A DNA stretch of 64,000 bases, taken from Acidobacteriota bacterium. GTDB lineage: Bacteria; Acidobacteriota; Vicinamibacteria; Vicinamibacterales; Vicinamibacteraceae. The translations under genes and the position numbers were made by a program. Below are positions 1-64,000 of this stretch, piece by piece. Within the stretch, counting starts at the first letter, position 1; each line of letters opens with the position of its first letter. Below the pieces are notes generated by a model. It saw only the letters and a program-made list of their open reading frames with translations. It was not told where the DNA came from and searched no databases. The DNA lies in NCBI GenBank assembly GCA_020845575.1, contig JADLFL010000055.1:1-64000 (forward strand), read 5' to 3'.

Positions 1-300
1 CACGGCGGTGTTGAAGCCTAGCGTGAGCACCAGGTCGTCGTGCGCCGCGGCGTCACGCGTGGTGATGGCGTCGAACAGAAGGCTGCCGCGCGCGCCCTTG
101 TACGGCACGGGCACGTGTTCGAGCGTCACGCCGCGCCATGAAGTCCGACGGCGCTGCGTGCCGGGATCCTCCTGACAATAGACGGTCACGTCCCAGCCGC
201 GCTCGACGAGCCACGGTGCCAGGTGCTGCGCGCAGGCCTCGAACCCGCCGTGCCTGTTCGGGATGCCCCGCGATCCGAGGATGCGCAGGCGCCTGGTCAT
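1..300 (-). CDS. DUF1972-type glycosyltransferase, N-terminal part
   Basis: The open frame starts at the ATG at 300 and runs off the window edge, so only the first 100 residues are visible. They begin MTRRLRILGSRGIPNRHGGF, the glycine-rich opening of DUF1972 glycosyltransferases (a GT4-like GT-B family that includes rhamnosyltransferases of exopolysaccharide loci). A Rossmann-type first half follows, with WLVERGWDVTVYCQ, an aromatic-glycine PYKG loop and LVLTLGFNTAV. The ATG overlaps the stop of the upstream methyltransferase by 4 bp (ATGA), so the two are probably translationally coupled. The predicted role is transfer of a sugar onto a lipid-linked intermediate at the cytoplasmic face of the membrane. 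Donor and acceptor cannot be read from this half, because the donor-binding domain lies outside the window. Confidence 0.85.
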   Translation of the reverse strand, partial: MTRRLRILGSRGIPNRHGGFEACAQHLAPWLVERGWDVTVYCQEDPGTQRRRTSWRGVTLEHVPVPYKGARGSLLFDAITTRDAAAHDDLVLTLGFNTAV

Positions 301-1010
301 GAGATCGCCTCGTCGGGCTTGGCCAGGACGAGGATGACGTCGGAGAGCGTGGCGTCGTAGCGGCCAGCCGAGACCAGGCGGGTGACCAGCGAGACGCACG
401 AGAGCGCGACGTCGGCGGCACGGTACCTGCGCCTGAGGTGTACGGGTACCGGACCTTCATAGAGGCGCAGGTCCGTTACGCGCAAGCCGATACTTTTAGC
501 CGTGCGCCGCAGTCGCGCCGGCCGCAGCACGAGCGACAGCGTGGTGGGGAACTGGTCGAACGCGTCGGTTCCCACTGACGCATCGCCGAGCACGCGGCGA
601 TACACCCACACGTGGAAGCGCCACGGCGTGAAGCGCGTGACCAGGCCCTTGAGCGACAGGATGTTGGGCAGGGCGAGGACGGCCAGACCTCCAGGGCGCA
701 GCACGCGGGCGATCTCGCGTATGGCGGTGTCTGGAGCCGGCAGGTGTTCGAGCACGTCCCAGCACACCACGACGTCTGCCGCGCCGGTGGCGATGGGCAG
801 TCTCGCCACGTCGCCCTGCGCCAGCGCCGATCCGGCGTTGCGCCGCAACTGCGTGCGGAGGATGTCGATGCCCGTCACGCGCGCCGACGCAGGGTAGGTG
901 AGGTGCGATCGTGCGCCGCAGCCGGCTTCGACGACGCGCGGGTGCGGCGCGCGCGCGAGCACGGCGGACACCAGCGCCTGTGCCCGTGAGGCCGGATCGG
1001 CGGCGGGCAC
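297..1010 (-). CDS. class I SAM-dependent methyltransferase
   Basis: A 237-residue protein if started at the GTG at 1010, which overlaps the TAG stop of the polyprenyl glycosylphosphotransferase (TAGTG). The frame stays open upstream, but that part is the arginine-rich shadow of the neighbour. The SAM-binding motif I is VVEAGCGA (residues ~27-34), with TGIDIL as the acidic loop. VVVCWDVLEHLP and VLRPGGLAVLALPN are classic Methyltransf_11 motifs. The C-terminal third (FTPWRFHVWVYRRVLG) is typical of methyltransferases in polysaccharide clusters. The likely role is O-methylation of a sugar on the nascent glycan or its precursor; the substrate is unknown. It is coupled to the gene downstream by an ATGA overlap. 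Confidence 0.85.
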   Translation of the reverse strand: MPAADPASRAQALVSAVLARAPHPRVVEAGCGARSHLTYPASARVTGIDILRTQLRRNAGSALAQGDVARLPIATGAADVVVCWDVLEHLPAPDTAIREIARVLRPGGLAVLALPNILSLKGLVTRFTPWRFHVWVYRRVLGDASVGTDAFDQFPTTLSLVLRPARLRRTAKSIGLRVTDLRLYEGPVPVHLRRRYRAADVALSCVSLVTRLVSAGRYDATLSDVILVLAKPDEAIS

Positions 1011-2434
1011 TACCGGGCGCCGCGGCCCAGGAGCACGGCGGGGATGGTCTTGACGGCGATCTTGATGTCGAGCCACAGCGACCAGTTGTCGATGTACTCG
1101 AGATCCAGCCGCATCCACTCGTCGAACGTGAGATCGTTGCGGCCGCTGATCTGCCACAGGCAGGTGAGGCCCGGCTTCATGCTGAGGCGCCGGCGCTGCC
1201 AGGGCTCGTACTGTTCCACTTCTTCGACTACCGATGGCCGCGGTCCGACGAAGCTCATGTCGCCGAGCAGGATGTTCCAGAGCTGCGGGAGCTCGTCGAG
1301 GCTCGTGCGGCGCAGGAACCTGCCGAACGGGAACACGCGCGGGTCGTTGGTCATCTTGAACGCCGGTCCGTCCATCTCGTTGAACGGTTCGAGCAACGGC
1401 TTGAGCTGCTCCGCGTCGTTGGCCATCGTGCGGAACTTGAGGAACATGAAACGTTGCCCGTGCAGGCCGCAGCGCGTTTGCCGGAACAGCACCGGTCCCG
1501 TCGAGGCCAGCTTCACGCCGATCGCGATCGCCGCCAGCAGTGGGCTCAGCACCACGAGTAGCGCTGCGGCGATGACGACGTCGGCCACGCGCCGCACGGC
1601 CAGCCGGACTTCACTGCCTGGCGTGGGGGAGAACGTGAGCAGCGGGAACTCGTCGCCGAGCTGATCGAAGCTGAGACGCGAAGTCGATCGCGGCAGGAAG
1701 TTCATCGCCAGGCGCACCACGGTCCCCTGCTCTTCGAGCAGCGAGATGATGCCCGCGATGGCACGCAGATCGGCGAGCTGCCCTGTGGCGGGTGCGATCA
1801 CGACTTCGGCGACGTGCTGTTCCTGCACGAGCCGGAACAGATCGCCGTACGTGCCCACCACCGGGAACGCCGAACCCGGCGCATCGTCCCATCGCCCGTC
1901 GGTGACCAGACCCGCGACGTCGAGACCCCAGTCGCGATGCGCGTTGATCAGGACCGCCGTCGCCGCGGCTTCCTCGGCGCCGCCGGCCACGAGAATGCGG
2001 CGCGGTCCGCCGCCGCCCATGAGCCATGCCCGCACCAGCCGGCGCAGGCCCACCACCAGCACGAAGTCGAACAGCAGGAACGCGACGATGACGGGGCGGC
2101 TGATGAAGACCTGCCGCGCGGTGAAGATGAACGCGATGAGGATCAGGCCCGAGATCGCGATGCCGCTCAGGATGACCGACGTCTCGCTGCTGAGCGTGCG
2201 CCCCTGGCGGCCGTAGAGGCCGAAGGCATAGAACACCAGCGGCCAGACCAGGATCACGCAGGCAAGGACCGGCAGGTACCACGCAAAGGGTGGCAGTTGG
2301 CCGGACAGGAACGGCATGCTGTCGCCGGGAACGACCCCACGCAGCGTGTAGGCCAGCGCCAGCGCCAGCACCGTGGCAAGCGCATCGCTGACGACGTAGG
2401 CGCCGTTGACCAGGCGCGCGCGTTCGGCAATCAC
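1010..2434 (-). CDS. exopolysaccharide polyprenyl glycosylphosphotransferase (WcaJ/WbaP family)
   Basis: 474 residues from the GTG at 2434, which has a strong ribosome site (GGAGG, 7 nt before the start). Four hydrophobic segments lie in the first 130 residues. A CoA_binding_3 Rossmann-like region (RRILVAGGAEEAA, ~146-240) follows, then one more membrane segment (~283-308) and the catalytic sugar-transferase domain (~276-468). That domain has FMFLKFRTM, RRTSLDELPQLWNILLGD, MSFVGPRP and the basic/aromatic KPGLTCLWQISGRN motif. The family transfers a sugar-1-phosphate from a nucleotide sugar to undecaprenyl phosphate, starting repeat-unit synthesis at the inner membrane. Length and domain order are standard for WcaJ-like enzymes. 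The sugar (glucose, galactose or another) cannot be told. It heads a coupled trio with the methyltransferase and the DUF1972 glycosyltransferase. Confidence 0.93.
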   Translation of the reverse strand: MIAERARLVNGAYVVSDALATVLALALAYTLRGVVPGDSMPFLSGQLPPFAWYLPVLACVILVWPLVFYAFGLYGRQGRTLSSETSVILSGIAISGLILIAFIFTARQVFISRPVIVAFLLFDFVLVVGLRRLVRAWLMGGGGPRRILVAGGAEEAAATAVLINAHRDWGLDVAGLVTDGRWDDAPGSAFPVVGTYGDLFRLVQEQHVAEVVIAPATGQLADLRAIAGIISLLEEQGTVVRLAMNFLPRSTSRLSFDQLGDEFPLLTFSPTPGSEVRLAVRRVADVVIAAALLVVLSPLLAAIAIGVKLASTGPVLFRQTRCGLHGQRFMFLKFRTMANDAEQLKPLLEPFNEMDGPAFKMTNDPRVFPFGRFLRRTSLDELPQLWNILLGDMSFVGPRPSVVEEVEQYEPWQRRRLSMKPGLTCLWQISGRNDLTFDEWMRLDLEYIDNWSLWLDIKIAVKTIPAVLLGRGAR

Positions 2435-2535
2435 GCCGTCACCTCCCCTGCTCCTGACCGAAGCGATCGCCTGCCGTCCGTATCACGCGCATGCTAGTGT
2501 CCGCTACCCCTGTCGTCGACGCAACCCCTGCTGGC

Positions 2536-3507
2536 TCATCCATTTGGCGTTGTGAACCACCGCGCCATGTCCGCTGATGTCGCCCTACTGCGGCCCAGCA
2601 CGTGACGGCGCCACCGCAGCATCAGCGGCAGCAGCCGGAACACGTCGAGCAAGCCCGGGATCGACGACCACTCGCGCAGCAGCACGTAGCCCACCACCTG
2701 CGCGTCGCGCCGCGCGCCAGGCAACAGGAACCGCCAGGCCAGCCCGGCGGACTGGTTCTTCAGCCGGAGCAGAAAGCGGTTCCTGACGGAGTATCGGTTG
2801 ATGGCGGGCGGAAGATCAGACCGTCGCTCCGGCGTCACGCGTCGACGGTGCCAGGCGATGCCGGACGGCACGTAGAGGCTTGCCCATCCGCGCCACTGCG
2901 CGCGCCACGCCAGATCGGCGTCCTCCCGATACGCGAAGAAGGCCCTGTCGAAGTACTCGCCCTCGAATGCGACGTCGTCGAGCATGGCGCGCCTGTAGAG
3001 CGCCACCGCTCCGCTGGGCCCGAAGATGCGCTCGGGCCCCTGCTCGAAGCGGCCTGACGCGGGGAGGTCCGCGCCGCGATCGAGGTGTCGCTGATCGGGC
3101 GTCATCACGATCCCCGTCGAATCGATCACGTCGGGGGCGTCGAGTCGCAGGAGGCGCCCCGTGGCGGAGCCGGCATCCGGCGCCGCGTCCAGGGCCTCAA
3201 CCAGCGCGCGCACGTACCCGTCCGCCAGGACGGCGTCGGGATTCAGGCACAGGTAGTACGTGCCTGACGTGCGGGTGATGAGGTGATTGTGGGCGTCGGC
3301 GAACCCGAGGTTCGCATCGGCGAACACCCGCTCGTCGGGGGTCGTGAGCCGTTCGATCAGCGCACGCGACGCCGCCGTGGTGCCGTTGTCCCACACGTGC
3401 AGCGTGATCCCTGGATGGTCCTGCGCTCGCACCGACGCGATGCACCGTTCGAGCAGCGCATCAGGCTGCCATGTGACGATGCCGACGGAGACCGAGGCTG
3501 GGGGCAC
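2536..3507 (-). CDS. GT2 family glycosyltransferase (rhamnosyltransferase-like)
   Basis: 323 residues from a GTG at 3507 without a clear ribosome site. The GT-A fold opens with VSVGIVTWQPDALLERCI. LHVWDNGTT, ANLGFADAHNHLI and LCLNPDAVL (the DXD-equivalent) follow. The metal-side region has FGPSGAVALYRRAML, FFAYREDADLAWRAQWRGW and a basic IAWHRRRVTP segment. These are the hallmarks of the WbbL/rhamnosyltransferase subgroup of GT2. The C-terminus carries one or two hydrophobic stretches. It lies 101 bp upstream of the glycosylphosphotransferase on the same strand and probably adds a sugar to the same lipid-linked unit. Donor and linkage are not predictable. Confidence 0.9.
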   Translation of the reverse strand: MPPASVSVGIVTWQPDALLERCIASVRAQDHPGITLHVWDNGTTAASRALIERLTTPDERVFADANLGFADAHNHLITRTSGTYYLCLNPDAVLADGYVRALVEALDAAPDAGSATGRLLRLDAPDVIDSTGIVMTPDQRHLDRGADLPASGRFEQGPERIFGPSGAVALYRRAMLDDVAFEGEYFDRAFFAYREDADLAWRAQWRGWASLYVPSGIAWHRRRVTPERRSDLPPAINRYSVRNRFLLRLKNQSAGLAWRFLLPGARRDAQVVGYVLLREWSSIPGLLDVFRLLPLMLRWRRHVLGRSRATSADMARWFTTPNG

Positions 3508-3521
3508 GCCCTACAGGGTAG

Positions 3522-3690
3522 CCGGCAACCGGCAATGCGACATGCCGTCCGGCTTGTACGGGCACTTGCTGGAGGCCAGGGGCTTCAGCCCCTGGCGCCG
3601 ACGCACGGGTGAAGCCCGTGCGCTCCAGTGTGAAGAAGGCGGCGACCGCTTGCCCGATGGCCGGTGCCCGGTGTCCGGTGCCCGGTGCCC
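3522..3690. repeat. intergenic mosaic of palindromes and heptamer repeats
   Basis: The gap between two minus-strand genes is almost wholly repeats. Two CCGGCAA heptamers lie at 3522-3535. A 22-bp palindrome built on GCCAGGGGCT / AGCCCCTGGC occupies 3575-3596. A second palindrome with arms GCACGGG / CCCGTGC is at 3603-3621. Four tandem heptamers, GGTGCCC with one GGTGTCC, fill 3663-3690. Related palindrome and heptamer copies recur at 26365-26430, and heptamers at 27749-27777. The hairpins could stop or process transcripts of the upstream 3693-7250 gene, whose stop codon lies just at the edge of the heptamers. There is no T-tract. Confidence 0.75.
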
Positions 3691-3692
3691 GG

Positions 3693-6600
3693 CTACTTGA
3701 TCTTGACCGCCGTCTCGTTCGTGCCGGCACCGAAGAGTTCGCCGCCGCCGTTCCAGTACAGCGCGTGCTCGACGACGAGGGGGACGGCGTTGACGCTCTC
3801 GACACTCGTGCCGAACCGCTCGTTGTCTGCCAGTTGCGCGAACGTGTCCTTGCAGGGGCCAGGCTGGCCGGCGTAGCACGTGAAGCGCGAGTTGGCCGGC
3901 ACGGTGAAGGTGGCTGATGTCACGACCGGACGACCGCCCTCGCGCAGCAGGCGCATGCGGACGGTCGCGGCGCTGTTGGAGGGGTTCGCGATGAGCACGA
4001 ACGTCTGGTACTTCAGCGCGCCGCCGTTCTGCCCTTCGGCCATCGCCCAGTGTGTCCCCGTCGTGGTGAGTCCCGCGCTGTTGTGGGCATCGGTCCAGTT
4101 CTGGAAGGAACCGAACCAGTACATGGCGCGCTCCACGACGATGGGGTGCGTAGCCGAGACGTCGGCCGAGACGTCGACCTGCGTCGTGAGGGCATCCAGT
4201 CCCGACAGTTGCGTCAACTCGCTGTCGACGTACAGCGTGAGGCGGCTGTTGGCGCGCACGCCGTACGTCTGCGTGTATGTGCCGCTCGGCGTGAGATAGC
4301 GAACCGTCGCGACGGTGTCCTGCGCGCCGGGGTTGGCGATGAGCAGGTAGGTGTCGAAGTTCTGGCCGGTGGCGCCCTCGGCCACGAACCAGCGCGTGGC
4401 CGGTGTCGAGACCGCCGCAGAGGCATGGCCGCCCTCGAACTGGCGCCCGGGCTTGTTGAAGTACATCGCGCGTTCCACCGAGATGGGCTGATCCGCCGTG
4501 ATGCGCGTGGAGAACGCCTTGCCGTCGAGCACGCGGACGCATCCCGTGTCTCCGGTGCCCGGCGCGCAGACCTGGTTGGCCCACAGCGTCATGCGCGCCG
4601 GAGCGCTCGGGAAATTCGCGGGGATGCTGACGACCTCGCCGCTTTCCAGCAGGAAGTCGACCTGTACCGTGGGGGCCACCGTTCCCGTCGCGGTGATCAT
4701 GATGAACGTCTGGAAGAAGTTGTTGGCGGCGCCCTCGGCGAGGAACCACTGCTTTGCCGGTGCCTCGACGGCCTTGCCCGTGTGGGCGCCCCAGCCGTCG
4801 TTGTTGCCGAAGCTCATCGTCCGCTCGACGACCACGCCGCCGCGCATGGATTCGACGACCACCGAGACCGCCCGTCCCTCGCCGTTGTAACTCGCGTTGG
4901 CGAGGCTGTTGATGTCGATGGTGTGCCGACCGTACGCGGCGATCGGAATCTCCTGGATCACGGCCGGAGGCGGCGTGGCTTCGCCGAGATCGCCGCGCTG
5001 ACCGAAGAGCACGATGGCCCTGACGATGGCCGAACGGTTCTCCGGGTTGGCGATGGCGATGCGCTCCTTGAAGAAGCCCGTCGACCCTTCGGCCAGTTCC
5101 CAGCGATTGGGAATGTGCGGGCTGGTACCTGCCGCGAACTCCGCCTGGTTGGACACGCCGTCGCCGTCGGGGTCGGCGTTCATGTCCGTGATGCCGTAGA
5201 AGGTCTGCCACTGCGACAGCGTCATCGGGGCTTCGTACGTGCGCGTGACCTGCAAGGGACCGGTCGCGTACTTGCCGTAGCTGTAGCCCGCCGCATCGGT
5301 CATCTCGACGTACACGTGGTACGTGCCTGGCGTGACCCCGCCGGGCATCGCGCCGAGATCCCAGATGTACGCCCCCGTGGCCGCGTTGAGCCCGCTGGCG
5401 ATGAGCCGCTTGTCCGACGGATTGGTGTCGGTGTCGAGGTAGAGCGCCACCTGCGCCCCGACAGGCGCCGAGGGATTCGCGGAGTACCGGCCATCCTGCG
5501 CCGACCACTGCACGATGAACTGCCCCGACGCATCGGGCTCATCGTCGGCCGCGAGTTTGACGTTCGACAACCGGAACGGCGTCTCGAGGACGCCCTCGTT
5601 GATGTCGAGCCGGAAGTTGGTGATGGGCGACGCCAGGTTGCCCCAGGCCGATCCGCCGGGGAGGAACTGGAGTCCCTCCGGCACGCAGTTCTCCTGGCCC
5701 GACGCGTAGGCACTCAGGTCGATGGTGAACGTGCGCGGGCCGCCGTCCTGCACGATGAGACCGCACGTCTGCGCGAACGGCCCGCCCCGGTGTGCCGCCG
5801 TGCGCCACGTGGCGCGGACGATGCCTCCGACGCCCGGACGCCCGTTCCGCGTATCGATGTCCTCGAGGAACGGCCGTGGCGCGAGAGGGTCGAAGGTGGA
5901 CTGTGGCGGCAGGTCGTAGTCGATGGTGAACGTGAGCCGGTGGTAGCGGCGCGCCAGGGCAGGTGTCAGTTCGAACTTCGTGCCCATGTCATCGTCGAAG
6001 AAGCGCACCTGCGAGTCGCTGTGCGGGTAGCTCGGGATCGACCTGTAGGCCACGCCCGTCATGCCCTGCGGTCCGAACGACACGTTCTTCACGTCGAAGT
6101 GCGCACTGCTCGGCGTGGTGTATCGGAACACGTCCTCCCGATTGGCCAGGTCCCAGGGATCCCCGAGCACCGTGGTCGCCATGTCCTCGCCGCCGGTCTC
6201 GTCTGGATTGAGGATCGTGAAGAACGGATTGGCGTCCACCACGAGTGTGGCCGTGCGCGTGGTCGATGCCCCCTGTGCCGTCAGCGTCCAGGTGCCTGGC
6301 GTGAGGTGGCCGTAGTCCCACGCCACGCTGCTGTTGTCGGGAAACGCTCCGGTCGACGCGCGCGGATCGTTGGTCCGCGGGGCGAGGTCTTCAGGGAACA
6401 CCTGGACGGTCTGTGTGCCGTCGGTCGCGGTGATCACCACGCTGCCGCCGAGCGACTGCCAGGACAGGTTCACCGTGCGTGGCGCCGTGAGCCTGACCCA
6501 GTCCATCTGTACGGTGCTTCCGACCGGCCCACTCCCCAGCGCAAGGCTCAGGCCCATGACCTGCCCCGCCCACGACGTGCCGGAATACCGCTGCGGGATG

Positions 6601-7250
6601 AGCATGCGCGGGTCGGTCAGGCGGACGCGATACACCTGCCAGTCATTGGCGGCTCCCTGCGTGGCGACGGGGTTCTGGTTGATCCATCGAGCGGCGTCGG
6701 CGTCGTGGCCCTTGGCCAGCAGCAGCAACACCGCACTGGGGGTCCCCACGGCCCGCCGGCCCTTTTCCCAGATCGTCTTGAGCAGTTCCGTGTTCCCCGC
6801 AGCCCACGAGCGCTTCATCCGGAATGACAGGGTCACGTAGCGCGCTGCATCCACCGGCATGCGCAGCCCCGTGTCCTGACGGTCGTTCATCGCGTAGGGC
6901 ACGCCACCGAACAGCATCTGCAGGGACGGACTCGCCTCGCGCGTGATGCCTGTGAAGACGCCGTTCTGGACCGTGGGCCAGGGCTGCCAGGCCGTGTAGT
7001 CGTTGTCGTTGTCCTGCGGTGTGACCTCGCCGACCGAGTACATGTACGAGTAGTCGGAGGGCTTGTCGAAGTCCCACGGGTCGCCCTTGACTTCGGCCGC
7101 GTAGTCGGGAGCAGCCGACACCGTTGCCGACGATCCGTTGTTGACGCGGAAGGTCTGGGCCGACGCCACGGCAGCCGAGAGGATGCCGGCCACCAGCACG
7201 GGCACCACTGACGAGACACGTATGGGGAACGACAGTCTTGTAATCGTCAC
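3693..7250 (-). CDS. large secreted DUF5719-repeat surface protein
   Basis: 1185 residues from the GTG at 7250. A Sec signal peptide covers the first ~32 residues (VVPVLVAGILSAAVASAQ, cleavage after SAQ). Residues ~35-640 are beta-rich with no catalytic family that I recognise. A thrombospondin-3-like calcium-binding stretch, DMNADPDGDGVSNQAEF, lies near 687. Four repeats of about 117 residues follow, beginning near 715, 835, 952 and 1065. Each opens with a W-x-x-AEG signature (RWELAEGSTG, QWFLAEGAAN, RWFVAEGATG, HWAMAEGQNG) and continues with a variant of FxTYxLIANP. This is the DUF5719 pattern of secreted proteins. There is no membrane anchor or LPXTG-type sorting signal. Its place inside a polysaccharide locus suggests a cell-surface or matrix protein; that is inference. 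Confidence 0.85.
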   Translation of the reverse strand: MTITRLSFPIRVSSVVPVLVAGILSAAVASAQTFRVNNGSSATVSAAPDYAAEVKGDPWDFDKPSDYSYMYSVGEVTPQDNDNDYTAWQPWPTVQNGVFTGITREASPSLQMLFGGVPYAMNDRQDTGLRMPVDAARYVTLSFRMKRSWAAGNTELLKTIWEKGRRAVGTPSAVLLLLAKGHDADAARWINQNPVATQGAANDWQVYRVRLTDPRMLIPQRYSGTSWAGQVMGLSLALGSGPVGSTVQMDWVRLTAPRTVNLSWQSLGGSVVITATDGTQTVQVFPEDLAPRTNDPRASTGAFPDNSSVAWDYGHLTPGTWTLTAQGASTTRTATLVVDANPFFTILNPDETGGEDMATTVLGDPWDLANREDVFRYTTPSSAHFDVKNVSFGPQGMTGVAYRSIPSYPHSDSQVRFFDDDMGTKFELTPALARRYHRLTFTIDYDLPPQSTFDPLAPRPFLEDIDTRNGRPGVGGIVRATWRTAAHRGGPFAQTCGLIVQDGGPRTFTIDLSAYASGQENCVPEGLQFLPGGSAWGNLASPITNFRLDINEGVLETPFRLSNVKLAADDEPDASGQFIVQWSAQDGRYSANPSAPVGAQVALYLDTDTNPSDKRLIASGLNAATGAYIWDLGAMPGGVTPGTYHVYVEMTDAAGYSYGKYATGPLQVTRTYEAPMTLSQWQTFYGITDMNADPDGDGVSNQAEFAAGTSPHIPNRWELAEGSTGFFKERIAIANPENRSAIVRAIVLFGQRGDLGEATPPPAVIQEIPIAAYGRHTIDINSLANASYNGEGRAVSVVVESMRGGVVVERTMSFGNNDGWGAHTGKAVEAPAKQWFLAEGAANNFFQTFIMITATGTVAPTVQVDFLLESGEVVSIPANFPSAPARMTLWANQVCAPGTGDTGCVRVLDGKAFSTRITADQPISVERAMYFNKPGRQFEGGHASAAVSTPATRWFVAEGATGQNFDTYLLIANPGAQDTVATVRYLTPSGTYTQTYGVRANSRLTLYVDSELTQLSGLDALTTQVDVSADVSATHPIVVERAMYWFGSFQNWTDAHNSAGLTTTGTHWAMAEGQNGGALKYQTFVLIANPSNSAATVRMRLLREGGRPVVTSATFTVPANSRFTCYAGQPGPCKDTFAQLADNERFGTSVESVNAVPLVVEHALYWNGGGELFGAGTNETAVKIK

Positions 7251-7296
7251 AGCGCACCACAGGACTCGAAAGCACCTTCACCCGGGGCTGGGGACC

Positions 7297-7356
7297 CATG
7301 GTTCGATGCGAGGAACCATGCGAAGGCGAGGAGAGAACAACCGGCCCGCCTTCGCA
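7297..7356 (-). terminator. double hairpin after the YfhO-type gene
   Basis: Directly after the stop codon at 7357 the minus strand carries a perfect 10-bp stem (TGCGAAGGCG at 7319-7328 pairing with 7347-7356, 18-nt loop). It is followed, with a 2-base overlap, by an 8-bp stem (CATGGTTC at 7297-7304 with 7313-7320). There is no T-run, so it may be a weak or factor-assisted terminator, or an RNA-stabilising structure at the 3' end of the operon. Confidence 0.45.
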
Positions 7357-10236
7357 TCAGTCGCACGATCCGCGAACGGATGGAGCACGTCTGATGCCCA
7401 TCAGCAAGGCAAAGACGATGCCAATCAGGCTGGCGGTGGAAACGGCGAGAGACCGATAGATGGCTGGCTGCCGGAACTGGAGGCTGACGCTCGTGGTGCC
7501 GGGGGGGACGGCCACGGCCATCAGCACGCCATCGGCTCGCGTCCATGTCGCCGGGCGACCATCGATCTGCACATTCCAGCCCTGATGCGCGCGATCGCCC
7601 AGGAGCATGACGCCGCCGTCCGGGGCATCGACGGTGATCGTGCGTGTGTCGTCGCCGACGGCTGACGCCACCACGCGGGCCGTCGAGGCAGGGGCATGTG
7701 AGGGAGGCGCGGCGAGCCAGGCCTCGCGCGCCGGGTCGAACGCCTGCGTATGCATCGCGGACGCGTGCGTGGAAGGGTCGCCAACATTTACACCGTCGAC
7801 GAACCAGGCGCGCGGCCGGGCGTGCGGGTTTTCGTAGACGTTCAGATCGGCCGATCGGACGAGCACGGCGCCCGGGAATCGATCGGGTGCGACGGCAAAC
7901 GATCGGAACCAGATCGTGCGTGCATCGTCGCGTCCGTCGATGCGCAGTCGCGTGCCGATCGCTGACGGTGATGCCGACGCGAGGAGCGTGGCGCTCGTCT
8001 CCGGATCGCTGCCTTCGCCGCGCAGCGTCACGACGATCGCGCGCGGCGGTGGTCCCCCAAGTGCGGGCCACGACAGGCGCCACCAGTCGTTGTCCCGAAG
8101 GTCGGCCTGTGCGGTGCGGCCTTCCGCCAGCACGCGTCCATCGTCGGTCGCGACGGTCCACGTCCAGTGCCCGCGATTGCGCCGTGCGTACGTGGCCGTC
8201 AGAAGATCGATGCCCCGGATGCCTTCGTGCCGCACCGGCACCTCGAAAATCACCGTGCGACCCTCCGCCAGCGGCTCGAGCGGCATGTATCCGCCGGCGC
8301 GCGGCGTCATGTCGATCGGTGCCGTGACGATGTACCGCACGCCGAGGACACCGAGCATCCGCAGGTCGAGCGTGTCGCGGTGGAGACCCACGTGGTCCCA
8401 CTCGGCCGGCTGCGGTGTCCCCGTCGTTCCCGGCGGTGCCTGCGCGATGCGCAGGTAGTCCTGGTACGCCGCATCGCCGTGAAAGTCGAACCCCGTCACC
8501 GAGCGCAGCCCGAACAGACTCCAGACGTGGCCCTCGACCAGGTCGGCTGCCGTGTCGACCGGCGCGAGTCGCGTATCACCCGCGTGCGTGCGCAGCCAGT
8601 CGATCGTGGCGGTCGACGGGTAGTACCTGTCGCGTGCGACTGACGGATTGAATGCCTTGTGGGCCTGCACGAGATCGCCAGCCGCGAGCGCGACGAGCAG
8701 CAGGCCCCCCGCGGCGCGCACGCGGTGCGACGGCCACAGGCTCGCGGTCCCGAGGAGCGCGATCGTGAGCGTGCCGAGCCCCACGAAGCGGACCACCTGC
8801 AGCCGCTCGAACGGCTGCAGATGATGCGCGCGGATCTCGGGCAGGTACACGAGGAGTGCGGCTGCCGACACGGCGGCGAGTACGAGCCCCACGGACATGG
8901 GGCCGACGAGTTGTCGGAGTCGTCGGCGACGATCGGCCTGCGCCACCCACGCGTGGACGCCGATACCGGCGAGCACGGCGACACCGCATGCGGCGAGCGC
9001 ATACCAGCGGAACGGGTTGGACTGCGCCTGCCCCGGCAGCGCCAGCAGCCATCGTCCGGGCGGAGCCCCGTACGCACGCGTCATCGCGAGCAGCGTCAGG
9101 CCCACGAACGTCCACCGCACCGATGACAGGTCGCGTGACAGGCGCGCGGATACGCCAAGTCCGGCGAGCAGCACCACGACGATGCCGAAGTAGGCGACGT
9201 GCTCGGGATAGCTGGCGGTGGCGTCGGGGTGCCACCAGTTGCCGCGGACCGGTGTCCCCCAGAAATCGGGCAGCGCGAGCGTGGCGAGGTTGGCCCACTC
9301 GGCGCCTTCCGCCGACACGACGCGCGCGCGGGCCGGCGAGTCGCTGAGCGACGCCAGCATCGGCCCAAGCGCTACGGCACCGAGCGCGAGGCCAAGCACG
9401 CCCCCGCCCACGCACGCCAGCAGACCGCGCGTGGTTGTGCCGGTGCTGGCGGCTGCCGCGCCTTCCTGATGGAGCGCGTGGCCGTGAGCCCGCGCGTCGT
9501 CGCCGGGCGTTTCCGGCCCGTGTGCGGCACTCCGGGCGTGCCAGATCTCGACGAGCGCATACACCCCTGCGCCCAACAGGCAGACCAGCATGGTGGCCAT
9601 GTACGCGCCGAGCGCGAGGGCGCCGATTGCGAGCGCCAGGCCCGCGACGTCCCTCGCGTTGCCGCGCCTGACGCACCGCCGCACCTGTCGCAGCACCAGA
9701 GGCAGCCACGCGGCCACGGTCGGCATGGGCGCGCTGAGCCATGTGAGGAAGTGGCCGTTGAGCCCGTACGCGACGCCGCCCGCGGCAGCGCCGATGGCAC
9801 CGATACCCAGCTCACGGAGGAACAGCCACATGGCGAGCGCGGCCACGAGCAGCCGCAGCGGGCCGTACCAGTTGACGGCGTCCTCGGCCGGCAGCAGGTG
9901 GAACGGCAGGCTGAATGGCGAGAACGCGCGACCGACGTCGAGACCATCGAAGAAGGCGGGCACGCCAGACAGCCGCGTGTCGTCGTAGTCGGGGAACGCC
10001 CCCGCCCGCAGCCGCGCGAAGTGCGTGGCCATCAACGGCTGGTGATAGAACGCCTCATCCGATCGCGTGGGATTGGTGGCCGCGCTCCGCGGTTCCTCGT
10101 AGGACCACGGATAGAACTGGTACACGAGATCGGCGGGCGAGAAGACCTCGCCATGACGCCACTCGCGCTCGAACAGCACGAGCAGCGCCGCGACCATGAC
10201 CGCCAGTATCGGCAGCCATGCGATCCGCTGTCTCAT
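7357..10236 (-). CDS. YfhO-family integral membrane protein (GT-C-like)
   Basis: 959 residues from the ATG at 10236, which overlaps the upstream methyltransferase stop (ATGA). The frame is open for another ~218 codons upstream, but that is the arginine-rich shadow of the methyltransferase. An N-terminal membrane helix (IAWLPILAVMVAALLVLF) is followed by FSPADLVYQFYPW, the typical YfhO luminal loop. About a dozen hydrophobic helices run to residue ~560. A large extracytoplasmic domain follows, and a last helix (ASLIGIVFALLMGIRR) ends the protein. YfhO proteins are GT-C-type membrane proteins linked to glycosylation of lipoteichoic acid or surface glycans with lipid-linked sugars. It is the last gene of the coupled Wzt operon and may decorate the exported polymer. 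Confidence 0.85.
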   Translation of the reverse strand: MRQRIAWLPILAVMVAALLVLFEREWRHGEVFSPADLVYQFYPWSYEEPRSAATNPTRSDEAFYHQPLMATHFARLRAGAFPDYDDTRLSGVPAFFDGLDVGRAFSPFSLPFHLLPAEDAVNWYGPLRLLVAALAMWLFLRELGIGAIGAAAGGVAYGLNGHFLTWLSAPMPTVAAWLPLVLRQVRRCVRRGNARDVAGLALAIGALALGAYMATMLVCLLGAGVYALVEIWHARSAAHGPETPGDDARAHGHALHQEGAAAASTGTTTRGLLACVGGGVLGLALGAVALGPMLASLSDSPARARVVSAEGAEWANLATLALPDFWGTPVRGNWWHPDATASYPEHVAYFGIVVVLLAGLGVSARLSRDLSSVRWTFVGLTLLAMTRAYGAPPGRWLLALPGQAQSNPFRWYALAACGVAVLAGIGVHAWVAQADRRRRLRQLVGPMSVGLVLAAVSAAALLVYLPEIRAHHLQPFERLQVVRFVGLGTLTIALLGTASLWPSHRVRAAGGLLLVALAAGDLVQAHKAFNPSVARDRYYPSTATIDWLRTHAGDTRLAPVDTAADLVEGHVWSLFGLRSVTGFDFHGDAAYQDYLRIAQAPPGTTGTPQPAEWDHVGLHRDTLDLRMLGVLGVRYIVTAPIDMTPRAGGYMPLEPLAEGRTVIFEVPVRHEGIRGIDLLTATYARRNRGHWTWTVATDDGRVLAEGRTAQADLRDNDWWRLSWPALGGPPPRAIVVTLRGEGSDPETSATLLASASPSAIGTRLRIDGRDDARTIWFRSFAVAPDRFPGAVLVRSADLNVYENPHARPRAWFVDGVNVGDPSTHASAMHTQAFDPAREAWLAAPPSHAPASTARVVASAVGDDTRTITVDAPDGGVMLLGDRAHQGWNVQIDGRPATWTRADGVLMAVAVPPGTTSVSLQFRQPAIYRSLAVSTASLIGIVFALLMGIRRAPSVRGSCD

Positions 10237-11003
10237 CGTCGTCCGACGAGCGCGAACTGCGATGCCGCGCGACGGAGCCCCGGCACGGCGAGCCATGCCC
10301 TGTCGAAAGCGAAGACCGCGCGCCAGAGCGCGCGCGACTCGCTGCGCACGAGCCATGGCAGCGGGCCGCCGATCACGTCGATGTAGTCGATCCGGGTGGC
10401 GTGAAACCCTGCCTGTTCGGCTTCGGCCATCAGCACGAATGGATCCAGCGATGCCTCCTGTTCCGCGTGTACGGTGCTGCGCCGACGGAACCAGCGCTCC
10501 ATCGCGCGGCGCAGGATCCCGCGCGCGTTCGGGTCGCGTACGTAGATCCAGCCGGATGGCGCGATCCATGTGGCGACGCGTGCCAGCAATGCCCGTCGCT
10601 GATCGGGCAGGAAATGGTGGAACACGCCCATCGCGTACACGACGTCGAACGCGCCGGGCTCGAACGCCTGGTTGTCGATGGCGCCCGCGATCACGGCGAC
10701 GTTGTGGTGACCGGCGGCGCGCAGGCGCGCGCGTGCGGTGTCGGCGGCCGTGCTCGACAGCTCGACGGCGGTGATGTGGCCCACGAGTGGCGCGAGCGCG
10801 ATCTCGTAGTCGCCGAGCCCCGCGCCGATCGACAGGACGCGCATGTCGGGACGCACGGGAACCTGTCGGAGGAACGCCGCCACGTTCCACGCAACGAGTT
10901 GTCGGAACCCTTCGCGCTCGAAGAACCGCTCACGCAGGGCGCGAGCGTACCACGCGTCCTCGTGTTCGCGCTCCTTGTCGATCATCGCGTCGTGCGACGT
11001 CAC
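10233..11003 (-). CDS. class I SAM-dependent methyltransferase
   Basis: 256 residues from the GTG at 11003, chosen because it overlaps the upstream GT2 stop as GTGA; an ATG 18 nt further in (10985) is the alternative. Motif I is VLSIGAGLGDYEIAL, the acidic loop is ITAVELSS, and motif IV-like YAMGVFHHFLPDQRR and WIAPSGWIYVRDPN follow. This is a standard Methyltransf_11/25 fold. The N-terminal ~35 residues are charged and helical. It is translationally coupled on both sides (GT2 upstream, YfhO-type protein downstream), so it most likely methylates the glycan or its precursor made by this operon. The substrate is unknown. Confidence 0.87.
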   Translation of the reverse strand: MTSHDAMIDKEREHEDAWYARALRERFFEREGFRQLVAWNVAAFLRQVPVRPDMRVLSIGAGLGDYEIALAPLVGHITAVELSSTAADTARARLRAAGHHNVAVIAGAIDNQAFEPGAFDVVYAMGVFHHFLPDQRRALLARVATWIAPSGWIYVRDPNARGILRRAMERWFRRRSTVHAEQEASLDPFVLMAEAEQAGFHATRIDYIDVIGGPLPWLVRSESRALWRAVFAFDRAWLAVPGLRRAASQFALVGRR

Positions 11004-11974
11004 GCCCGCATCCTCCGCGCCGTCCACCAGCCCACATGCCACTCCCACGCCGCCGTGACACCGAACGCGACAACGGCGGGCCACAGCCGGAGCGGCGTCG
11101 TGGCCATGAGTACCCCAACGGCCATCAGCACGAGCAGCGCGTCGGCGACGGCCACGGCCGCCCGTGTTGCCGGTACGAGCAGCAGAGCCTGAGCCGCCAC
11201 GCCCGCGGCGGTGAGCATCGGCAGATGATCGATCGCACGCCTGCGGCCGTGCCGCCACACGAGGCGGCGTTCCGCCGCCCCGTAACGCCGCATCATCCTC
11301 CTGAACCACGCCAACGTGCCAGGGCGATGGTGGTGGACCAGCGCAGACGGCACGTAGTAGAACGTCGCGCCGCGGGCCGCGAGCCGCAGATCGAGATCCA
11401 CGTCTTCGCCGGGCCAGAAGTCCGGGCTGAAGCCGCCGGACGCGCGCACCGCGTCGATGCGGTAGGCGCTGCAGCAGCTCGGGTTGTGCTGCACGACACG
11501 CGGCCTGTCGTCGCCGCGCGTGTAGTCGCTCACGATGGACGCCACGCGGAAGAACGCCTGGAAGGCCTCGGCCGACGCCTCGCGCCCCGCTGTGAACACG
11601 TTGATCTGGCGTCCGCCGACACCCGTGGCGCCGCTCTGCCCGAGACCGTCGACGAGGGCGCGAACCCAGCCCGGCGCGGCCACGCAGTCACCGTCGGTGA
11701 ACGCCACGATCTCGCCGCGCGCGGCGTCGATGCCGAGATTGCGCGCGACGGATGCGCCGACAGGGGGAGTCCGGATCACGCGGACGCCATGCGCGTCGCC
11801 AATCGCCGCCGTGGTATCGGTGGACCCATCGTCGACGAGGATCACCTCGACGTGCGGATGGTCCTGCGCGCGCAACGCCTCGAGGCAGGCCGGCAGGGTC
11901 GAGGCGTTGTTGCGTGCCGCGACGATCACGCTCACGAGCGGAGCCTCGGCCGACGCCGTGGATGGCGAGGTCAC
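11000..11974 (-). CDS. GT2 family glycosyltransferase with C-terminal membrane helices
   Basis: 324 residues from the GTG at 11974, which overlaps the preceding stop (GTGA). The GT-A core has VSVIVAARNNASTLPACL, VEVILVDDGSTDTT, ARNLGIDAARGEIVAFTDGD (TDGD as the DXD motif), SPDFWPGEDVDLDLRLAARG (the ED motif) and LVHHHRPGTLAWFRRMMRR. Two or three hydrophobic helices follow residue ~245 (LTAAGVAAQALLLV, ADALLVLMAVGVLMA, LWPAVVAFGVTAAW), so it is anchored in the inner membrane. It resembles mycofactocin-type and succinoglycan GT2 enzymes in the PGTLAWFRRMMRYG region. Its job in chain assembly is inferred from the operon. Confidence 0.9.
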   Translation of the reverse strand: MTSPSTASAEAPLVSVIVAARNNASTLPACLEALRAQDHPHVEVILVDDGSTDTTAAIGDAHGVRVIRTPPVGASVARNLGIDAARGEIVAFTDGDCVAAPGWVRALVDGLGQSGATGVGGRQINVFTAGREASAEAFQAFFRVASIVSDYTRGDDRPRVVQHNPSCCSAYRIDAVRASGGFSPDFWPGEDVDLDLRLAARGATFYYVPSALVHHHRPGTLAWFRRMMRRYGAAERRLVWRHGRRRAIDHLPMLTAAGVAAQALLLVPATRAAVAVADALLVLMAVGVLMATTPLRLWPAVVAFGVTAAWEWHVGWWTARRMRA

Positions 11975-14900
11975 TTCGTGCGCGCCCGCCGTCGCGCGCG
12001 GCGAATCGCCACGGTGTTGCGCAGCGACATGCCGGCCCGCACGGGCCCCCAGCGCTTGAACGCCTCCATGTCGGCTTCCTTCACGCCCAGTCGCAGCGCC
12101 GCACGCTTCAGCCAGCGCGACGTCTTGTAGCTGCCGGCCAGGTGAGACCTGAACGCGTGAATCTGATCCTCGTGATCGGCAGCGAACTGCGGATCGGTCA
12201 GCCACGCGCGCAGCGGATCCACGACGCGATCCCACGTCATCTCACCGGCCACGGCGGCAAGCTGCGTGCGCGCGTCCGCACGGGCTCCCTCGTTGTCGAG
12301 CATCTCCAGAATCGCCTCGGCGAGCGCGTCGACATCGTCGGCGGGTACCGCCAACCCGAGACGTCGTTCGCGCACGAGGTGTCCGAAGTGATCGCCGTCC
12401 GTACAGACGATCGGGAGGCGCGCCCACAGGTAGTCGAGCATGCGCGTGCGATACGCGTAGCGCGTCTCGAGATGCGCGTGGTGCGTGCTCACGCCGAGGT
12501 CGGCTTCGAGCAGGTACAGCGCCCGCTCGTCGTACGGTACCCAGTCGTTGAAGATCACGTGCGTGCCGGAGACGCCGAGCGCTGCGGCGAGTCGTTGCGA
12601 TCGCTCCACCACAGCCATGGGCGCCACGTGTGGATTCGGGTGCTTGACGCCCATGAAGAACAGCTTCACGTCATCGCGCCGGCGAGCGATGCGCGCGACG
12701 GCTGCAATCAGCGTTTCGGGATCCTGCCAGTCGAGCAGCGAGCCGCCCCAGAGCAGCACCTTGTCCGCTGGCGTGATGGCGGGATGCACGCCCTTCAGCA
12801 CGGCAGGTGACAGTCCGCGATCGACGCGTGACCGGCGCGCGCGATCGGCGGCAGTGTCCACGCCCTCGGCGGGCAGGCCGAACGGCACGACGTCGATCAG
12901 GCGGCGCAGGTCCGCGTCGCGCGCGAGCGTGCGCGCGTTGACGCGGCCCGCGGTGTGCAGCGCGCCGAGCCAGAAGTCGCGTTGCCGTTCGCTGGCGCAG
13001 ATGAAGAAATCGGCCTGCTGCAACTGCGCGTTCTGTACGCCAAGGATGGCGTCCGCCTCGGCATCGAACGCCGGCGTGGGAGGTGTGCCTCCGGCGCGAT
13101 GCTGTTCGAGGTGCTCGATCGTGAACGGGCAGTAGAGGTCCGCCACGATGGGACACACGAGCGCGCGAAGGAATGGATACGACGTCAGCGCGAAGCCCTG
13201 CACGACGATGGCGTCGGCGGTGTCGGCCTGGGCCTTCAGCGACGCCGGAGTGGGTGTCGTCGGGTCGAACGGAACGAGCGCGACGCTGTCGTCGCGAATC
13301 TCGAGTGGCGCCGGCGCACAGACGGTGACGCGCGCGGTGCGGCTCAACGCGCGTGCCATCTCCAGCACGCGAATGGCCGGACCGGACATGCTGCCGCGCA
13401 GCGCTTCGTGCGTCACGAGCAGCACGTGCGGCCTGATGCCGAGCCGGGCGCGCAGGCCGAGCGTGTCGACGAGTGCCTTCTGCGTGTCGCGATACGAACG
13501 CCGGCCGTCCAGTTCCTGGAACGGACGCCCGAGGAAGGGCAGCACTTCATCGTCAGGCACGCGTCTGTGGCGCTGCTGTTCGTCGTGCAGTGACGTCAGG
13601 CGATCCCGATCCGCGAGCGTCGCGCCGATCGCCGCGAACTCGGGCATCGGAAGACTGGCGAGCACGCGCGTGGGAGAAGACGTTTCTGAGCGCGCATATA
13701 CCTCAGGCGACACGCGATGCCGGCGGGCTGGTTCGAGCCACGGGCGCAGGAGATCGCGCAGCGGCGTGCGCAGCCACACGAGGTCCTGCGCCACGCGCAG
13801 CCCGGCGAGGACGAGCAGCGCGGGCAGCACGTGCGGGAGCGTGCGGTCGTCGTAATTGCGCAGCGCGATCCAGAGCGCGTTGCGTGCGAGCACGAAGCGC
13901 TTGTGCGCGTGCGGCTGCGTGCTCACCGTGGCGCCGTGCCTGTGATACGCCACGGCATCGGGCACCGTGCGGATCACGTGTCCGGCCATGCGCAGGCGCC
14001 AGCCCAGATCGATGTCGTCGTAGTAGGCAAAGAGCGCCGGATCGAAGCCGCCCGCCTCCTCGTACGCGCGCCGCGTCACGGCGAAGGCGCCGCCGTTCGG
14101 AAAGAAGGACTCGGCGAGCGCCATGCCCGGCACGAAGGGATCGCCGTAATGCTCCTGGAACCCGCGTGCCTCGAGACTCGCGGTGCCGCGCACGAAGTCG
14201 ATGCGGGAGCCGTCCCAGCTCATCACGCGCGCAGCGGCGCACGCCACGCGACGATCGAGCGCGTCGACCAGCCGCGTCACGAACGTCGGCTCGAACTTCA
14301 TGTCGTTGTTCACGAACACGAAGACGTCGCCGGTCGCGGCATCGACACCGGCGGCGTTGCCACCCGTGAACCCGCGATTTTCGGCAAGCGCCACCACCCG
14401 CACCTGCGGGACGTGCTCGGCGAGCCACGCGCGGCTGTCGTCGGTGGAGCCGTTGTCCACGCAGATCAGTTCGAGCTGGTCGTGCGGATAGTCGCTCGCG
14501 AGCAGCGACGAGAAGCAGTCATGGAGATGCCGGCGGCCGTTCCAGTTGACGACGATGACCGATACGCGGGGAGGGGTGAGGGGTAGTCCGGTGTCGATGG
14601 CGGGCGATGATGCCGGTGCTTCGACGGGAGTGGGCGTGTGACCGAGGCCGGCTGCGTCGCGGGTGCGCACGAGGCCGGGCATGTCGCGCGTGAACGCCTG
14701 CAGCGCCGCGAGCGGAATCGCCGTGCCTGCCTCGTCGGCGGGCCAGAGGGCGTCGGGTGGAGGTCCACCGAGCCGCGTGCGCAGTCGCGTGACCAGCGAC
14801 GCGCGGCCCCAGTCACCGCCAAACGAGACCTGCGCGGCGTCGAGTCCTGTTGCGTTCCACGCCGAGGCGAGCAGCGCAGCCACCGGCGCGGTGAGTGCCG

Positions 14901-15519
14901 CACCGAGCGCGCCGGGCGAGGTGTGGAGGAAGGCGAGCCGCAGGGCGTTGCGCCACCGGAGGAACGTCTCGAACGCCGGTGCGTACGGATACGTGCGTGC
15001 AGTCACCCTGACGTTGGCGAGCGGCAGACGTGCGACAGTGCGGCCCGTCCGTTCGAGGCGCGCCGCGAGATCCTGGACGATGCCGAACGACCACAGCGCG
15101 GCGTCCGGGCCTCCGACGTCGAGCAGCGACTGCCGTCGCGCGCTCCACAGCGGCGGGTCATCGAGCGCCGGTATGCCGGACGTGCACGCGTGTGCCAGCC
15201 CCTGGCCTCCATCCGGATAGGGTTCCTGGGCGGGCACGGCCATGTCCGCTGACTCGAGTGCGGCCACTGCCTGCCTGAGCGTCTCGTCGTTCGGGACGGC
15301 ATGGACGTCCACGACGAGAACGTGCGCGGCGGTCGTCCGCGCGAGGCCGGCGGCGATCGTGACGGCGGCACCGCGCGGTGCAGACATCTCGTCGCGCGCC
15401 AGCACGATGTCCACGTCGCGGTGGAGCGCACGCGCGAGCCGCGTGCGCCAGGCTGTGCCCGCGTCTGCCGCGGGCCAGTGCGCGCCATGGATGATGGCGG
15501 CGAGGTCGGGGGCGCTCAC
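11971..15519 (-). CDS. three-domain glycosyltransferase (degenerate GT2 + GT2 + GT4)
   Basis: 1182 residues from the GTG at 15519 (GTGA overlap with the Wzt stop). Residues ~20-200 look like a GT-A domain that has lost clear catalytic motifs (VLVVDVHAVPND in place of the DXD loop, and an ED-like IVQDLAARL). Residues ~317-590 are a full GT2: VSVIVVNWNGRRHLHDCF, LICVDNGSTDDS, ENRGFTGGNAAGVDAA, FVNNDMKFEP, FFPNGGAFAVTRRAYEEAGG and YYDDIDLGWRLRMAGH. Residues ~715-1130 are a GT-B/GT4 domain: VLLVTHEALRGSMSGPAIRV, ADLYCPFTIEHLE, VPFGLPAEG, VLLWGGSLLDWQDPETLI, THHAHLETRYAYRTRMLDYL. Fused polymerases of this sort are common beside ABC-exported O-antigens; whether it polymerises here is inference. Confidence 0.88.
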   Translation of the reverse strand: MSAPDLAAIIHGAHWPAADAGTAWRTRLARALHRDVDIVLARDEMSAPRGAAVTIAAGLARTTAAHVLVVDVHAVPNDETLRQAVAALESADMAVPAQEPYPDGGQGLAHACTSGIPALDDPPLWSARRQSLLDVGGPDAALWSFGIVQDLAARLERTGRTVARLPLANVRVTARTYPYAPAFETFLRWRNALRLAFLHTSPGALGAALTAPVAALLASAWNATGLDAAQVSFGGDWGRASLVTRLRTRLGGPPPDALWPADEAGTAIPLAALQAFTRDMPGLVRTRDAAGLGHTPTPVEAPASSPAIDTGLPLTPPRVSVIVVNWNGRRHLHDCFSSLLASDYPHDQLELICVDNGSTDDSRAWLAEHVPQVRVVALAENRGFTGGNAAGVDAATGDVFVFVNNDMKFEPTFVTRLVDALDRRVACAAARVMSWDGSRIDFVRGTASLEARGFQEHYGDPFVPGMALAESFFPNGGAFAVTRRAYEEAGGFDPALFAYYDDIDLGWRLRMAGHVIRTVPDAVAYHRHGATVSTQPHAHKRFVLARNALWIALRNYDDRTLPHVLPALLVLAGLRVAQDLVWLRTPLRDLLRPWLEPARRHRVSPEVYARSETSSPTRVLASLPMPEFAAIGATLADRDRLTSLHDEQQRHRRVPDDEVLPFLGRPFQELDGRRSYRDTQKALVDTLGLRARLGIRPHVLLVTHEALRGSMSGPAIRVLEMARALSRTARVTVCAPAPLEIRDDSVALVPFDPTTPTPASLKAQADTADAIVVQGFALTSYPFLRALVCPIVADLYCPFTIEHLEQHRAGGTPPTPAFDAEADAILGVQNAQLQQADFFICASERQRDFWLGALHTAGRVNARTLARDADLRRLIDVVPFGLPAEGVDTAADRARRSRVDRGLSPAVLKGVHPAITPADKVLLWGGSLLDWQDPETLIAAVARIARRRDDVKLFFMGVKHPNPHVAPMAVVERSQRLAAALGVSGTHVIFNDWVPYDERALYLLEADLGVSTHHAHLETRYAYRTRMLDYLWARLPIVCTDGDHFGHLVRERRLGLAVPADDVDALAEAILEMLDNEGARADARTQLAAVAGEMTWDRVVDPLRAWLTDPQFAADHEDQIHAFRSHLAGSYKTSRWLKRAALRLGVKEADMEAFKRWGPVRAGMSLRNTVAIRRARRRARTK

Positions 15520-16739
15520 GACCCGACGGGCTCCCGTGCGTCTGCCGGAGTCACGCTCCACGTGCCGTCGAGGGTGATCTTCCCGAAGCGTTCGTTCGTG
15601 CCGCCTTCGACGACGGTGAACGTTGCGACACGCTCGCGATGATCGAGCGGATCCACGAGGTGGTGGTCGTAGGCCGATACGGCGAGCACGTAGCGACCCG
15701 GCAGCAGCGGGAGGTGCGCGATGCGGTACCTCACTTCGCCGTCGCCTTCGACGGCCTCGATTGCGAGGCCGTTCATGCGCGTGTTGGGCCCCGTGAGATG
15801 GGTGCCGTCCTCGTGGTACAACGCGAGGCCGAAGACAGGGCGTTCGTACCTGTGAGCCGCGCGATAGTCGAAGGCGATCGTCAGCGCCTCGCCCGTTCGT
15901 CGCGACGTGACAGGTACGTCGTCATCGTCGAGCAGCCTGACGCGCGGGAGTTCGATCTCGCGTGAGCCCCAGCGGTACTCGCCGGCGACGTCGCCGCTGG
16001 CCGCCGCGATCTGGTGATAGCGGGAGATGACGTCGACGGCCGTGCCGAGCGCCACCAGTTCGCCACGTTGCAGGAGGCACGCGCGCGAGCACAACCGCTC
16101 CACGAGCAGCAGATCGTGCGACACGATGATCACCGTGACACCCTGCTCCTGGAACGCCTGGATCTTGCGGAGGCACTTGCGCTGGAAGGCCTCGTCGCCC
16201 ACGGCCAGCGCCTCGTCCACCAGCACGATCTCGGGATCGAGGTGCGCGGCCACCGAGAAGCCGAGGCGCATGTACATGCCCGACGAGTAGTTGCGCACCG
16301 GTGTGTCGATGAAGCGGTCGAGCTCGGCGAACGCGACGATCTCGTCGAACTTCCGGCGAATCACCGCCGACGGCACGCCGTGCAGCGCGGCGTTCAGGAA
16401 GATGTTGTCGCGACCCGAGAGATCGGGACTGAAACCGGCGCCGAGTTCGAGCAGCGACGTGAGCCGGCCGTTGGTCGCGACGGTCCCGCCGTCGGGCTCG
16501 AGGATGCCCGCCACGATCTGGAGCAGCGTGCTCTTGCCGCAGCCGTTGTGGCCGATGAGGCCGAGCGTCTCGCCTCGCGCCACGTCGACCGAGACGTCGC
16601 GCAGCGCCCAGAACGTCTCGTGGGCGCCGCGGTTGCCGCCGACGAGCCCGAGCATCCGCTCCTTGAGGCCGCTTCCGCCCTGGTGGACGAGCGTGAAGCG
16701 CTTGGAGACGTTGCGGACCGAGACCGCCGGGGCAGGCAC
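15516..16739 (-). CDS. wzt: polysaccharide ABC transporter ATP-binding protein (Wzt) with C-terminal glycan-binding domain
   Basis: 407 residues from the GTG at 16739. Walker A is GHNGCGKST (63-71), the signature is NYSSGMYMRLGF, Walker B is IVLVDEALAVGD, and the switch histidine is in VIIVSHD. After residue ~260 comes a beta-sandwich Wzt_C domain (ALTIAFDYRAAHRYERPVF, LAIEAVEGDGEVRYRI, PGRYVLAVSAYDHH), the part that recognises the polymer end in O8/O9a-type exporters. The enzyme energises export of lipid-linked glycan across the inner membrane with a Wzm permease. No permease is adjacent; the nearest orphan permease is at 30569-31348 on the same strand. This gene leads a five-gene operon coupled by 4-bp overlaps. 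Confidence 0.92.
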   Translation of the reverse strand: MPAPAVSVRNVSKRFTLVHQGGSGLKERMLGLVGGNRGAHETFWALRDVSVDVARGETLGLIGHNGCGKSTLLQIVAGILEPDGGTVATNGRLTSLLELGAGFSPDLSGRDNIFLNAALHGVPSAVIRRKFDEIVAFAELDRFIDTPVRNYSSGMYMRLGFSVAAHLDPEIVLVDEALAVGDEAFQRKCLRKIQAFQEQGVTVIIVSHDLLLVERLCSRACLLQRGELVALGTAVDVISRYHQIAAASGDVAGEYRWGSREIELPRVRLLDDDDVPVTSRRTGEALTIAFDYRAAHRYERPVFGLALYHEDGTHLTGPNTRMNGLAIEAVEGDGEVRYRIAHLPLLPGRYVLAVSAYDHHLVDPLDHRERVATFTVVEGGTNERFGKITLDGTWSVTPADAREPVGS

Positions 16740-16745
16740 CGGGAG

Positions 16746-16751
16746 AGTATA
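16746..16751 (-). promoter_or_regulatory. -10-like TATACT before wzt, leaderless spacing
   Basis: On the minus strand TATACT lies 6 nt before the GTG of the Wzt gene. This is the TANNNT-N6-start arrangement typical of leaderless transcripts. No ribosome site or convincing -35 box is visible. Confidence 0.4.
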
Positions 16752-16763
16752 GCGACGGCCGCG

Positions 16764-17843
16764 TCAGCGCCCGCGGATCCAGTCCTCGGTGACGATGGCG
16801 TGGTTGATCGCCGTGCGCGAGTCAGACGTGTAGATCAGGTGAATCCTGCCATCGGCGCCCTGAAAGGCAATCGGGTACGCGTAGCTGTTGTCGCCCGACG
16901 CCAGCGCCCGCTTGATTGGCCACGTCCTGTCGCCATCGTCGGAGAGTGCGAGCATGAGCGGCGTGCGCTGCCACATGTGGTCGTTGTAGGCCAGCAGCAG
17001 CGCGCCCGACGAGAGCTTCAGGAAGTCGAGCGCGGAATTCGGGTTGGGAAATGCGCTGTTGCGGCCGTCGGACCACGTGCGTCCGCCGTCCTTCGATTCC
17101 GCGCGGATCGCCCAGCCGTCCTCGACGGGGCCATAGCCGCCGCCGCGCCGGGCGTAGGCGATGAGGTGATCGGGTTCGAGTTCGACGACGGCAGGCTGGA
17201 TGTTGCCGTTCGCGGATCGGATCTCGCCGAGCGAGGTCCATGCCTGCGTCGCGGGATCGAACCTGAGGAACCGCGATGTGCTCTTCGGGCCCACGAGTTC
17301 CGTGTCTTCGCCGTCTTCGAGATACACGGGGAGGAGATAGCTGCCGTCGTGGAGCACGATGGGGCGGTTGCGCACCATCATCCCGGCTTCCAGCGCGAGC
17401 GGGAAGGCGTCGGACCATGTGGCGGCCATGTCTCGCGAGACCTTGGCCTGGATGCGCGACGTGCCCCACGTCTCACCGAAGCGCACCACGTAGAAGAGCC
17501 ACACGAGGCCGTCGGGGGCCTGCCAGATCACGCCGTTGCCGACGGACCGGAACGGATCGCGTGCGATGGAGACGGGTGTGCTCCACGTGGTCTCACCCTT
17601 CTTCAGGCGCGCGCCGAACACCGTCGTGTCGCGGGCGTACTCGCCCTGGCCTCCGTAGTACACGAGATACAGGTCGCCGTTGGAGAGCTCGGTCAGGCAG
17701 GCCGGGTGCTTGTATGGACCTGTCGGCGTCTCGGGACCGAAGACCTTGGTGACGATGGGGCGCGGGGCGCTCTGCGCCCGTGCCGGGATGAGCCCGGCGG
17801 CGAGGACCGCGCACGTGAGGCCGGCAAGCAGTAGGTGACGCAT
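16764..17843 (-). CDS. secreted Asp-box (sialidase-fold) glycosidase-like protein
   Basis: 359 residues from the ATG at 17843; the frame opens further upstream, but the signal peptide (HLLLAGLTCAVLAAGLIPARAQ) starts here. The mature protein is a BNR/Asp-box beta-propeller: a degenerate VSRDMAATWSDA, then SKDGGRTWSDG and LSDDGDRTWPIK. RNRPIVLHDGSYLLPVYLED matches the BNR_2 'exo-alpha-sialidase' family, whose members hydrolyse sialic acids or other acidic or deoxy sugars. Exact specificity cannot be assigned, and no sialate pathway genes are nearby. It is divergent from the IclR regulator, with 25 bp between start codons, and sits at the edge of the catabolic island. Confidence 0.8.
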   Translation of the reverse strand: MRHLLLAGLTCAVLAAGLIPARAQSAPRPIVTKVFGPETPTGPYKHPACLTELSNGDLYLVYYGGQGEYARDTTVFGARLKKGETTWSTPVSIARDPFRSVGNGVIWQAPDGLVWLFYVVRFGETWGTSRIQAKVSRDMAATWSDAFPLALEAGMMVRNRPIVLHDGSYLLPVYLEDGEDTELVGPKSTSRFLRFDPATQAWTSLGEIRSANGNIQPAVVELEPDHLIAYARRGGGYGPVEDGWAIRAESKDGGRTWSDGRNSAFPNPNSALDFLKLSSGALLLAYNDHMWQRTPLMLALSDDGDRTWPIKRALASGDNSYAYPIAFQGADGRIHLIYTSDSRTAINHAIVTEDWIRGR

Positions 17844-17850
17844 CAGGACG

Positions 17851-17857
17851 TACAATA
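17851..17857. promoter_or_regulatory. overlapping divergent -10 elements between hydrolase and IclR gene
   Basis: TACAAT (17851-17856, plus) and TATTGT (17852-17857, minus) overlap, offset by one base. The minus box is 8 nt from the ATG at 17843 and the plus box is 12 nt from the ATG at 17869. The box lies inside the small palindrome CGTACAATACG. Only 25 bp separate the two genes, so promoters and any operator must overlap here. Confidence 0.4.
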
Positions 17858-17868
17858 CGCCGACACGG

Positions 17869-18690
17869 ATGACACCTCGTAGTCCCAGCCCCCCGGGTCC
17901 CGCCGCGCGTGTGTCCGACGCGCGGGCGCGGGACGACAAGTACTACTCGAAGGTGATCGGTCGCGCGCTCGACATCATGGCCGTCCTGCGCACGCACGAG
18001 CAACCGCTCGGACTGGCCGAGGTCGGGGGCCGGGTGGGGCTGGCCAAGAGCTCCGTATTCCGGCTCCTGCACACGCTGGAAGTCTCGGGCTACGTCGAGC
18101 GGACCGCCGACGGTGCGTACGCGCTCGCCACCGACCTGCGGATGTGGGGCGACGGCCGGCGCGTGTCAGCACTCGTGGACGCCGCCATGCCGCAGATGCG
18201 TGCGTTGAGCCGCGAGTTCCACGAGACCATCACGCTGGCCATGCACTTGGACAACCGCATCGAGGTGGTGGCCACGCTCGACAGCCCGCAGCTCATTCGC
18301 ATGGGCAACATCGTGGGCCGCATCCTGCCGCCGCACGCCAGTTCGCTCGGCAAGGCCATCACGGCGCACCAGTCAGACGAAGTGGCCGAACGCCTGCAGC
18401 GGAGCTACGGTGCGCACAGGTTCACCGATCACACCATCACCGACGAGATCGCGCTGAAGCAGGAATTCGAGCGCGTGCGGAAGGACGGGTACTCGGTGGA
18501 TGCCGAAGAAAGCGTGCTCGAAGGCTGCTGCTTCGGTGCGCCCATCGCCGGTCCCGATGGCGTCGTCTTCGGCGCGATCAGTCTGTCGATGCCGAAGATG
18601 CGCCTTCGCGACGAGGCCAGGCAGGCGCAGATCATCGACGCCGTCCGTAGCGCCGCCACCCAGACGGCCAAGGCCCTGACACGCACCTGA
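17869..18690 (+). CDS. IclR-family transcriptional regulator
   Basis: 273 residues from the ATG at 17869. The winged helix-turn-helix (KVIGRALDIMAVLRTHEQPL, LAEVGGRVGLAKSSVFRLLH, LEVSGYVERTADGAYAL) covers ~25-95. The IclR ligand domain covers ~100-265: MRALSREFHETITLAMHLDN, GRILPPHASSLGKAI, RVRKDGYSVDAEE, GCCFGAPIAGPDGVVFGAIS. The cysteine-rich VLEGCCFGAPI segment is a typical IclR effector-site element. IclR proteins respond to small carboxylates or sugar acids and usually regulate neighbouring catabolic genes. It lies divergent from one hydrolase and directly before the hydrolase-aldolase-transporter operon, so it is the likely local regulator. A later GTG at 17911 is a possible alternative start. 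Confidence 0.92.
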   Translation: MTPRSPSPPGPAARVSDARARDDKYYSKVIGRALDIMAVLRTHEQPLGLAEVGGRVGLAKSSVFRLLHTLEVSGYVERTADGAYALATDLRMWGDGRRVSALVDAAMPQMRALSREFHETITLAMHLDNRIEVVATLDSPQLIRMGNIVGRILPPHASSLGKAITAHQSDEVAERLQRSYGAHRFTDHTITDEIALKQEFERVRKDGYSVDAEESVLEGCCFGAPIAGPDGVVFGAISLSMPKMRLRDEARQAQIIDAVRSAATQTAKALTRT

Positions 18691-18716
18691 CGCACGCACC
18701 CTGTTGGCAAGGGCGC

Positions 18717-18739
18717 GGGGCCTGTCGTCGGACAGCCCC
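18717..18739 (+). terminator. hairpin after the IclR gene
   Basis: GGGGC-TGTC pairs with GACA-GCCCC across a 4-nt loop with one bulged C, 26 nt after the IclR stop. There is no T-run. The rest of the gap up to 18860 is very GC-rich and holds nothing else I can identify. Confidence 0.3.
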
Positions 18740-18860
18740 ACCCGTCCTCGACGCGAACAGCCCTTGTACGGGAGACGCGCCTGCGCGCGGGCGGGGCGGC
18801 CCCGTCCGACGCCACCCGCGCCCGCGGCGGGCCGGCCTTGCCCGCCTCCGCTCGAAGGGT

Positions 18861-18904
18861 TTGCCATTTGTAAAACAGGTGATGTAGAAATGAAACATCT
18901 TTCA
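18861..18904 (+). promoter_or_regulatory. promoter with IclR-type operator before the GH67N-like gene
   Basis: An AT-rich island of about 45 bp in GC-rich DNA. TTGCCA (18861-18866) and TAGAAA (18885-18890), 18 bp apart, resemble -35 and -10 boxes. Immediately after is the inverted repeat TGAAACATCTTTCA (18891-18904), placed at the expected transcription start. It resembles TGAAAC...GTTTCA operators reported for the IclR-family regulator KdgR, one base shorter. The next gene's ribosome site is at 18930-18934, giving a leader of roughly 45 nt. Confidence 0.5.
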
Positions 18905-18942
18905 AAATGGCATCCACGCGCTCCCGCCCGGAGGCATTCTCC

Positions 18943-21345
18943 ATGTACGCCCGCGTTCGCTCGACAGTGGCCTTCCTCACCTGGTTGTGGGCCTTCTCGG
19001 CGCCCGTGTTCGCACAAGGCGTCGTCCCGCAACCGCTCGATCTCACCACCGCAACCATCGTCGTGGCCGCGGATGCCACGCCGCGCGAGCGCACGGCCGC
19101 GACCATGCTCCTCGAAGAAGTGCAGCGCCGCTCGTTGGCGCGCTGGTCGATCGCCGACCGCGTGACAAGTGGTGCGGCGATCCACGTCGGCCGGCTGGCC
19201 ACGCTGCGACGCGGACCGCTGGCCTCGCGACTCTCGGGCCCCGCACCGGGCGTCGAAGGTTATCGCGTCAGCGGTGCGCCGGGCAGCGTCGTTGTCGCCG
19301 GTACCGATGAACGCGGCGTGCTGTTCGGTGTGGGTAAGCTCCTGCGGACGCTTCACATCGCGCACGATCGCGTGACGCTTCCCGCCGGGGTCGACGTCAC
19401 CGAGACACCCGTGGTCGCGATGCGCGGGCATCAGCTCGGGTATCGCCCGAAGACCAACTCCTACGACGCGTGGGACGTGCCGCAGTGGGAGCAGTACATC
19501 CGCGACCTCGCGGTGTTCGGCACCAACGCCATCGAACTCATTCCACCGCGATCGGACGATGACACCGACAGTCCGCACTTCCCGCGTCCGCAGATCGACA
19601 TGATGGTCGAGATGTCCCGGCTTGCCGACAAGTACGGCCTGGACGTGTGGGTGTGGTACCCGGCGCTCGACGACGACTACACGACTGACGCCAACATCGC
19701 GAAGGCCGTCGCCGAGTGGGACGGAGTGCTGAAGCAACTGCCGCGTGTCGACGCGATCTTCGTGCCCGGCGGCGATCCGGGCCACACAGAGCCGTCGGCC
19801 ATGTTCCGGTTGCTCGACGCGCAGACGGCCGCCATCCGCAGGCACCATCCGAAGTTCCAGATGTGGCTGTCGCCGCAGGGGTTCACGGCGCAGTGGATGG
19901 AGACCTTCTACGGCCTGATGGCCAAGCAGCCCGCCTGGCTCACCGGCATCGTCATCGGCCCGCAGAACCGCGACTCGCTCTCGACTGTGCGATCGCGCAT
20001 CCCGAAGCAGTACAAGCTGCGCCGCTATCCAGACATCACGCACACGATTCGAGCCGAGTATCCCGTGCCGCTGTGGGATGTGGCGTACGCGCGCGTGCTC
20101 GATCGCGAAGTGATCAACCCGCGCCCGCTCGATCAGCAGGCTGCATTCACGCGCTGGCTGACTGTCGCGCCGGACTTCCTCACGTACTCGGAAGGCTGCA
20201 ACGACGACCTGAACAAGATCGTCTGGAGCGCCCTCGGCTGGAACCCGAAGGGCGACGTGCACCAGGCCGTGCGCGAATACGCGCGCTACTTCGTGGGGCC
20301 TGCCTACGCCGAGCCGCTCGCCGACGGCATCTTCTCGCTCGAAGAGAACTGGCGCGGCCCGTTGGCGGGCAACGTGGGCGTGGACCGCACCCTCGAGAAG
20401 TTCCAGACGATGGAGCGCAACGCGGCGCCGCGCGACCTCCTGAACTGGCGCTTCCAGCAGTTGCTCTATCGCGCCTACTACGACGCGTTCATCAAGCGGC
20501 GCCTGCTGCACGAGCAGGCGGTGCAGGCGCAGGCCACGACGGCGCTTGCGTCGGCAGCGGGCGTCGGGACGATGGCGGCGATGGCCGACGCCGAGCGCGT
20601 GCTGGCGGCGTCGACGCAGCCGGTGGCACCCGAACTGCGCACGCGCGTGTTCCAGCTGGCCGAGGCGCTCTACCAGAGCATCCGCATGCAGTTGTCGGTG
20701 CCGCTGTATCGCGCGATCGGCATCGGCCGCGGTGCCAATCTCGATCTGATCGACGTGCCGCTGAACGATCGCGTGTGGTTGACCGAGCGCTTCGCTGAGA
20801 TCCGCGCGTTGCCCGCCGAGCGCGAGCGCCTCGCGGCGGTGAATCGCATCGTGCGCTGGACCGATCCCGGCCCAGGCGGGTTCTACGACGACCTTGGAGC
20901 GCCCGGTCTGCAGCCCCATCTGGTGGCGCCGCCCGCGTTCAGGGACGATCCCGGACCGTATCATTCGGGTCTCACGGGCTTCGGGTCGCAGCCCAACTGG
21001 CGGTTGTCGTGGATGAGCCACGCCGAAGCGTTCTACGATGGCGCGCTGAAGATGACGTACGGGGACCTCGACCCCGCGGCGCAATACCGCGTGCGCGTGG
21101 TCTATGCCGGCGACATCTACAGCCAGAACGTGCGCATTCGTCTGGCGGCAGACGAGGCGCACGAGGTACACGGTCCGATCGCCAAGCCGTCGCCTGTTGC
21201 ACCGGTGGAGTTCGCGATCCCGAAGGCCGCGACGGCCGATGGGAAGCTGACGCTCACATGGCGGATCAACGACGGCATCGGGGGCTCGGGGCGAGGCAAC
21301 CAGGTCGCCGAGGTCTGGCTGCTCAAGGACACTGACGCGAAGTGA
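18943..21345 (+). CDS. secreted GH67N/GH20-like glycoside hydrolase
   Basis: 800 residues from the ATG at 18943, chosen over an upstream ATG at 18907 because GGAGG lies 8 nt before it and the signal peptide (VAFLTWLWAFSAPVFAQG) begins here. Residues ~30-150 resemble the N-terminal alpha/beta domain of alpha-glucuronidases and beta-hexosaminidases (TIVVAADATPRERTAATMLL, VVVAGTDERGVLFGVGKLL). A TIM-barrel-like part follows: MRGHQLGYRPKTNSYDAW, FGTNAIELIPPRSDDD, DVWVWYPALDDDY, RVDAIFVPGGDPGH, FQMWLSPQGF. The D and E side chains there are catalytic candidates. The C-terminus (~660-800) is a beta-sandwich, probably carbohydrate-binding. It is the first gene of the operon with the aldolase and TctCBA, so it likely releases the sugar that is imported. 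The substrate is unknown. Confidence 0.75.
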   Translation: MYARVRSTVAFLTWLWAFSAPVFAQGVVPQPLDLTTATIVVAADATPRERTAATMLLEEVQRRSLARWSIADRVTSGAAIHVGRLATLRRGPLASRLSGPAPGVEGYRVSGAPGSVVVAGTDERGVLFGVGKLLRTLHIAHDRVTLPAGVDVTETPVVAMRGHQLGYRPKTNSYDAWDVPQWEQYIRDLAVFGTNAIELIPPRSDDDTDSPHFPRPQIDMMVEMSRLADKYGLDVWVWYPALDDDYTTDANIAKAVAEWDGVLKQLPRVDAIFVPGGDPGHTEPSAMFRLLDAQTAAIRRHHPKFQMWLSPQGFTAQWMETFYGLMAKQPAWLTGIVIGPQNRDSLSTVRSRIPKQYKLRRYPDITHTIRAEYPVPLWDVAYARVLDREVINPRPLDQQAAFTRWLTVAPDFLTYSEGCNDDLNKIVWSALGWNPKGDVHQAVREYARYFVGPAYAEPLADGIFSLEENWRGPLAGNVGVDRTLEKFQTMERNAAPRDLLNWRFQQLLYRAYYDAFIKRRLLHEQAVQAQATTALASAAGVGTMAAMADAERVLAASTQPVAPELRTRVFQLAEALYQSIRMQLSVPLYRAIGIGRGANLDLIDVPLNDRVWLTERFAEIRALPAERERLAAVNRIVRWTDPGPGGFYDDLGAPGLQPHLVAPPAFRDDPGPYHSGLTGFGSQPNWRLSWMSHAEAFYDGALKMTYGDLDPAAQYRVRVVYAGDIYSQNVRIRLAADEAHEVHGPIAKPSPVAPVEFAIPKAATADGKLTLTWRINDGIGGSGRGNQVAEVWLLKDTDAK

Positions 21346-22151
21346 GCATGGCGACGACAGGGACGCGGTGGGTCAACCCGGTGAAGGCGCGCCTCGCGCG
21401 AGGCGAGTACGTGGTGGGCATGCCCGTGACGTCGACGAGCCTCGACGTGGCGGCGCTCGCCGCACGAGCCGGGTTCGACTTCCTGTGGGTGGAGATGGAG
21501 CACGGGCCCATCACGCTCGAGACCCTGCGTCACATCGTGCTGGCCACGCGTGGACTGCCGGCCGTGCCCATCGCGCGCATCCCCGCGGGCGAGACGTGGA
21601 TGGCCAAGCGCGTGCTCGACCAGGGGGTCCACGGCGTGGTGGCGCCGTTCATGAGCACGCCGGCTGCGGCCGAGCAACTCTCGCGTGCGTGCCGCTATCC
21701 GCCGCGGGGCCGTCGCGGTTCGGGCTCCGGTCTGGCTGAAGGGACGTGGCCCGCCGTGCCGTCGTACTTCGACTCGGCCGACGATCAGGTGCTCGTGGTG
21801 GCCGTGATCGAAGACGTCGAGGGCGTGGAGCACTGCGAGGCGATCGCGGCGGTCGAGGGCATCGACGTGTTGTTCGTCGGGGCGAGCGATCTCTCGTTCT
21901 CGATGGGGCTGCGTGGCGACATGACGCACCCGGACGTGCTGAAGGCCGCCGATCGCGTGCGCGACGCGGCGGTGCGACACGGCAAGTACTGCGGGCGTCC
22001 CGTGGGGTCGCCCGAGTCGCTGCAGCGCTTCGCCGACGAGGGCTATCGCCTGTTTCACGCCGCGTCGGACCTGACGATCTTCGCCGAAGGCGCCCGCGCG
22101 TGGCTCGGGCCCCTCGGCCGCTCGACAGGGGGTGCGCGTGCGGCGTATTGA
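21342..22151 (+). CDS. HpcH/HpaI aldolase family protein
   Basis: 269 residues from the GTG at 21342 (GTGA overlap with the hydrolase stop); an ATG at 21348 is equally possible. Family motifs are LWVEMEHGPITLETLRH, PIARIPAGETWMAKRVLDQG, GVVAPFMSTPAAAEQ, VVAVIEDVEGVEHCEAI (metal-ligand Glu) and VLFVGASDLSFSMG (metal-ligand Asp). Enzymes of this metal-dependent class II aldolase family cleave 2-keto-3-deoxy acids into pyruvate plus an aldehyde. A short basic/glycine insert (PPRGRRGSGSGLAEG, ~120-134) lies where the family has a loop. In this operon it probably cleaves the keto-acid intermediate of the imported sugar; that is inference from position. Confidence 0.88.
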   Translation: MSMATTGTRWVNPVKARLARGEYVVGMPVTSTSLDVAALAARAGFDFLWVEMEHGPITLETLRHIVLATRGLPAVPIARIPAGETWMAKRVLDQGVHGVVAPFMSTPAAAEQLSRACRYPPRGRRGSGSGLAEGTWPAVPSYFDSADDQVLVVAVIEDVEGVEHCEAIAAVEGIDVLFVGASDLSFSMGLRGDMTHPDVLKAADRVRDAAVRHGKYCGRPVGSPESLQRFADEGYRLFHAASDLTIFAEGARAWLGPLGRSTGGARAAY

Positions 22152-22157
22152 GGGGAC

Positions 22158-22284
22158 GGCCGGGCTCGGAGAGCCGGCCCTACCTACTGCGAACGAGGCA
22201 GAAGGGGCAGGTAGGGCCGGCCCTCCGAGATCAGGTGGGGCCGACTCTGCGAGATTGGGTAGGGCCGGCTCTCCGAGCCCGGCC
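22158..22284. repeat. 24-bp tandem repeat array with inverted partner
   Basis: Three head-to-tail units start at 22210, 22234 and 22258 with an exact 24-bp period (consensus opening GGTAGGGCCGGCTCTCCGAG). A fourth copy at 22158-22184 is inverted and pairs perfectly over 27 bp with 22258-22284. The stem ends 3 nt before the tctC GTG. The unit length is 8 codons, so the frame stays open through the array. A further copy lies at 26283-26309. Confidence 0.85.
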
Positions 22285-22287
22285 GCG

Positions 22288-23247
22288 GTGAGCCTGTTCA
22301 CGCGTCGACAATTCCTGACGGCTGGAGCCGTAGTGCTCGCGGCGGGGTGCGCGCGGCAGGAGTCTCCCTGGCCCTCGCGTGAGGTGCGCGTCATCGTGCA
22401 CGCGCCCCCGGGCGGGATGTCCGACACGGTGGCGCGCTTCACGTCGCGCGGACTCGACGAACGTCTCGGCGTGCCGGTCCTTTGCGAGAACCGCGTTGGC
22501 GCCATGGGGGCCGTCGCGTTCTCGGCGGTGAAGTACGCGGCGCCGGATGGCTACCTGATCGGCTACGCGCCCGTGGAACTCGCCGTCGTGCCGCATCTGC
22601 GCTACGTCGACCTCTCGACGGGCGACTTCGATCTCCTGGCCCGCCATCACAGGGCGCCCGCCGCACTCGCCGTTGCGTCAGACTCACCTTACACGACGCT
22701 TGCGGCGTTCCTCGACGCGCTGCGCGGTGGCGCGCGCATCAAGCTGGGCACGGCGGGGCCGCTCAGCGTGTGGCACCTCGGTGCGCTCGCGCTCGGCCGC
22801 CACCTCGATCGGACGTTCATCTACGCACCGTTCCCAGGGTCGGGCCCGGCGACGACGGCGCTGCTCGGCGGCCATGTGGACGCGGTGATGGCCGGCGTGC
22901 CCGAGGTGCAGGCGCTCGTGCGGGGCGGTGCGGTGCGCCTGCTCGGCATCATGGGCGAGGCCTCGTCGCCCGTGTTCCCTGACGTGCCGACGTTCCGCGA
23001 CGCGGGCCTCGACCTGATCTTCGAGGCGTGGGGCGGATTCATGATGCCGCGCGGCGTGGCACCCGGGACGCTCGCGCGCCTGGAACAGGACGTCCTCGCG
23101 GCGTTCGATCTGCCGGCGTTCCGCACGTACTGCGATACCGCCGGTCTCGACGTCCAGCCGCTCGACGCGGAGGGTTTCCGCGCGTTCGTCGATCGGGAAT
23201 CAGCGCGATACGCGCGCCTCGTGCGCGAGTTCGGATTCGTGAGCTGA
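22288..23247 (+). CDS. tctC: tripartite tricarboxylate transporter substrate-binding protein (Tat lipoprotein)
   Basis: 319 residues from the GTG at 22288. The frame is open from 22132, but residues before this start are encoded by the repeat array. The N-terminus reads SLFTRRQFLTAGAVVLAAGC: a twin-arginine motif followed by a lipobox (LAAGC), so it is a Tat-exported lipoprotein. The mature part is a Bug/TctC periplasmic binding protein: VRVIVHAPPGGMSDTVARF, LCENRVGAMGAVAFSAV, SVWHLGALALG, PFPGSGPATTALLGGHVDAV, FPDVPTFRDAGLD. Bug proteins bind carboxylates such as citrate, tartrate or sugar acids and deliver them to TctAB. It is directly followed by tctB (TGATG overlap) and tctA. Confidence 0.9.
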   Translation: MSLFTRRQFLTAGAVVLAAGCARQESPWPSREVRVIVHAPPGGMSDTVARFTSRGLDERLGVPVLCENRVGAMGAVAFSAVKYAAPDGYLIGYAPVELAVVPHLRYVDLSTGDFDLLARHHRAPAALAVASDSPYTTLAAFLDALRGGARIKLGTAGPLSVWHLGALALGRHLDRTFIYAPFPGSGPATTALLGGHVDAVMAGVPEVQALVRGGAVRLLGIMGEASSPVFPDVPTFRDAGLDLIFEAWGGFMMPRGVAPGTLARLEQDVLAAFDLPAFRTYCDTAGLDVQPLDAEGFRAFVDRESARYARLVREFGFVS

Positions 23248-23657
23248 TGGCGGGCCCGCGCCTGGTCGCCGCCGTGCTCGCGGTGTTTGCGCTTGCCATC
23301 CTCGCGGCGACGATCGGCTATCCGGGCGGATCGCAGGGCGTCCCCGGACCGGCTGTCGTCCCGCGGCTCCTCGGCGTGTCGCTGCTCGTCATCGGGCTGC
23401 TGCTGGTGCGATCGCCCGGCAGCGGTGCGCCGCGCCTCGTGCGTCATCAGGTGGCGATCGCCGCGACGATGGCCGTGCTCGTCGTGTACGTCACCCTGTG
23501 GCGCACGGTGCCGTACGGCGTGCTCACGGGCCTGGCCTTGCTGGCGTTCATGCGGCTCACGGGGCTCGGCTGGCGCGGCGCGATCGTCGCGGCGGCGATC
23601 ATGGCCACCGCGCTCCAACTCCTCTTCGAGCGCGGGCTCGGCGTGAGGTTCCAGTAG
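23247..23657 (+). CDS. tctB: tripartite tricarboxylate transporter small membrane subunit TctB
   Basis: 136 residues from the ATG at 23247, overlapping the tctC stop by one base. Four hydrophobic helices are visible: LVAAVLAVFALAILAATIGY, PRLLGVSLLVIGLLLV, VAIAATMAVLVVYVTLW and VLTGLALLAFMRLTGL plus GAIVAAAIMATALQLLF. The G-V-P-G-P-A-VVPRLL loop is the TctB signature. The small subunit is required for transport but shows low conservation. The order C-B-A and the tight spacing are canonical for tct operons. Confidence 0.88.
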   Translation: MAGPRLVAAVLAVFALAILAATIGYPGGSQGVPGPAVVPRLLGVSLLVIGLLLVRSPGSGAPRLVRHQVAIAATMAVLVVYVTLWRTVPYGVLTGLALLAFMRLTGLGWRGAIVAAAIMATALQLLFERGLGVRFQ

Positions 23658-25175
23658 ATGCCGGGCGATCCGATGCTCCTGCTGGCGCCGCTGCTGTCGG
23701 TCGACGCCTGGTTCTACGTGCTCATCGGCGTTGGACTCGGCGTGTTGTTCGGCAGCCTTCCCGGCTTCACGGCCACGATGGGACTGGCGGTGCTGACGCC
23801 GTTCACGTTCTGGGTCGCGCCCGATCAGGCCATGGCGATGCTGCTGGGGCTGCTCGTGTCGGCGATCTTCAGCGGCGGCGTGCCCGCGATTCTCCTCAAC
23901 ACGCCGGGCACGCCCGCGTCGATCGCGATGACCTGGGATGGCCATCCGCTCGCGCGACAGGGGCGCGCGGGTCTTGCGCTCGGTCTCAACGCCATCGGCG
24001 CGTTCCTCGGCATCTTCCTCAGCCTCGTCGTCCTGCTGATCGCGGCGCTGCCGTTGTCGCGCCTCGCGCTGCGGTTCGGGCCCGCGGAGTACTTCGCCGT
24101 CGCAGTCTTCGGTCTCAGCACGATCGTCGGCGTATCCGGCGGGTCGATGCTGAAGGGCCTGGCGACGGGCATCATCGGCCTGCTGCTCGCCGTGATCGGC
24201 CTCGACGCGATCACCGGGTATCCGCGCTTCACCTTCGGACAGCCGGAACTGCTCGACGGTGTGTCGTTCATCCCCGTGATGGTGGGACTCTTCGGCATCG
24301 CGGAGGTCTTCACGCAGATGGGCGCGCCGCCCCGCCAGCAGCTCGACGCGCGTACGCAGACGGCCGGCATGCTGCCCACGCGGGAAGAGTCGCGCACGCT
24401 CTGGTCGCACGGACTGCGCGGCTCGCTGATGGGGATCTGGATCGGCATCATGCCGGCCGCCGGCGCCGACGTCGGTGCGATCCTCGCCTGGGATCAGAGC
24501 CGTCGCTTCTCGAAGACGCCGGAGCGCTTCGGCAAGGGGTCGCTCGAAGGACTGATCGCCGCGACGACCGGTGCCAACGCGGGCATCGGCGGCTCGCTCG
24601 TGACGACGCTCGCACTCGGGATCCCGGGCGATTCGGCGGCGGCCGTGTTGATCGGCGCGCTGCTGATGCACGGCCTGCAGCCAGGCCCGCTGCTGTTCCG
24701 CAATCGTCCGGACCTGGTCGCCACGATCGTCGCGCTCGTGTTCATGGCGTCGCTCATCACGCTCGTGTGGGGCCTCATCGGCGCGCGCGTGCTGGCGAAG
24801 ATCCTCAGGATTCGCGATCAGTATCTGTGGGCCACGGTGCTGGCCGTCGCCCTCGGCGGCAGCTACGCGCTCAATCAGTCGACGGGCGATGTGTGGACGG
24901 CGCTCATCGCCGGTGTGTTCGGATTCCTGCTGCGACAACAGGGCTTCCCGATGGGACCGCTGGTGCTCGCGCTCATCCTCGGCCCGATGGCCGAGTCGAA
25001 CCTGCGCCGCGCGCTCGCGCTGTCGGAAGGTTCGCTCGCGACATTCGTCACGCGCCCGATCTCGCTCCTGTTCCTGGTCCTCGCCGCCCTGACGCTCCTG
25101 TGGCCCCTCTTCTCCCGCAAGAGCACCGACAGCCGGCTTCCTGACTCGTCGGTCCCGGACGGCGACACGTTGTAG
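23658..25175 (+). CDS. tctA: tripartite tricarboxylate transporter large permease TctA
   Basis: 505 residues; the ATG follows the tctB stop with no gap. About 11-12 membrane helices. Family hallmarks are GVLFGSLPGFTATMGLAVL, SGGVPAILLNTPGTPAS, ALGLNAIGAFLGIFLS, LGIPGDSAAAVLIGALLMHG and LQPGPLLF. It is the sodium- or proton-coupled permease of the TTT system in the inner membrane, taking substrate from TctC. Length matches the family norm (~500). Its operon partners (hydrolase, HpaI-type aldolase) point to a sugar-acid or keto-acid substrate rather than citrate; that is inference. Confidence 0.95.
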   Translation: MPGDPMLLLAPLLSVDAWFYVLIGVGLGVLFGSLPGFTATMGLAVLTPFTFWVAPDQAMAMLLGLLVSAIFSGGVPAILLNTPGTPASIAMTWDGHPLARQGRAGLALGLNAIGAFLGIFLSLVVLLIAALPLSRLALRFGPAEYFAVAVFGLSTIVGVSGGSMLKGLATGIIGLLLAVIGLDAITGYPRFTFGQPELLDGVSFIPVMVGLFGIAEVFTQMGAPPRQQLDARTQTAGMLPTREESRTLWSHGLRGSLMGIWIGIMPAAGADVGAILAWDQSRRFSKTPERFGKGSLEGLIAATTGANAGIGGSLVTTLALGIPGDSAAAVLIGALLMHGLQPGPLLFRNRPDLVATIVALVFMASLITLVWGLIGARVLAKILRIRDQYLWATVLAVALGGSYALNQSTGDVWTALIAGVFGFLLRQQGFPMGPLVLALILGPMAESNLRRALALSEGSLATFVTRPISLLFLVLAALTLLWPLFSRKSTDSRLPDSSVPDGDTL

Positions 25176-25214
25176 GGACGGGACCACCAAGGTGCGGCTA
25201 CACCTGAACCTGCG

Positions 25215-26357
25215 CTACCTCCACACCGTCGCGGCGATGTAGCGTTCGGGGCCTGACTGGTCGTTGAAGTAGTACACCGACACGATGCGGCCGTCGGGGC
25301 GGATGACGGACCGGGGATAGCCGAGGTCCCAGTCCGCGGCGCCTTCACGCAGCGTGCGCGGCGACGACCACGTGACGCCCGCATCGTCGCTCGTCACCAC
25401 GCAGATGCTGAACGGCGCGGCGCGCAACCCGTACACGCAGCAGAGACCTCCCGTTGCGAGCCGCAGCAGGCTTGCCGGATTGCCGCGGCCTGTATCGGCG
25501 ACGACGATGCCGGCCGACGTCCATGTGAGGCCAGCATCACGACTGCGATAGCCCTCGACGTGATGCTGCGTGCCGTCGTTGCGCCTGATGGCGGTGTAGA
25601 GATGCCCGCCGCCCAGTGACACCGTCGACGGCATGATGCGATAGCCGTCGCTTTCGGGTCCGATCCAGCCGAGTCGCTCCCAGGTGAGCCCGCCGTCGCG
25701 CGTGCGCAGCGTGAGTGGACGGCCTTCCCTGCCGTTGGTCTTGAGCGCCGTGATGAACACCAGCAGTTCGCGCGGCCCGACGACGAGATGGTCGGTACGC
25801 GGATCGAGTCCCGGCGTGTCGAACGCGGGGATCTGATACGGCCCTGACCACTGGCGACCTCGATCGCGCCCGACGTACATCCACGCGCCGGGCGTGCCGT
25901 GCGAGGCGCGGAAGGTGAGTGCCAGTCCAGGCGACGTGAAGTCGAGCGGCGCTGACAACGTCTGCACAGTTGGGAGGCGCAGCGGCTCGCCCGTGACGGC
26001 GCGACGTTCGGGGCGCGGCGGCGGTTGCAGCGTCGCGGGGACTTCGAGCGCCCACGTGCGCCCGCCGTCGAGCGACCGCGACAGCACGTGCTGTTCACCG
26101 GCGGATCTGTCGATCGGGTGGCGATTCGGATCGCCCGTCTTCAACACGCCGGCCGTGAACCCGACGAGGATTTCGTCGCCCCAGTTCCAGATGCCGTGGT
26201 TGGCCGGCCACCCGCCGTAGCGCCCCTTCTCGCGCCAGACAGTGACGTGCTCGACGTCAGGCGCCGCCGACGTGCCGAGAAGGGCCGGGCTCGCAGAGCC
26301 GACCCTGCCAACGACGAGCAGACCGGAGGACGTGAAGAGAAACGCGCGTCGATTCAT
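25215..26357 (-). CDS. secreted Asp-box (sialidase-fold) hydrolase-like protein
   Basis: 380 residues from the ATG at 26357. The N-terminus MNRRAFLFTSSGLLVV is Tat-like, and the following GRVGSASPALLG segment is encoded by a copy of the 24-bp repeat. Four Asp-boxes mark a six-bladed propeller: RSLDGGRTWALE, RTRDGGLTWERL, RSRDAGLTWTSA and TSDDAGVTWSSP. YRIMPSTVSLGGGHLYTAIR and PRSVIRPDGRIVSVYYFN resemble the substrate face of BNR_2 hydrolases. It is a second member of the same broad fold as the protein at 16764-17843, with low similarity. It lies downstream of the DapA-family gene on the same strand and is separated from it by repeats. Specificity is unknown. Confidence 0.8.
   Translation of the reverse strand: MNRRAFLFTSSGLLVVGRVGSASPALLGTSAAPDVEHVTVWREKGRYGGWPANHGIWNWGDEILVGFTAGVLKTGDPNRHPIDRSAGEQHVLSRSLDGGRTWALEVPATLQPPPRPERRAVTGEPLRLPTVQTLSAPLDFTSPGLALTFRASHGTPGAWMYVGRDRGRQWSGPYQIPAFDTPGLDPRTDHLVVGPRELLVFITALKTNGREGRPLTLRTRDGGLTWERLGWIGPESDGYRIMPSTVSLGGGHLYTAIRRNDGTQHHVEGYRSRDAGLTWTSAGIVVADTGRGNPASLLRLATGGLCCVYGLRAAPFSICVVTSDDAGVTWSSPRTLREGAADWDLGYPRSVIRPDGRIVSVYYFNDQSGPERYIAATVWR
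26283..26309. repeat. in-frame copy of the 24-bp repeat inside a signal peptide
   Basis: 27 bp that differ at three positions from the arm at 22158-22184. Read on the minus strand it encodes GRVGSASPA, nearly the same peptide (GRAGSPSPA) and the same phase as the array upstream of tctC. Confidence 0.75.
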
Positions 26358-26364
26358 ACCGTTC

Positions 26365-26430
26365 GCCAGGGGCTGGAGCCCCCGGCCTCCATTCGCCCGG
26401 TCGGTTGCCGGTTGCCCGTTGCCGGTTGCC
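26365..26430. repeat. palindrome plus four tandem heptamers between two genes
   Basis: GCCAGGGGCTGGAGCCCCCGGC (26365-26386) is an imperfect copy of the 3575-3596 palindrome. Four heptamers with exact 7-bp period (GGTTGCC, GGTTGCC, CGTTGCC, GGTTGCC) follow at 26403-26430. The block fills most of the 80-bp gap between the DapA-family stop and the Asp-box gene start. Confidence 0.75.
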
Positions 26431-26437
26431 GACCCCA

Positions 26438-27385
26438 TCACCCCGCGCGCGTGAGACCGAGGACCTGTTGGACGCGTGCCAGCCAGCCTGGCGCCCAGGC
26501 CAGGTACGCGTCGCGCTGGGCGGCGCGGCGTGGCGAGAGGGGCAAGGGCGTCGGCCCGATGGCGAGCCCGCGCGCTTCGAGACCGACGCGGATTCCCCAC
26601 GGCGTGGGGAACTGTCCCTGCTGCGCGAACAGCTCCTGCACGAGCGGTTGCAGCACATCGAGCGCGGCCGCGTCCTTCTCGCGCGCGGCGCGCATGAGCG
26701 CGAGCATCAACTCCGGATGCGCACCGGCCGTCCCCGAGATGACGCCATTCCATCCCGCCGTCATCGCCTCCACCAGCACCGCATCGTCGCCCACCATCAG
26801 CCGCCATGGCGCGCCGCCGCGCGCGTCGGCGAGTTGTGAAAGGCGATCGCGCTGGCCGCTGCTGTCCTTGATCCCGATGACGTGCGGCGCGTTCGTGAAG
26901 AGCCGCAGGATCGTCTCCGTGGCGAGCGGCGTGGTGAACGACGGCAGGTCGTAGAGCAGGACCGGACCGCCGATCGCGTCGGCGGCTTCCAGGCAGAACG
27001 CTTCCAGATCGTCCTGGGCGTACGGGAAGAACAGCGGCATCGAGAGCAGCACCGCGCGCGCGCCCGCATCGAGCGCGGTGCGGCCGAGCGGCACGACGTC
27101 GAGGGGGGCGGCGGCACCGATGCCCACGAGGAAGCGCGAGCCCACGCGTGCGGCCGTCCTGTGGATCAGCGCGACGCGCTCCTCGCGCGTCGCGTGCGCG
27201 TACTCCGCGGTGGCGCCGCCAAGACAGATGCCGTCGACGCCGGCGGCCAGCAGGAGATCGAGCACGCGATCGAACGCGGCGTGATCGACGGAGCCGGCCT
27301 GCGTCCGCGGCGTGACAGCCGCGGCATACAGGCCGGAGATGGAGGGAGGCGCGAGTGCCTCCGTCTCGGGAGCCGAGTCAGACAC
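26438..27385 (-). CDS. DapA/NanA-family lyase (dihydrodipicolinate synthase superfamily)
   Basis: 315 residues if started at the GTG at 27385, which has TGAGGA 5 nt upstream; a GTG at 27403 would add six residues. The barrel motifs are present: LYAAAVTPRTQAGSVDHAAF, GICLGGATAEYAHATREERV, VLLYDLPSFTTPLA (catalytic Tyr) and VIGIKDSSGQRDRL (Schiff-base Lys), then LMVGDDAVLVEAMTAGWNG. Members condense or cleave pyruvate with aldehydes (DapA, NanA, KDG/KDPG lyases, dehydratases). The neighbourhood favours a keto-deoxy sugar acid lyase or dehydratase; lysine synthesis is unlikely. The ribosome site overlaps the stop of a TonB-receptor remnant, so the two were probably once one operon. Confidence 0.88.
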   Translation of the reverse strand: MSDSAPETEALAPPSISGLYAAAVTPRTQAGSVDHAAFDRVLDLLLAAGVDGICLGGATAEYAHATREERVALIHRTAARVGSRFLVGIGAAAPLDVVPLGRTALDAGARAVLLSMPLFFPYAQDDLEAFCLEAADAIGGPVLLYDLPSFTTPLATETILRLFTNAPHVIGIKDSSGQRDRLSQLADARGGAPWRLMVGDDAVLVEAMTAGWNGVISGTAGAHPELMLALMRAAREKDAAALDVLQPLVQELFAQQGQFPTPWGIRVGLEARGLAIGPTPLPLSPRRAAQRDAYLAWAPGWLARVQQVLGLTRAG

Positions 27386-27393
27386 GATGGTCC

Positions 27394-27540
27394 TCAGAAC
27401 CACACGCGAAGCGCGAGATGCAGGATGCGCGGATCGCTACCGCCTCCCGCAGCCGACGCTCCGGTGATGCGGCCGAAGTTGCCCGACGAGCGGTTGCCGT
27501 CCGGCAGGTTGAAGTTCGTGCGAGTGAACACGTTGTGTTC
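27394..27540 (-). pseudogene. C-terminal remnant of an Oar-type TonB-dependent receptor
   Basis: The last ~46 codons before the TGA at 27394-27396 encode NVFTRTNFNLPDGNRSSGNF followed by GRITGASAAGG and DPRILHLALRVWF. This is the usual last strand of CarboxypepD_reg/Oar-like outer-membrane receptors, ending in an aromatic residue as beta-barrel proteins require. Upstream of ~27540 the similarity stops: the frame reads only low-complexity arginine-rich sequence for 40 codons and has no plug or barrel. At least 900 codons are missing. The stop codon still provides the TGAGGA ribosome site of the DapA-family gene. I interpret it as a deletion scar of a glycan-importing receptor that belonged to this island. 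Confidence 0.75.
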
Positions 27541-27819
27541 ATGTCCGCGTCCTTGCCCCACACGCATCCGCCCCGAGTTGGGAGGGGACGCGGAGCGGAG
27601 AACGGCATCCGTCCGTTCATCAGCGTGTCGAGGCCACACCATGAAACTCCCGAGCCCGAGTCGTGTCAATCGAAATTTGGTACGGCGGCCGCATTTTTGA
27701 AACGAGGTACCGATCGTTGAAAACCTGCCGTCGCCTGAGGCCTAATGACCGGCAACCGGCAAACCGGCAACTGGCAACCGGGTCGTCCACATCCTTCGTC
27801 CTCCGTCTTCGGTCCTCTC
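27541..27819. other. intergenic region with AT-rich patch and heptamers
   Basis: No gene is seen. On the minus strand TTGACA (27664-27669) with a weak TTTCAT 17 bp on (27641-27646) could be the old promoter of the decayed receptor. On the plus strand TTGAAAC (27697-27703) and TTGAAAA (27717-27723) are direct repeats in an AT-rich patch. TTGAAA with CCTAAT 18 bp later may be a promoter for the isomerase-like gene. Heptamers CCGGCAA/CTGGCAA occupy 27749-27777. Confidence 0.4.
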
Positions 27820-29271
27820 ATGCTTGACCACTTGATTGCTCGTCCACTGCGCATCGGCCTGCTTGATTTCGGAGACGGTCGCGACTTCCTGAGTCAGCCG
27901 CTCGCGCCCGTGCAGCGGCAGTTCCGCGACGCGCTGGCCGCGAAGCTGCGCGCCGACGGACACGACGTGCGTCTGGGCGACGATGTGATCTGGCGCAATG
28001 ACATCGCGGTGCGCAACGGCAAGGCGATGGCGGCGGCCGACGTCGACGCCGTCATCTTCAACTTCTCCGTGTGGGCCTGGCCGCAGTACGCACGCGTGGC
28101 CGCGCAGTTCTGCCCGCAACCCATCGCGATGTTCGCGAGTGTCAACCCGCAGTACCCCGGTCTGGTCGGCATGCTCGCCAACGCGGGGTCGCTCGATCAG
28201 GCAGGCATCCGCTTCACCAAGACGTTCGGCGATCTCGAAGACCCGGCCGTCTACGGGGCGCTCGTATCGCGTGTGCGCGCCGTGGCTGCCGCGCGCCGGC
28301 TGCGCGGCCTGACCTATGCCCTCATCGGCGGCCGCTCGCTCGGCATCGACACGACGGTGATCGATCCCGCGCAGTGGATGTCCGAGTTCGGCATCGATGT
28401 CGATCACATCGATCAGTACGAGCTCGTCCGTCGCGCCGAGCAGGAACTGGCGACGGGCACGCGCGTGGAGCCCGCGCTCGCGTACCTGAAGCAGCACGTC
28501 GGCAGGATTCACTGGACGGCGCCAGACGCCACCTTCCGCCTCACCGAGGACCTCCTTCGTCGTCAGCTCGGGATGTACTACGGGGCGATCGACCTCATCG
28601 AGGAGTTCGGCTACGACTTCTGCGGCATCAAGGGGCAGCGGGAGCTGACGGAACACTTCGCGACGGCCGACGTGGCCGAGGCGTTCCTCAACGACCCGTA
28701 TCATCCCGACGGCACGCCGAAGCCGTCGATCGTGTGCTCGACGGAAGCCGACTCCGACGCCGCGCTGACGATGCAGATCTTCAAGCACCTGGCCGGCACG
28801 CCGGTGCTGTTTGCCGACGTGCGGCACTACCACGCCGATCTGGGCCTGTGGGATCTGTGCAACAGCGGCGAGCATGCGACGTACTTCGCGGGCCACAGCC
28901 AGGACCCGGTGGTGAACCTCGCGAAAACGGAGTTCCGTCCGCAGGGCTTCTATTTCCCCGCCGGTGGTGCGGCGGTCTATCACGTGGCCGCGCCGGGTCC
29001 CGTGACGCTGGCGCGCCTCACGCGCCGCGCGGGACGCTATCGGATGGTGGCGTTCCGTGCCGAGTTCGCGGACCTCGGCGATCGTGCGCACGACGTGGCG
29101 GCGATCAGCCAGGACAACTGGCCGCACGCCTTCGCGAAGTTCGCGTGTACGCCCGACGCGTTCATCCAGGCGTTCAACTGCAATCACATCCACGGCGTGT
29201 ACGGCGACTGCCTGGCCGAACTCCAGGGTGTGTGCGACGTGCTGGGCGTGGAGTGCGAGGTACTCGACTGA
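27820..29271 (+). CDS. L-fucose/L-arabinose isomerase-family protein
   Basis: 483 residues from the ATG at 27820; the frame opens at 27745, but that part is heptamer repeat. The N-terminal Rossmann-like domains (IGLLDFGDGRDFLSQPL, AVIFNFSVWAWPQYARVAAQ, PIAMFASVNPQYPGLVGML) and the FucI/AraA C-terminal fold are present. Candidate metal ligands are Glu in VCSTEADSDAALTM, Asp in PVLFADVRHYH and His in FNCNHIHGVYGDC, matching the E/D/H set of L-fucose isomerase. The reaction would be an aldose-ketose isomerisation in the cytoplasm. The protein is shorter than FucI (~590), so the exact sugar is uncertain. It is plus-strand and followed 4 nt later by an unknown membrane protein. Confidence 0.82.
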   Translation: MLDHLIARPLRIGLLDFGDGRDFLSQPLAPVQRQFRDALAAKLRADGHDVRLGDDVIWRNDIAVRNGKAMAAADVDAVIFNFSVWAWPQYARVAAQFCPQPIAMFASVNPQYPGLVGMLANAGSLDQAGIRFTKTFGDLEDPAVYGALVSRVRAVAAARRLRGLTYALIGGRSLGIDTTVIDPAQWMSEFGIDVDHIDQYELVRRAEQELATGTRVEPALAYLKQHVGRIHWTAPDATFRLTEDLLRRQLGMYYGAIDLIEEFGYDFCGIKGQRELTEHFATADVAEAFLNDPYHPDGTPKPSIVCSTEADSDAALTMQIFKHLAGTPVLFADVRHYHADLGLWDLCNSGEHATYFAGHSQDPVVNLAKTEFRPQGFYFPAGGAAVYHVAAPGPVTLARLTRRAGRYRMVAFRAEFADLGDRAHDVAAISQDNWPHAFAKFACTPDAFIQAFNCNHIHGVYGDCLAELQGVCDVLGVECEVLD

Positions 29272-29275
29272 CATC

Positions 29276-30550
29276 GTGAGATTTCTCCTGCTGTACGCCG
29301 CGCTCCTCGCCTGGCAGATCGATCGCTGGTGCTTCACGCCGCACGGAATCGTGTCGACGTGGCAGGAACGCGCGTCCGCGGTGCGCGTGTCGGCGGGATC
29401 GCCGGGCGGCGTGACGCAGTCGTTCACCATGGGAGCCGATGGCTTCGATGGCGTGTGGCTGCGGCCGCGGGCTGTTGACGGCGGCGCGCCGCGTGGCCTG
29501 CTCGTCGTCGATCTGGAGACAGGGCAGGACGGCGCGCGCCGGCGCGTCGAGCGCGTGACGGTGCCCGCTGCCGATGCGGTGAAGCGGTCGTCACTGCACG
29601 TGCGATTCACGCCCGTGCGTCATTCGCGTGGCGTGCCGTACGCGATCACCATCAGGCACCTGCAGGGCGACGGCGGGACGGCGATCGATCTGGCGGCCAG
29701 CCGCGTCGACGCCTTGCGCGACGGGCGGTTGTTCGCCGATGGGCGGGAACAGTGGGGCGATCTCGTCTTCGAGACCTCTTCCCGGCGGGCGACGTTGCCG
29801 TACTGGATGCACGAGGTCCTGCGGCCCTGGCCCCGATGGGTGGCCACATGGCCGGTTGTCGGCGGAGGGTTGCTCGCGTTCAACGTGCTGCTCGCGTGGG
29901 CGTGCGCGCGCGCCACGCGCGGCGATGCGCGCGTCAATCCGGAGGACGAGGCTGTCGCGCGACCTGGCGCGGCCCTGCCACTTGCGAAGGCCGTGCTCGC
30001 GGCGTGCTCGGTGGCGGGTGTGGTGGTTGCCGCGGTGCCGACCGAGCCGTACCGGTCTCTCGACCTGATCGACGCCCTGCCCGATGCACGGATCGAGACG
30101 ACGTGGCCGTCGTTGCATGGCGGCATCTCTCCTGAGCCTGTGGTGATCTTCGGTCGCGTGTACCGGTCGATCGTGGCGCTGCCCTCGTCGACGATTCGCT
30201 GGGAAGTGGACGTGCCGCGCGGGGCGCACGTGAGGTTCGGCGCGGCGATGCGGCCCGACGTGTGGGACAAGGTCAGCGACGGCATCCAGATGTTCGTGTC
30301 GATCGAGGCCGATGGCGTGTCGACGCGCGTTGTCGAGCACACGCTCGCGCCGATGTTCGTGGAGACGCACAAGAATCTCCACCCGAGCGACGTGCGTCTG
30401 GACCCGTGGGCCGGCAAGCGCGTCACGATCGTCTTCGAGACAACCCCCGAACGCTGGGGCAACGCCGTCAACGACGTCCCCGTGTGGGTGAACCCGAGAA
30501 TCGACTGGCCCCGCACTCCGTCCGCCGGCGTCGCACGGGTGGTCCGTTGA
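29276..30550 (+). CDS. membrane-anchored protein of unknown function
   Basis: 424 residues from the GTG at 29276; the preceding frame is a shadow of the isomerase. It starts with a hydrophobic stretch (FLLLYAALLAWQI) and has further membrane helices near residues ~195-215 (WVATWPVVGGGLLAFNVLLA) and ~240-260 (LAKAVLAACSVAGVVVAAV). Two beta-rich extracytoplasmic parts are seen: residues ~30-180, and ~290-410 with IRWEVDVPRGAHVRFGAAMR and WAGKRVTIVFETTPE. Such jelly-roll ends occur in membrane proteins of surface-sugar loci. I recognise no enzyme family. It shares a transcript with the isomerase-like gene and ends the island, 18 bp from the convergent permease gene. Confidence 0.7.
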   Translation: MRFLLLYAALLAWQIDRWCFTPHGIVSTWQERASAVRVSAGSPGGVTQSFTMGADGFDGVWLRPRAVDGGAPRGLLVVDLETGQDGARRRVERVTVPAADAVKRSSLHVRFTPVRHSRGVPYAITIRHLQGDGGTAIDLAASRVDALRDGRLFADGREQWGDLVFETSSRRATLPYWMHEVLRPWPRWVATWPVVGGGLLAFNVLLAWACARATRGDARVNPEDEAVARPGAALPLAKAVLAACSVAGVVVAAVPTEPYRSLDLIDALPDARIETTWPSLHGGISPEPVVIFGRVYRSIVALPSSTIRWEVDVPRGAHVRFGAAMRPDVWDKVSDGIQMFVSIEADGVSTRVVEHTLAPMFVETHKNLHPSDVRLDPWAGKRVTIVFETTPERWGNAVNDVPVWVNPRIDWPRTPSAGVARVVR

Positions 30551-30568
30551 TCCGGTGTGGTCGCCCGC

Positions 30569-31348
30569 TTACACGTGCTCGGCGAACCGGCCTTGCCGGT
30601 GCGTGAAGACCATCCAGCCCGTCGCGAGGGAGATTGACGCGAGGGCGGCGAGCAGCGCGAACGTGGCGGGTGACGGGACCGCGTGCTGCGTGACGATTCC
30701 CTGATACGCCGTGATGAAGTGCAGCATCGGGTTGAATCGAAGCCAGCGTTGCAGGGTCTCCGGCGCCATGCTCGACGCGTAGACGATCGGCGTCAGCCAG
30801 AACCACATCTGCAGCGCCACCTCCAGGAGGTGCCGCGCATCGCGCACGAACACGTACGCCGTCGCGAGCAGCAGGCCGAGGCCCGTGGTGAACGCCACCT
30901 GCAGGGCGATCACGGGCACCAGTGCCAGCCACGCCCACGACAGCCCGCCGCCTGTCACGATCGCCGTCGGCACCAGCACCGTGTACATCAGCAGGAACTG
31001 CACGAGCGCCGACGCCACGGCCGCCACGGGCAGCACCGCGCGCGGGAACGCCACCTTGCGCACGAGCGTGCCGCTGTCGGCCACCGAGCTGGTGGCCGCG
31101 CCGAGCGCGCTCGCGAAGAACATCCACGGCAGCAGGCCGCTCAACAGGAACAGCGGGAACCGCTCGATGGGCACGCGCACCACGTACCTGAACGCGAGCG
31201 TGTACACGGCCACCATCACGATGGGATGGAGCAGCGACCACGCCACACCGAGGAGGGAACCCTTGTACTTGACGAGGAGATCGCGCTGGACGAGGCCGCG
31301 GAGCAGTCCGCGGTAGGCCACCAGGGCCCGCAGGTCGTTGGCCGCCAC
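30569..31348 (-). CDS. wzm: polysaccharide ABC transporter permease (Wzm-type, ABC-2)
   Basis: 259 residues from the GTG at 31348. Six hydrophobic helices are visible: [90 protein letters not shown] and [16 protein letters not shown]. The amphipathic start ([20 protein letters not shown]) and the [12 protein letters not shown] loop are typical ABC-2 O-antigen permease features. It forms the channel for lipid-linked glycan together with a Wzt ATPase. No ATPase adjoins it; the orphan Wzt at 15516-16739 on the same strand is the likely partner. It is divergent from the DegT aminotransferase gene. Confidence 0.92.
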
Positions 31349-31357
31349 AGCGGGCCG

Positions 31358-31367
31358 AGTGTAGCAT
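31358..31367. promoter_or_regulatory. overlapping divergent -10 elements between wzm and the aminotransferase
   Basis: Minus strand: TACACT (31358-31363) with an extended TGC just before it, 9 nt from the wzm GTG. Plus strand: TAGCAT (31362-31367), 10 nt from the ATG at 31378. The two share bases, and all control must fit into about 30 bp. Confidence 0.38.
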
Positions 31368-31377
31368 GCAGCCAGTG

Positions 31378-32496
31378 ATGCAGGTGCCGCTGCTCGACCT
31401 CGCCGCCCAGTACGCCCCCATCCGTGACGCCGTGGTCGAGGCCGTCACGCGCGTGGTGGACAGGCAGACATTCATCCTGGGCCCGGAGGTCGAGGCCTTC
31501 GAAGCGGAAGTCGCGGCTTACCTTGGCGCCAGGCACGCCATCGGCGTCAGTTCGGGCACCGACGCGCTCCTTGTCGCGATGATGGCCCTCGAACTCGGCC
31601 CCGGCGACGAGGTCATCGTTCCCGCGTATTCGTTCTTCGCCACGGCCGGATGCGTGAGCCGCACGGGGGCGACGCCAGTGTTCGTGGACGTCGAGCCGGT
31701 GGGCTGCAACATCGACGTCGAGGCCGTGCGCCGCGCCATCACGCCGCGCACGCGCGCCATCGTGCCCGTCCACCTGTACGGCCAGTCCGCGGACATGACG
31801 CCGCTCGTCGCACTCGCACGCGAGCACGGACTTGCAGTGATCGAGGATGCCGCGCAGGCCATCGGCGCCACCCTGGACGGCGTGCGTCTCGGCACGATCG
31901 GCGACATGGGCTGCTTCTCGTTCTATCCGAGCAAGAACCTCGGCGCGGCGGGCGACGCGGGGCTCGTCACCGTCGATGACGATGGGCTGGCGGCGCGGGT
32001 GCGTCTGCTGCGCGTGCACGGGGCGCAGCGCACGTACCATCACGAAAAGGTAGGCGGAAACTTCCGCATGGCCGCCATCCAGGCCGCCGTGCTCGCCGTC
32101 AAGCTGCGGCACCTCGAGGCGTGGACCGACGCGCGGCGCCGCAACGCCGATCGCTATCGCGCGCTCCTGGCGGCCCTCGCGCCTGACGCGCCCGTGTCGC
32201 TGCCCGTGGAACTGCCGGGCCGCCGCCACATCTACAACCAGTTCGTGATTCGCGCGGCGCGTCGCGACGCGCTGCGCGATCACCTGCGCGCCAACGGTGT
32301 GGGTTGCGAGATCTACTATCCCGTGCCGTTCCACCTGCAACCGTGCTTTGCCGATCTCGGCGTGCCGCGTGGCGCGCTGCCTGAATCCGAACGGGCCGCG
32401 CACGAGACGCTGGCCCTGCCCATCTACAGCGAGCTCACCGAGGCCCAGCAGCAGTACGTGGTGGAGACGATCGCCGCGTTCTACGCGCAGGCCTGA
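31378..32496 (+). CDS. DegT/DnrJ/EryC1/StrS sugar aminotransferase
   Basis: 372 residues from the ATG at 31378, where the family consensus begins ([19 protein letters not shown]); an in-frame ATG at 31366 is possible. PLP-fold motifs are [59 protein letters not shown] and [18 protein letters not shown] (Schiff-base Lys), then [14 protein letters not shown]. The family transfers an amino group from glutamate to a keto sugar nucleotide. It implies an amino-deoxysugar in one of the glycans, but the matching dehydratase is not in the window. A glutamate-type symporter gene follows 12 nt downstream. Confidence 0.94.
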
Positions 32497-32508
32497 AAGC
32501 GATCCCGC

Positions 32509-33792
32509 ATGGCGAAGATCGACATCGAGGCGCTCGGCGCCCCCGCCGAGACTCCTGCGACGCCGGGCCCTTCGTGGTGGCCCGGCACCACCACGCAGAT
32601 CTTCATCGGCCTTGCTCTCGGCATCCTGCTCGGCGTGCTCGTGCCCGATATCGCGGTGGGTATCAAGCCGCTGGCCGACGCCTTCCTGCGGATGATCAAG
32701 ATGATCATCGCGCCGCTGCTGTTCAGCACCCTGGTGGTCGGCATCGCGGGCACGGGCGACGTGCGGGCGATGGGGCGCATCGGCCTGAAGGCCATCATCT
32801 ACTTCGAGGTGGCGACGACGATCGCGCTCGTGCTCGGACTCGCGCTCGTCAACTACTTCGAGCCGGGTTCCGGCGTGACGGTGGCCGCGACCTCCACGGC
32901 GGACGTCGCAGCCATGGCGCAGCGACAGCAGACGGGCTGGGAGATCTTCCTGCACCTGTTCCCGACGTCGGTCTTCGATGCGATGGCGCGCGGTGACATC
33001 CTGCAGGTGGTGGTCTTCGCCACGTTCTTCGGCGTGGCGCTGGCGGCGATCGGCGAGCAGGGGCGTCCCGCGCTTGCGTTCTTCGACTCGGTCGCGCACG
33101 TGATGTTCCGCGTCACGGCGTACGTGATGATGTTCGCGCCCATCGGCGTGATGGCGGCGATGGCGGCCACCGTCGGCGGGCGCGGCATCGCGATCCTGTT
33201 CACGCTCGGCAAGCTCGTGGCCGTGATGTACCTCGGCCTCGCGATCTTCCTGTTCGTGGTCATCGGCGGCGTGGCGCTCCTCATCCGCGTGCCGTTTTTC
33301 ACGTTCCTGCGCGCCATCCGCGAGCCGTTCGCGATCGCGTTCACCACGGCCAGTTCCGAGGCCGCCCTCCCCAAGGCGCTCGACGTGATGGCCCGCTTCG
33401 GCGTCCCGCGCAACATCGTCGGGTTCGTGTTGCCGACCGGGTACAGCTTCAACCTCGATGGGTCGACGCTGTATCTCTCGATCGCGAGCGTGTTTGTCGC
33501 GCAGCTGGCGGGCATCGAACTGTCGTGGGGGCAGCAGATCGTGATGATGCTGACGCTGATGCTCACGAGCAAGGGCGTGGCGGGCGTGCCGCGTGGCGCG
33601 CTGGTGGTGCTCACCGCGGCGCTGACCACGTTCGGATTGCCGCTCGAAGGCGCGGCGATCCTGCTCGGCATCGACCAGGTGCTCGACATGGGGCGGACCG
33701 CCATCAACGTGACGGGCAACTGCCTGGCGTCGGCCGTCGTGGCGCGATGGGAAGGCGTGCTGGACGACAGGCAGATCGAGGCGTTCCGATGA
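32509..33792 (+). CDS. dicarboxylate/amino acid:cation symporter (DAACS, GltP/DctA type)
   Basis: 427 residues, about eight helices plus two re-entrant loops. It contains FIGLALGILLGVLVPD, LRMIKMIIAPLLFSTLVVGI, FTTASSEAALPKAL (hairpin 1 serine-rich loop), PTGYSFNLDGSTLYLS (the NMDGT-type metal/substrate motif) and GVPRGALVVLTAALTTFGL. The family imports glutamate, aspartate or C4-dicarboxylates with Na+ or H+. It lies between an aminotransferase (12 nt upstream) and an RmlD-like reductase (ATGA overlap), an unusual place for such a carrier. It may supply the amino donor glutamate; that is inference. Confidence 0.93.
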   Translation: MAKIDIEALGAPAETPATPGPSWWPGTTTQIFIGLALGILLGVLVPDIAVGIKPLADAFLRMIKMIIAPLLFSTLVVGIAGTGDVRAMGRIGLKAIIYFEVATTIALVLGLALVNYFEPGSGVTVAATSTADVAAMAQRQQTGWEIFLHLFPTSVFDAMARGDILQVVVFATFFGVALAAIGEQGRPALAFFDSVAHVMFRVTAYVMMFAPIGVMAAMAATVGGRGIAILFTLGKLVAVMYLGLAIFLFVVIGGVALLIRVPFFTFLRAIREPFAIAFTTASSEAALPKALDVMARFGVPRNIVGFVLPTGYSFNLDGSTLYLSIASVFVAQLAGIELSWGQQIVMMLTLMLTSKGVAGVPRGALVVLTAALTTFGLPLEGAAILLGIDQVLDMGRTAINVTGNCLASAVVARWEGVLDDRQIEAFR

Positions 33793-34640
33793 AGCTGCTG
33801 GTGCTCGGTGCGGCAGGGCAGTTGGGGTCCACGTTCGCAGACGCTGCCGATCACGAGATCGTCGGGCTGACGCGGGCCGATGTCGATGTCACGGATGGCG
33901 CGGCGCTGGTCGACGCCGCGCACGCGCACCGGCCCGACGCGATCGTCAACTGCAGCGCGTACAACAACGTCGATGGTGCCGAAGACGATGCGGCGACAGC
34001 GCTGGCGGTGAATGCGCTCGCGGTACGGGCGATGGCGTCGGCGGCGGCGAGCGTCGGCGCGACGCTGGTGCACTACAGCACGGACTTCGTGTTCGACGGG
34101 CGCGCGTCGGAGCCGTATCGCGAAGAGGATCGCGCGTGTCCGGTGAGCGTGTATGGCTGCTCGAAGCTGCTCGGCGAGTGGTTCGCGCAGGACGCGCCGC
34201 GGTGGTACGTGCTGCGCGTGGAGAGCCTGTTCGGCGGTCGCCAGGCGCGCAGCAGCGTCGACAAGATCGCGGCAGCGCTGCGTGAGGGAAGGCAGACCCC
34301 CGTGTTCGCCGATCGCATCGTCACGCCGAGCTACGTGGACGATGTGCGCGAAGCGACGCTCGATCTGCTGGCACGCGACACGCCGTCTGGAGTCTTCCAC
34401 TGCGTCAACAGCGGCCAGGGCACGTGGGCCGACGTCGGCCGCCACGTCGCCGCGGAACTGGGTGCCGACCCGGCGCTTCTGACGCTGACATCGGTCAACG
34501 ACGTCCGCCTCCGCGCCCGGCGCCCCACCTACTGCGCGCTGTCCAACGCGAAGCTCACCGCCGCCATCGGCCGTCCGCTTCCGACGTGGCAGGACGCGGT
34601 GGGCCGATATGTGACGCGCGGTCCGGCGCTCAGCGCGTAG
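33789..34640 (+). CDS. RmlD-like dTDP-4-dehydrorhamnose reductase family protein
   Basis: 283 residues from the ATG at 33789 (ATGA overlap with the symporter stop). Features are KLLVLGAAGQLGSTFADA (NAD(P)-binding GxxGxxG), VNCSAYNNVDGAEDD, VHYSTDFVFDG, YREEDRACPVSVYGCSKLLG (the YxxxK catalytic pair) and VLRVESLFGG. The RmlD family reduces the 4-keto group of dTDP-6-deoxy-L-lyxo-hexulose, and relatives reduce other nucleotide-linked 4-keto sugars. RmlA, B and C are not present here, so it may instead act on a GDP-linked sugar made by the Gmd encoded at 47519. It lacks nothing obvious in the core. Confidence 0.88.
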   Translation: MKLLVLGAAGQLGSTFADAADHEIVGLTRADVDVTDGAALVDAAHAHRPDAIVNCSAYNNVDGAEDDAATALAVNALAVRAMASAAASVGATLVHYSTDFVFDGRASEPYREEDRACPVSVYGCSKLLGEWFAQDAPRWYVLRVESLFGGRQARSSVDKIAAALREGRQTPVFADRIVTPSYVDDVREATLDLLARDTPSGVFHCVNSGQGTWADVGRHVAAELGADPALLTLTSVNDVRLRARRPTYCALSNAKLTAAIGRPLPTWQDAVGRYVTRGPALSA

Positions 34641-34669
34641 CGCCTGCGGAACAGCGATATGGAGTTCGC

Positions 34670-35500
34670 GTGAGCGCCATCGGGATTGCCGTCCCGAACC
34701 TGAATCAGGGACGCTTTCTCGCGACGGCCCTCGCCTCGCTCGACGCGGGCTCCCATCGCGTACTCGTGGCGATGGTCGACGCGGGTTCCACCGACGAGTC
34801 GGGGTCCATCATCGACGCAGCACGCCATCGATTCGCATACGTGCGGACGCAACCCGATGCCGGGCAGGCGGCCGCCGTCAACGAGGGGGTGTCGGCACTT
34901 CTCGCGCGACATCCCGAGGTCGCGGCCGTCGGGTGGCTCAATGCCGACGACTTCTATCTGCCGGGAGGGCTGGCGGCGCTCGCGGAGGCGCTCGACGCGC
35001 ACTCGACATGGGTGGCCGTGACTGCTCGAGGCTATCTCGCGGATGAGACCGGTCTGGTTGGCGACGAGATCGCGACGCAGCCGTTCGATGCCACGACCTT
35101 CGCGCGCCGGTGCACGATCTGTCAGCCGGCCACGCTGATTCGCCGTTCGGCCTGGGAGGCTGTCGGCGGTCTCGATTCGGGGCTCGACATGTGCTTCGAC
35201 TACGACCTCTGGTGGCGGCTCGGCCATATCGGAACGATCGGGTACCTCGACGCACCTGCCGCGGTCTCGCGCGATCACGGCGGGACCAAGACCCGCACCA
35301 TGCGCCGTCGCTACTTCACTGAAGCCCGCGCCATCGTGGCCCGCGAACGCGGCGTCGTGCCATGGCACTGGTTCATCAGCGACGCACTGGAGCGCGAGAC
35401 CGGCTACGTCGTCGGGACGCGGATCACGGGGCTGGCACGCATGCGAGCCGGCGCACGCGCGGCGTGGACCTATGCGCGCCACCGTGCGGGAGTCGATTAG
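34670..35500 (+). CDS. GT2 family glycosyltransferase
   Basis: 276 residues from the GTG at 34670 with GGAG 5 nt upstream. Motifs are IGIAVPNLNQGRFLATALAS, VAMVDAGSTDESGSII, QPDAGQAAAVNEGV, VGWLNADDFYLPGGL (NADD as the DXD motif), CTICQPATLIRRSAWEAVGG and MCFDYDLWWRLGHIG. It belongs to the same GT2 subgroup as the gene at 41241; the pair share the 'CQPAT..RR' and 'DY(D/E)LW.R' signatures. Cytoplasmic, probably peripheral. It is followed one base later by a GT4 gene. Confidence 0.92.
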   Translation: MSAIGIAVPNLNQGRFLATALASLDAGSHRVLVAMVDAGSTDESGSIIDAARHRFAYVRTQPDAGQAAAVNEGVSALLARHPEVAAVGWLNADDFYLPGGLAALAEALDAHSTWVAVTARGYLADETGLVGDEIATQPFDATTFARRCTICQPATLIRRSAWEAVGGLDSGLDMCFDYDLWWRLGHIGTIGYLDAPAAVSRDHGGTKTRTMRRRYFTEARAIVARERGVVPWHWFISDALERETGYVVGTRITGLARMRAGARAAWTYARHRAGVD

Positions 35501-35501
35501 C

Positions 35502-36752
35502 ATGGCGCGGTTGATTCATATCTGTCCGCGCTATCGACCCGCGATCGGTGGGGTCGAACTCGTGTTCGAGCACTTGTGTCGACACTATGCGGCTGCGGGA
35601 CACGAGGTCGAGGTCTGGACGACGGATGCCCTCACTGTGCGCGGTCTGACGCGCCGCGGCGAGCCGACCGCGCCGGCGTCGACCGATGTCCTGGACGGAG
35701 TCCGCGTCCGCCGGTTCGTGCCGCGCTGCTGGCCGCTGCAGCGCGTGGCGCGGACCCTCGCGCACGCCCTGCCTGGCAGTACGCGATGGCAGGCGACGAC
35801 GTGTCGATGGTCGCCCTGGGTTCCTGGGCTCGATCGCGCGTGCGACAGCGAATCGGGGACCGTCGACGTCGTGCACGCGGCCGCGCTGCCCTACTCGACA
35901 CTCCTGCACGCGGCCACACGCCTTGCGCGCCGAACCGGCGCGCGATTGCTGATCAGCCCATTCACGCATGTGCCCGCGCCCGGCGATGCCGGCGCGTCGA
36001 TGCGCCGCGCGTACCTCTCGCGACTCAACGTCGACCTGATGGCGTCTGCCGACGTCGTCTGCGTCCAGACGGTGAGTGAGGGGACGCGGCTCGTGGCGGC
36101 TGGTGTGCCGGCGGCCCGGATTCGTCTGACAGGCGTGGGCGTCGATATCGCCCGTGTCGCGGGTGGCGATCGAGACCGTCAACGTGGCGCGTGGGGGATT
36201 GGTCCGGACGCCGTCGTGATCGGCCACCTGGCCAACAAGAGTCGCGACAAGGGCACTCCGGATCTGCTACGGGTCATGCCGGCGGTGTGGGCGCGCCACC
36301 CTGATGTGCGAGTGGTGCTGGCCGGCCCCGCGATGGCCAGCTACGGCGCACACGTCGCCCGGGAGCCACTCGACCCCCGCGTCACCGATCTCGGCATGCT
36401 CGGGGATGCCGGCGTGCGTGACTTCATGGCCGCCATCGACGTGTTCGCGCTCCCGAGTCGTGTCGAGTCGTTCGGTCTGGCCGCCATGGAGGCTGCCGCC
36501 ACAGGCAGCGCTGTCGTCGCCTACGCGCATGGTGGGCCTGCCGAGCTCTGGCGGGACGGCGTCGACGCACGACTCGTTCCCGCGGGCGACCTCGACGCGC
36601 TGTCAACGGCCCTTGCGGCGGTGTGTGGCGACGCCACGCTCAGGAACGCACTGGCGTCGGCCGGCGCCGCGCTGGCGGACGCGCAGACGTGGACACGGGT
36701 CTTCGAGCGAGCCGAGGACGCGTACGGTATCCCAGGGCGGTGTGTCGCGTGA
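35502..36752 (+). CDS. GT4 family glycosyltransferase
   Basis: 416 residues from the ATG at 35502. The N-terminal half has the GT-B opening LIHICPRYRPAIGGVELVFE (glycine loop) and ADVVCVQTVSEGTRLVAAGV. The C-terminal donor domain has VVIGHLANKSRDKGTPDLLR, VRVVLAGPAMASYGAHVARE and ALPSRVESFGLAAMEAAATG with the E-x7-E motif, then GGPAELWRDGVDARLVPAGD. This is a retaining nucleotide-sugar transferase. It overlaps the following Wzm gene by 4 bp (GTGA), tying glycan assembly to export. Confidence 0.92.
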   Translation: MARLIHICPRYRPAIGGVELVFEHLCRHYAAAGHEVEVWTTDALTVRGLTRRGEPTAPASTDVLDGVRVRRFVPRCWPLQRVARTLAHALPGSTRWQATTCRWSPWVPGLDRACDSESGTVDVVHAAALPYSTLLHAATRLARRTGARLLISPFTHVPAPGDAGASMRRAYLSRLNVDLMASADVVCVQTVSEGTRLVAAGVPAARIRLTGVGVDIARVAGGDRDRQRGAWGIGPDAVVIGHLANKSRDKGTPDLLRVMPAVWARHPDVRVVLAGPAMASYGAHVAREPLDPRVTDLGMLGDAGVRDFMAAIDVFALPSRVESFGLAAMEAAATGSAVVAYAHGGPAELWRDGVDARLVPAGDLDALSTALAAVCGDATLRNALASAGAALADAQTWTRVFERAEDAYGIPGRCVA

Positions 36753-37615
36753 GTGTCGCCGCGCATGGAGCCGTGCCGGAGCGCGCGATCGCGTCGACGC
36801 TGCGCGCAGCCAACCCGGTGCGCGTCGCGCATCGCCTGTGGAGTGACCGTGACCTGATTGGCCAGCTCACCTGGCGCGAGATTACGGGGCGCTATCGCAG
36901 TTCGACGCTGGGCGTCGTCTGGTCGTTCGTCACGCCGATGGTCAATCTGGCTCTCTATACGTTCGTGTTCGGCGTCGTCTTCACGGCGCGATGGCCCGGC
37001 GCGCACACCAACAGTCTGGCCGAGTATGGGCTGATGCTGTTTGCCGGACTCACGGCCTTCGCCGTGTTCAGCGAGTGCGTGACGCGCGCACCGTCGCTCA
37101 TCGCGGCGTCGCCGAACTACGTCAAGAAGGTCGTGTTCCCCCTCGACGTCCTGCCGGTGAGTATCGCTGGCGCGGCGCTCTTCCACGCCGGCATCTCGGT
37201 CCTGCTGCTCACGGTGGCCCGCCTCGTGGTGATGGGCGCCATCGCGCCCACGGTCGCGCTGGTGCCCATTGTCCTGTTACCGCTCGTCGCGCTGGCACTG
37301 GGCTGCAGTTGGGTCCTGGCGAGTCTCGGCGTGTACGTTCGCGACATGGCGCATGCCGTCGCGCTTGCGACGCAGGTGCTCTTCTTCACCACGCCGATCT
37401 TCTACCCGCTCGACGCGATCCCGGCGGCGTACCAGCCGATCATTGCGGCCAATCCCCTCACGTCGATCGTGCAGAACATGCGCAACGTGGCCGTGGCGGG
37501 GAGCGCGCCGGACTGGCAGGCGTGGACGGTGTCGATGGCGATCGGGTTGCTGGTCCTGTGGGCCGGACACACCTGGTTTGCCCGGACTCGGGCGGGGTTT
37601 GCCGATGTCCTCTGA
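36749..37615 (+). CDS. wzm: polysaccharide ABC transporter permease (Wzm-type, ABC-2)
   Basis: 288 residues from the GTG at 36749 (GTGA overlap). The amphipathic entry LTWREITGRYRSSTLGVVWS and six helices (VTPMVNLALYTFVFGVVF, YGLMLFAGLTAFAVFSEC, VLPVSIAGAALFHAGISVLL, VPIVLLPLVALALGCSWVLA, VALATQVLFFTTPIFYPLDA, WTVSMAIGLLVLWAGH) match O-antigen/teichoic-acid permeases. NYVKKVVFPLDVLP is the ABC-2 loop facing the ATPase. It is followed by its ATPase gene with an 11-bp overlap. It pairs clearly with that gene and is a second exporter beside the split pair at 15516/30569. Confidence 0.95.
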   Translation: MSVAAHGAVPERAIASTLRAANPVRVAHRLWSDRDLIGQLTWREITGRYRSSTLGVVWSFVTPMVNLALYTFVFGVVFTARWPGAHTNSLAEYGLMLFAGLTAFAVFSECVTRAPSLIAASPNYVKKVVFPLDVLPVSIAGAALFHAGISVLLLTVARLVVMGAIAPTVALVPIVLLPLVALALGCSWVLASLGVYVRDMAHAVALATQVLFFTTPIFYPLDAIPAAYQPIIAANPLTSIVQNMRNVAVAGSAPDWQAWTVSMAIGLLVLWAGHTWFARTRAGFADVL

Positions 37616-38954
37616 TGTGGTGGTACAGGCCGACCACCTGTCGAAGGTGTACAGGCTGTACGACGAGCCGATCGATCGCCTGAAGGAACTCGCCTTCGGC
37701 CGGTTCGGTCGTCGCACCGGACGTGACTTCGCTGCGCTTCACGACGTGTCGCTTTCGCTGCGACGAGGCGAGCGCCTCGGGGTCATCGGTCGCAATGGCT
37801 CGGGCAAGAGCACACTGCTGCAGATCCTGGCCGGCACGGTCCAGGCCACCAGTGGCAGCGTCCGGATCACCGGCCGCGTGGCGGCGTTGCTCGAATTGGG
37901 GAGCGGCTTCAATCCCGACTACACGGGACGCGAGAACGTCTACCTGAACGCGTTGATTCTCGGCCTGTCTCGCGAGGAGATTGACGAGCGCTTCGATGCG
38001 ATCGCGGCGTTTGCCGACATCGGAGGCTTTCTCGACCAGCCGGTCAAGACGTACTCGAGCGGGATGTTCGTGCGGCTGGCGTTCGCGGTCACCACGAGCG
38101 TGGATGCCGATCTCCTGCTCGTGGACGAGGCGCTGGCTGTTGGCGATGTGTTCTTCACCCAGAAGTGTTTCCGCCATCTCCATGGCCTCGTCGATCGCGG
38201 CGTGGCCATCGTGCTCGTGACGCACGACATGACGGCAGTGAGCCAGTTCTGTTCGTCGGCGCTGCTGCTCGACCAGGGGCACGTGCGCTACGACGGCGAT
38301 ACCGTCACGGCCGTGCGCCGGTACTTCGCGCTGCAACGCGGCGCGGCCGCGCCTGACGCTCCGATCGATCGCGACAAGGCCGCCGACGTGACGAGCCAGG
38401 CCGACTCGTCGCCGTGGCCTGGACCGGCCGCGTGGCTGCCGCCGGACGCCGCTACCGAAATCGGCCACGGTGCCCGATGCACGGCCATCGCCTTGTGTGA
38501 CGAATCGGGACATCCCGCGCGCGTGTTCGAGGTGGGAGCGGTTGCGCTTGTCTGTTTCGAGTTCGAATTGCGTGTCGACATCAGGATGCCCGTGGTCGGC
38601 GTCGAATTGTTCAACAGCCGGGCGATCGTCGTGCACGGCCGCAATACGCTGCAGGAGGGGGTAATGGGCCCGCCGGTGGTGCTCGCAGGGGCGCGCATCC
38701 GCGGGTGCCGGAAGATCCGGCTCGACGTCGCGCCCGACGAATACACCTTCGCGATTGGCCTGGCGTGGATCGACCAGGCCGACGCCGACATGCGCGACAC
38801 GCTGCCCTACGCCGCCCTGGCCGAACGTCTCGAAACGCTGCTCGTCGTCAAGGACGCTGCCGCGTGTGTCGTGCAGTTCCGCAGCCAGGGCCAGGCGCTC
38901 CCCTTTCACGGCATCGCCAACCTGGACGGCCACACGGCGGTGTGGGTGTCGTGA
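37605..38954 (+). CDS. wzt: polysaccharide ABC transporter ATP-binding protein (Wzt) with C-terminal glycan-binding domain
   Basis: 449 residues from the ATG at 37605, inside the end of the permease gene. Walker A is GRNGSGKST (62-70), the signature TYSSGMFVRLAF, Walker B LLLVDEALAVGD, and the switch IVLVTHDMTA. Residues ~265-300 are a charged linker (DAPIDRDKAADVTSQADSS). Residues ~305-449 form a Wzt_C beta-sandwich (VALVCFEFELRVDIRMPVVG, VELFNSRAIVVHGRNTLQEG, IRLDVAPDEYTFAIGLAWID). In O9a-like systems this domain binds the modified non-reducing end and licenses export. The next gene (GTGA overlap) is a methyltransferase/GT fusion that could supply such an end modification. Confidence 0.95.
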   Translation: MSSDVVVQADHLSKVYRLYDEPIDRLKELAFGRFGRRTGRDFAALHDVSLSLRRGERLGVIGRNGSGKSTLLQILAGTVQATSGSVRITGRVAALLELGSGFNPDYTGRENVYLNALILGLSREEIDERFDAIAAFADIGGFLDQPVKTYSSGMFVRLAFAVTTSVDADLLLVDEALAVGDVFFTQKCFRHLHGLVDRGVAIVLVTHDMTAVSQFCSSALLLDQGHVRYDGDTVTAVRRYFALQRGAAAPDAPIDRDKAADVTSQADSSPWPGPAAWLPPDAATEIGHGARCTAIALCDESGHPARVFEVGAVALVCFEFELRVDIRMPVVGVELFNSRAIVVHGRNTLQEGVMGPPVVLAGARIRGCRKIRLDVAPDEYTFAIGLAWIDQADADMRDTLPYAALAERLETLLVVKDAAACVVQFRSQGQALPFHGIANLDGHTAVWVS

Positions 38955-41251
38955 CATCGTGCTGGTGTGGGCACGACGCCCTCGTCCACTGGAACGAGGA
39001 CTATGCCCGTTGCCCGGCGTGCGAGTCGCTGGTGTGCATCCGCGGACTCGAGGCTCGCGTCGAGGACGATCGGCGTGATTTCTACGGGGAAGACTACTGG
39101 TTCGGTCACCAGGCCGCGCTTGGTCTCCCCGACATCTGGTCACGAGCAGCGACCGACCTGGTCGACCGAATCCCTCGGTGGCTGCAGATCGTCCTGCGCT
39201 ACGCGCAGCCGCCCGCACGGACGCTCGAACTCGGCTGCGCGCACGGCGGATTCGTCGCGACGTTATCGGCGGCGGGCTTCGATGCGTCGGGGCTCGAACT
39301 GAGTCCGGCGATCGCCGCCGTCGCGCGACAGGCCTTCGGCATCGACGTGCTGATCGGTCCGCTCGAGGCGCAGGCCATCCCCGCTGCGAGTGTCGACGTG
39401 CTCGTTGCCATGGACGTCCTCGAGCATCTGCCCGATCCCGTTGGCACGATGCGTGCGGCGGCCGGCGTACTGAGTCCGGCAGGCGTCATGGTGCTGCAGA
39501 CGCCCCGCTATGAAGAAGGGGCGACGTACGACGCGCTGCGCGCCGCCGGCGCGCCGTTCCTCTCGATGCTCCTGCCAGGCGAGCATCTGTTCCTGTTCAG
39601 CCGGCGGGCCGTGCGGGAACTCCTGGCCCGCGTCGGCATTGGTCACGTGACGTTCGAGCCGGCTGTCTTCGCGCGCTACGACATGTGCCTGGTCGCCGCG
39701 AGCCAGCCCCTCACGGCGTTGCCCGCCATGGCGCTGAGCGGATCGGCACCCGCGCGCATCGTTCAGTCCGTGATCGATCTCGACGAGGCACGCCGGTCCT
39801 CACTCGACCGCCTGACGAGCGTGGAAGCCGATGCGGCGGCGCGACTCACTCAGATCGACCAGCTGCACGTCTGGCTGGCTGAGGCACGCGCCCAACGTGA
39901 TGCCACCACGGCGCTCGTCGCCGAGAGGGACGCCGATGTCGCGCGCGCAGCGCTCGAATCGCGACAACTCGTCGGCTTGCTGGAGCAGGCTCGTATCGAC
40001 CTGGCCCGTGCTGACCTGCAGACGTCCTCGGCAGCATCCTCCAGCGCATCCGCGGCAGACGCACATGCGCCGCTGATTGCCATCGACGTCACGCCGATTC
40101 TGCCCGGCAGCGAGAACGGTGGCGCCAAGGGATTCGTACTCTCGCTGCTGGACATCCTGGCTGGTGCGCATGCCCATCGATACCTGCTGCTGACGTCGCA
40201 GGCCAACCACGAGTCGTTTGCCGCTTACGAGACGATCGGCATGCGCCGGCTGTGCGTGGACACGCGAGCACCTGACCCGATGGACCGCTTCGGCCGCGCG
40301 GGGCGCTGGCTGGCGCGTGGCCTACGGCGTGTGCGCGTGGCGGCGGGCCATGGACGTCTTGTCTCGGAGGGTGTCCGACTCTTGTTCTGTCCGATGACGG
40401 ACCCGCTCCGCGCCGAGCCTGGCGTGCCCGTGGTGTCGCTGCTCTACGACCTGCAGCACCTCACGTACCCGATGTTCTTCACCGCTGAGGAGTTGGCGAA
40501 CCGCCAGGCGTTCTACGCACGTGTCCAGCGAAGCGCCGACGCGGTCGTGTGCATCTCGGAGTTCACGCGCCAGGACGCCATCGCCAGGCTGCACATCGCG
40601 CCGGAGCGTACGTTTGTCGCGCCGGTCGTCGTACATGGGCGGCTGCCAGACATACAGCCTGACGATGTGGTGCGTGTGCGCGAACGGTATGGGCTCGGCA
40701 CGGCGCCGTACGCGATCTTCCCGGCGAATGGGTGGCCGCACAAGAACCATCGCGTCCTGTTCGTGGCCTTCGCCAGGCTATGGCGGGACCGTCCCGACTG
40801 CGACCTGCGGCTGGTGCTGCCGGGCAATCTGCTGGACGCCGAGGCCGACCTTCGCCTGGCCATCGACGCGATGGGCCTCGGCTCGCGCGTCCACATCCTC
40901 GGCTACGTGCCGGAGGCGGACCTCGGCGCCCTCTGGTTCGACGCCTTCTGCCTCGTGTATCCCAGCCTGTTCGAAGGCTTCGGCATTCCGTTGCTGGAAG
41001 CGATGCGCTACGGTGTGCCCGTGGTGTGCAGCAACGTCACCAGCCTGCCGGAGGTCGCCGGAGACGCGGCGTTGCTCGTGGATCCGAGGCGGCCGGCAGC
41101 CATCGCCGCCGCCGTCGCCGACCTGATCGACATGCCGGACCTGCGTTTTCGGCTGATTGCCGCCGGTCGTCGCCGTATCAGGGAGTTCAGCGCCCAGCAG
41201 ATGGGCAAGTCGTATGTGGCCATCTTCGAGCACCTGTTGCATGAACGCTGA
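38951..41251 (+). CDS. fusion: zinc-ribbon-like methyltransferase + coiled coil + GT4 glycosyltransferase
   Basis: 766 residues from the GTG at 38951 (GTGA overlap with wzt). The N-terminus has four to five cysteines (SCWCGHDALVHWNEDYARCP, CESLVC), a possible zinc site as in C-methyltransferase-like proteins. The methyltransferase core (~60-240) shows TLELGCAHGGFVATL, ASGLELSPAIAAVARQ, VDVLVAMDVLEHLPDP and VLSPAGVMVLQTPRYEE. Residues ~273-357 are a long alanine/leucine/charged helix (DEARRSSLDRLTSVEADAAA, LVAERDADVARAALESRQLV), predicted coiled coil. A Ser/Ala linker leads to a GT4 domain (~375-760): IAIDVTPILPGSENGGAKGF, CISEFTRQDAIARLHI, FPANGWPHKNHRVLFVA, YPSLFEGFGIPLLEAMRYGV. The order recalls chain-terminating, length-measuring enzymes of ABC-exported O-antigens. 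Confidence 0.9.
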   Translation: MTSCWCGHDALVHWNEDYARCPACESLVCIRGLEARVEDDRRDFYGEDYWFGHQAALGLPDIWSRAATDLVDRIPRWLQIVLRYAQPPARTLELGCAHGGFVATLSAAGFDASGLELSPAIAAVARQAFGIDVLIGPLEAQAIPAASVDVLVAMDVLEHLPDPVGTMRAAAGVLSPAGVMVLQTPRYEEGATYDALRAAGAPFLSMLLPGEHLFLFSRRAVRELLARVGIGHVTFEPAVFARYDMCLVAASQPLTALPAMALSGSAPARIVQSVIDLDEARRSSLDRLTSVEADAAARLTQIDQLHVWLAEARAQRDATTALVAERDADVARAALESRQLVGLLEQARIDLARADLQTSSAASSSASAADAHAPLIAIDVTPILPGSENGGAKGFVLSLLDILAGAHAHRYLLLTSQANHESFAAYETIGMRRLCVDTRAPDPMDRFGRAGRWLARGLRRVRVAAGHGRLVSEGVRLLFCPMTDPLRAEPGVPVVSLLYDLQHLTYPMFFTAEELANRQAFYARVQRSADAVVCISEFTRQDAIARLHIAPERTFVAPVVVHGRLPDIQPDDVVRVRERYGLGTAPYAIFPANGWPHKNHRVLFVAFARLWRDRPDCDLRLVLPGNLLDAEADLRLAIDAMGLGSRVHILGYVPEADLGALWFDAFCLVYPSLFEGFGIPLLEAMRYGVPVVCSNVTSLPEVAGDAALLVDPRRPAAIAAAVADLIDMPDLRFRLIAAGRRRIREFSAQQMGKSYVAIFEHLLHER

Positions 41252-42140
41252 GACGTTGCACATCACGGCGATCACGCCGTCGTACAACCAGGGCCGCTTC
41301 ATCGGACGCACGATCGAGAGCGTGCTGTCGCAGAGTCGTCCACCACTGGAGTACCTGGTCTTCGATGCCTGCAGCAGCGACCAGACGGCCGACGTGCTCG
41401 CGGGATACGCCGGTCGGCTGACGGCGGTCATCGAACGCGACGGTGGCCAGGCCGAGGCGGTCAACAAGGGACTGGCGCGCGCGCGGGGTGACGTCATCGC
41501 GTGGATCAACTCCGACGACGTGTACTATCCGGGCGCGTTCGAGGCCGTCCTCGACACCTTCGCGGCCAATCCGGACGTGGACGTCGTCTATGGCGAGGCC
41601 GAGCACATCGACGTCGCCGGCACCGTGATCGAGCCGTACGGTACCGAGCCGTTCGACTACGAGCGATTGAAGGACGTCTGCTTCTTCTGCCAGCCGGCCA
41701 CGTTCTTCCGGCGGCGCGCGGTCGAGCGGCATGGCCCACTGCGTGCCGACCTGCGCTACTCCATGGACTACGAGCTGTGGCTCCGGTACTGCGCCGCCGT
41801 ACCGCCGTTGTTCCTGCCGCGGACGCTCGCGGGGTCACGGCTTCACGCCGACACCAAGACGCTCGGCAGCCGCGTGCCGGTGCATCGCGAGATCCTGGCG
41901 ATGCTGGCCGGGACGTTCGGACGACCACCAGCGCGCTGGGTCTACAACCTGGCGCACGCGATCGTGGAAGACGCCGGCCTCACGCGAGACACGCCGGCGG
42001 CCAATCGTGCCTACGTCACCGCCATGGTGCGCGAGGCCCGGGCGCTGTTTGTGGCGCACGGCGGCACGCCGATGGGCGAGCGGATCCAGATGGCTCGCTG
42101 GCTGTGGGCCGCGCGACGCGCGGAGTCATCGAGCACGTGA
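41241..42140 (+). CDS. GT2 family glycosyltransferase
   Basis: 299 residues from the ATG at 41241, inside the end of the fusion gene (11-bp overlap). It contains ITAITPSYNQGRFIGRTIES, VFDACSSDQTADVLAGY, GGQAEAVNKGLARARGDVIA, WINSDDVYYPGAFEAVL (NSDD as the DXD motif), VCFFCQPATFFRRRAVERHG and YSMDYELWLRYCAAV. A GSRLHADTKTLGSRVPVHRE tail follows. It is the closest relative in the window of the GT2 at 34670, which flanks the same Wzm-Wzt pair on the other side. Probable cytoplasmic sugar transferase of the ABC-exported glycan. Confidence 0.92.
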   Translation: MNAETLHITAITPSYNQGRFIGRTIESVLSQSRPPLEYLVFDACSSDQTADVLAGYAGRLTAVIERDGGQAEAVNKGLARARGDVIAWINSDDVYYPGAFEAVLDTFAANPDVDVVYGEAEHIDVAGTVIEPYGTEPFDYERLKDVCFFCQPATFFRRRAVERHGPLRADLRYSMDYELWLRYCAAVPPLFLPRTLAGSRLHADTKTLGSRVPVHREILAMLAGTFGRPPARWVYNLAHAIVEDAGLTRDTPAANRAYVTAMVREARALFVAHGGTPMGERIQMARWLWAARRAESSST

Positions 42141-42141
42141 C

Positions 42142-44351
<2,210 letters not shown>

Positions 44352-44373
44352 TGTCCGCCGCTGCGGCTCAGGT

Positions 44374-44379
44374 TATCGT
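44374..44379 (+). promoter_or_regulatory. -10-like TATCGT with leaderless spacing
   Basis: TATCGT lies exactly 6 nt before the GTG at 44386, and no ribosome site is present. This is the same arrangement as before the Wzt gene at 16739. Confidence 0.3.
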
Positions 44380-44385
44380 CTAGGC

Positions 44386-45468
44386 GTGTTGACGGCGGTC
44401 GATGGCCGTGCCTTCTCGTCGCCGGCGGGCGGCGTCCGGCGCTATGTCTCTGAACTCTACAGTGCGCTGGGACGCCAGGGGGTCGGGATGGCGGTCGACG
44501 CGATCGGCGCCGCGCCGGATGCGAGCCTGCCACCCGTCTGCCGCTCCGTCAGCGAGGCATGGTCACCACCCACCAATCTGGGGCGCCACGCCGTCGGCGT
44601 GCCGCTGACGCTGGCCCGCGGTGCCGCGGCCGTCTATCACGCGCCAGCCTATGTGGCGCCGCTCTGGGGACGCGCTCCAGTGGTGCTGTCGGTCCACGAC
44701 ATCGTGTACGCGAGTCGCCCGGAGTGGTACCCCTATCGTCGCGATCCCCTGCGGCGCTGGTTCTATCGGCACTCGGTCGGCCGCGCCCGGCTGATACTGG
44801 TGCCGTCGACGTTCACGGCCGACGAACTGATGCGCGTCTATGGCGTGGCCGCGACGCGCGTTCGACTGGTGCCGCTGGCACCGGCGGCGTCGTTCTTCAA
44901 CGCCTCGCCCGCCCCCGGAGAGACACGGGAGCCCGTGCTGCTGCACGTGGGTGATCTGCACACCCGGCGAGACCTGCCGTGTGCCGTGGCGGTGCTCGCG
45001 CGGTTGGTCGCGGTGGACGGGCGAGCGTGGCGACTGGTGCTGATCGGGCGGGATCGAGGCAGTCTTGCCGAGGTCCGGCGTGCGGCCATGGAATCCGGGA
45101 TGGCGGATCGCGTGGACCATGTGGCGAACGTGACCGACGCCGGGCTGCGCGAATGGTATGGCAGGGCATTCGCGCTGTTGTACCCGTCTCGCTATGAGGG
45201 GTTCGGGCTGCCTGTGGCGGAGGCGCTCGCCGCGGGTCTTCCCGTGGTGGCCGCCGATGCCGGGTCGGTCCCCGAGGTCGTGGCCGAGGCCGGCTGCCTG
45301 TTCGGGCCTGGCGATGTCGATGCCGCTGCCGCTCTCGTCGGCGCGCTCACCGACGCGGCCCATTTCCGGCAACGACAGGTCCTGGGACAGGCGCGTGCGG
45401 CGCAGTTGACGTGGGAACGCACCGCGGCGCTGACGCTCGAGGCGCTCTGCGAGGCTGCTCATGGGTGA
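44386..45468 (+). CDS. GT4 family glycosyltransferase
   Basis: 360 residues from the GTG at 44386. Motifs are MLTAVDGRAFSSPAGGVRRY (glycine loop), VYHAPAYVAPLWGRAPVVLS, HDIVYASRPEWYPYRRDPL, LVPSTFTADELMRVYGV, VLLHVGDLHTRRDLPCAVAV, LVLIGRDRGSL and LYPSRYEGFGLPVAEALAAG (E-x7-E), with GSVPEVVAEAGCLFGPGD. This is a WbpY/WbdB-like mannosyltransferase type. It overlaps the next GT2 gene by 8 bp. Confidence 0.91.
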   Translation: MLTAVDGRAFSSPAGGVRRYVSELYSALGRQGVGMAVDAIGAAPDASLPPVCRSVSEAWSPPTNLGRHAVGVPLTLARGAAAVYHAPAYVAPLWGRAPVVLSVHDIVYASRPEWYPYRRDPLRRWFYRHSVGRARLILVPSTFTADELMRVYGVAATRVRLVPLAPAASFFNASPAPGETREPVLLHVGDLHTRRDLPCAVAVLARLVAVDGRAWRLVLIGRDRGSLAEVRRAAMESGMADRVDHVANVTDAGLREWYGRAFALLYPSRYEGFGLPVAEALAAGLPVVAADAGSVPEVVAEAGCLFGPGDVDAAAALVGALTDAAHFRQRQVLGQARAAQLTWERTAALTLEALCEAAHG

Positions 45469-46492
45469 CCCGTCGATGGTGCCGAGCGATGCACCCGCCG
45501 CGCCGATGGCATCGATCGTCATTCCTTCGCACGACGGCCGCGCGTGGCTGCAACGCTGCCTGCCGCTCATCGGCGTGGGATCCCGCACCTCCCACGAGGT
45601 CATCGTCTCTGACAACGGATCTCGCGACGGCACCGCCCAGTGGCTGGCCGCCGCATGGCCAGCGATTCGGCGCGTACACGCGGAGGCGGCCCTGGGATTC
45701 GCTGCCGCGTGCAATCGAGGCGCCGCCGAGGCGCGCGGGCAGGTGCTGGTGTTCCTCAACAACGACACCGAGCCCGAGGCAGGATGGCTCGACCATCTCG
45801 TCGAGCCCGTGCGCCGAGCGCCTCAGTCGCTGGTCACCACGGCCAGACTGGTCCGGCTGGGCGATCCCTCCGTGATCGACAGCGCTGGCGACGGATACGC
45901 CTGGTGGGGAGCGCCATTCAGGCGAGGAAGCGGCGGGCGGACGACGGCGTTCGGTGTGCCGCGCGATGTGTTCTCTCCGTGCGGTGCCGCGTGCGCGATC
46001 GCGCGAGAGCTGTTCGACAGACTTGGCGGCTTCGACGAGCAGCTGCAGTCCAACTGCGAGGACGTCGACCTGGGATTCCGGGTGCGGATTGGAGGCGGGA
46101 CCTGCCGGTACGTCCCGGCTGCCGTGGTCCGTCACGCGGGTAGCGCCACGCTCGGCGTGGAGTCAGCCAACGCCGTCCGTCTTGGCCAGCGCAATCTCGA
46201 GTGGGTGTGGTGGGCCTCGTTGCCGTGGCCGCTCCTTCTGGCGACGCTGCCGCTCCACATCGTGTACAACCTGCTGGCCGCCGCCTACTTTCTCTGGCGG
46301 GGACGACTGGGCGCGTTCGTGGCCGGCAAGCGCGAGGCGTTGGCCGGGTGGCCGATCGCCTGCCGAAAGCGCCGGCACACGATGGCCACGCGCCGCGCGT
46401 CCAGTCTGTCCCTGCTCCGGGCGATGAGCACGCCTCCGCTGCTGACCAAGTGGCGGGAGAAGCGCGTCAGGCTGGCGGGAGGCGGGTGGTGA
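45461..46492 (+). CDS. GT2 family glycosyltransferase with C-terminal membrane helix
   Basis: 343 residues from the ATG at 45461. Motifs are MASIVIPSHDGRAWLQRCLP, VIVSDNGSRDGTAQWLAA, LGFAAACNRGAAEARGQVLV, FLNNDTEPEAGWLDHLVEPV (NND as the DXD motif), SPCGAACAIARELFDRLGGF and CEDVDLGFRVRIGGGTCRYV. A hydrophobic hairpin (WASLPWPLLLATLPLHIVYN) near residue 250 anchors it. It is of the rhamnosyltransferase-like GT2 group. GTGA overlap with the next GT2. Confidence 0.91.
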   Translation: MGDPSMVPSDAPAAPMASIVIPSHDGRAWLQRCLPLIGVGSRTSHEVIVSDNGSRDGTAQWLAAAWPAIRRVHAEAALGFAAACNRGAAEARGQVLVFLNNDTEPEAGWLDHLVEPVRRAPQSLVTTARLVRLGDPSVIDSAGDGYAWWGAPFRRGSGGRTTAFGVPRDVFSPCGAACAIARELFDRLGGFDEQLQSNCEDVDLGFRVRIGGGTCRYVPAAVVRHAGSATLGVESANAVRLGQRNLEWVWWASLPWPLLLATLPLHIVYNLLAAAYFLWRGRLGAFVAGKREALAGWPIACRKRRHTMATRRASSLSLLRAMSTPPLLTKWREKRVRLAGGGW

Positions 46493-47364
46493 CCGGCGTG
46501 ACGGTCGTCATCGTCAATTTCAATGGCGGCGCGCTCGTCGTCGACACCGTGCGCCAGGCTGTTGCCGCTACGGCTGCCATGGCTGGCGAGGTCGTCGTTG
46601 TCGACAACGCGTCGACCGACGGCACTGTCGATGCCCTGTCGTGCGTGTCAGGCGCGCGTCTGGTGCGTCAGAGCCGCAATCTGGGCTTCGGCGCGGCGTG
46701 CAATATCGGTGCTGCGCAGGGCACCGCACCCTGGGTCTTGTTCCTCAATTCCGACTGCGACCTCTCGGCACCTGTCGTGCCGCACTTGATTGAGCAGGCA
46801 GGGCAGGACGCGTCGTGTGTCGCAATCGGGCCGCGCATCACAGACCCCGACAGCGCGACGCAAGGCAGCGCCAGAGGCGATCCGGACATGTTCGCCGGCA
46901 TCTTCGGGCGCACCAGCGCGCTCACGCGCAGGTTGCCTGGCGTGCAGCGCGTGGTTCGTCATGTCGTGTGGCCCGAATCGGTGCCGCGTGGCGCTGGCTC
47001 GGTGCCCGTCGACTGGCTCAGTGGTGCGTGCGTCCTGATCAAGCGCGCGGCGTTCGAGGCCGTTGGCGGCTTCGACGCGGCGTACTTTCTCTACCTGGAG
47101 GACGCCGATCTGTGTCGACGGCTGCGCGCGAGAGGCGGCACGATTCGCTATGCGCCGGCCGTGTCGGTCCGGCACGTCGTGGGGCATTCGAGCCGACACG
47201 TGCCGGACGTCGCGTTGAGAGCCTTTCACGACAGCGCGTACACCTACTACACGCGGTGGAACGCGCCTGCGCGGTGGGATCCGCGCCGGCCATTGGCGCG
47301 GCTGGTGCTTGCGCTGCGGCTCAGGGCCCGCCTTGCGGCGGTCCGGCGGGGAGCGAGGGTGTAG
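46489..47364 (+). CDS. GT2 family glycosyltransferase (rhamnosyltransferase-like)
   Basis: 291 residues from the GTG at 46489 (GTGA overlap). Motifs are VTVVIVNFNGGALVVDTVRQ, VVVVDNASTDGTVDAL, RNLGFGAACNIGAAQGTAPW, VLFLNSDCDLSAPVVPHLIE (NSD as the DXD motif), VDWLSGACVLIKRAAFEAVG and FLYLEDADLCRRLRARGGTI. It is a classic WbbL-type rhamnosyltransferase layout. It is the last gene before a hairpin at 47429-47451 and a new promoter. Confidence 0.92.
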   Translation: MTGVTVVIVNFNGGALVVDTVRQAVAATAAMAGEVVVVDNASTDGTVDALSCVSGARLVRQSRNLGFGAACNIGAAQGTAPWVLFLNSDCDLSAPVVPHLIEQAGQDASCVAIGPRITDPDSATQGSARGDPDMFAGIFGRTSALTRRLPGVQRVVRHVVWPESVPRGAGSVPVDWLSGACVLIKRAAFEAVGGFDAAYFLYLEDADLCRRLRARGGTIRYAPAVSVRHVVGHSSRHVPDVALRAFHDSAYTYYTRWNAPARWDPRRPLARLVLALRLRARLAAVRRGARV

Positions 47365-47428
47365 CCCACGGTGGCGCAGGCCCCAGCACGACAGGTGACA
47401 GGGCGCTGAGAGTATGGTCCACCCCGGT

Positions 47429-47469
47429 GCCCGCCAGACGCGAAGGCGGGCCGTGATTCCAGCTATACT
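47429..47469 (+). promoter_or_regulatory. hairpin followed by TATACT -10 box before gmd
   Basis: GCCCGCC (47429-47435) pairs with GGCGGGC (47445-47451) across a 9-nt loop, without a T-run; this may end the upstream operon. TATACT at 47464-47469 then provides a likely -10 for gmd, giving a leader of about 45 nt. No good -35 is seen. Confidence 0.4.
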
Positions 47470-47518
47470 TATCGGCTTTGGGCCACGTGCCTCATCCGGC
47501 GAGCCCATCCACCCACTC

Positions 47519-48508
47519 ATGGCGAAAACAGCACTCATCACGGGAATCACGGGACAGGACGGGTCGTACCTGGCCGAGTTCCTGCTCGACAAGGGGTACC
47601 GCGTCGTCGGCACGGTCCGTCGCTCGTCGGCCCCGAACCTCTGGCGCATCGAGCACCTGCTCGACCGTATCGAGTTGCGTCCCGCCGACCTGCTGGACCA
47701 GTTGTCGATCGTGAGGTTGATCGAGGACATCCGTCCCGACGAGCTGTACAACCTCGCCGCGATGTCGTTCGTGCCGGCGTCGTGGGACACGCCGCTGCTG
47801 ACCGGTGAGTTCAACAGCCAGGGCGTGACGCGCGTGCTGGAGGCGATCCGGCAGGTGAAGCCCGACACGCGGTTCTACCAGGCCAGTTCGAGCGAGATGT
47901 ACGGCAAGGTGCGCGCCGTGCCGCAGAGCGAAGAGACGCCGTTCCATCCGCGGTCGCCGTATGGCGTGTCGAAGGTGTTCGGGCACTACATCACGGTGAA
48001 CTACCGCGAGAGTTACGGGATGTTCGCGTGCTCGGGCATCCTGTTCAACCACGAGTCGCCGCGCCGCGGCCTCGAGTTCGTCACGCGGAAGGTGACCGAC
48101 GGCGTCGCGCGCATCAAGCTCGGGCTCGCCGACACGCTGGCGCTCGGCAACCTCGACGCCCGCCGCGACTGGGGTTTTGCGGGCGACTACATCAAGGCGA
48201 TGTGGCTGATTCTCCAGCAATCCACCCCCGACGACTACGTGGTGGCCACGGGCGAGACGCATCCGGTGCGCGAACTCGTCGAGATCGCGTTCGAACACGC
48301 CGGCCTCGACTGGCAGAAGCACGTCACCCTCGACCCGCGCTTCATCCGTCCGGCCGAAGTCGATCTCCTCATCGGCGATCCCACAAAGGCCCGCACGCAA
48401 CTCGGCTGGCAGCAGGATGTCGACTTCCGCGGACTCGTGACGATGATGGTGGACGCCGACCTCGCGCGGTTGGAGAAGAGCGCCACCCCGGCGCAGCCGT
48501 TGGCGTGA
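47519..48508 (+). CDS. gmd: GDP-mannose 4,6-dehydratase
   Basis: 329 residues from the ATG at 47519. The sequence is unmistakable: [100 protein letters not shown] (catalytic Tyr-Lys), [20 protein letters not shown] and [20 protein letters not shown]. It converts GDP-D-mannose to GDP-4-keto-6-deoxy-D-mannose in the cytoplasm, the precursor of GDP-L-fucose, D-rhamnose and others. Partners in the window are the Fcl-like enzyme at 43365 and possibly the RmlD-like reductase at 33789. It appears to open a new transcription unit. Confidence 0.97.
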
Positions 48509-48542
48509 CTGCCGGGGCGTTTGTCCGCCCGTCCTTCCTCCC

Positions 48543-49706
48543 GTGATTCGTATCGTCCGAATCATCGCCCGCCTGAACGTTGGTGGTCCTGCGATCCACG
48601 CCACTCTGCTCAAGGAGCGACTGGACGCCACGAAATTCCGCACGACGCTCGTCACGGGGGCGGAGGATGAGTGCGAAGGCAACTACCTGTCGCTGTACGG
48701 CAGCACGATGTCCGATATCGTGCAGATTCCCGAACTTGGTCGCGAGCTCAGCGGCATTCGCGATCTCCATAGTCTTCGCGCGTTGACACGGCTCATCCGC
48801 AGTGAGCGCCCGCATGTCGTGCATACTCATGCCGCCAAGGCCGGGGCACTCGGGAGGATTGCTGCTGCCCTGTGTCGCGTGCCGGTCGTCGTGCACACCT
48901 ACCATGGGCATGTGTTGCGCGGGTACTTCTCTCCACGGAAGGAGCAGGCATTCCGTGCCGTTGAGCGAGGCCTGGCGCGCATCACGGACGAGTTGGTGGC
49001 TGTCAGTCCGCGCGTGCGCCGGGAATTGCTGGACTTGCGGATTGGTCATGAGCGTTGTTTCTCCGTCGTCCCGCTGGGTTTCGACCTGTCGCAGTTCGCT
49101 GATGTCCGTGCGCAGCGAGGCGAGTTGCGGACGGAATTGGGTATCCCGGCCGATACACCGCTCGTGGGCATCGTGGCCAGGCTCGTGCCGATCAAGGCGC
49201 ATGAGGTCTTCGTGGCCGCTGCTCGGGCGCTGCATGCGGTTCGGCCGGAGGTGCGTTTCGTGATCGTCGGCGACGGAGAGCGCCGTGCCGACATCGAGAC
49301 ACTCCTCGCCAGGAGCGGCTTGCAACCAGTGACGCACATGCTCGGCTGGCGAGCCGATCTCCCGCGCATCTACGCCGACCTCGACGTCGTTGTGCTCACA
49401 TCGCGCAACGAGGGTTCACCGGTCGCTCTCATAGAGGCCATGGCGTGCGCCAGGCCCGTCGTATCGACGTGTGTGGGAGGCGTGGCCGACGTCGTACGCG
49501 ACGGCGAGACCGGCTGGCTCACCGACATGGACGACGCCGACGGACTCGCGCGGAAAATTCGCGCGGTGCTCGACAGTCCGGATCGAGGGACGACCGTGGC
49601 TACCGCAGCCAGGGCTGCGGTCCGCGAGATGTATGGTGCTGAGCGTCTCGTCACCGATATCGAGGCACTCTATCTGCGTCTTCTGCACCGGAAGGGACTG
49701 GCGTGA
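48543..49706 (+). CDS. GT4 family glycosyltransferase
   Basis: 387 residues from the GTG at 48543. Motifs are IRIVRIIARLNVGGPAIHAT (glycine loop), PHVVHTHAAKAGALGRIAAA, VVHTYHGHVLRGYFSPRKEQ, LVAVSPRVRRELLDLRIGH, VGIVARLVPIKAHEVFVAAA, FVIVGDGERRADIETLLAR and TSRNEGSPVALIEAMACARP (E-x7-E). The HTYHGHVL element recalls the WfgS/capsular GT4 group. It overlaps the WecA fusion gene at TGATG and so probably uses the lipid-linked sugar it makes. Confidence 0.92.
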   Translation: MIRIVRIIARLNVGGPAIHATLLKERLDATKFRTTLVTGAEDECEGNYLSLYGSTMSDIVQIPELGRELSGIRDLHSLRALTRLIRSERPHVVHTHAAKAGALGRIAAALCRVPVVVHTYHGHVLRGYFSPRKEQAFRAVERGLARITDELVAVSPRVRRELLDLRIGHERCFSVVPLGFDLSQFADVRAQRGELRTELGIPADTPLVGIVARLVPIKAHEVFVAAARALHAVRPEVRFVIVGDGERRADIETLLARSGLQPVTHMLGWRADLPRIYADLDVVVLTSRNEGSPVALIEAMACARPVVSTCVGGVADVVRDGETGWLTDMDDADGLARKIRAVLDSPDRGTTVATAARAAVREMYGAERLVTDIEALYLRLLHRKGLA

Positions 49707-51472
49707 TGGCACTGTCGGTCTGGGGACCAGGCCTCGTGTCATTCGTGCTCGTGCTTCTCGTCACGCCGCTCGTCAAACGGGTGGCCGTGCAGACCGGGCT
49801 CGTGGCCGTGCCTAAGGCCGACAGGTGGCATCGCACCAGCATTCCACTGATGGGCGGTGTGGGCATCGTGATCGCGGCACTGGCTGCGGCGGCCATCGGA
49901 ATGCCGACGACGATGCCGGTCTGGGTGCTGCTTGGATGTGCCACGGGGCTGGCGGTCGTCGGGTTCGTGGACGATGTACGCGTGCTACGGCCGCAGACGA
50001 AGCTGTTCCTGCAGATTTTCGCCGCCGGCGTGATGACCATCGTCGGGCTGCAGTTCCAGTTCACGGGTGTTGCGGTGCTCGACATGCTGATCACGCTCGT
50101 CTGGCTGGTCGGCATCACGAACGCGTTGAATCTACTGGACAACATGGATGGTCTTGCGGCCGGCATCGCCGCGATCGTCGCGGCCTTCCGTCTGGCGTTC
50201 TTCCTGATGGACGGACAATTGGAAGGCGCCATGCTGGCGTCGGTGCTGCTGGGTGCCTGTCTCGGCTTCCTTGTCTACAACTTCAATCCCGCGTCGATCT
50301 TCATGGGCGATACGGGCAGCCTGTTCCTCGGGTTCATGGTGGCCGGTCTCAGTCTCGTGGGCGGCTGGCCGTACTCCCGTGGCACGACGCTGGTCCTGGT
50401 ACTGCCGGTGCTTGTCGTCCTGGTGCCCATCTTCGATACCACGTTCGTCACGATCGCACGCGTCTTAGCCGGCCGTCCGGTCTCCCAAGGTGGACGAGAC
50501 CACACGTCTCATCGCCTAGTTGCGCTTGGCATGAGTGAACGGCAGGCCGTGATCACGCTCTACGCGCTCGCGACCGCGGGCGGCGTCATCGCCTGGCTGT
50601 CCTACAGATACGGGTTGTCATATGGTGCGGTCCTGGCGTTGTTGCTGGTACTGGCCACGGCCCTGTTCGGCATCTTCCTCGGCCGGCTGCAGGTCTACCC
50701 CGAAGGAGAAGCCCCATCGGGCGTTGCGCTGCTCCTGGCAGACTTCACGTACCGGCGGCAGGTCCTCACGGTGGCCATCGACACGGTGCTCATCGTCATC
50801 GCCTACTACACCGCCTATCTGTTGCGCTTCGAAGAAGGCGTTCGCTCCGAACAGGCGATATTCGCGCGGTCGCTGCCGATCGTGCTCCTGACACAAGTGC
50901 TGGCCTTCCTCGCGCTAGGTACGCACCGCGGTATCTGGCGGTACACCGGTCTGTGGGATCTGATTCGACTGGCGCAGGCGTGTGCCGCTGGAACGGTTCT
51001 TTCGGTGCTCGGTGTCCTTGGGCTCTATCGCTTCGAGGGATTCTCGCGTGCCGTGTTCGTCATCCACGGCGTGCTGCTGTTCCTCCTGATCGCGGCGACA
51101 CGCGTGTCTTTTCGTGCGCTGGACTCGGCCCTGCGGAGAGATTCGCCCGACGCAGAGCCGGTGCTCGTGTACGGAGCGGGCAAGGGGGGGCTGCTGGTCA
51201 TGCGCGAGACGCGAGAGAACCCGGAACTCGGCTGGCGCGTTGTAGGGTTTCTCGACGATGACCCGAGCAAGCACACCACGCGAGTCGAAGGTGTACGCGT
51301 GTTCGGCGGCTTCGACGTGATGGCGAGTGCCGTGAGAGAGACGGGGGCCACGCGAGTCGTGCTGTCGACGCCGAAGCTGCCCGCAGAGCGGCGCAGAATC
51401 CTCCAACAGGCCTGCGACGAACTGGATGTGGTGCTCGTCGAGGCGCGTCTTCGTTTCGAACGCGTCTCATGA
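49706..51472 (+). CDS. WecA/MraY-family phosphotransferase fused to a CoA_binding_3 domain
   Basis: 588 residues from the ATG at 49706 (TGATG overlap). Residues ~1-330 are a polytopic PNPT enzyme: DRWHRTSIPLMGGVGIV, GFVDDVRVLRPQTKLFLQ (DD pair), NALNLLDNMDGLAAGIAAIV, SIFMGDTGSLFLGFMVAG and RDHTSHRLV (the cytoplasmic His loop). This class attaches HexNAc-1-P to undecaprenyl phosphate. Four more helices follow (AIDTVLIVIAYYTAYLLRFE, AQACAAGTVLSVLGVLGLYR, FVIHGVLLFLLIAATRVSFR). A Rossmann domain (VLVYGAGKGGLLVMRETREN, GFLDDDPSKHTTRVEGV) then ends the protein. That second half equals the N-terminal half of FlaA1/CapD/PglF proteins without their catalytic dehydratase domain. Confidence 0.88.
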   Translation: MALSVWGPGLVSFVLVLLVTPLVKRVAVQTGLVAVPKADRWHRTSIPLMGGVGIVIAALAAAAIGMPTTMPVWVLLGCATGLAVVGFVDDVRVLRPQTKLFLQIFAAGVMTIVGLQFQFTGVAVLDMLITLVWLVGITNALNLLDNMDGLAAGIAAIVAAFRLAFFLMDGQLEGAMLASVLLGACLGFLVYNFNPASIFMGDTGSLFLGFMVAGLSLVGGWPYSRGTTLVLVLPVLVVLVPIFDTTFVTIARVLAGRPVSQGGRDHTSHRLVALGMSERQAVITLYALATAGGVIAWLSYRYGLSYGAVLALLLVLATALFGIFLGRLQVYPEGEAPSGVALLLADFTYRRQVLTVAIDTVLIVIAYYTAYLLRFEEGVRSEQAIFARSLPIVLLTQVLAFLALGTHRGIWRYTGLWDLIRLAQACAAGTVLSVLGVLGLYRFEGFSRAVFVIHGVLLFLLIAATRVSFRALDSALRRDSPDAEPVLVYGAGKGGLLVMRETRENPELGWRVVGFLDDDPSKHTTRVEGVRVFGGFDVMASAVRETGATRVVLSTPKLPAERRRILQQACDELDVVLVEARLRFERVS

Positions 51473-51533
51473 TCCGACTTGGTTGGCCCGGCAGGCGAAG
51501 ACTGCCCTGTGCGAACGGATGTCAGCAGGTCGG

Positions 51534-53618
51534 CTACTCTGCATCGAGCCAGTAGGACGAACGCTCGTTGAAGGTGCCGACGAGAAAGCGGCGAGGGCCG
51601 TGACGCGGCGCCGAGAACAGTCCGGGACCGTATTCGTGCTCGGCCCAGCGCCGTTCGTACCCCATGAGTTCGAGCACCGTGGCGAAGAGCGCGAAATGGT
51701 CGGTGCGGTCACGGTGATTCGCCGCGGCCGCCGCGAGGTCTCTCCGCAGTTGCGGGTCCTTCGTCAGCGCGAGGAGTGGCACCCGTACCTCGCCACGATG
51801 AGCTGTCGGTACCAGCGAACAGTGGGAAAGGTCGTAGCCGCCTTCGTAGAGAGACTGACCGTGGTCGGAGGTGTACACGAGTACGGTCTCTTCGTCCATC
51901 GCCGACCAGGTCTTCTCGAGAAACGCGTCGACCGACCATCGCAGGGCCCTGTGATACGCGCGAACGTCTTGCTGCCGGCGTCGCTCGAGATGCGGTGCGG
52001 CGACGTCCTGCGGCGGTTCGTACGCCAGCTCTACCGGAACCTTGTCGGTGTAGGGCGGGTGGATACCGAACTTGTTGACGTAGATCAGCCTGTATCCGTC
52101 GCCCCGCCGCAGTTCCTCGGCCAGGATCTCGACGACTCGCCTGTCGCGCTCGTGATCGGGGGCGTCGGTCACCCGAACGAATCGATCCACCTGCGCGACC
52201 TCCGCAGCATCCATGTAGCTGTGCAGCCGCTCCCACGCGTCGATGAGGGTGGAGCCGAAGCCGCCATGACGGGCGTACTGCCAGATCGTCGGCGCGGTGC
52301 GCCACACGTCCGCACCGTCGGGGAGTTGTTCGGCGCGCAGGCCCAGCCGCAGGATGACTCTCGACGCGGCCGAACAGTTTGTCGCCGAGGTCGCGAGGCC
52401 GAAGTTGACGAGAGAAGGGCCGAGGCTCTCGAGAAACGGCGTGTTGTCGAAGCGGTGGGTGTTGATGCCGAGGACGTCTCCGCGCACACTTTCGTCCACC
52501 ACGAAGACGATCGTACGGGCGCGGGGCGAGATTGCGCGGGCGTAGGAGACTGGCAGGCGCGCGGTTGCCGCCGGATTCTCTGGTGTCACCGCGACCGCCA
52601 GTTGCCCCGCGAGGGCGACGGACGGGGGCAAAGCCGGCGCGGGGCGCATGCCGGTCGTGTTGAGAAGCACGGCACCGCCGAGCGCGATGCCGCCGGTCAC
52701 CCCAACCGACCACGGCAGGGCTCGTCCACGTGGCGGCAACACGTACGCCACGAGCAGCACCAGGCCCATCACGAGCGCTGGGCCGATCGATGACAGGTAC
52801 TCCGGCAGCACTGTCGTGGCCATGCCCAGTTCACGTACCAGCGTCGTCGTCATCGCCTGCTCGAGTGCTCCGCCCGAGACGGCTCGCATGGCCTGATCGG
52901 CAGTGAATCCCACGAGGAAGGGCAGCCCGACTCCCGCGCGCATCAGCCATCTGTCGAGGAAGGGCGCCGTGGCCGCGGCGACCGCGGCACATCCAACGAC
53001 GACCACGTAGACAAGGAGCAGTGCGTACTGACCCGAGGTCTGGAGCCGGACGATCTCGGACGCGGCCGCGCCTGCGGCAAAGCGCGGTGCGAGGCTGAAG
53101 ACCGTGGCGATTGCGCAGAGCTTGGCGGCCGTCACCCATCCGAGGCGAGCGACCCTGACCAGCCACAGCCCACTCGCCGCCGCGGCGACCAGCGCGATGA
53201 ATCGTGTGAGCCCGGTCGGCTGCGCGCGTGCGGACACGCTGTAGCGCGCGGGGCTCTCGCGAGGGTCGGTGCCATCAGGGGAGGAAAAGAGGAGGGCGTT
53301 TCCCCAGTGTGAGTAGCTGCCTCCACCGTGGTCCGCAATGAGGGCATGCATGGCATGCGATGGACCGAGCGCGGTACCGTCCCGAAGCAGCACGAGGGTG
53401 GAACGGCCTGGCGCCTCGTTCGTATCGCCGGGCACTTCGAAGCCCGCCCGAGCGAGTGTGGCCATGTCGACAGCGAACTGCTGTCCGGAGACATGACGTA
53501 TCGCGTCCGGAGCGAGCGACAGGGTCACGGTTGGCGACCACGACAGGAGCCAGAGCGCAACGCTGGCCACGGCACCGGCGGTTGCCACCCACGCCCACCG
53601 GCGAACACGTCCGGACAC
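51534..53618 (-). CDS. EptA-like phosphoethanolamine-transferase/sulfatase-family membrane protein
   Basis: 694 residues from the GTG at 53618; the frame extends upstream to 53879, so the start is uncertain. A membrane helix at the N-terminus (WVATAGAVASVALWLLSW) and several helices between ~140 and 330 precede a soluble alkaline-phosphatase-fold domain (~365-690). Its metal motifs are FVVDESVRGDVLGINTHRFD (as in EptA GESARAD) and YTSDHGQSLYEGGYDLSHCS (as in SDHGESLGENG). SATNCSAASRVILRLGLR sits where EptA/MCR have the nucleophile Thr, and a Ser appears to replace it. The family adds phosphoethanolamine or phosphoglycerol to surface glycans or lipid A. Divergent from the GT4 gene at 53733. 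Confidence 0.85.
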   Translation of the reverse strand: MSGRVRRWAWVATAGAVASVALWLLSWSPTVTLSLAPDAIRHVSGQQFAVDMATLARAGFEVPGDTNEAPGRSTLVLLRDGTALGPSHAMHALIADHGGGSYSHWGNALLFSSPDGTDPRESPARYSVSARAQPTGLTRFIALVAAAASGLWLVRVARLGWVTAAKLCAIATVFSLAPRFAAGAAASEIVRLQTSGQYALLLVYVVVVGCAAVAAATAPFLDRWLMRAGVGLPFLVGFTADQAMRAVSGGALEQAMTTTLVRELGMATTVLPEYLSSIGPALVMGLVLLVAYVLPPRGRALPWSVGVTGGIALGGAVLLNTTGMRPAPALPPSVALAGQLAVAVTPENPAATARLPVSYARAISPRARTIVFVVDESVRGDVLGINTHRFDNTPFLESLGPSLVNFGLATSATNCSAASRVILRLGLRAEQLPDGADVWRTAPTIWQYARHGGFGSTLIDAWERLHSYMDAAEVAQVDRFVRVTDAPDHERDRRVVEILAEELRRGDGYRLIYVNKFGIHPPYTDKVPVELAYEPPQDVAAPHLERRRQQDVRAYHRALRWSVDAFLEKTWSAMDEETVLVYTSDHGQSLYEGGYDLSHCSLVPTAHRGEVRVPLLALTKDPQLRRDLAAAAANHRDRTDHFALFATVLELMGYERRWAEHEYGPGLFSAPRHGPRRFLVGTFNERSSYWLDAE

Positions 53619-53732
53619 GGTCCGGAGATTAGCACTGTGGGTGTACTTGAGAGGGGCCTTCGGGGAGAATGCATGGATGTCTTCGGTGTTCACACCCCAC
53701 GCCATGCCGGCCGGCGCGAGTGGCCGCCGGTG

Positions 53733-54920
53733 ATGAGCGGACAGTCGCCCTCCTTGCATCTCGTCATGGTGGCCAGCGGGTACCCGCCCGCGCAGGCGGC
53801 CGGTCTGGAACGAGGATGTCAACGGTTGTCCGAGGCGCTCGTGCGCCGTGGACATGACGTGACCGTGGTGACGGGACATGCCGCTGGCCTACCCGAGGAC
53901 GCACGTGAAGATGGTGTGCGTGTGCTGCGCGTGCTGCGGCCCAGGGGGCCGGGGCCGTTATGGGGATGGAGTTACCGGCGTCAGGTACGCCGGTGGCTCA
54001 ATGAACTCTTGCCGCAGTGGGACCTGGTGATGTGCCATCAGCTATATCTGCACTCGGTGGAAGCGAACGAGATCGCACGCAAGCACGGACGCCGGTCGTG
54101 TCATCTGCTCGTCGCGGCCCAGGACTACTCCGATGTCACGCGTCTTGCGTCGATTCGGGGCGGTGCGTCGCTCGTGCGACGGGCGGTGGATGCCGACGCC
54201 TTGTTCGTGCTCTCGCGCTTCAGTCGGCAGGAACTCCTGGCGGCCGGTGCACGACCTGAGCGCGTGCACGACTACCGATACTTCGTGGACGTTGACCGCT
54301 TTCGCCCTGCTGACGATCCGCCGGCGCGTGAGCTGTTGTGTCTGGGGCGCTGGCATCCGCAGAAGAACCTGCCTCTGCTGCTGGAGTCGTTCGCACTCTT
54401 TGCCGTACGGGTGCCTGACGTACGCCTGCGCATCGTTGGCGCGGGAGAGGAGGAGGTCACGCTCCGGCGCCTGGTGGCTGCGCTGCCCTGCCGCGACCGC
54501 GTCATCATCGAAGGATGGGCCACAGATCCGCTGCACGCGTACCAGCGCAGTCTGGCGTTAGTCACGTCGAGCGATGCCGAGGGGTTGTCGAACGTGTTGA
54601 TCGAGGCCATGGCGACGGGCACACCTGTCGTCACGACGGACGTAAGCGGCGCCAGGGAAGCTCTCGATCTCGTGGACGCCCCGCCCGTGGCGAGCGGCAG
54701 TGTCGTCGTGGGCCGGGGGGGCCTGCTGGCACCCATGCGCGACGCTGTCGCACTCGCCGCTGCTCTGGAACGTGTCACACGTGATGAGCCTTTGCGTCAG
54801 GCCCTGTCGCAGGATGCCAGGATTCGTGCTGTCGCGGCATTTTCAGAGTCAGCCAGCGTGTCGGATTTCCTCACAGCGGTCCAGAGCGCGACTGCGGAGT
54901 CGGTGTGCGACGCTCGTTGA
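53733..54920 (+). CDS. GT4 family glycosyltransferase
   Basis: 395 residues from the ATG at 53733; the long open frame upstream is a shadow of the EptA-like gene. Motifs are LVMVASGYPPAQAAGLERGC (loop), WDLVMCHQLYLHSVEANEIA, LFVLSRFSRQELLAAGARPE, YFVDVDRFRPADDPPARELL, CLGRWHPQKNLPLLLESFAL, RIVGAGEEEVTLRRLVAALP and TSSDAEGLSNVLIEAMATGT (E-x7-E). It overlaps the FkbM gene by 16 bp. Cytoplasmic, donor unknown. Confidence 0.91.
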   Translation: MSGQSPSLHLVMVASGYPPAQAAGLERGCQRLSEALVRRGHDVTVVTGHAAGLPEDAREDGVRVLRVLRPRGPGPLWGWSYRRQVRRWLNELLPQWDLVMCHQLYLHSVEANEIARKHGRRSCHLLVAAQDYSDVTRLASIRGGASLVRRAVDADALFVLSRFSRQELLAAGARPERVHDYRYFVDVDRFRPADDPPARELLCLGRWHPQKNLPLLLESFALFAVRVPDVRLRIVGAGEEEVTLRRLVAALPCRDRVIIEGWATDPLHAYQRSLALVTSSDAEGLSNVLIEAMATGTPVVTTDVSGAREALDLVDAPPVASGSVVVGRGGLLAPMRDAVALAAALERVTRDEPLRQALSQDARIRAVAAFSESASVSDFLTAVQSATAESVCDAR

Positions 54921-55672
54921 GCGCTCTGCTTCGGTTCGCCCGGTGGAGCGCATCCTACCGGGCGACATTCGGAACGTGGCGAGGCCTACGTCTGTGTCTG
55001 CAGGTGCGACGGCTCTGGACTGACGTTCCTGGAACCATGGTTCGCCTCGACGTGCCGGATTGGCCTGGGCCTGTTTTCCTTCGGGCGCACACCTCAGACC
55101 TGTCCACGTTCGAGCAGATCTTCCTCGCGGGCGAGTTGGATCATCACCTGCATTTCTCGCCGACGCGCATCGTCGATGCGGGAGCCAATGTCGGGTTCGC
55201 GTCGATTGCCTTCGCCTTGCGGTATCCGGAGGCCCAAGTCGTCGCCATCGAGTTCGAGCGAGCCAACTTCGATCTGCTCGTTCGGAACACGCAGCACTGG
55301 CCGACCATCCGCCCGATGCACGCCGCATTGCGGGGGCAGTCGGAGCGCGTCGGCGTGCGCGATCACGCTGTCGTGGCCTGTGCGTTCGAGGCAGTAGCGG
55401 TCGGTGACGGAGGCGTGGAAGGCGTCACGGTCGGTGGTGTGATGGAACACACCGGATGGGACAGTCTCGATCTTCTCAAGCTGGACATAGAGGGCAGCGA
55501 ACTCGAGGTGCTCGAGAATGCTGCCGAATGGGAATCGCGCGTACGTGCCATCGCCGTCGAGACTCACGACCGGTTTCGACCAGGCTGTCAGGCCGCACTG
55601 GAGCGCGTAGTCGGGAGCGGTGGCTGGCAGCGCTCGATCAGTGGCGAGTATCAGTGGGCCGTGCGAGAGTGA
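54905..55672 (+). CDS. FkbM-family methyltransferase
   Basis: 255 residues from the GTG at 54905, inside the previous gene. FkbM features are IVDAGANVGFASIAFALRYP (motif I), VVAIEFERANFDLLVRNTQH, WDSLDLLKLDIEGSELEVLE (the D-I-E-G-S-E hallmark) and AIAVETHDRF. The family O-methylates sugars or other hydroxyl groups, often in glycan loci. The N-terminal 55 residues are basic and helical. A second methyltransferase follows 4 nt later. Confidence 0.92.
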   Translation: MRRSLSALLRFARWSASYRATFGTWRGLRLCLQVRRLWTDVPGTMVRLDVPDWPGPVFLRAHTSDLSTFEQIFLAGELDHHLHFSPTRIVDAGANVGFASIAFALRYPEAQVVAIEFERANFDLLVRNTQHWPTIRPMHAALRGQSERVGVRDHAVVACAFEAVAVGDGGVEGVTVGGVMEHTGWDSLDLLKLDIEGSELEVLENAAEWESRVRAIAVETHDRFRPGCQAALERVVGSGGWQRSISGEYQWAVRE

Positions 55673-55676
55673 AGCG

Positions 55677-56558
55677 ATGGCACTTCTCTCACCCTACGGC
55701 GAGTTCTTGCTGGAGAGTGTCCGCGCGCAAGGCGCCTTCGCCCGGACGCTGACGGTCGGCCGACAACAGAACATGGTGCGCAGTGACGTACTCCATCGTT
55801 TCGGCATCGCGCCGGATGTGGCGCGCGCCGTGGCTGAGGCTCCGTACGCGGATCACTTCCTGCTCGATGCGTGCGGAGCATCCACAGTCGAGGCCGTCGA
55901 TGCTTCGGCTTACGAAGGCGCAGACCTCGTGGCCGACTTGAATCGTCCGGTACCCACCGCGTGGCACGGCCAGTACGATGTGGTCATCGATGGCGGCACG
56001 CTCGAACACATCTTCTTCGCAACGACCGCCCTCGCGAGCCTCATGCAGATGGTGCGTCCTGGTGGCCGACTCTTTCTTGCCACGCCCACCAACAACCATT
56101 GTGGACACGGCTTCTACCAGTTCAGTCCGGAGTTCCTGTATCGCGCGCTTGCTCCCGAACACGGCTACACCGTCGACCGCATGGTGCTGTTCGTGCACGC
56201 GTACCCCAGTGCTGAGCTGACGCCGCGAGGGACGTGGTATGCGGTGGAGGACCCGGCGACAGTTCGCAACCGAATCACACTGCAGTCGGGCGAGGCGGCT
56301 CTACTCTTCGTAGAAGCCTCGAGGATACGAGCCGTCGAGCCGTTCGCCATCGCGCCTCAGCAAAGCGACTATGCCGCCGCCTGGCACGGCGCTGCTGACC
56401 CGGTGGCTCCAGGAGAAGGCGGAGCGCGTCGCGACTGGCGCGACCTGTTGCGCCCTGCAGCCCGATGGCTCTCGACCGTCCCTGTTGTACGCGGCAACAT
56501 TGAGCGGCGCTGGCGATCTTCGCTTCGCAATCGGCGATCGTTCCGGCCGATCAAGTGA
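55677..56558 (+). CDS. class I SAM-dependent methyltransferase-like protein
   Basis: 293 residues from the ATG at 55677. The methyltransferase pattern is present but motif I is weak: DHFLLDACGASTVEAVDASA, then WHGQYDVVIDGGTLEHIFFA (motif IV with IDGGTLEH), MQMVRPGGRLFLATPTNNHC and GHGFYQFSPEFLYRALAPEH. This matches the uncharacterised FkbM-neighbour methyltransferases seen in O-antigen loci. Its 3' end overlaps the convergent Wzx gene by 8 bp. Confidence 0.8.
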   Translation: MALLSPYGEFLLESVRAQGAFARTLTVGRQQNMVRSDVLHRFGIAPDVARAVAEAPYADHFLLDACGASTVEAVDASAYEGADLVADLNRPVPTAWHGQYDVVIDGGTLEHIFFATTALASLMQMVRPGGRLFLATPTNNHCGHGFYQFSPEFLYRALAPEHGYTVDRMVLFVHAYPSAELTPRGTWYAVEDPATVRNRITLQSGEAALLFVEASRIRAVEPFAIAPQQSDYAAAWHGAADPVAPGEGGARRDWRDLLRPAARWLSTVPVVRGNIERRWRSSLRNRRSFRPIK

Positions 56559-57903
56559 CCCGGGTCACGACAGGTTGGCGACGGAGTACCGCGACACGGA
56601 GCATCAGACCTGCCAGCGACGCGGCCGCGGTCGCCAGCAGGCTGCCGTCGACTGAGTAAGCCGGAATGAGGAGCGCGTTGCCACCGAGATTGGCTACCGC
56701 TGTCACGAGCGAGATGGCAGAGGTCGTCGATACGCCGCGCAGGCCCTTTGCGACGAGCAGATCAGCGCTCATGGTGACCCCGAGGTGCATGTAGATACAC
56801 AACCCGAGGAGGCTCGCGGTCACCCACGAGAACTCGAACTTGCCACCGTAGACGACGAAGAGCAGGCGGCACAACAACGCTGCCGCTGGAACGGCCAACC
56901 AGCCCACGACGACGAAGGTGCGGGCCACACGTCCGTACATGGCCGATGGGTTGCCGTGCGCGCTTGCTGTCGGAAGCAAGACGTCAGAGACAAGTTTGGT
57001 CACGCGGCTCGCAACAATGTTGAACGCGGCATAGTAGGCGCCATACAGGCCGACTGCACTCACTCCGTGGTACGCGTTGAGCATCAGCGTGTCGATTGAA
57101 CTCAGTGCGAACAGGTAGGCGACGCTGCCGACCGAGTAGACCGCGCCGAATCGTGCCAGCCGCTGAACCAGGGCTCGTTGCGGCCATTCCATCGAGGGCG
57201 CGGTGTCCTTCAGACAGAGCCCGGCGAACACGAGCAGCCGCATGGCGCTCAGGAGAACGTACAGCGCATACGTCCAGGTAACGCGCGTGACGAGCAGGGC
57301 CGCCGTTGGCACGGCATACGCCACCGCCGCTACGACGTTGTGCCGGCCGACGCGCGCGAACAGCCGCAGCCCGGTCAGCATGGCTTGCGTCACGATTTGC
57401 AGAGTGGTCACCGCCGCAAACCCGAGACTCCAGAGCAGTACTGTGCGCGGCACACCCAGCGCAGTCGAGAGTGGCGTCGCCGTGACTGTGCCCACCAGGA
57501 CCACGGCCGGGAGGAGGCAACCGATCAACACGAGCGTGGAACTCAGCACCCGCCCTGGTGCAGGAGAAGAGGCGATCTCCCGCGCGGCCGCGGCATGGAG
57601 ACCCAGAAGCATCGGCACGACGAACAACTGCGCCGTGCCGATCACGAGATTGGCGCTGCCGAACTCCTCCGGACCAAGCAGGCGGACGACATACGTACTC
57701 AGGCCGAACGTGATCAGCGTGGCGATGACATCGGAACTCAGAAGGTAGCCGAAGTTCGCGAGAAAGCTGCGCGTGCCGCCGGTGAGCGGACCGCCGAGGA
57801 GCCTGGCGGCAAGAGCGTCGACGAGGCTGGCGACTCTCGCCCGTGCGCGTGTGACGGCTGAAGACAAGCGTTGAATCCTACTGTTCAGCGTTGCCGCGCA
57901 CAA
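56551..57903 (-). CDS. wzx: Wzx-type oligosaccharide flippase (MOP/MATE superfamily)
   Basis: 450 residues if started at the TTG at 57903; no better start is obvious. About 12 hydrophobic helices start with FLANFGYLLSSDVIATLITF. Examples are LLGPEEFGSANLVIGTAQLF (the Wzx 'G-x-E-x-FG' region), VLSSTLVLIGCLLPAVVLVG, YSVGSVAYLFALSSIDTLML, GLYGAYYAAFNIVASRVTKL and FSWVTASLLGLCIYMHLGVT. It moves undecaprenyl-linked oligosaccharides across the inner membrane, so a flippase route coexists with the ABC exporters. It is divergent from the GT4 at 57935 and converges on the methyltransferase gene. Confidence 0.9.
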   Translation of the reverse strand: MCAATLNSRIQRLSSAVTRARARVASLVDALAARLLGGPLTGGTRSFLANFGYLLSSDVIATLITFGLSTYVVRLLGPEEFGSANLVIGTAQLFVVPMLLGLHAAAAREIASSPAPGRVLSSTLVLIGCLLPAVVLVGTVTATPLSTALGVPRTVLLWSLGFAAVTTLQIVTQAMLTGLRLFARVGRHNVVAAVAYAVPTAALLVTRVTWTYALYVLLSAMRLLVFAGLCLKDTAPSMEWPQRALVQRLARFGAVYSVGSVAYLFALSSIDTLMLNAYHGVSAVGLYGAYYAAFNIVASRVTKLVSDVLLPTASAHGNPSAMYGRVARTFVVVGWLAVPAAALLCRLLFVVYGGKFEFSWVTASLLGLCIYMHLGVTMSADLLVAKGLRGVSTTSAISLVTAVANLGGNALLIPAYSVDGSLLATAAASLAGLMLRVAVLRRQPVVTRVT

Positions 57904-57926
57904 GGATGACCAGGCTGGCAGATCCT

Positions 57927-57933
57927 TATAATA
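57927..57933. promoter_or_regulatory. overlapping divergent -10 elements between wzx and a GT4 gene
   Basis: TATAAT (57927-57932, plus; perfect consensus) and TATTAT (57928-57933, minus) overlap. The plus box is only 2 nt from the GTG at 57935 and 8 nt from a TTG at 57941, which may be the true, possibly leaderless, start. The minus box is 24 nt from the wzx start. No clear -35 on either strand. Confidence 0.5.
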
Positions 57934-57934
57934 G

Positions 57935-59086
57935 GTGGGTTTGGCCGATCGTCTGCATGTCTGTTTCGTGATCCGTTCTCTCGAGACGGGTGGGGCCGAG
58001 CGGGAAACGGTCGAGCTGATCCGCCGCCTGGCAGGCGGCGGAGACAGGGTGACGGTTCTCGTCTTCTATGGCGGTGGACAGCTCGAGCAGGATCTCGCAG
58101 GGCTCCGGGGCGTCACCGTGCGGTCATTGGAAAAGCGCGGCCGCTGGGACATGCCGCGCTTCCTGTACCGTCTGTGGTCGGTCGTGCGGCAGGTTCGCCC
58201 CGACGTCCTCGTGGGCGTACTGGGCGTCGCAACCGAGTCGGTGCTCCTGGTGGGACGGGTGCTCGGCGTGCCCGTCGTGTGGCGTCTCGGTGCGGCCTTC
58301 ATGGACTTCTCGCTGTACGACTGGGCGCCGCGCGCGATATTCCGGATTGGTGCGTGGCTGTCTCGCTTTCCCGATGCGATCCTGATCAATTCGGAGGCTG
58401 GTCGTGCGCATCACGTGGCGCATGGCTGGTCTCCGGCACGGATGGAGGTGATTCCCCAGGGCTTCGATGTGGGGAAGTTCCAGCCAGACCGCTCCGCCGG
58501 GATGGCCGTTCGCGCAGAGTGGCGCGTCAGGGACGAGGATTTGCTCATCGGTCTTCTGGCACGCCTCGATCCCATCAAGGACCACGAGACATTTCTTCGC
58601 GCAGCAGCAATCGCGTGGCGGAAGGAGCCCGCGCTGCGATTCGCGTGTATCGGCGGTGGTGTCGACGGGGAGTACCGCGACAGGATGGAGCGGCTGTCGA
58701 TCGAACTGGGCCTGCAGCACGTCCTGGCCTGGGTTGGTGAACGTCGCGACGTCATGGGCTGCTGCAATGCTCTGGACATCGTGACGCTGACGTCCCTCGG
58801 CGAAGGCCTGTCGAACGCGATCGGCGAAGCGATGTCGTGTGGCGTTCCCGCAGTGGTCACGGATGTTGGCGACATGGCACGGTTGGTCGGCACGACGGGT
58901 CGCGTCGTGCGTTCGAGGGACGCCGACTCCCTTGCGGCAGCCTGGCTCGAGCTCGCCGCGCAGCCGTCGCTTCGACGGATCCTCGGTGACGCCGCACGCG
59001 CCAGGGTGATGGAGCACTATTCCGTGGACGCGGCGGCTCGCGCGTTTCGCAAGACGTTCACCACGCTCGCGGAGCGGAGGCGATGA
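57935..59086 (+). CDS. GT4 family glycosyltransferase
   Basis: 383 residues from the GTG at 57935; a TTG at 57941 fits the -10 box better. Motifs are LHVCFVIRSLETGGAERETV (loop), RPDVLVGVLGVATESVLLVG, VVWRLGAAFMDFSLYDWAPR, ILINSEAGRAHHVAHGWSPA, LLIGLLARLDPIKDHETFLR and LTSLGEGLSNAIGEAMSCGV (E-x7-E). The ETGGAER opening is shared with the next GT4 (CGGAER) and the one at 61857 (TGGAEG), so the three are probably related by old duplication. ATGA overlap with the next gene. Confidence 0.92.
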   Translation: MGLADRLHVCFVIRSLETGGAERETVELIRRLAGGGDRVTVLVFYGGGQLEQDLAGLRGVTVRSLEKRGRWDMPRFLYRLWSVVRQVRPDVLVGVLGVATESVLLVGRVLGVPVVWRLGAAFMDFSLYDWAPRAIFRIGAWLSRFPDAILINSEAGRAHHVAHGWSPARMEVIPQGFDVGKFQPDRSAGMAVRAEWRVRDEDLLIGLLARLDPIKDHETFLRAAAIAWRKEPALRFACIGGGVDGEYRDRMERLSIELGLQHVLAWVGERRDVMGCCNALDIVTLTSLGEGLSNAIGEAMSCGVPAVVTDVGDMARLVGTTGRVVRSRDADSLAAAWLELAAQPSLRRILGDAARARVMEHYSVDAAARAFRKTFTTLAERRR

Positions 59087-60204
59087 CCTCTCGCGCTGAG
59101 GTGCGGATCACGGCGGTCATCTCCTCCCTGGCGTGCGGTGGTGCCGAGCGCGTCATGTCGATTCTCTGCAATCACTGGAGTGGTGCGAATCAAGTGACGT
59201 TGCTCACCTTCGACGACGGTCTCGAGCCGCCGTTCTTTCCCCTGAGTCCGGCGGTGTGTCATCGGCCGCTGGGGTTGGCGGGAAGGTCGACTCAGGTCAT
59301 CGATGCCGTCGTGCGCAACGCCGGTCGTGTGCGTCTGCTGCGACGTGCGATCGAGGCATCGACACCGGATGTGGTGGTGAGCTTCGGCGATCGAACGAAT
59401 GTGACCGTGCTGCTGGCGACGCGAGGACTCCACGTGCCGGTCGTGGTGTCGGAGCGCAGTGATCCGCGGAACTTTTCGCCTGGGTGGGCGTGGTCCGTGC
59501 TTCGGGCGTTCACCTATCGACAGGCTTCGTCGATCGTGCACGTCGCGACTGAGGGCCGCGAATGGTTCCGTGGCAGCCTGGCGCGCAAGGTCCGAGTCAT
59601 CCCGAATCCAGTGGCCGTCGCGCCGGCACGACGGCGAGATCCGAAGGACGACGATGTCGTGCGGCTCGTGTCAGTGGGACGTCTCGCTCACGAGAAGGGT
59701 CACGACCTGCTGCTGGAGGCGCTCGCGAGTCTGTCTCCGGATACACGGCAGCGCGTGAGCCTGACGGTCGTCGGCGACGGACCCCTGCGGGAAGCGCTCG
59801 AGGCCCGCGCGTCCACCCTCGGCCTCGAGCAGCACGTACGGTGGGCGGGGCGTCAGCAGGACCCGCTCGCCTTCGTGAACGCTGCGCACGTCTTTGTTCT
59901 GCCATCCCGGTTCGAAGGATTCCCGAACGCCCTGGCTGAGGCCATGGCGGCCGGACTGGCGGTTGTCGCAACAGATTGCCGCTCGGGTCCGCGTGAACTC
60001 ATCGATGATGGCCGCAGCGGTCTACTGGTTCCTGTCGACGATATCGCGGCACTCGCTGCTGCGATCACGGAATTGGTGGCCGACCCGACTCTGCGCCGCC
60101 GTCTGGCTGCGGAAGCGCCGGCGGCGACGCACCGCCTGCACGTCGACCGCGTGGCGGATGAGTGGCAGGCCTTGTTCGCTGAGGTAAGGGCGCGAAACGC
60201 ATGA
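59083..60204 (+). CDS. GT4 family glycosyltransferase
   Basis: 373 residues from the ATG at 59083 (ATGA overlap). Motifs are ITAVISSLACGGAERVMSIL, PDVVVSFGDRTNVTVLLATR, VVSERSDPRNFSPGWAWSVL (the SERNDP element of GalNAc/Gal-transferring GT4 enzymes such as WbnH/PglA-like), HVATEGREWF, LVSVGRLAHEKGHDLLLEAL, LTVVGDGPLREALEARASTL and LPSRFEGFPNALAEAMAAGL (E-x7-E). Probable cytoplasmic transferase. ATGA overlap with the following membrane protein. Confidence 0.93.
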   Translation: MTSRAEVRITAVISSLACGGAERVMSILCNHWSGANQVTLLTFDDGLEPPFFPLSPAVCHRPLGLAGRSTQVIDAVVRNAGRVRLLRRAIEASTPDVVVSFGDRTNVTVLLATRGLHVPVVVSERSDPRNFSPGWAWSVLRAFTYRQASSIVHVATEGREWFRGSLARKVRVIPNPVAVAPARRRDPKDDDVVRLVSVGRLAHEKGHDLLLEALASLSPDTRQRVSLTVVGDGPLREALEARASTLGLEQHVRWAGRQQDPLAFVNAAHVFVLPSRFEGFPNALAEAMAAGLAVVATDCRSGPRELIDDGRSGLLVPVDDIAALAAAITELVADPTLRRRLAAEAPAATHRLHVDRVADEWQALFAEVRARNA

Positions 60205-61856
60205 CAATCAGGGAGAACTCCAGGACAACACCGGGCCTGGCTCTGACGTTCGTGGCCATGGTGGCGCTGCCCATCGGCCTGCAGTGGGTCACACCGGCTA
60301 CCGTCGTGATCCCGATCGTCACAGCCGTCCTGGCACTTGTCCTGTCGCGGTTGATGCCAGGCGCGTCATCTCACGCGTTCCTGAGAATCTGGATCGGGAG
60401 TGCGATCGTACGGTGGCTCGCGCTGGTGGCCGCCGTCGTCGCCCAGCGTTCACTCGGCACCGTGGTCCTCGGTGGAGACGGGCAGCAGTACCTCTCTCGT
60501 GCACTGTACCTTGCCGCGTCAGGATTCTCGCTCGACGTATCGCCAATCGTCGAGTTCGGGACCTACGATGTCGGGCCGTACTACTACTTCGCGACCGTGA
60601 TTGGAGGTCTCGGGCAGAACCTCATCGCGTTGCAGATGACCAACGCGGCGGTGTCGTCTCTCGTTCCGCCTCTGACGTACGCGATGGCGCACCGCCTCGT
60701 GCCTCGACACGCCATGTGGATCGGCATCGTGCTGGCGCTGTATCCGACGGCCATGGTGTTCGCCGTGCTGGATCTTCTCAAGGATCCTTCGGTCGTACTG
60801 GCGACCGTCACGGCGTTCTGCGCCATCGTCTATCTCATCGAGGACGATGCGATCCTTGCACCTGGACGTCGCGCGACTCTGCTGTTCCTCATCCTGGCAA
60901 GCTTGTCCTATCTGCACCTGAGTCGCTACTACAGCATGCTGTTCCTCGGCTTGGCCATGCTCGTGAGTGTCGGCTTCCTCGTCGCCTGGCGGCGCGCTCG
61001 GCCTCGGCGTGCGCTCATGCAAGTGGCCGTGGTCTGGGTACTCGCAGAAGGGATATTTCTGCCGTTCGGCTGGCCGCCGTCGCCGGCGATGCTGTCGAGC
61101 AGCGCGCAGTCCGTCCTCGATGCGGCGGACATCGCGCATCGTGCCACTGACGTGCAGGGCGCCGACGAGCCCTTGACCTCTCCAACTCCTCGCAGGAGGC
61201 CGGGCATCGTGGCGCGGGAGCGAGCGTTGCCTCAGTTGTCCGAATCACTGCGCATTGCCGGTGGTGGTCGCTCCGACGCTGGCGATGGCGCAGTGGTAAG
61301 CCCATCGACAGGCCTGCACACACGTGATGGCTCGCGGAATGTGGGGATGAAAGGCGCGGCACCGACGGCCGTGAAAGTAGAAACGGTGGCGTACCAGGCG
61401 CTGCCGGAGCAATCTGGCGTCAAGGGGCGTGTCATCGACGTGTCACGCAAGCTCCTGGGGCCGTTCGTGTGGGTGCTGCCTCCTGATTTGTCTCTGCGTA
61501 CGGTGATGGTCGGCGACTATCTCCTGTACCCCGGGATGATTCTCTGGTACATCGCCTGGCCGTTCATGATCGTTGGCGTCGTCTGGACGAGCATCTTGAC
61601 CGTGCGCGGGCGCGCACCGCTGATGCTGGGCTGCCTCGCTGTGTTCGCCGGCCTGTACCTGGCTTTGTATGTTGGGGTGAACCTGTCGTTCCGGCAGCGC
61701 GACGCCCTGTTGCCGTTCTTGTTGATACTGGCGGCCGGCGGGTATGACGTCATTCGCGACTGGCGCGCGTGGCCCTGGGGCTACGGCGTGTATTGGCTGG
61801 GACTGGTTGGCCTGGCGGCGGCGCATCTCGTGGCACGGGCGAGACTGGCGCCATAG
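60201..61856 (+). CDS. polytopic membrane protein, possible GT-C transferase or Wzy-like polymerase
   Basis: 551 residues from the ATG at 60201 (ATGA overlap). About ten hydrophobic helices, with VVLGGDGQQYLSRALYLAAS between the third and fourth; an acidic residue early in the first large loop is where GT-C enzymes keep their catalytic Asp. EFGTYDVGPYYYFATVIGGL follows. Residues ~300-405 form a long hydrophilic, Ser/Pro/Arg-rich loop, and four helices end the protein (LLYPGMILWYIAWPFMIVGV). It lies between GT4 genes in an operon that faces Wzx, where a repeat-unit polymerase would be expected; no certain Wzy motif can be named. I call it by topology only. Confidence 0.7.
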   Translation: MTIRENSRTTPGLALTFVAMVALPIGLQWVTPATVVIPIVTAVLALVLSRLMPGASSHAFLRIWIGSAIVRWLALVAAVVAQRSLGTVVLGGDGQQYLSRALYLAASGFSLDVSPIVEFGTYDVGPYYYFATVIGGLGQNLIALQMTNAAVSSLVPPLTYAMAHRLVPRHAMWIGIVLALYPTAMVFAVLDLLKDPSVVLATVTAFCAIVYLIEDDAILAPGRRATLLFLILASLSYLHLSRYYSMLFLGLAMLVSVGFLVAWRRARPRRALMQVAVVWVLAEGIFLPFGWPPSPAMLSSSAQSVLDAADIAHRATDVQGADEPLTSPTPRRRPGIVARERALPQLSESLRIAGGGRSDAGDGAVVSPSTGLHTRDGSRNVGMKGAAPTAVKVETVAYQALPEQSGVKGRVIDVSRKLLGPFVWVLPPDLSLRTVMVGDYLLYPGMILWYIAWPFMIVGVVWTSILTVRGRAPLMLGCLAVFAGLYLALYVGVNLSFRQRDALLPFLLILAAGGYDVIRDWRAWPWGYGVYWLGLVGLAAAHLVARARLAP

Positions 61857-63011
61857 ATGTCGGCAGACGAACGGTTCGTGGCATTCGTGCTCACGACGCT
61901 CGACACCGGTGGAGCCGAGGGCCAGTTCGCGCTGCTCGCGGCGGCGCTGGCCGCACGCGGGCATCGTGTGGAGGTCACGTGCCTCGGCTGTTCATCGCCG
62001 CTCGCCACCAGTCTGCGCGCCACTGGTGTGACCGTGTACGAACTCGGGGCCCGGACGCCCTCTTCATTGCGGAATGCGTGGAGACTCGTGTGCGGTTTTG
62101 CGTCGACGGTCGTGCGCTGGCGTGGCGACACACCTCGGGTCGTTCACGGAGTTCTGCTACACGGATACATTTTCGGGGCGTTTGCTGCCCGACTGGCTGG
62201 CGTTCCAGCGGTGGTGGCGAGCCGGCGTTCACTCGGAGCGTTCAAGGCCCACAGGCCGTTGCTCCTGGGTTTGGAACGCCTCGCCACCCGATGCACGGAT
62301 GTCGTGGTCGCCAACTCCGCGGCTGTCAGGCAGGACACGTTGGAACGCGAGCGACTCGATCCTGCCATCGTTCGCGTCATCCACAACGGCCTTGCGCCGT
62401 TTGTCGACGTCCCTGATGCGCGAGAGCGACTGCGGCGCGGTTTGCGGACATCGGTCGAGATGCCGGTCGCAGTGATGGTGGCCAACCTCATCGCGTACAA
62501 GGGGCATGACGTGTTGTTGCCGGCCTGGCGGCACGTGCTGGAACGGCATCCAACCGCCATGCTCTGGCTTGTCGGAGAGGGCCCTGAACGGGGACGACTG
62601 GAGACACTGGCGCACACGCTTGGCATCGAGACCCAGATACGATTCGCTGGCAGCCGCGTCGATGTTCGGGAGCTTCTGGCGGCAGCTGATGTGCTGGTCC
62701 ATGCGTCGCGCGAAGAGGGATTCAGCAACGCGATTCTGGAGGGAATGGCTGCGGGGTTACCTGTCGTTGCGACAGCGGTCGGTGGGAACCCAGAGGCCGT
62801 CGTAGAGGGGGAAACAGGCGTGCTGGTGCCCGCAGATGACGCGGTCGCGCTGGCCTCCGCGATCGACCAGGTGATTGACAACTCGACCGTGTCACGTGCC
62901 TGGGGCACCGCCGGTCGCGCGCGAGTGGCCGCGTCGTTCACGATCGATCAGATGGTGGCTGCGTACGAAATGCTGTATGCCGAGCTGTTGATCCGGAAAG
63001 GCCAGGCATAA
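61857..63011 (+). CDS. GT4 family glycosyltransferase
   Basis: 384 residues; the ATG directly follows the previous stop. Motifs are VAFVLTTLDTGGAEGQFALL, VVHGVLLHGYIFGAFAARLA, VVASRRSLGAFKAHRPLLLG, VVVANSAAVRQDTLERERLD, VIHNGLAPFVDVPDARERLR, VMVANLIAYKGHDVLLPAWR, LWLVGEGPERGRLETLAHTL and HASREEGFSNAILEGMAAGL (E-x7-E). It resembles PelF/WaaG-like chains of the GT4 family. Followed 4 nt later by the asparagine synthetase gene. Confidence 0.93.
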   Translation: MSADERFVAFVLTTLDTGGAEGQFALLAAALAARGHRVEVTCLGCSSPLATSLRATGVTVYELGARTPSSLRNAWRLVCGFASTVVRWRGDTPRVVHGVLLHGYIFGAFAARLAGVPAVVASRRSLGAFKAHRPLLLGLERLATRCTDVVVANSAAVRQDTLERERLDPAIVRVIHNGLAPFVDVPDARERLRRGLRTSVEMPVAVMVANLIAYKGHDVLLPAWRHVLERHPTAMLWLVGEGPERGRLETLAHTLGIETQIRFAGSRVDVRELLAAADVLVHASREEGFSNAILEGMAAGLPVVATAVGGNPEAVVEGETGVLVPADDAVALASAIDQVIDNSTVSRAWGTAGRARVAASFTIDQMVAAYEMLYAELLIRKGQA

Positions 63012-63015
63012 AGAC

Positions 63016-64000
63016 GTGTGTGGCATCGCAGGACGCATCAATTTTCTCAGCGGCGCACCCGTCGATCCTCGCCATGTGACGGCGATGTGCGACCTGATGC
63101 GGCACAGAGGCCCTGACGGCGAAGGTGTCTGGGTAGACGGGCCCGTGGGGTTCGGACATCGACGCCTGTCGATCATCGATCTCTCGAACGCCGGCGCGCA
63201 GCCGATGAACAGGGGAGATGGGCGACTGTGGCTCACGTTCAACGGGGAGATCTACAACGTCCGCGACGTGCGACGCGCCCTGGAGGCCAGGGGCGTGACG
63301 TTCCGGTCCCACACGGATTCCGAGGTCATCCTGGCGGCATACGACGCCTACGGTGACGACTGCGTCAGTCACTTTGTCGGGATGTTCGCGTTCGCCATCT
63401 GGGACGCGCGGGCGCGCCGGGCCCTCATCGCGCGCGACCGCGTCGGGAAGAAGCCGCTGTTCTATCGCTTCGATTCCGACGGCCTCGCGTTTGCGTCGGA
63501 GGTGCGGGCGTTCTTCGGCGAGCCCGGGTTCACGGCCGAGCCCGACCCGCAGGCGATTGCCGACTACCTCGGGTTCCAGTACGTGCCGACGCCCGGCAGC
63601 GCCTTCAAGGGCGTGCGGAGGCTGCCCCCCGGCCACGTGATGACGATCCAGGACGGACGGCAATCCATCACGCGCTATTGGTCGCTACCGTACCAGCCGA
63701 CATTGACGATCAGTGAGGACGAGGCCGTGGAGGCCGTGGACGAGGCGTTGGACCGTGCCGTCCAGGATCGTCTCGTCAGCGACGTCCCGCTCGGCGCGTT
63801 CCTCAGCGGGGGGATCGACTCGGGGACGGTCGTGGCGATGATGGCCCGGCATTCGTCGACGCCGGTCCGGACTTTCTCGATCGGGTTCGCCGAGGAGCGG
63901 TACAACGAACTGCCGGCGGCGCGTCTCGTGGCGGAGCGCTACGGGACGCGGCACGAAGAGTTCGTCGTCGAGCCCGACGCCGTGACGCTGATGCCGAAAC
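63016..64000 (+). CDS. asnB: asparagine synthase (glutamine-hydrolysing), N-terminal part
   Basis: The GTG at 63016 starts CGIAGRINFLSG, so after Met removal Cys is the N-terminal glutaminase nucleophile. The class II amidotransferase domain (~2-205) has MCDLMRHRGPDGEGVWVDGP, GHRRLSIIDLSNAGAQPM, TFNGEIYNVRDVRRALE and ARDRVGKKPLFYRFDSDGLA. The ATP-pyrophosphatase domain begins with VSDVPLGAFLSGGIDSGTVV (the SGG-x-D-S P-loop). About 328 codons are visible of a usual ~630, and the gene runs off the window. In glycan loci AsnB-like enzymes can amidate uronic acids; general asparagine synthesis is the plain alternative. Confidence 0.95.
   Translation, partial: MCGIAGRINFLSGAPVDPRHVTAMCDLMRHRGPDGEGVWVDGPVGFGHRRLSIIDLSNAGAQPMNRGDGRLWLTFNGEIYNVRDVRRALEARGVTFRSHTDSEVILAAYDAYGDDCVSHFVGMFAFAIWDARARRALIARDRVGKKPLFYRFDSDGLAFASEVRAFFGEPGFTAEPDPQAIADYLGFQYVPTPGSAFKGVRRLPPGHVMTIQDGRQSITRYWSLPYQPTLTISEDEAVEAVDEALDRAVQDRLVSDVPLGAFLSGGIDSGTVVAMMARHSSTPVRTFSIGFAEERYNELPAARLVAERYGTRHEEFVVEPDAVTLMPK

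Follow-up and report, generated by a model that had tools for sequence, protein, structure and literature searches.

A GTAG-tagged palindromic repeat in frame within the predicted signal peptide of an Asp-box protein gene of an Acidobacteriota bacterium

Introduction

The window analysed here, a 64-kb stretch of DNA, contains on its reverse strand (25215-26357) a gene for an exported-type BNR/Asp-box protein of 380 aa (BNR_2, E 1.3e-15), which begins at ATG 26357 with a Tat-like signal, MNRRAFLF. Within this signal lies a short palindromic element, and a preliminary description had pointed out that another copy is found just before the signal of a tctC-type receptor gene in the same window. 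It offered two explanations, either the coincidence of a mobile extragenic repeat or a repeat that tolerates translation and builds signal-peptide c-regions. The question raised by this locus is whether the repeat has any particular tie to export signals, or whether it belongs to a mobile family that was merely tolerated in one of them. GTAG REPs, their RAYTs, the TAG stops that they provide for neighbouring genes and their intragenic copies are treated in passages of Di Nocera et al. 2013 (PMC3733652). We consider it very probable that a GTAG-tagged REP spread in the genus, most likely by means of a RAYT (Y1/HUH), that one unit is tolerated in the Asp-box signal and that the tctC copies are ordinary.

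Results and discussion

The element belongs to a genus-limited family of GTAG type

Copies were sought with a degenerate 22-base core pattern, GGGCCGGCTCTSCGAGCCCGGC, with up to 3 mismatches allowed and the same pattern reversed as control. The genome to which the window belongs (G000) gave 155 core matches against 3 for the reversed control, and the window itself gave 3, at 22159(-), 22262(+) and 26284(-), against a shuffle mean of 0.01 (100 shuffles). Core matches in the congeners numbered 189 in G001, 104 in G004, 19 in G002 and 1 in G003, while a pool of 35 further relatives gave 53 against 76 for the control; among the genomes searched, it does not extend beyond the genus.

The edges of the unit were defined by stacking 111 copies from G000 and 70 from G001, palindromic double readings being left unmerged. 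They proved sharp in both genomes, running from the GG of GGTAG to the last CC, and the unit is 27 nt long, GGTAGGGCCGGCTCTCCGAGCCCGGCC. The preliminary description had placed the Asp-box copy exactly, at 26283-26309, and its size of 24 bp is corrected to 27 nt by information content. A perfect stem and a GTC tail characterise the G004 unit, which is ~30 nt long. The G004-form pattern found 220 strand matches in that genome against 1 for the control, and in many cases a single palindrome was matched on both strands. The G, G and A of the GTAG tag (GGTAGGG...) are 86-99% conserved and its T 63-91% in three genomes, again with double readings unmerged. The family thus has the form of a GTAG REP, a palindrome of 20-40 bp with GTAG at one end; the Asp-box copy itself carries GCAG. 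Five of the six reading frames of the unit are without a stop, and the sixth holds TAG.

Changes in the stem were frequently paired. Watson-Crick double changes numbered 7 in G000, 3 in G001 and 11 in G004, against 2.33, 0.15 and 0.54 expected under independence (21 against 3.0 in total), the remaining changes being 46 single pair-breaking, 26 single G-U and 1 non-pairing double. These counts, which carry no formal test and come from copies that may share ancestry, support a hairpin kept by paired changes, as in GTAG REPs. Close neighbours (<200 nt) were arranged -+ in 12 of 16 cases in G000, whereas the five real close opposed pairs of G004 were all +-, so that the pairing geometry differs between the two genomes; double readings were left unmerged for these neighbour counts as well.

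Copies lie mostly in spacers, and some are translated within genes

A sample of 287 distinct copies was assembled from G000 (110 of its 155 matches, the sample ending within the 2-mismatch class), G001 (71, against 189 matches, chosen mainly near exact copies) and G004 (106). Genes were called by a script using a Markov model, with long ORFs as its training set, and a palindromic copy matched in both directions was counted once in the location, frame and stem-change tallies. Intergenic copies numbered 219, a further 9 overlapped a gene end and 59 were located in called CDS, coding sequence making up 83-89% of the sampled loci; insertion into genes seems to be selected against but not forbidden. 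The suggestion that a mobile-type repeat tolerates translation was thus borne out, with 59 of the 287 sampled copies in frame inside called genes. Where both neighbours of a spacer were known, the orientation was unidirectional in 37 cases, convergent in 27 and divergent in 13 for G000, and 34, 11 and 8, respectively, for G001, the gap bases in these two genomes being 10,128 and 6,433 for divergent and 4,833 and 3,957 for convergent spacers. High copy number, a mostly intergenic location and a place in unidirectional or convergent spacers are all features of GTAG REPs. At five loci of G000 (L077, L076, L093, L101 and L032) the GTAG tag, judged by position, gives the TAG stop of the adjoining gene.

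The 59 coding copies are read as GRAGSPSPA (23), AGLGEPALP (17), GRARRAGPT (7), the opposite-strand GSESRPY (7) and GPALRARP (5), the sixth, TAG-containing frame being without coding copies by construction. The bias over the five open frames gave a chi-square p=0.0004, in a set in which some copies are paired or common by descent.

The 27 coding copies of G000 are found in 22 genes, 18 of which have a Pfam match, and the genes concerned include purL, clpA/clpB-type, mfd-type, Mur-ligase-domain, class I glutamine amidotransferase and alpha-amylase-domain genes. A palindrome translated within a conserved gene, as in the RPE of Rickettsia, is seen in purL, where a ~28-aa insert of element-like repeats is lacking from all four congeners. 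Comparison with solved PurL chains placed the extra residues after query residue 478; the partial purL protein modelled with AlphaFold gave a mean pLDDT of 36.5, too low to tell whether the insert is a surface loop. In a methyltransferase-domain gene, elements of G000 and G004 occupy the same variable linker in opposite orientation, which suggests that the two would be separate insertions. The amidotransferase C-terminus bears an element in both G000 and G001, and the Clp-type case is weaker because its linker varies in all species. The ceramidase-type gene L095 was considered as an exact-length insertion and rejected, since its alignment with the four congeners leaves gaps of ~8, 3, 12 and 3 residues.

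Exported proteins are not favoured at the level of gene neighbourhoods

Signal-like N-termini were flagged by a simple hydrophobicity rule, and a gene was taken as element-adjacent when a copy lay between -150 and +120 of its called start; this test counts genes, and palindromic double readings were left unmerged. The element-adjacent genes that looked exported were 18/36 in G000, 13/34 in G001 and 25/60 in G004 (p=0.21, 1.00 and 1.00, respectively). For the three genomes together, 56 of 130 adjacent genes were scored as exported against 206 of 521 others (p=0.48), and signal-peptide specificity was rejected at this level. The enrichment at exported 5' ends on which the preliminary description had made its proposal depend was accordingly not seen, and of its idea that the repeat builds signal-peptide c-regions there remains the position of the Asp-box codons, which fall where the c-region would be, and not a general link.

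Nine of the 59 coding copies are located in the first 60 aa of the called CDS. Six of these were judged truly coding, L085, L089 and L197 being left out of the signal-peptide count since their true starts may be downstream, and five of the six come after a signal-like hydrophobic segment. Set against a 40% exported background this gives p ~0.04 in a comparison chosen after looking, and we treat the tendency of coding N-terminal copies to come after signal-like segments as a weak lead.

One reading built on such copies is that the unit is shaped for life inside genes and that its insertions favour, among other sites, the junctions between signal peptide and mature protein, where the Arg and small residues that come with the unit would make a working Tat c-region. 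Its basis is a unit length divisible by three (27 nt; ~30 nt in G004), the five open frames, and the share of coding copies, 40 of 59, in the two frames whose products are small and flexible (GRAGSPSPA and AGLGEPALP types). We regard this as possible, though rather unlikely. A rival reading, by which the repeat is selected or specialised to serve signal peptides as a ready-made c-region and so accumulates at exported-protein 5' ends, appears very unlikely. It can draw on the Asp-box copy in its signal peptide, on the L095 copy right after LPARAQ, on those of L147, L150 and L244, which come after hydrophobic segments at the N-terminus, on the related palindrome in the signal region of a paralogous Asp-box gene of G004 and on the five-of-six count given above. 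However, that count is small and was picked post hoc, few coding copies lie near a called start, and exported genes near elements were not in excess in any of the three genomes.

RAYT genes are found in congeners

In the preferred reading the REP was spread through the genus, most likely by a RAYT transposase. Searches with PF01797 gave four matches in G001 (two of them pieces of one place), two in G002 and two in G004. In G000, the assembly of which is 95.84% complete, neither PF01797 nor profile A2, built from four congener RAYTs with the L200 row shortened at its C-terminal end, found a match, and neither of the two gave a match in G003. Palindromes of GGTAGGG type with varied stems were seen near four of the eight PF01797 loci, L207 and L200 (G001), L201 (G004) and L202 (G002), and none nearby at the other four (L203-L206). 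The stems are within 2 mismatches of the core only at L207 and L201, those at L200 and L202 being clearly different.

At L207 (1159-1823 of the G001 locus) a small RAYT gene with PDHLH and YLRQNPVRAGL stretches is placed between inward element variants at 1159(+) and 1802(-), and this locus is likely to be a REPtron for the GTAG-type family. A RAYT near or between the repeats is thus present in the genus and was not found in G000 itself, so that the transposase has to be deduced from the congeners. Relatives of class 3 HUH transposases in Acidobacteria are mentioned in passages of PMC6006769. A RAYT would have made the Asp-box insertion, and with 155 matches yet no detectable RAYT the family may be stranded in G000.

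The Asp-box copy is probably a tolerated insertion

The Asp-box ORF reads MNRRAFLFTSSGLLVVGRVGSASPALLGTSAAPDVEHV, and the element copy, GGCAGGGTCGGCTCTGCGAGCCCGGCC, occupies 26283-26309 on the reverse strand, with its tag decayed to GCAG. It is 3 bases off the 27-nt consensus, has 1 mismatch to the degenerate 22-base pattern and would be read in frame as GRVGSASPA from the conserved ATG, at the end of a hydrophobic stretch (SGLLVV[GRVGSASPA]LLGTSAAPD), which confirmed that the element lies in frame inside the predicted signal peptide. From ATG 26357 to codon 71, which is within the conserved domain, there is no in-frame ATG, GTG or TTG, and any production of the domain from a usual start codon would therefore include the element. 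In-frame starts further upstream of this ATG would also take in the element.

Orthologs in G002, G001 and G004 (71-77% identity) have in common an RR.FL motif near the N-terminus and (V/A)EHV.VWRE. The G000 protein has 34 residues ahead of VEHV; its orthologs in G004 and G001 each have 25, and the difference of nine equals the length of the element. Without the element, G002 has 32 residues (2 shorter) and G003 has 36 (2 longer), the G003 signal region being equal to that of G000 when counted from RR, and a tandem Asp-box paralog in G001 has 44 aa. The long regions of G002 and G003, which have no element, and that of the paralog indicate that length here also varies by other routes, so that for the Asp-box gene a clean gain of 27 nt is likely, not proved. 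The G003 ortholog (L057) is split over two overlapping frames and may be frameshifted or misassembled. A scan of named genomes gave one close ortholog, L304, other homologs having 50% identity or less.

A c-region K or R is present in the G001, G002 and G004 orthologs. In the G000 protein the residues after the insert are without K or R, and the insert supplies one Arg. The insert would now act as the c-region of the predicted signal peptide; the protein is presumably still exported, and the change would have been neutral. In the second, paralogous Asp-box gene of G004 a related palindrome is found in the signal region (TAGSASRPS), the junctions of this paralog being shorter in G001, G002 and G003 and longer, without an element, in G000.

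The tctC side is different. Two exact core copies form an inverted pair in the spacer (22152-22287) that separates the HpcH/HpaI gene from tctC, at 22157-22184 (-) and 22258-22285 (+), the latter ending 2 nt before the GTG of the tctC-type gene (PF03401; 22288-23247, +). This GTG is the likely start. In an alignment with three congeners (the partial G003 piece L211 was left out) the MSLFTRRQFLTAGAVVLAAGC signal can be matched from its RR motif onward, and the upstream sequence does not align. The tctC-side copy does read GRAGSPSPA in the same phase as GRVGSASPA, as had been described. It was rejected as a coding copy, given its place upstream of GTG 22288 in sequence that does not align, and is most likely extragenic. 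Thus of the two copies said to border exported N-termini, that of the Asp-box gene is inside its gene and that of tctC upstream of the likely start. The G004 tctC spacer has an element copy in another frame, so that the common phase of the extragenic tctC copy and the Asp-box copy is a one-in-three coincidence.

Since N-terminal REP copies are often extragenic according to passages of PMC3733652, and this appears true of tctC, the Asp-box copy might likewise precede a real start located downstream. This is highly improbable, as there is no in-frame ATG, GTG or TTG up to codon 71, and the ATG and RR.FL motif are common to the orthologs, with sequence conserved from VEHV on. Nor is it credible that G/A/S/P-rich c-region codons in a GC-rich genome mimic the GC-rich repeat by chance, despite two element-free orthologs of equal or nearly equal region length, when the copy has a single mismatch to the 22-base pattern and such matches number 3 against 0.01 expected in the window and 155 against 3 in the genome.

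The tolerated REP insertion is the preferred reading. A RAYT (Y1/HUH) transposase would spread a 27-nt hairpin unit through the genus, each unit adding exactly nine codons and no frameshift; with five stop-free frames, a copy can persist where the protein segment that receives it is permissive. A single unit would have landed at the boundary of the h- and c-regions of the Asp-box signal peptide, where RVGSASPA would take the place of the c-region, and would have been kept since this stretch tolerates small residues. The tctC copies would be ordinary spacer copies.

Relation to known repeats

The family shares with the GTAG REPs, as presented in passages of PMC3733652, a 20-40 bp GTAG palindrome, high copy number, opposed units, a bias to unidirectional or convergent spacers, TAG stops, association with a RAYT and some in-frame copies. 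It differs in being a sequence family of another genus, absent from the passages of that paper drawn on here. With the Rickettsia RPE it has in common that palindromic repeats are joined in frame to conserved protein genes, which apparently tolerate them (passages of PMC2229807 and PMC3733652). This is a likeness of description; in size the RPE, at 105-146 bp (PMC2229807, in part), do not fit the 27-nt GTAG-tagged unit. A passage of PMC3733652 identifies RPE-4 and RPE-6 with intragenic REPs of R. conorii. The RU-2/YPAL element in YPO1552, as described in part of Delihas 2007 (PMC2759123), is a 168-bp element that makes up part of a putative exported protein's signal, whereas here nine residues lie inside a predicted signal peptide in a gene with element-free orthologs. 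Among the matches listed in literature searches on REP, RAYT, RPE, Acidobacteria repeats and in-frame palindromes, no title or abstract described the present family. It is a genus-limited family of GTAG-REP type with RPE-like in-frame copies, and a new member of a class of mobile repeats already known. Its value lies in a REP of very small size that is read in frame within a predicted export signal, and within purL, for which all four congeners have element-free orthologs. Related genomes, with 1 to ~190 core matches, would make it possible to test directly how REPs enter genes, which of the frames survive and whether host proteins adapt to them.

Two other repeats occur around the Asp-box gene. 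A third repeat, GGGGCTGGAGCCCCCGGCCTCC, lies directly upstream of it at 26369-26390 (+) and again at 3571-3592 (-), these 2 window matches comparing with 0.00 in shuffles. Arrays of a GGTTGCC heptamer, another repeat, are found in the window at 26403-26430 (+), 27751-27779 (-) and 3517-3537 (-), and with a loose pattern 9 of 27 matches in the sampled G000 loci fell within called genes, several of them reading TGNRQPATG.
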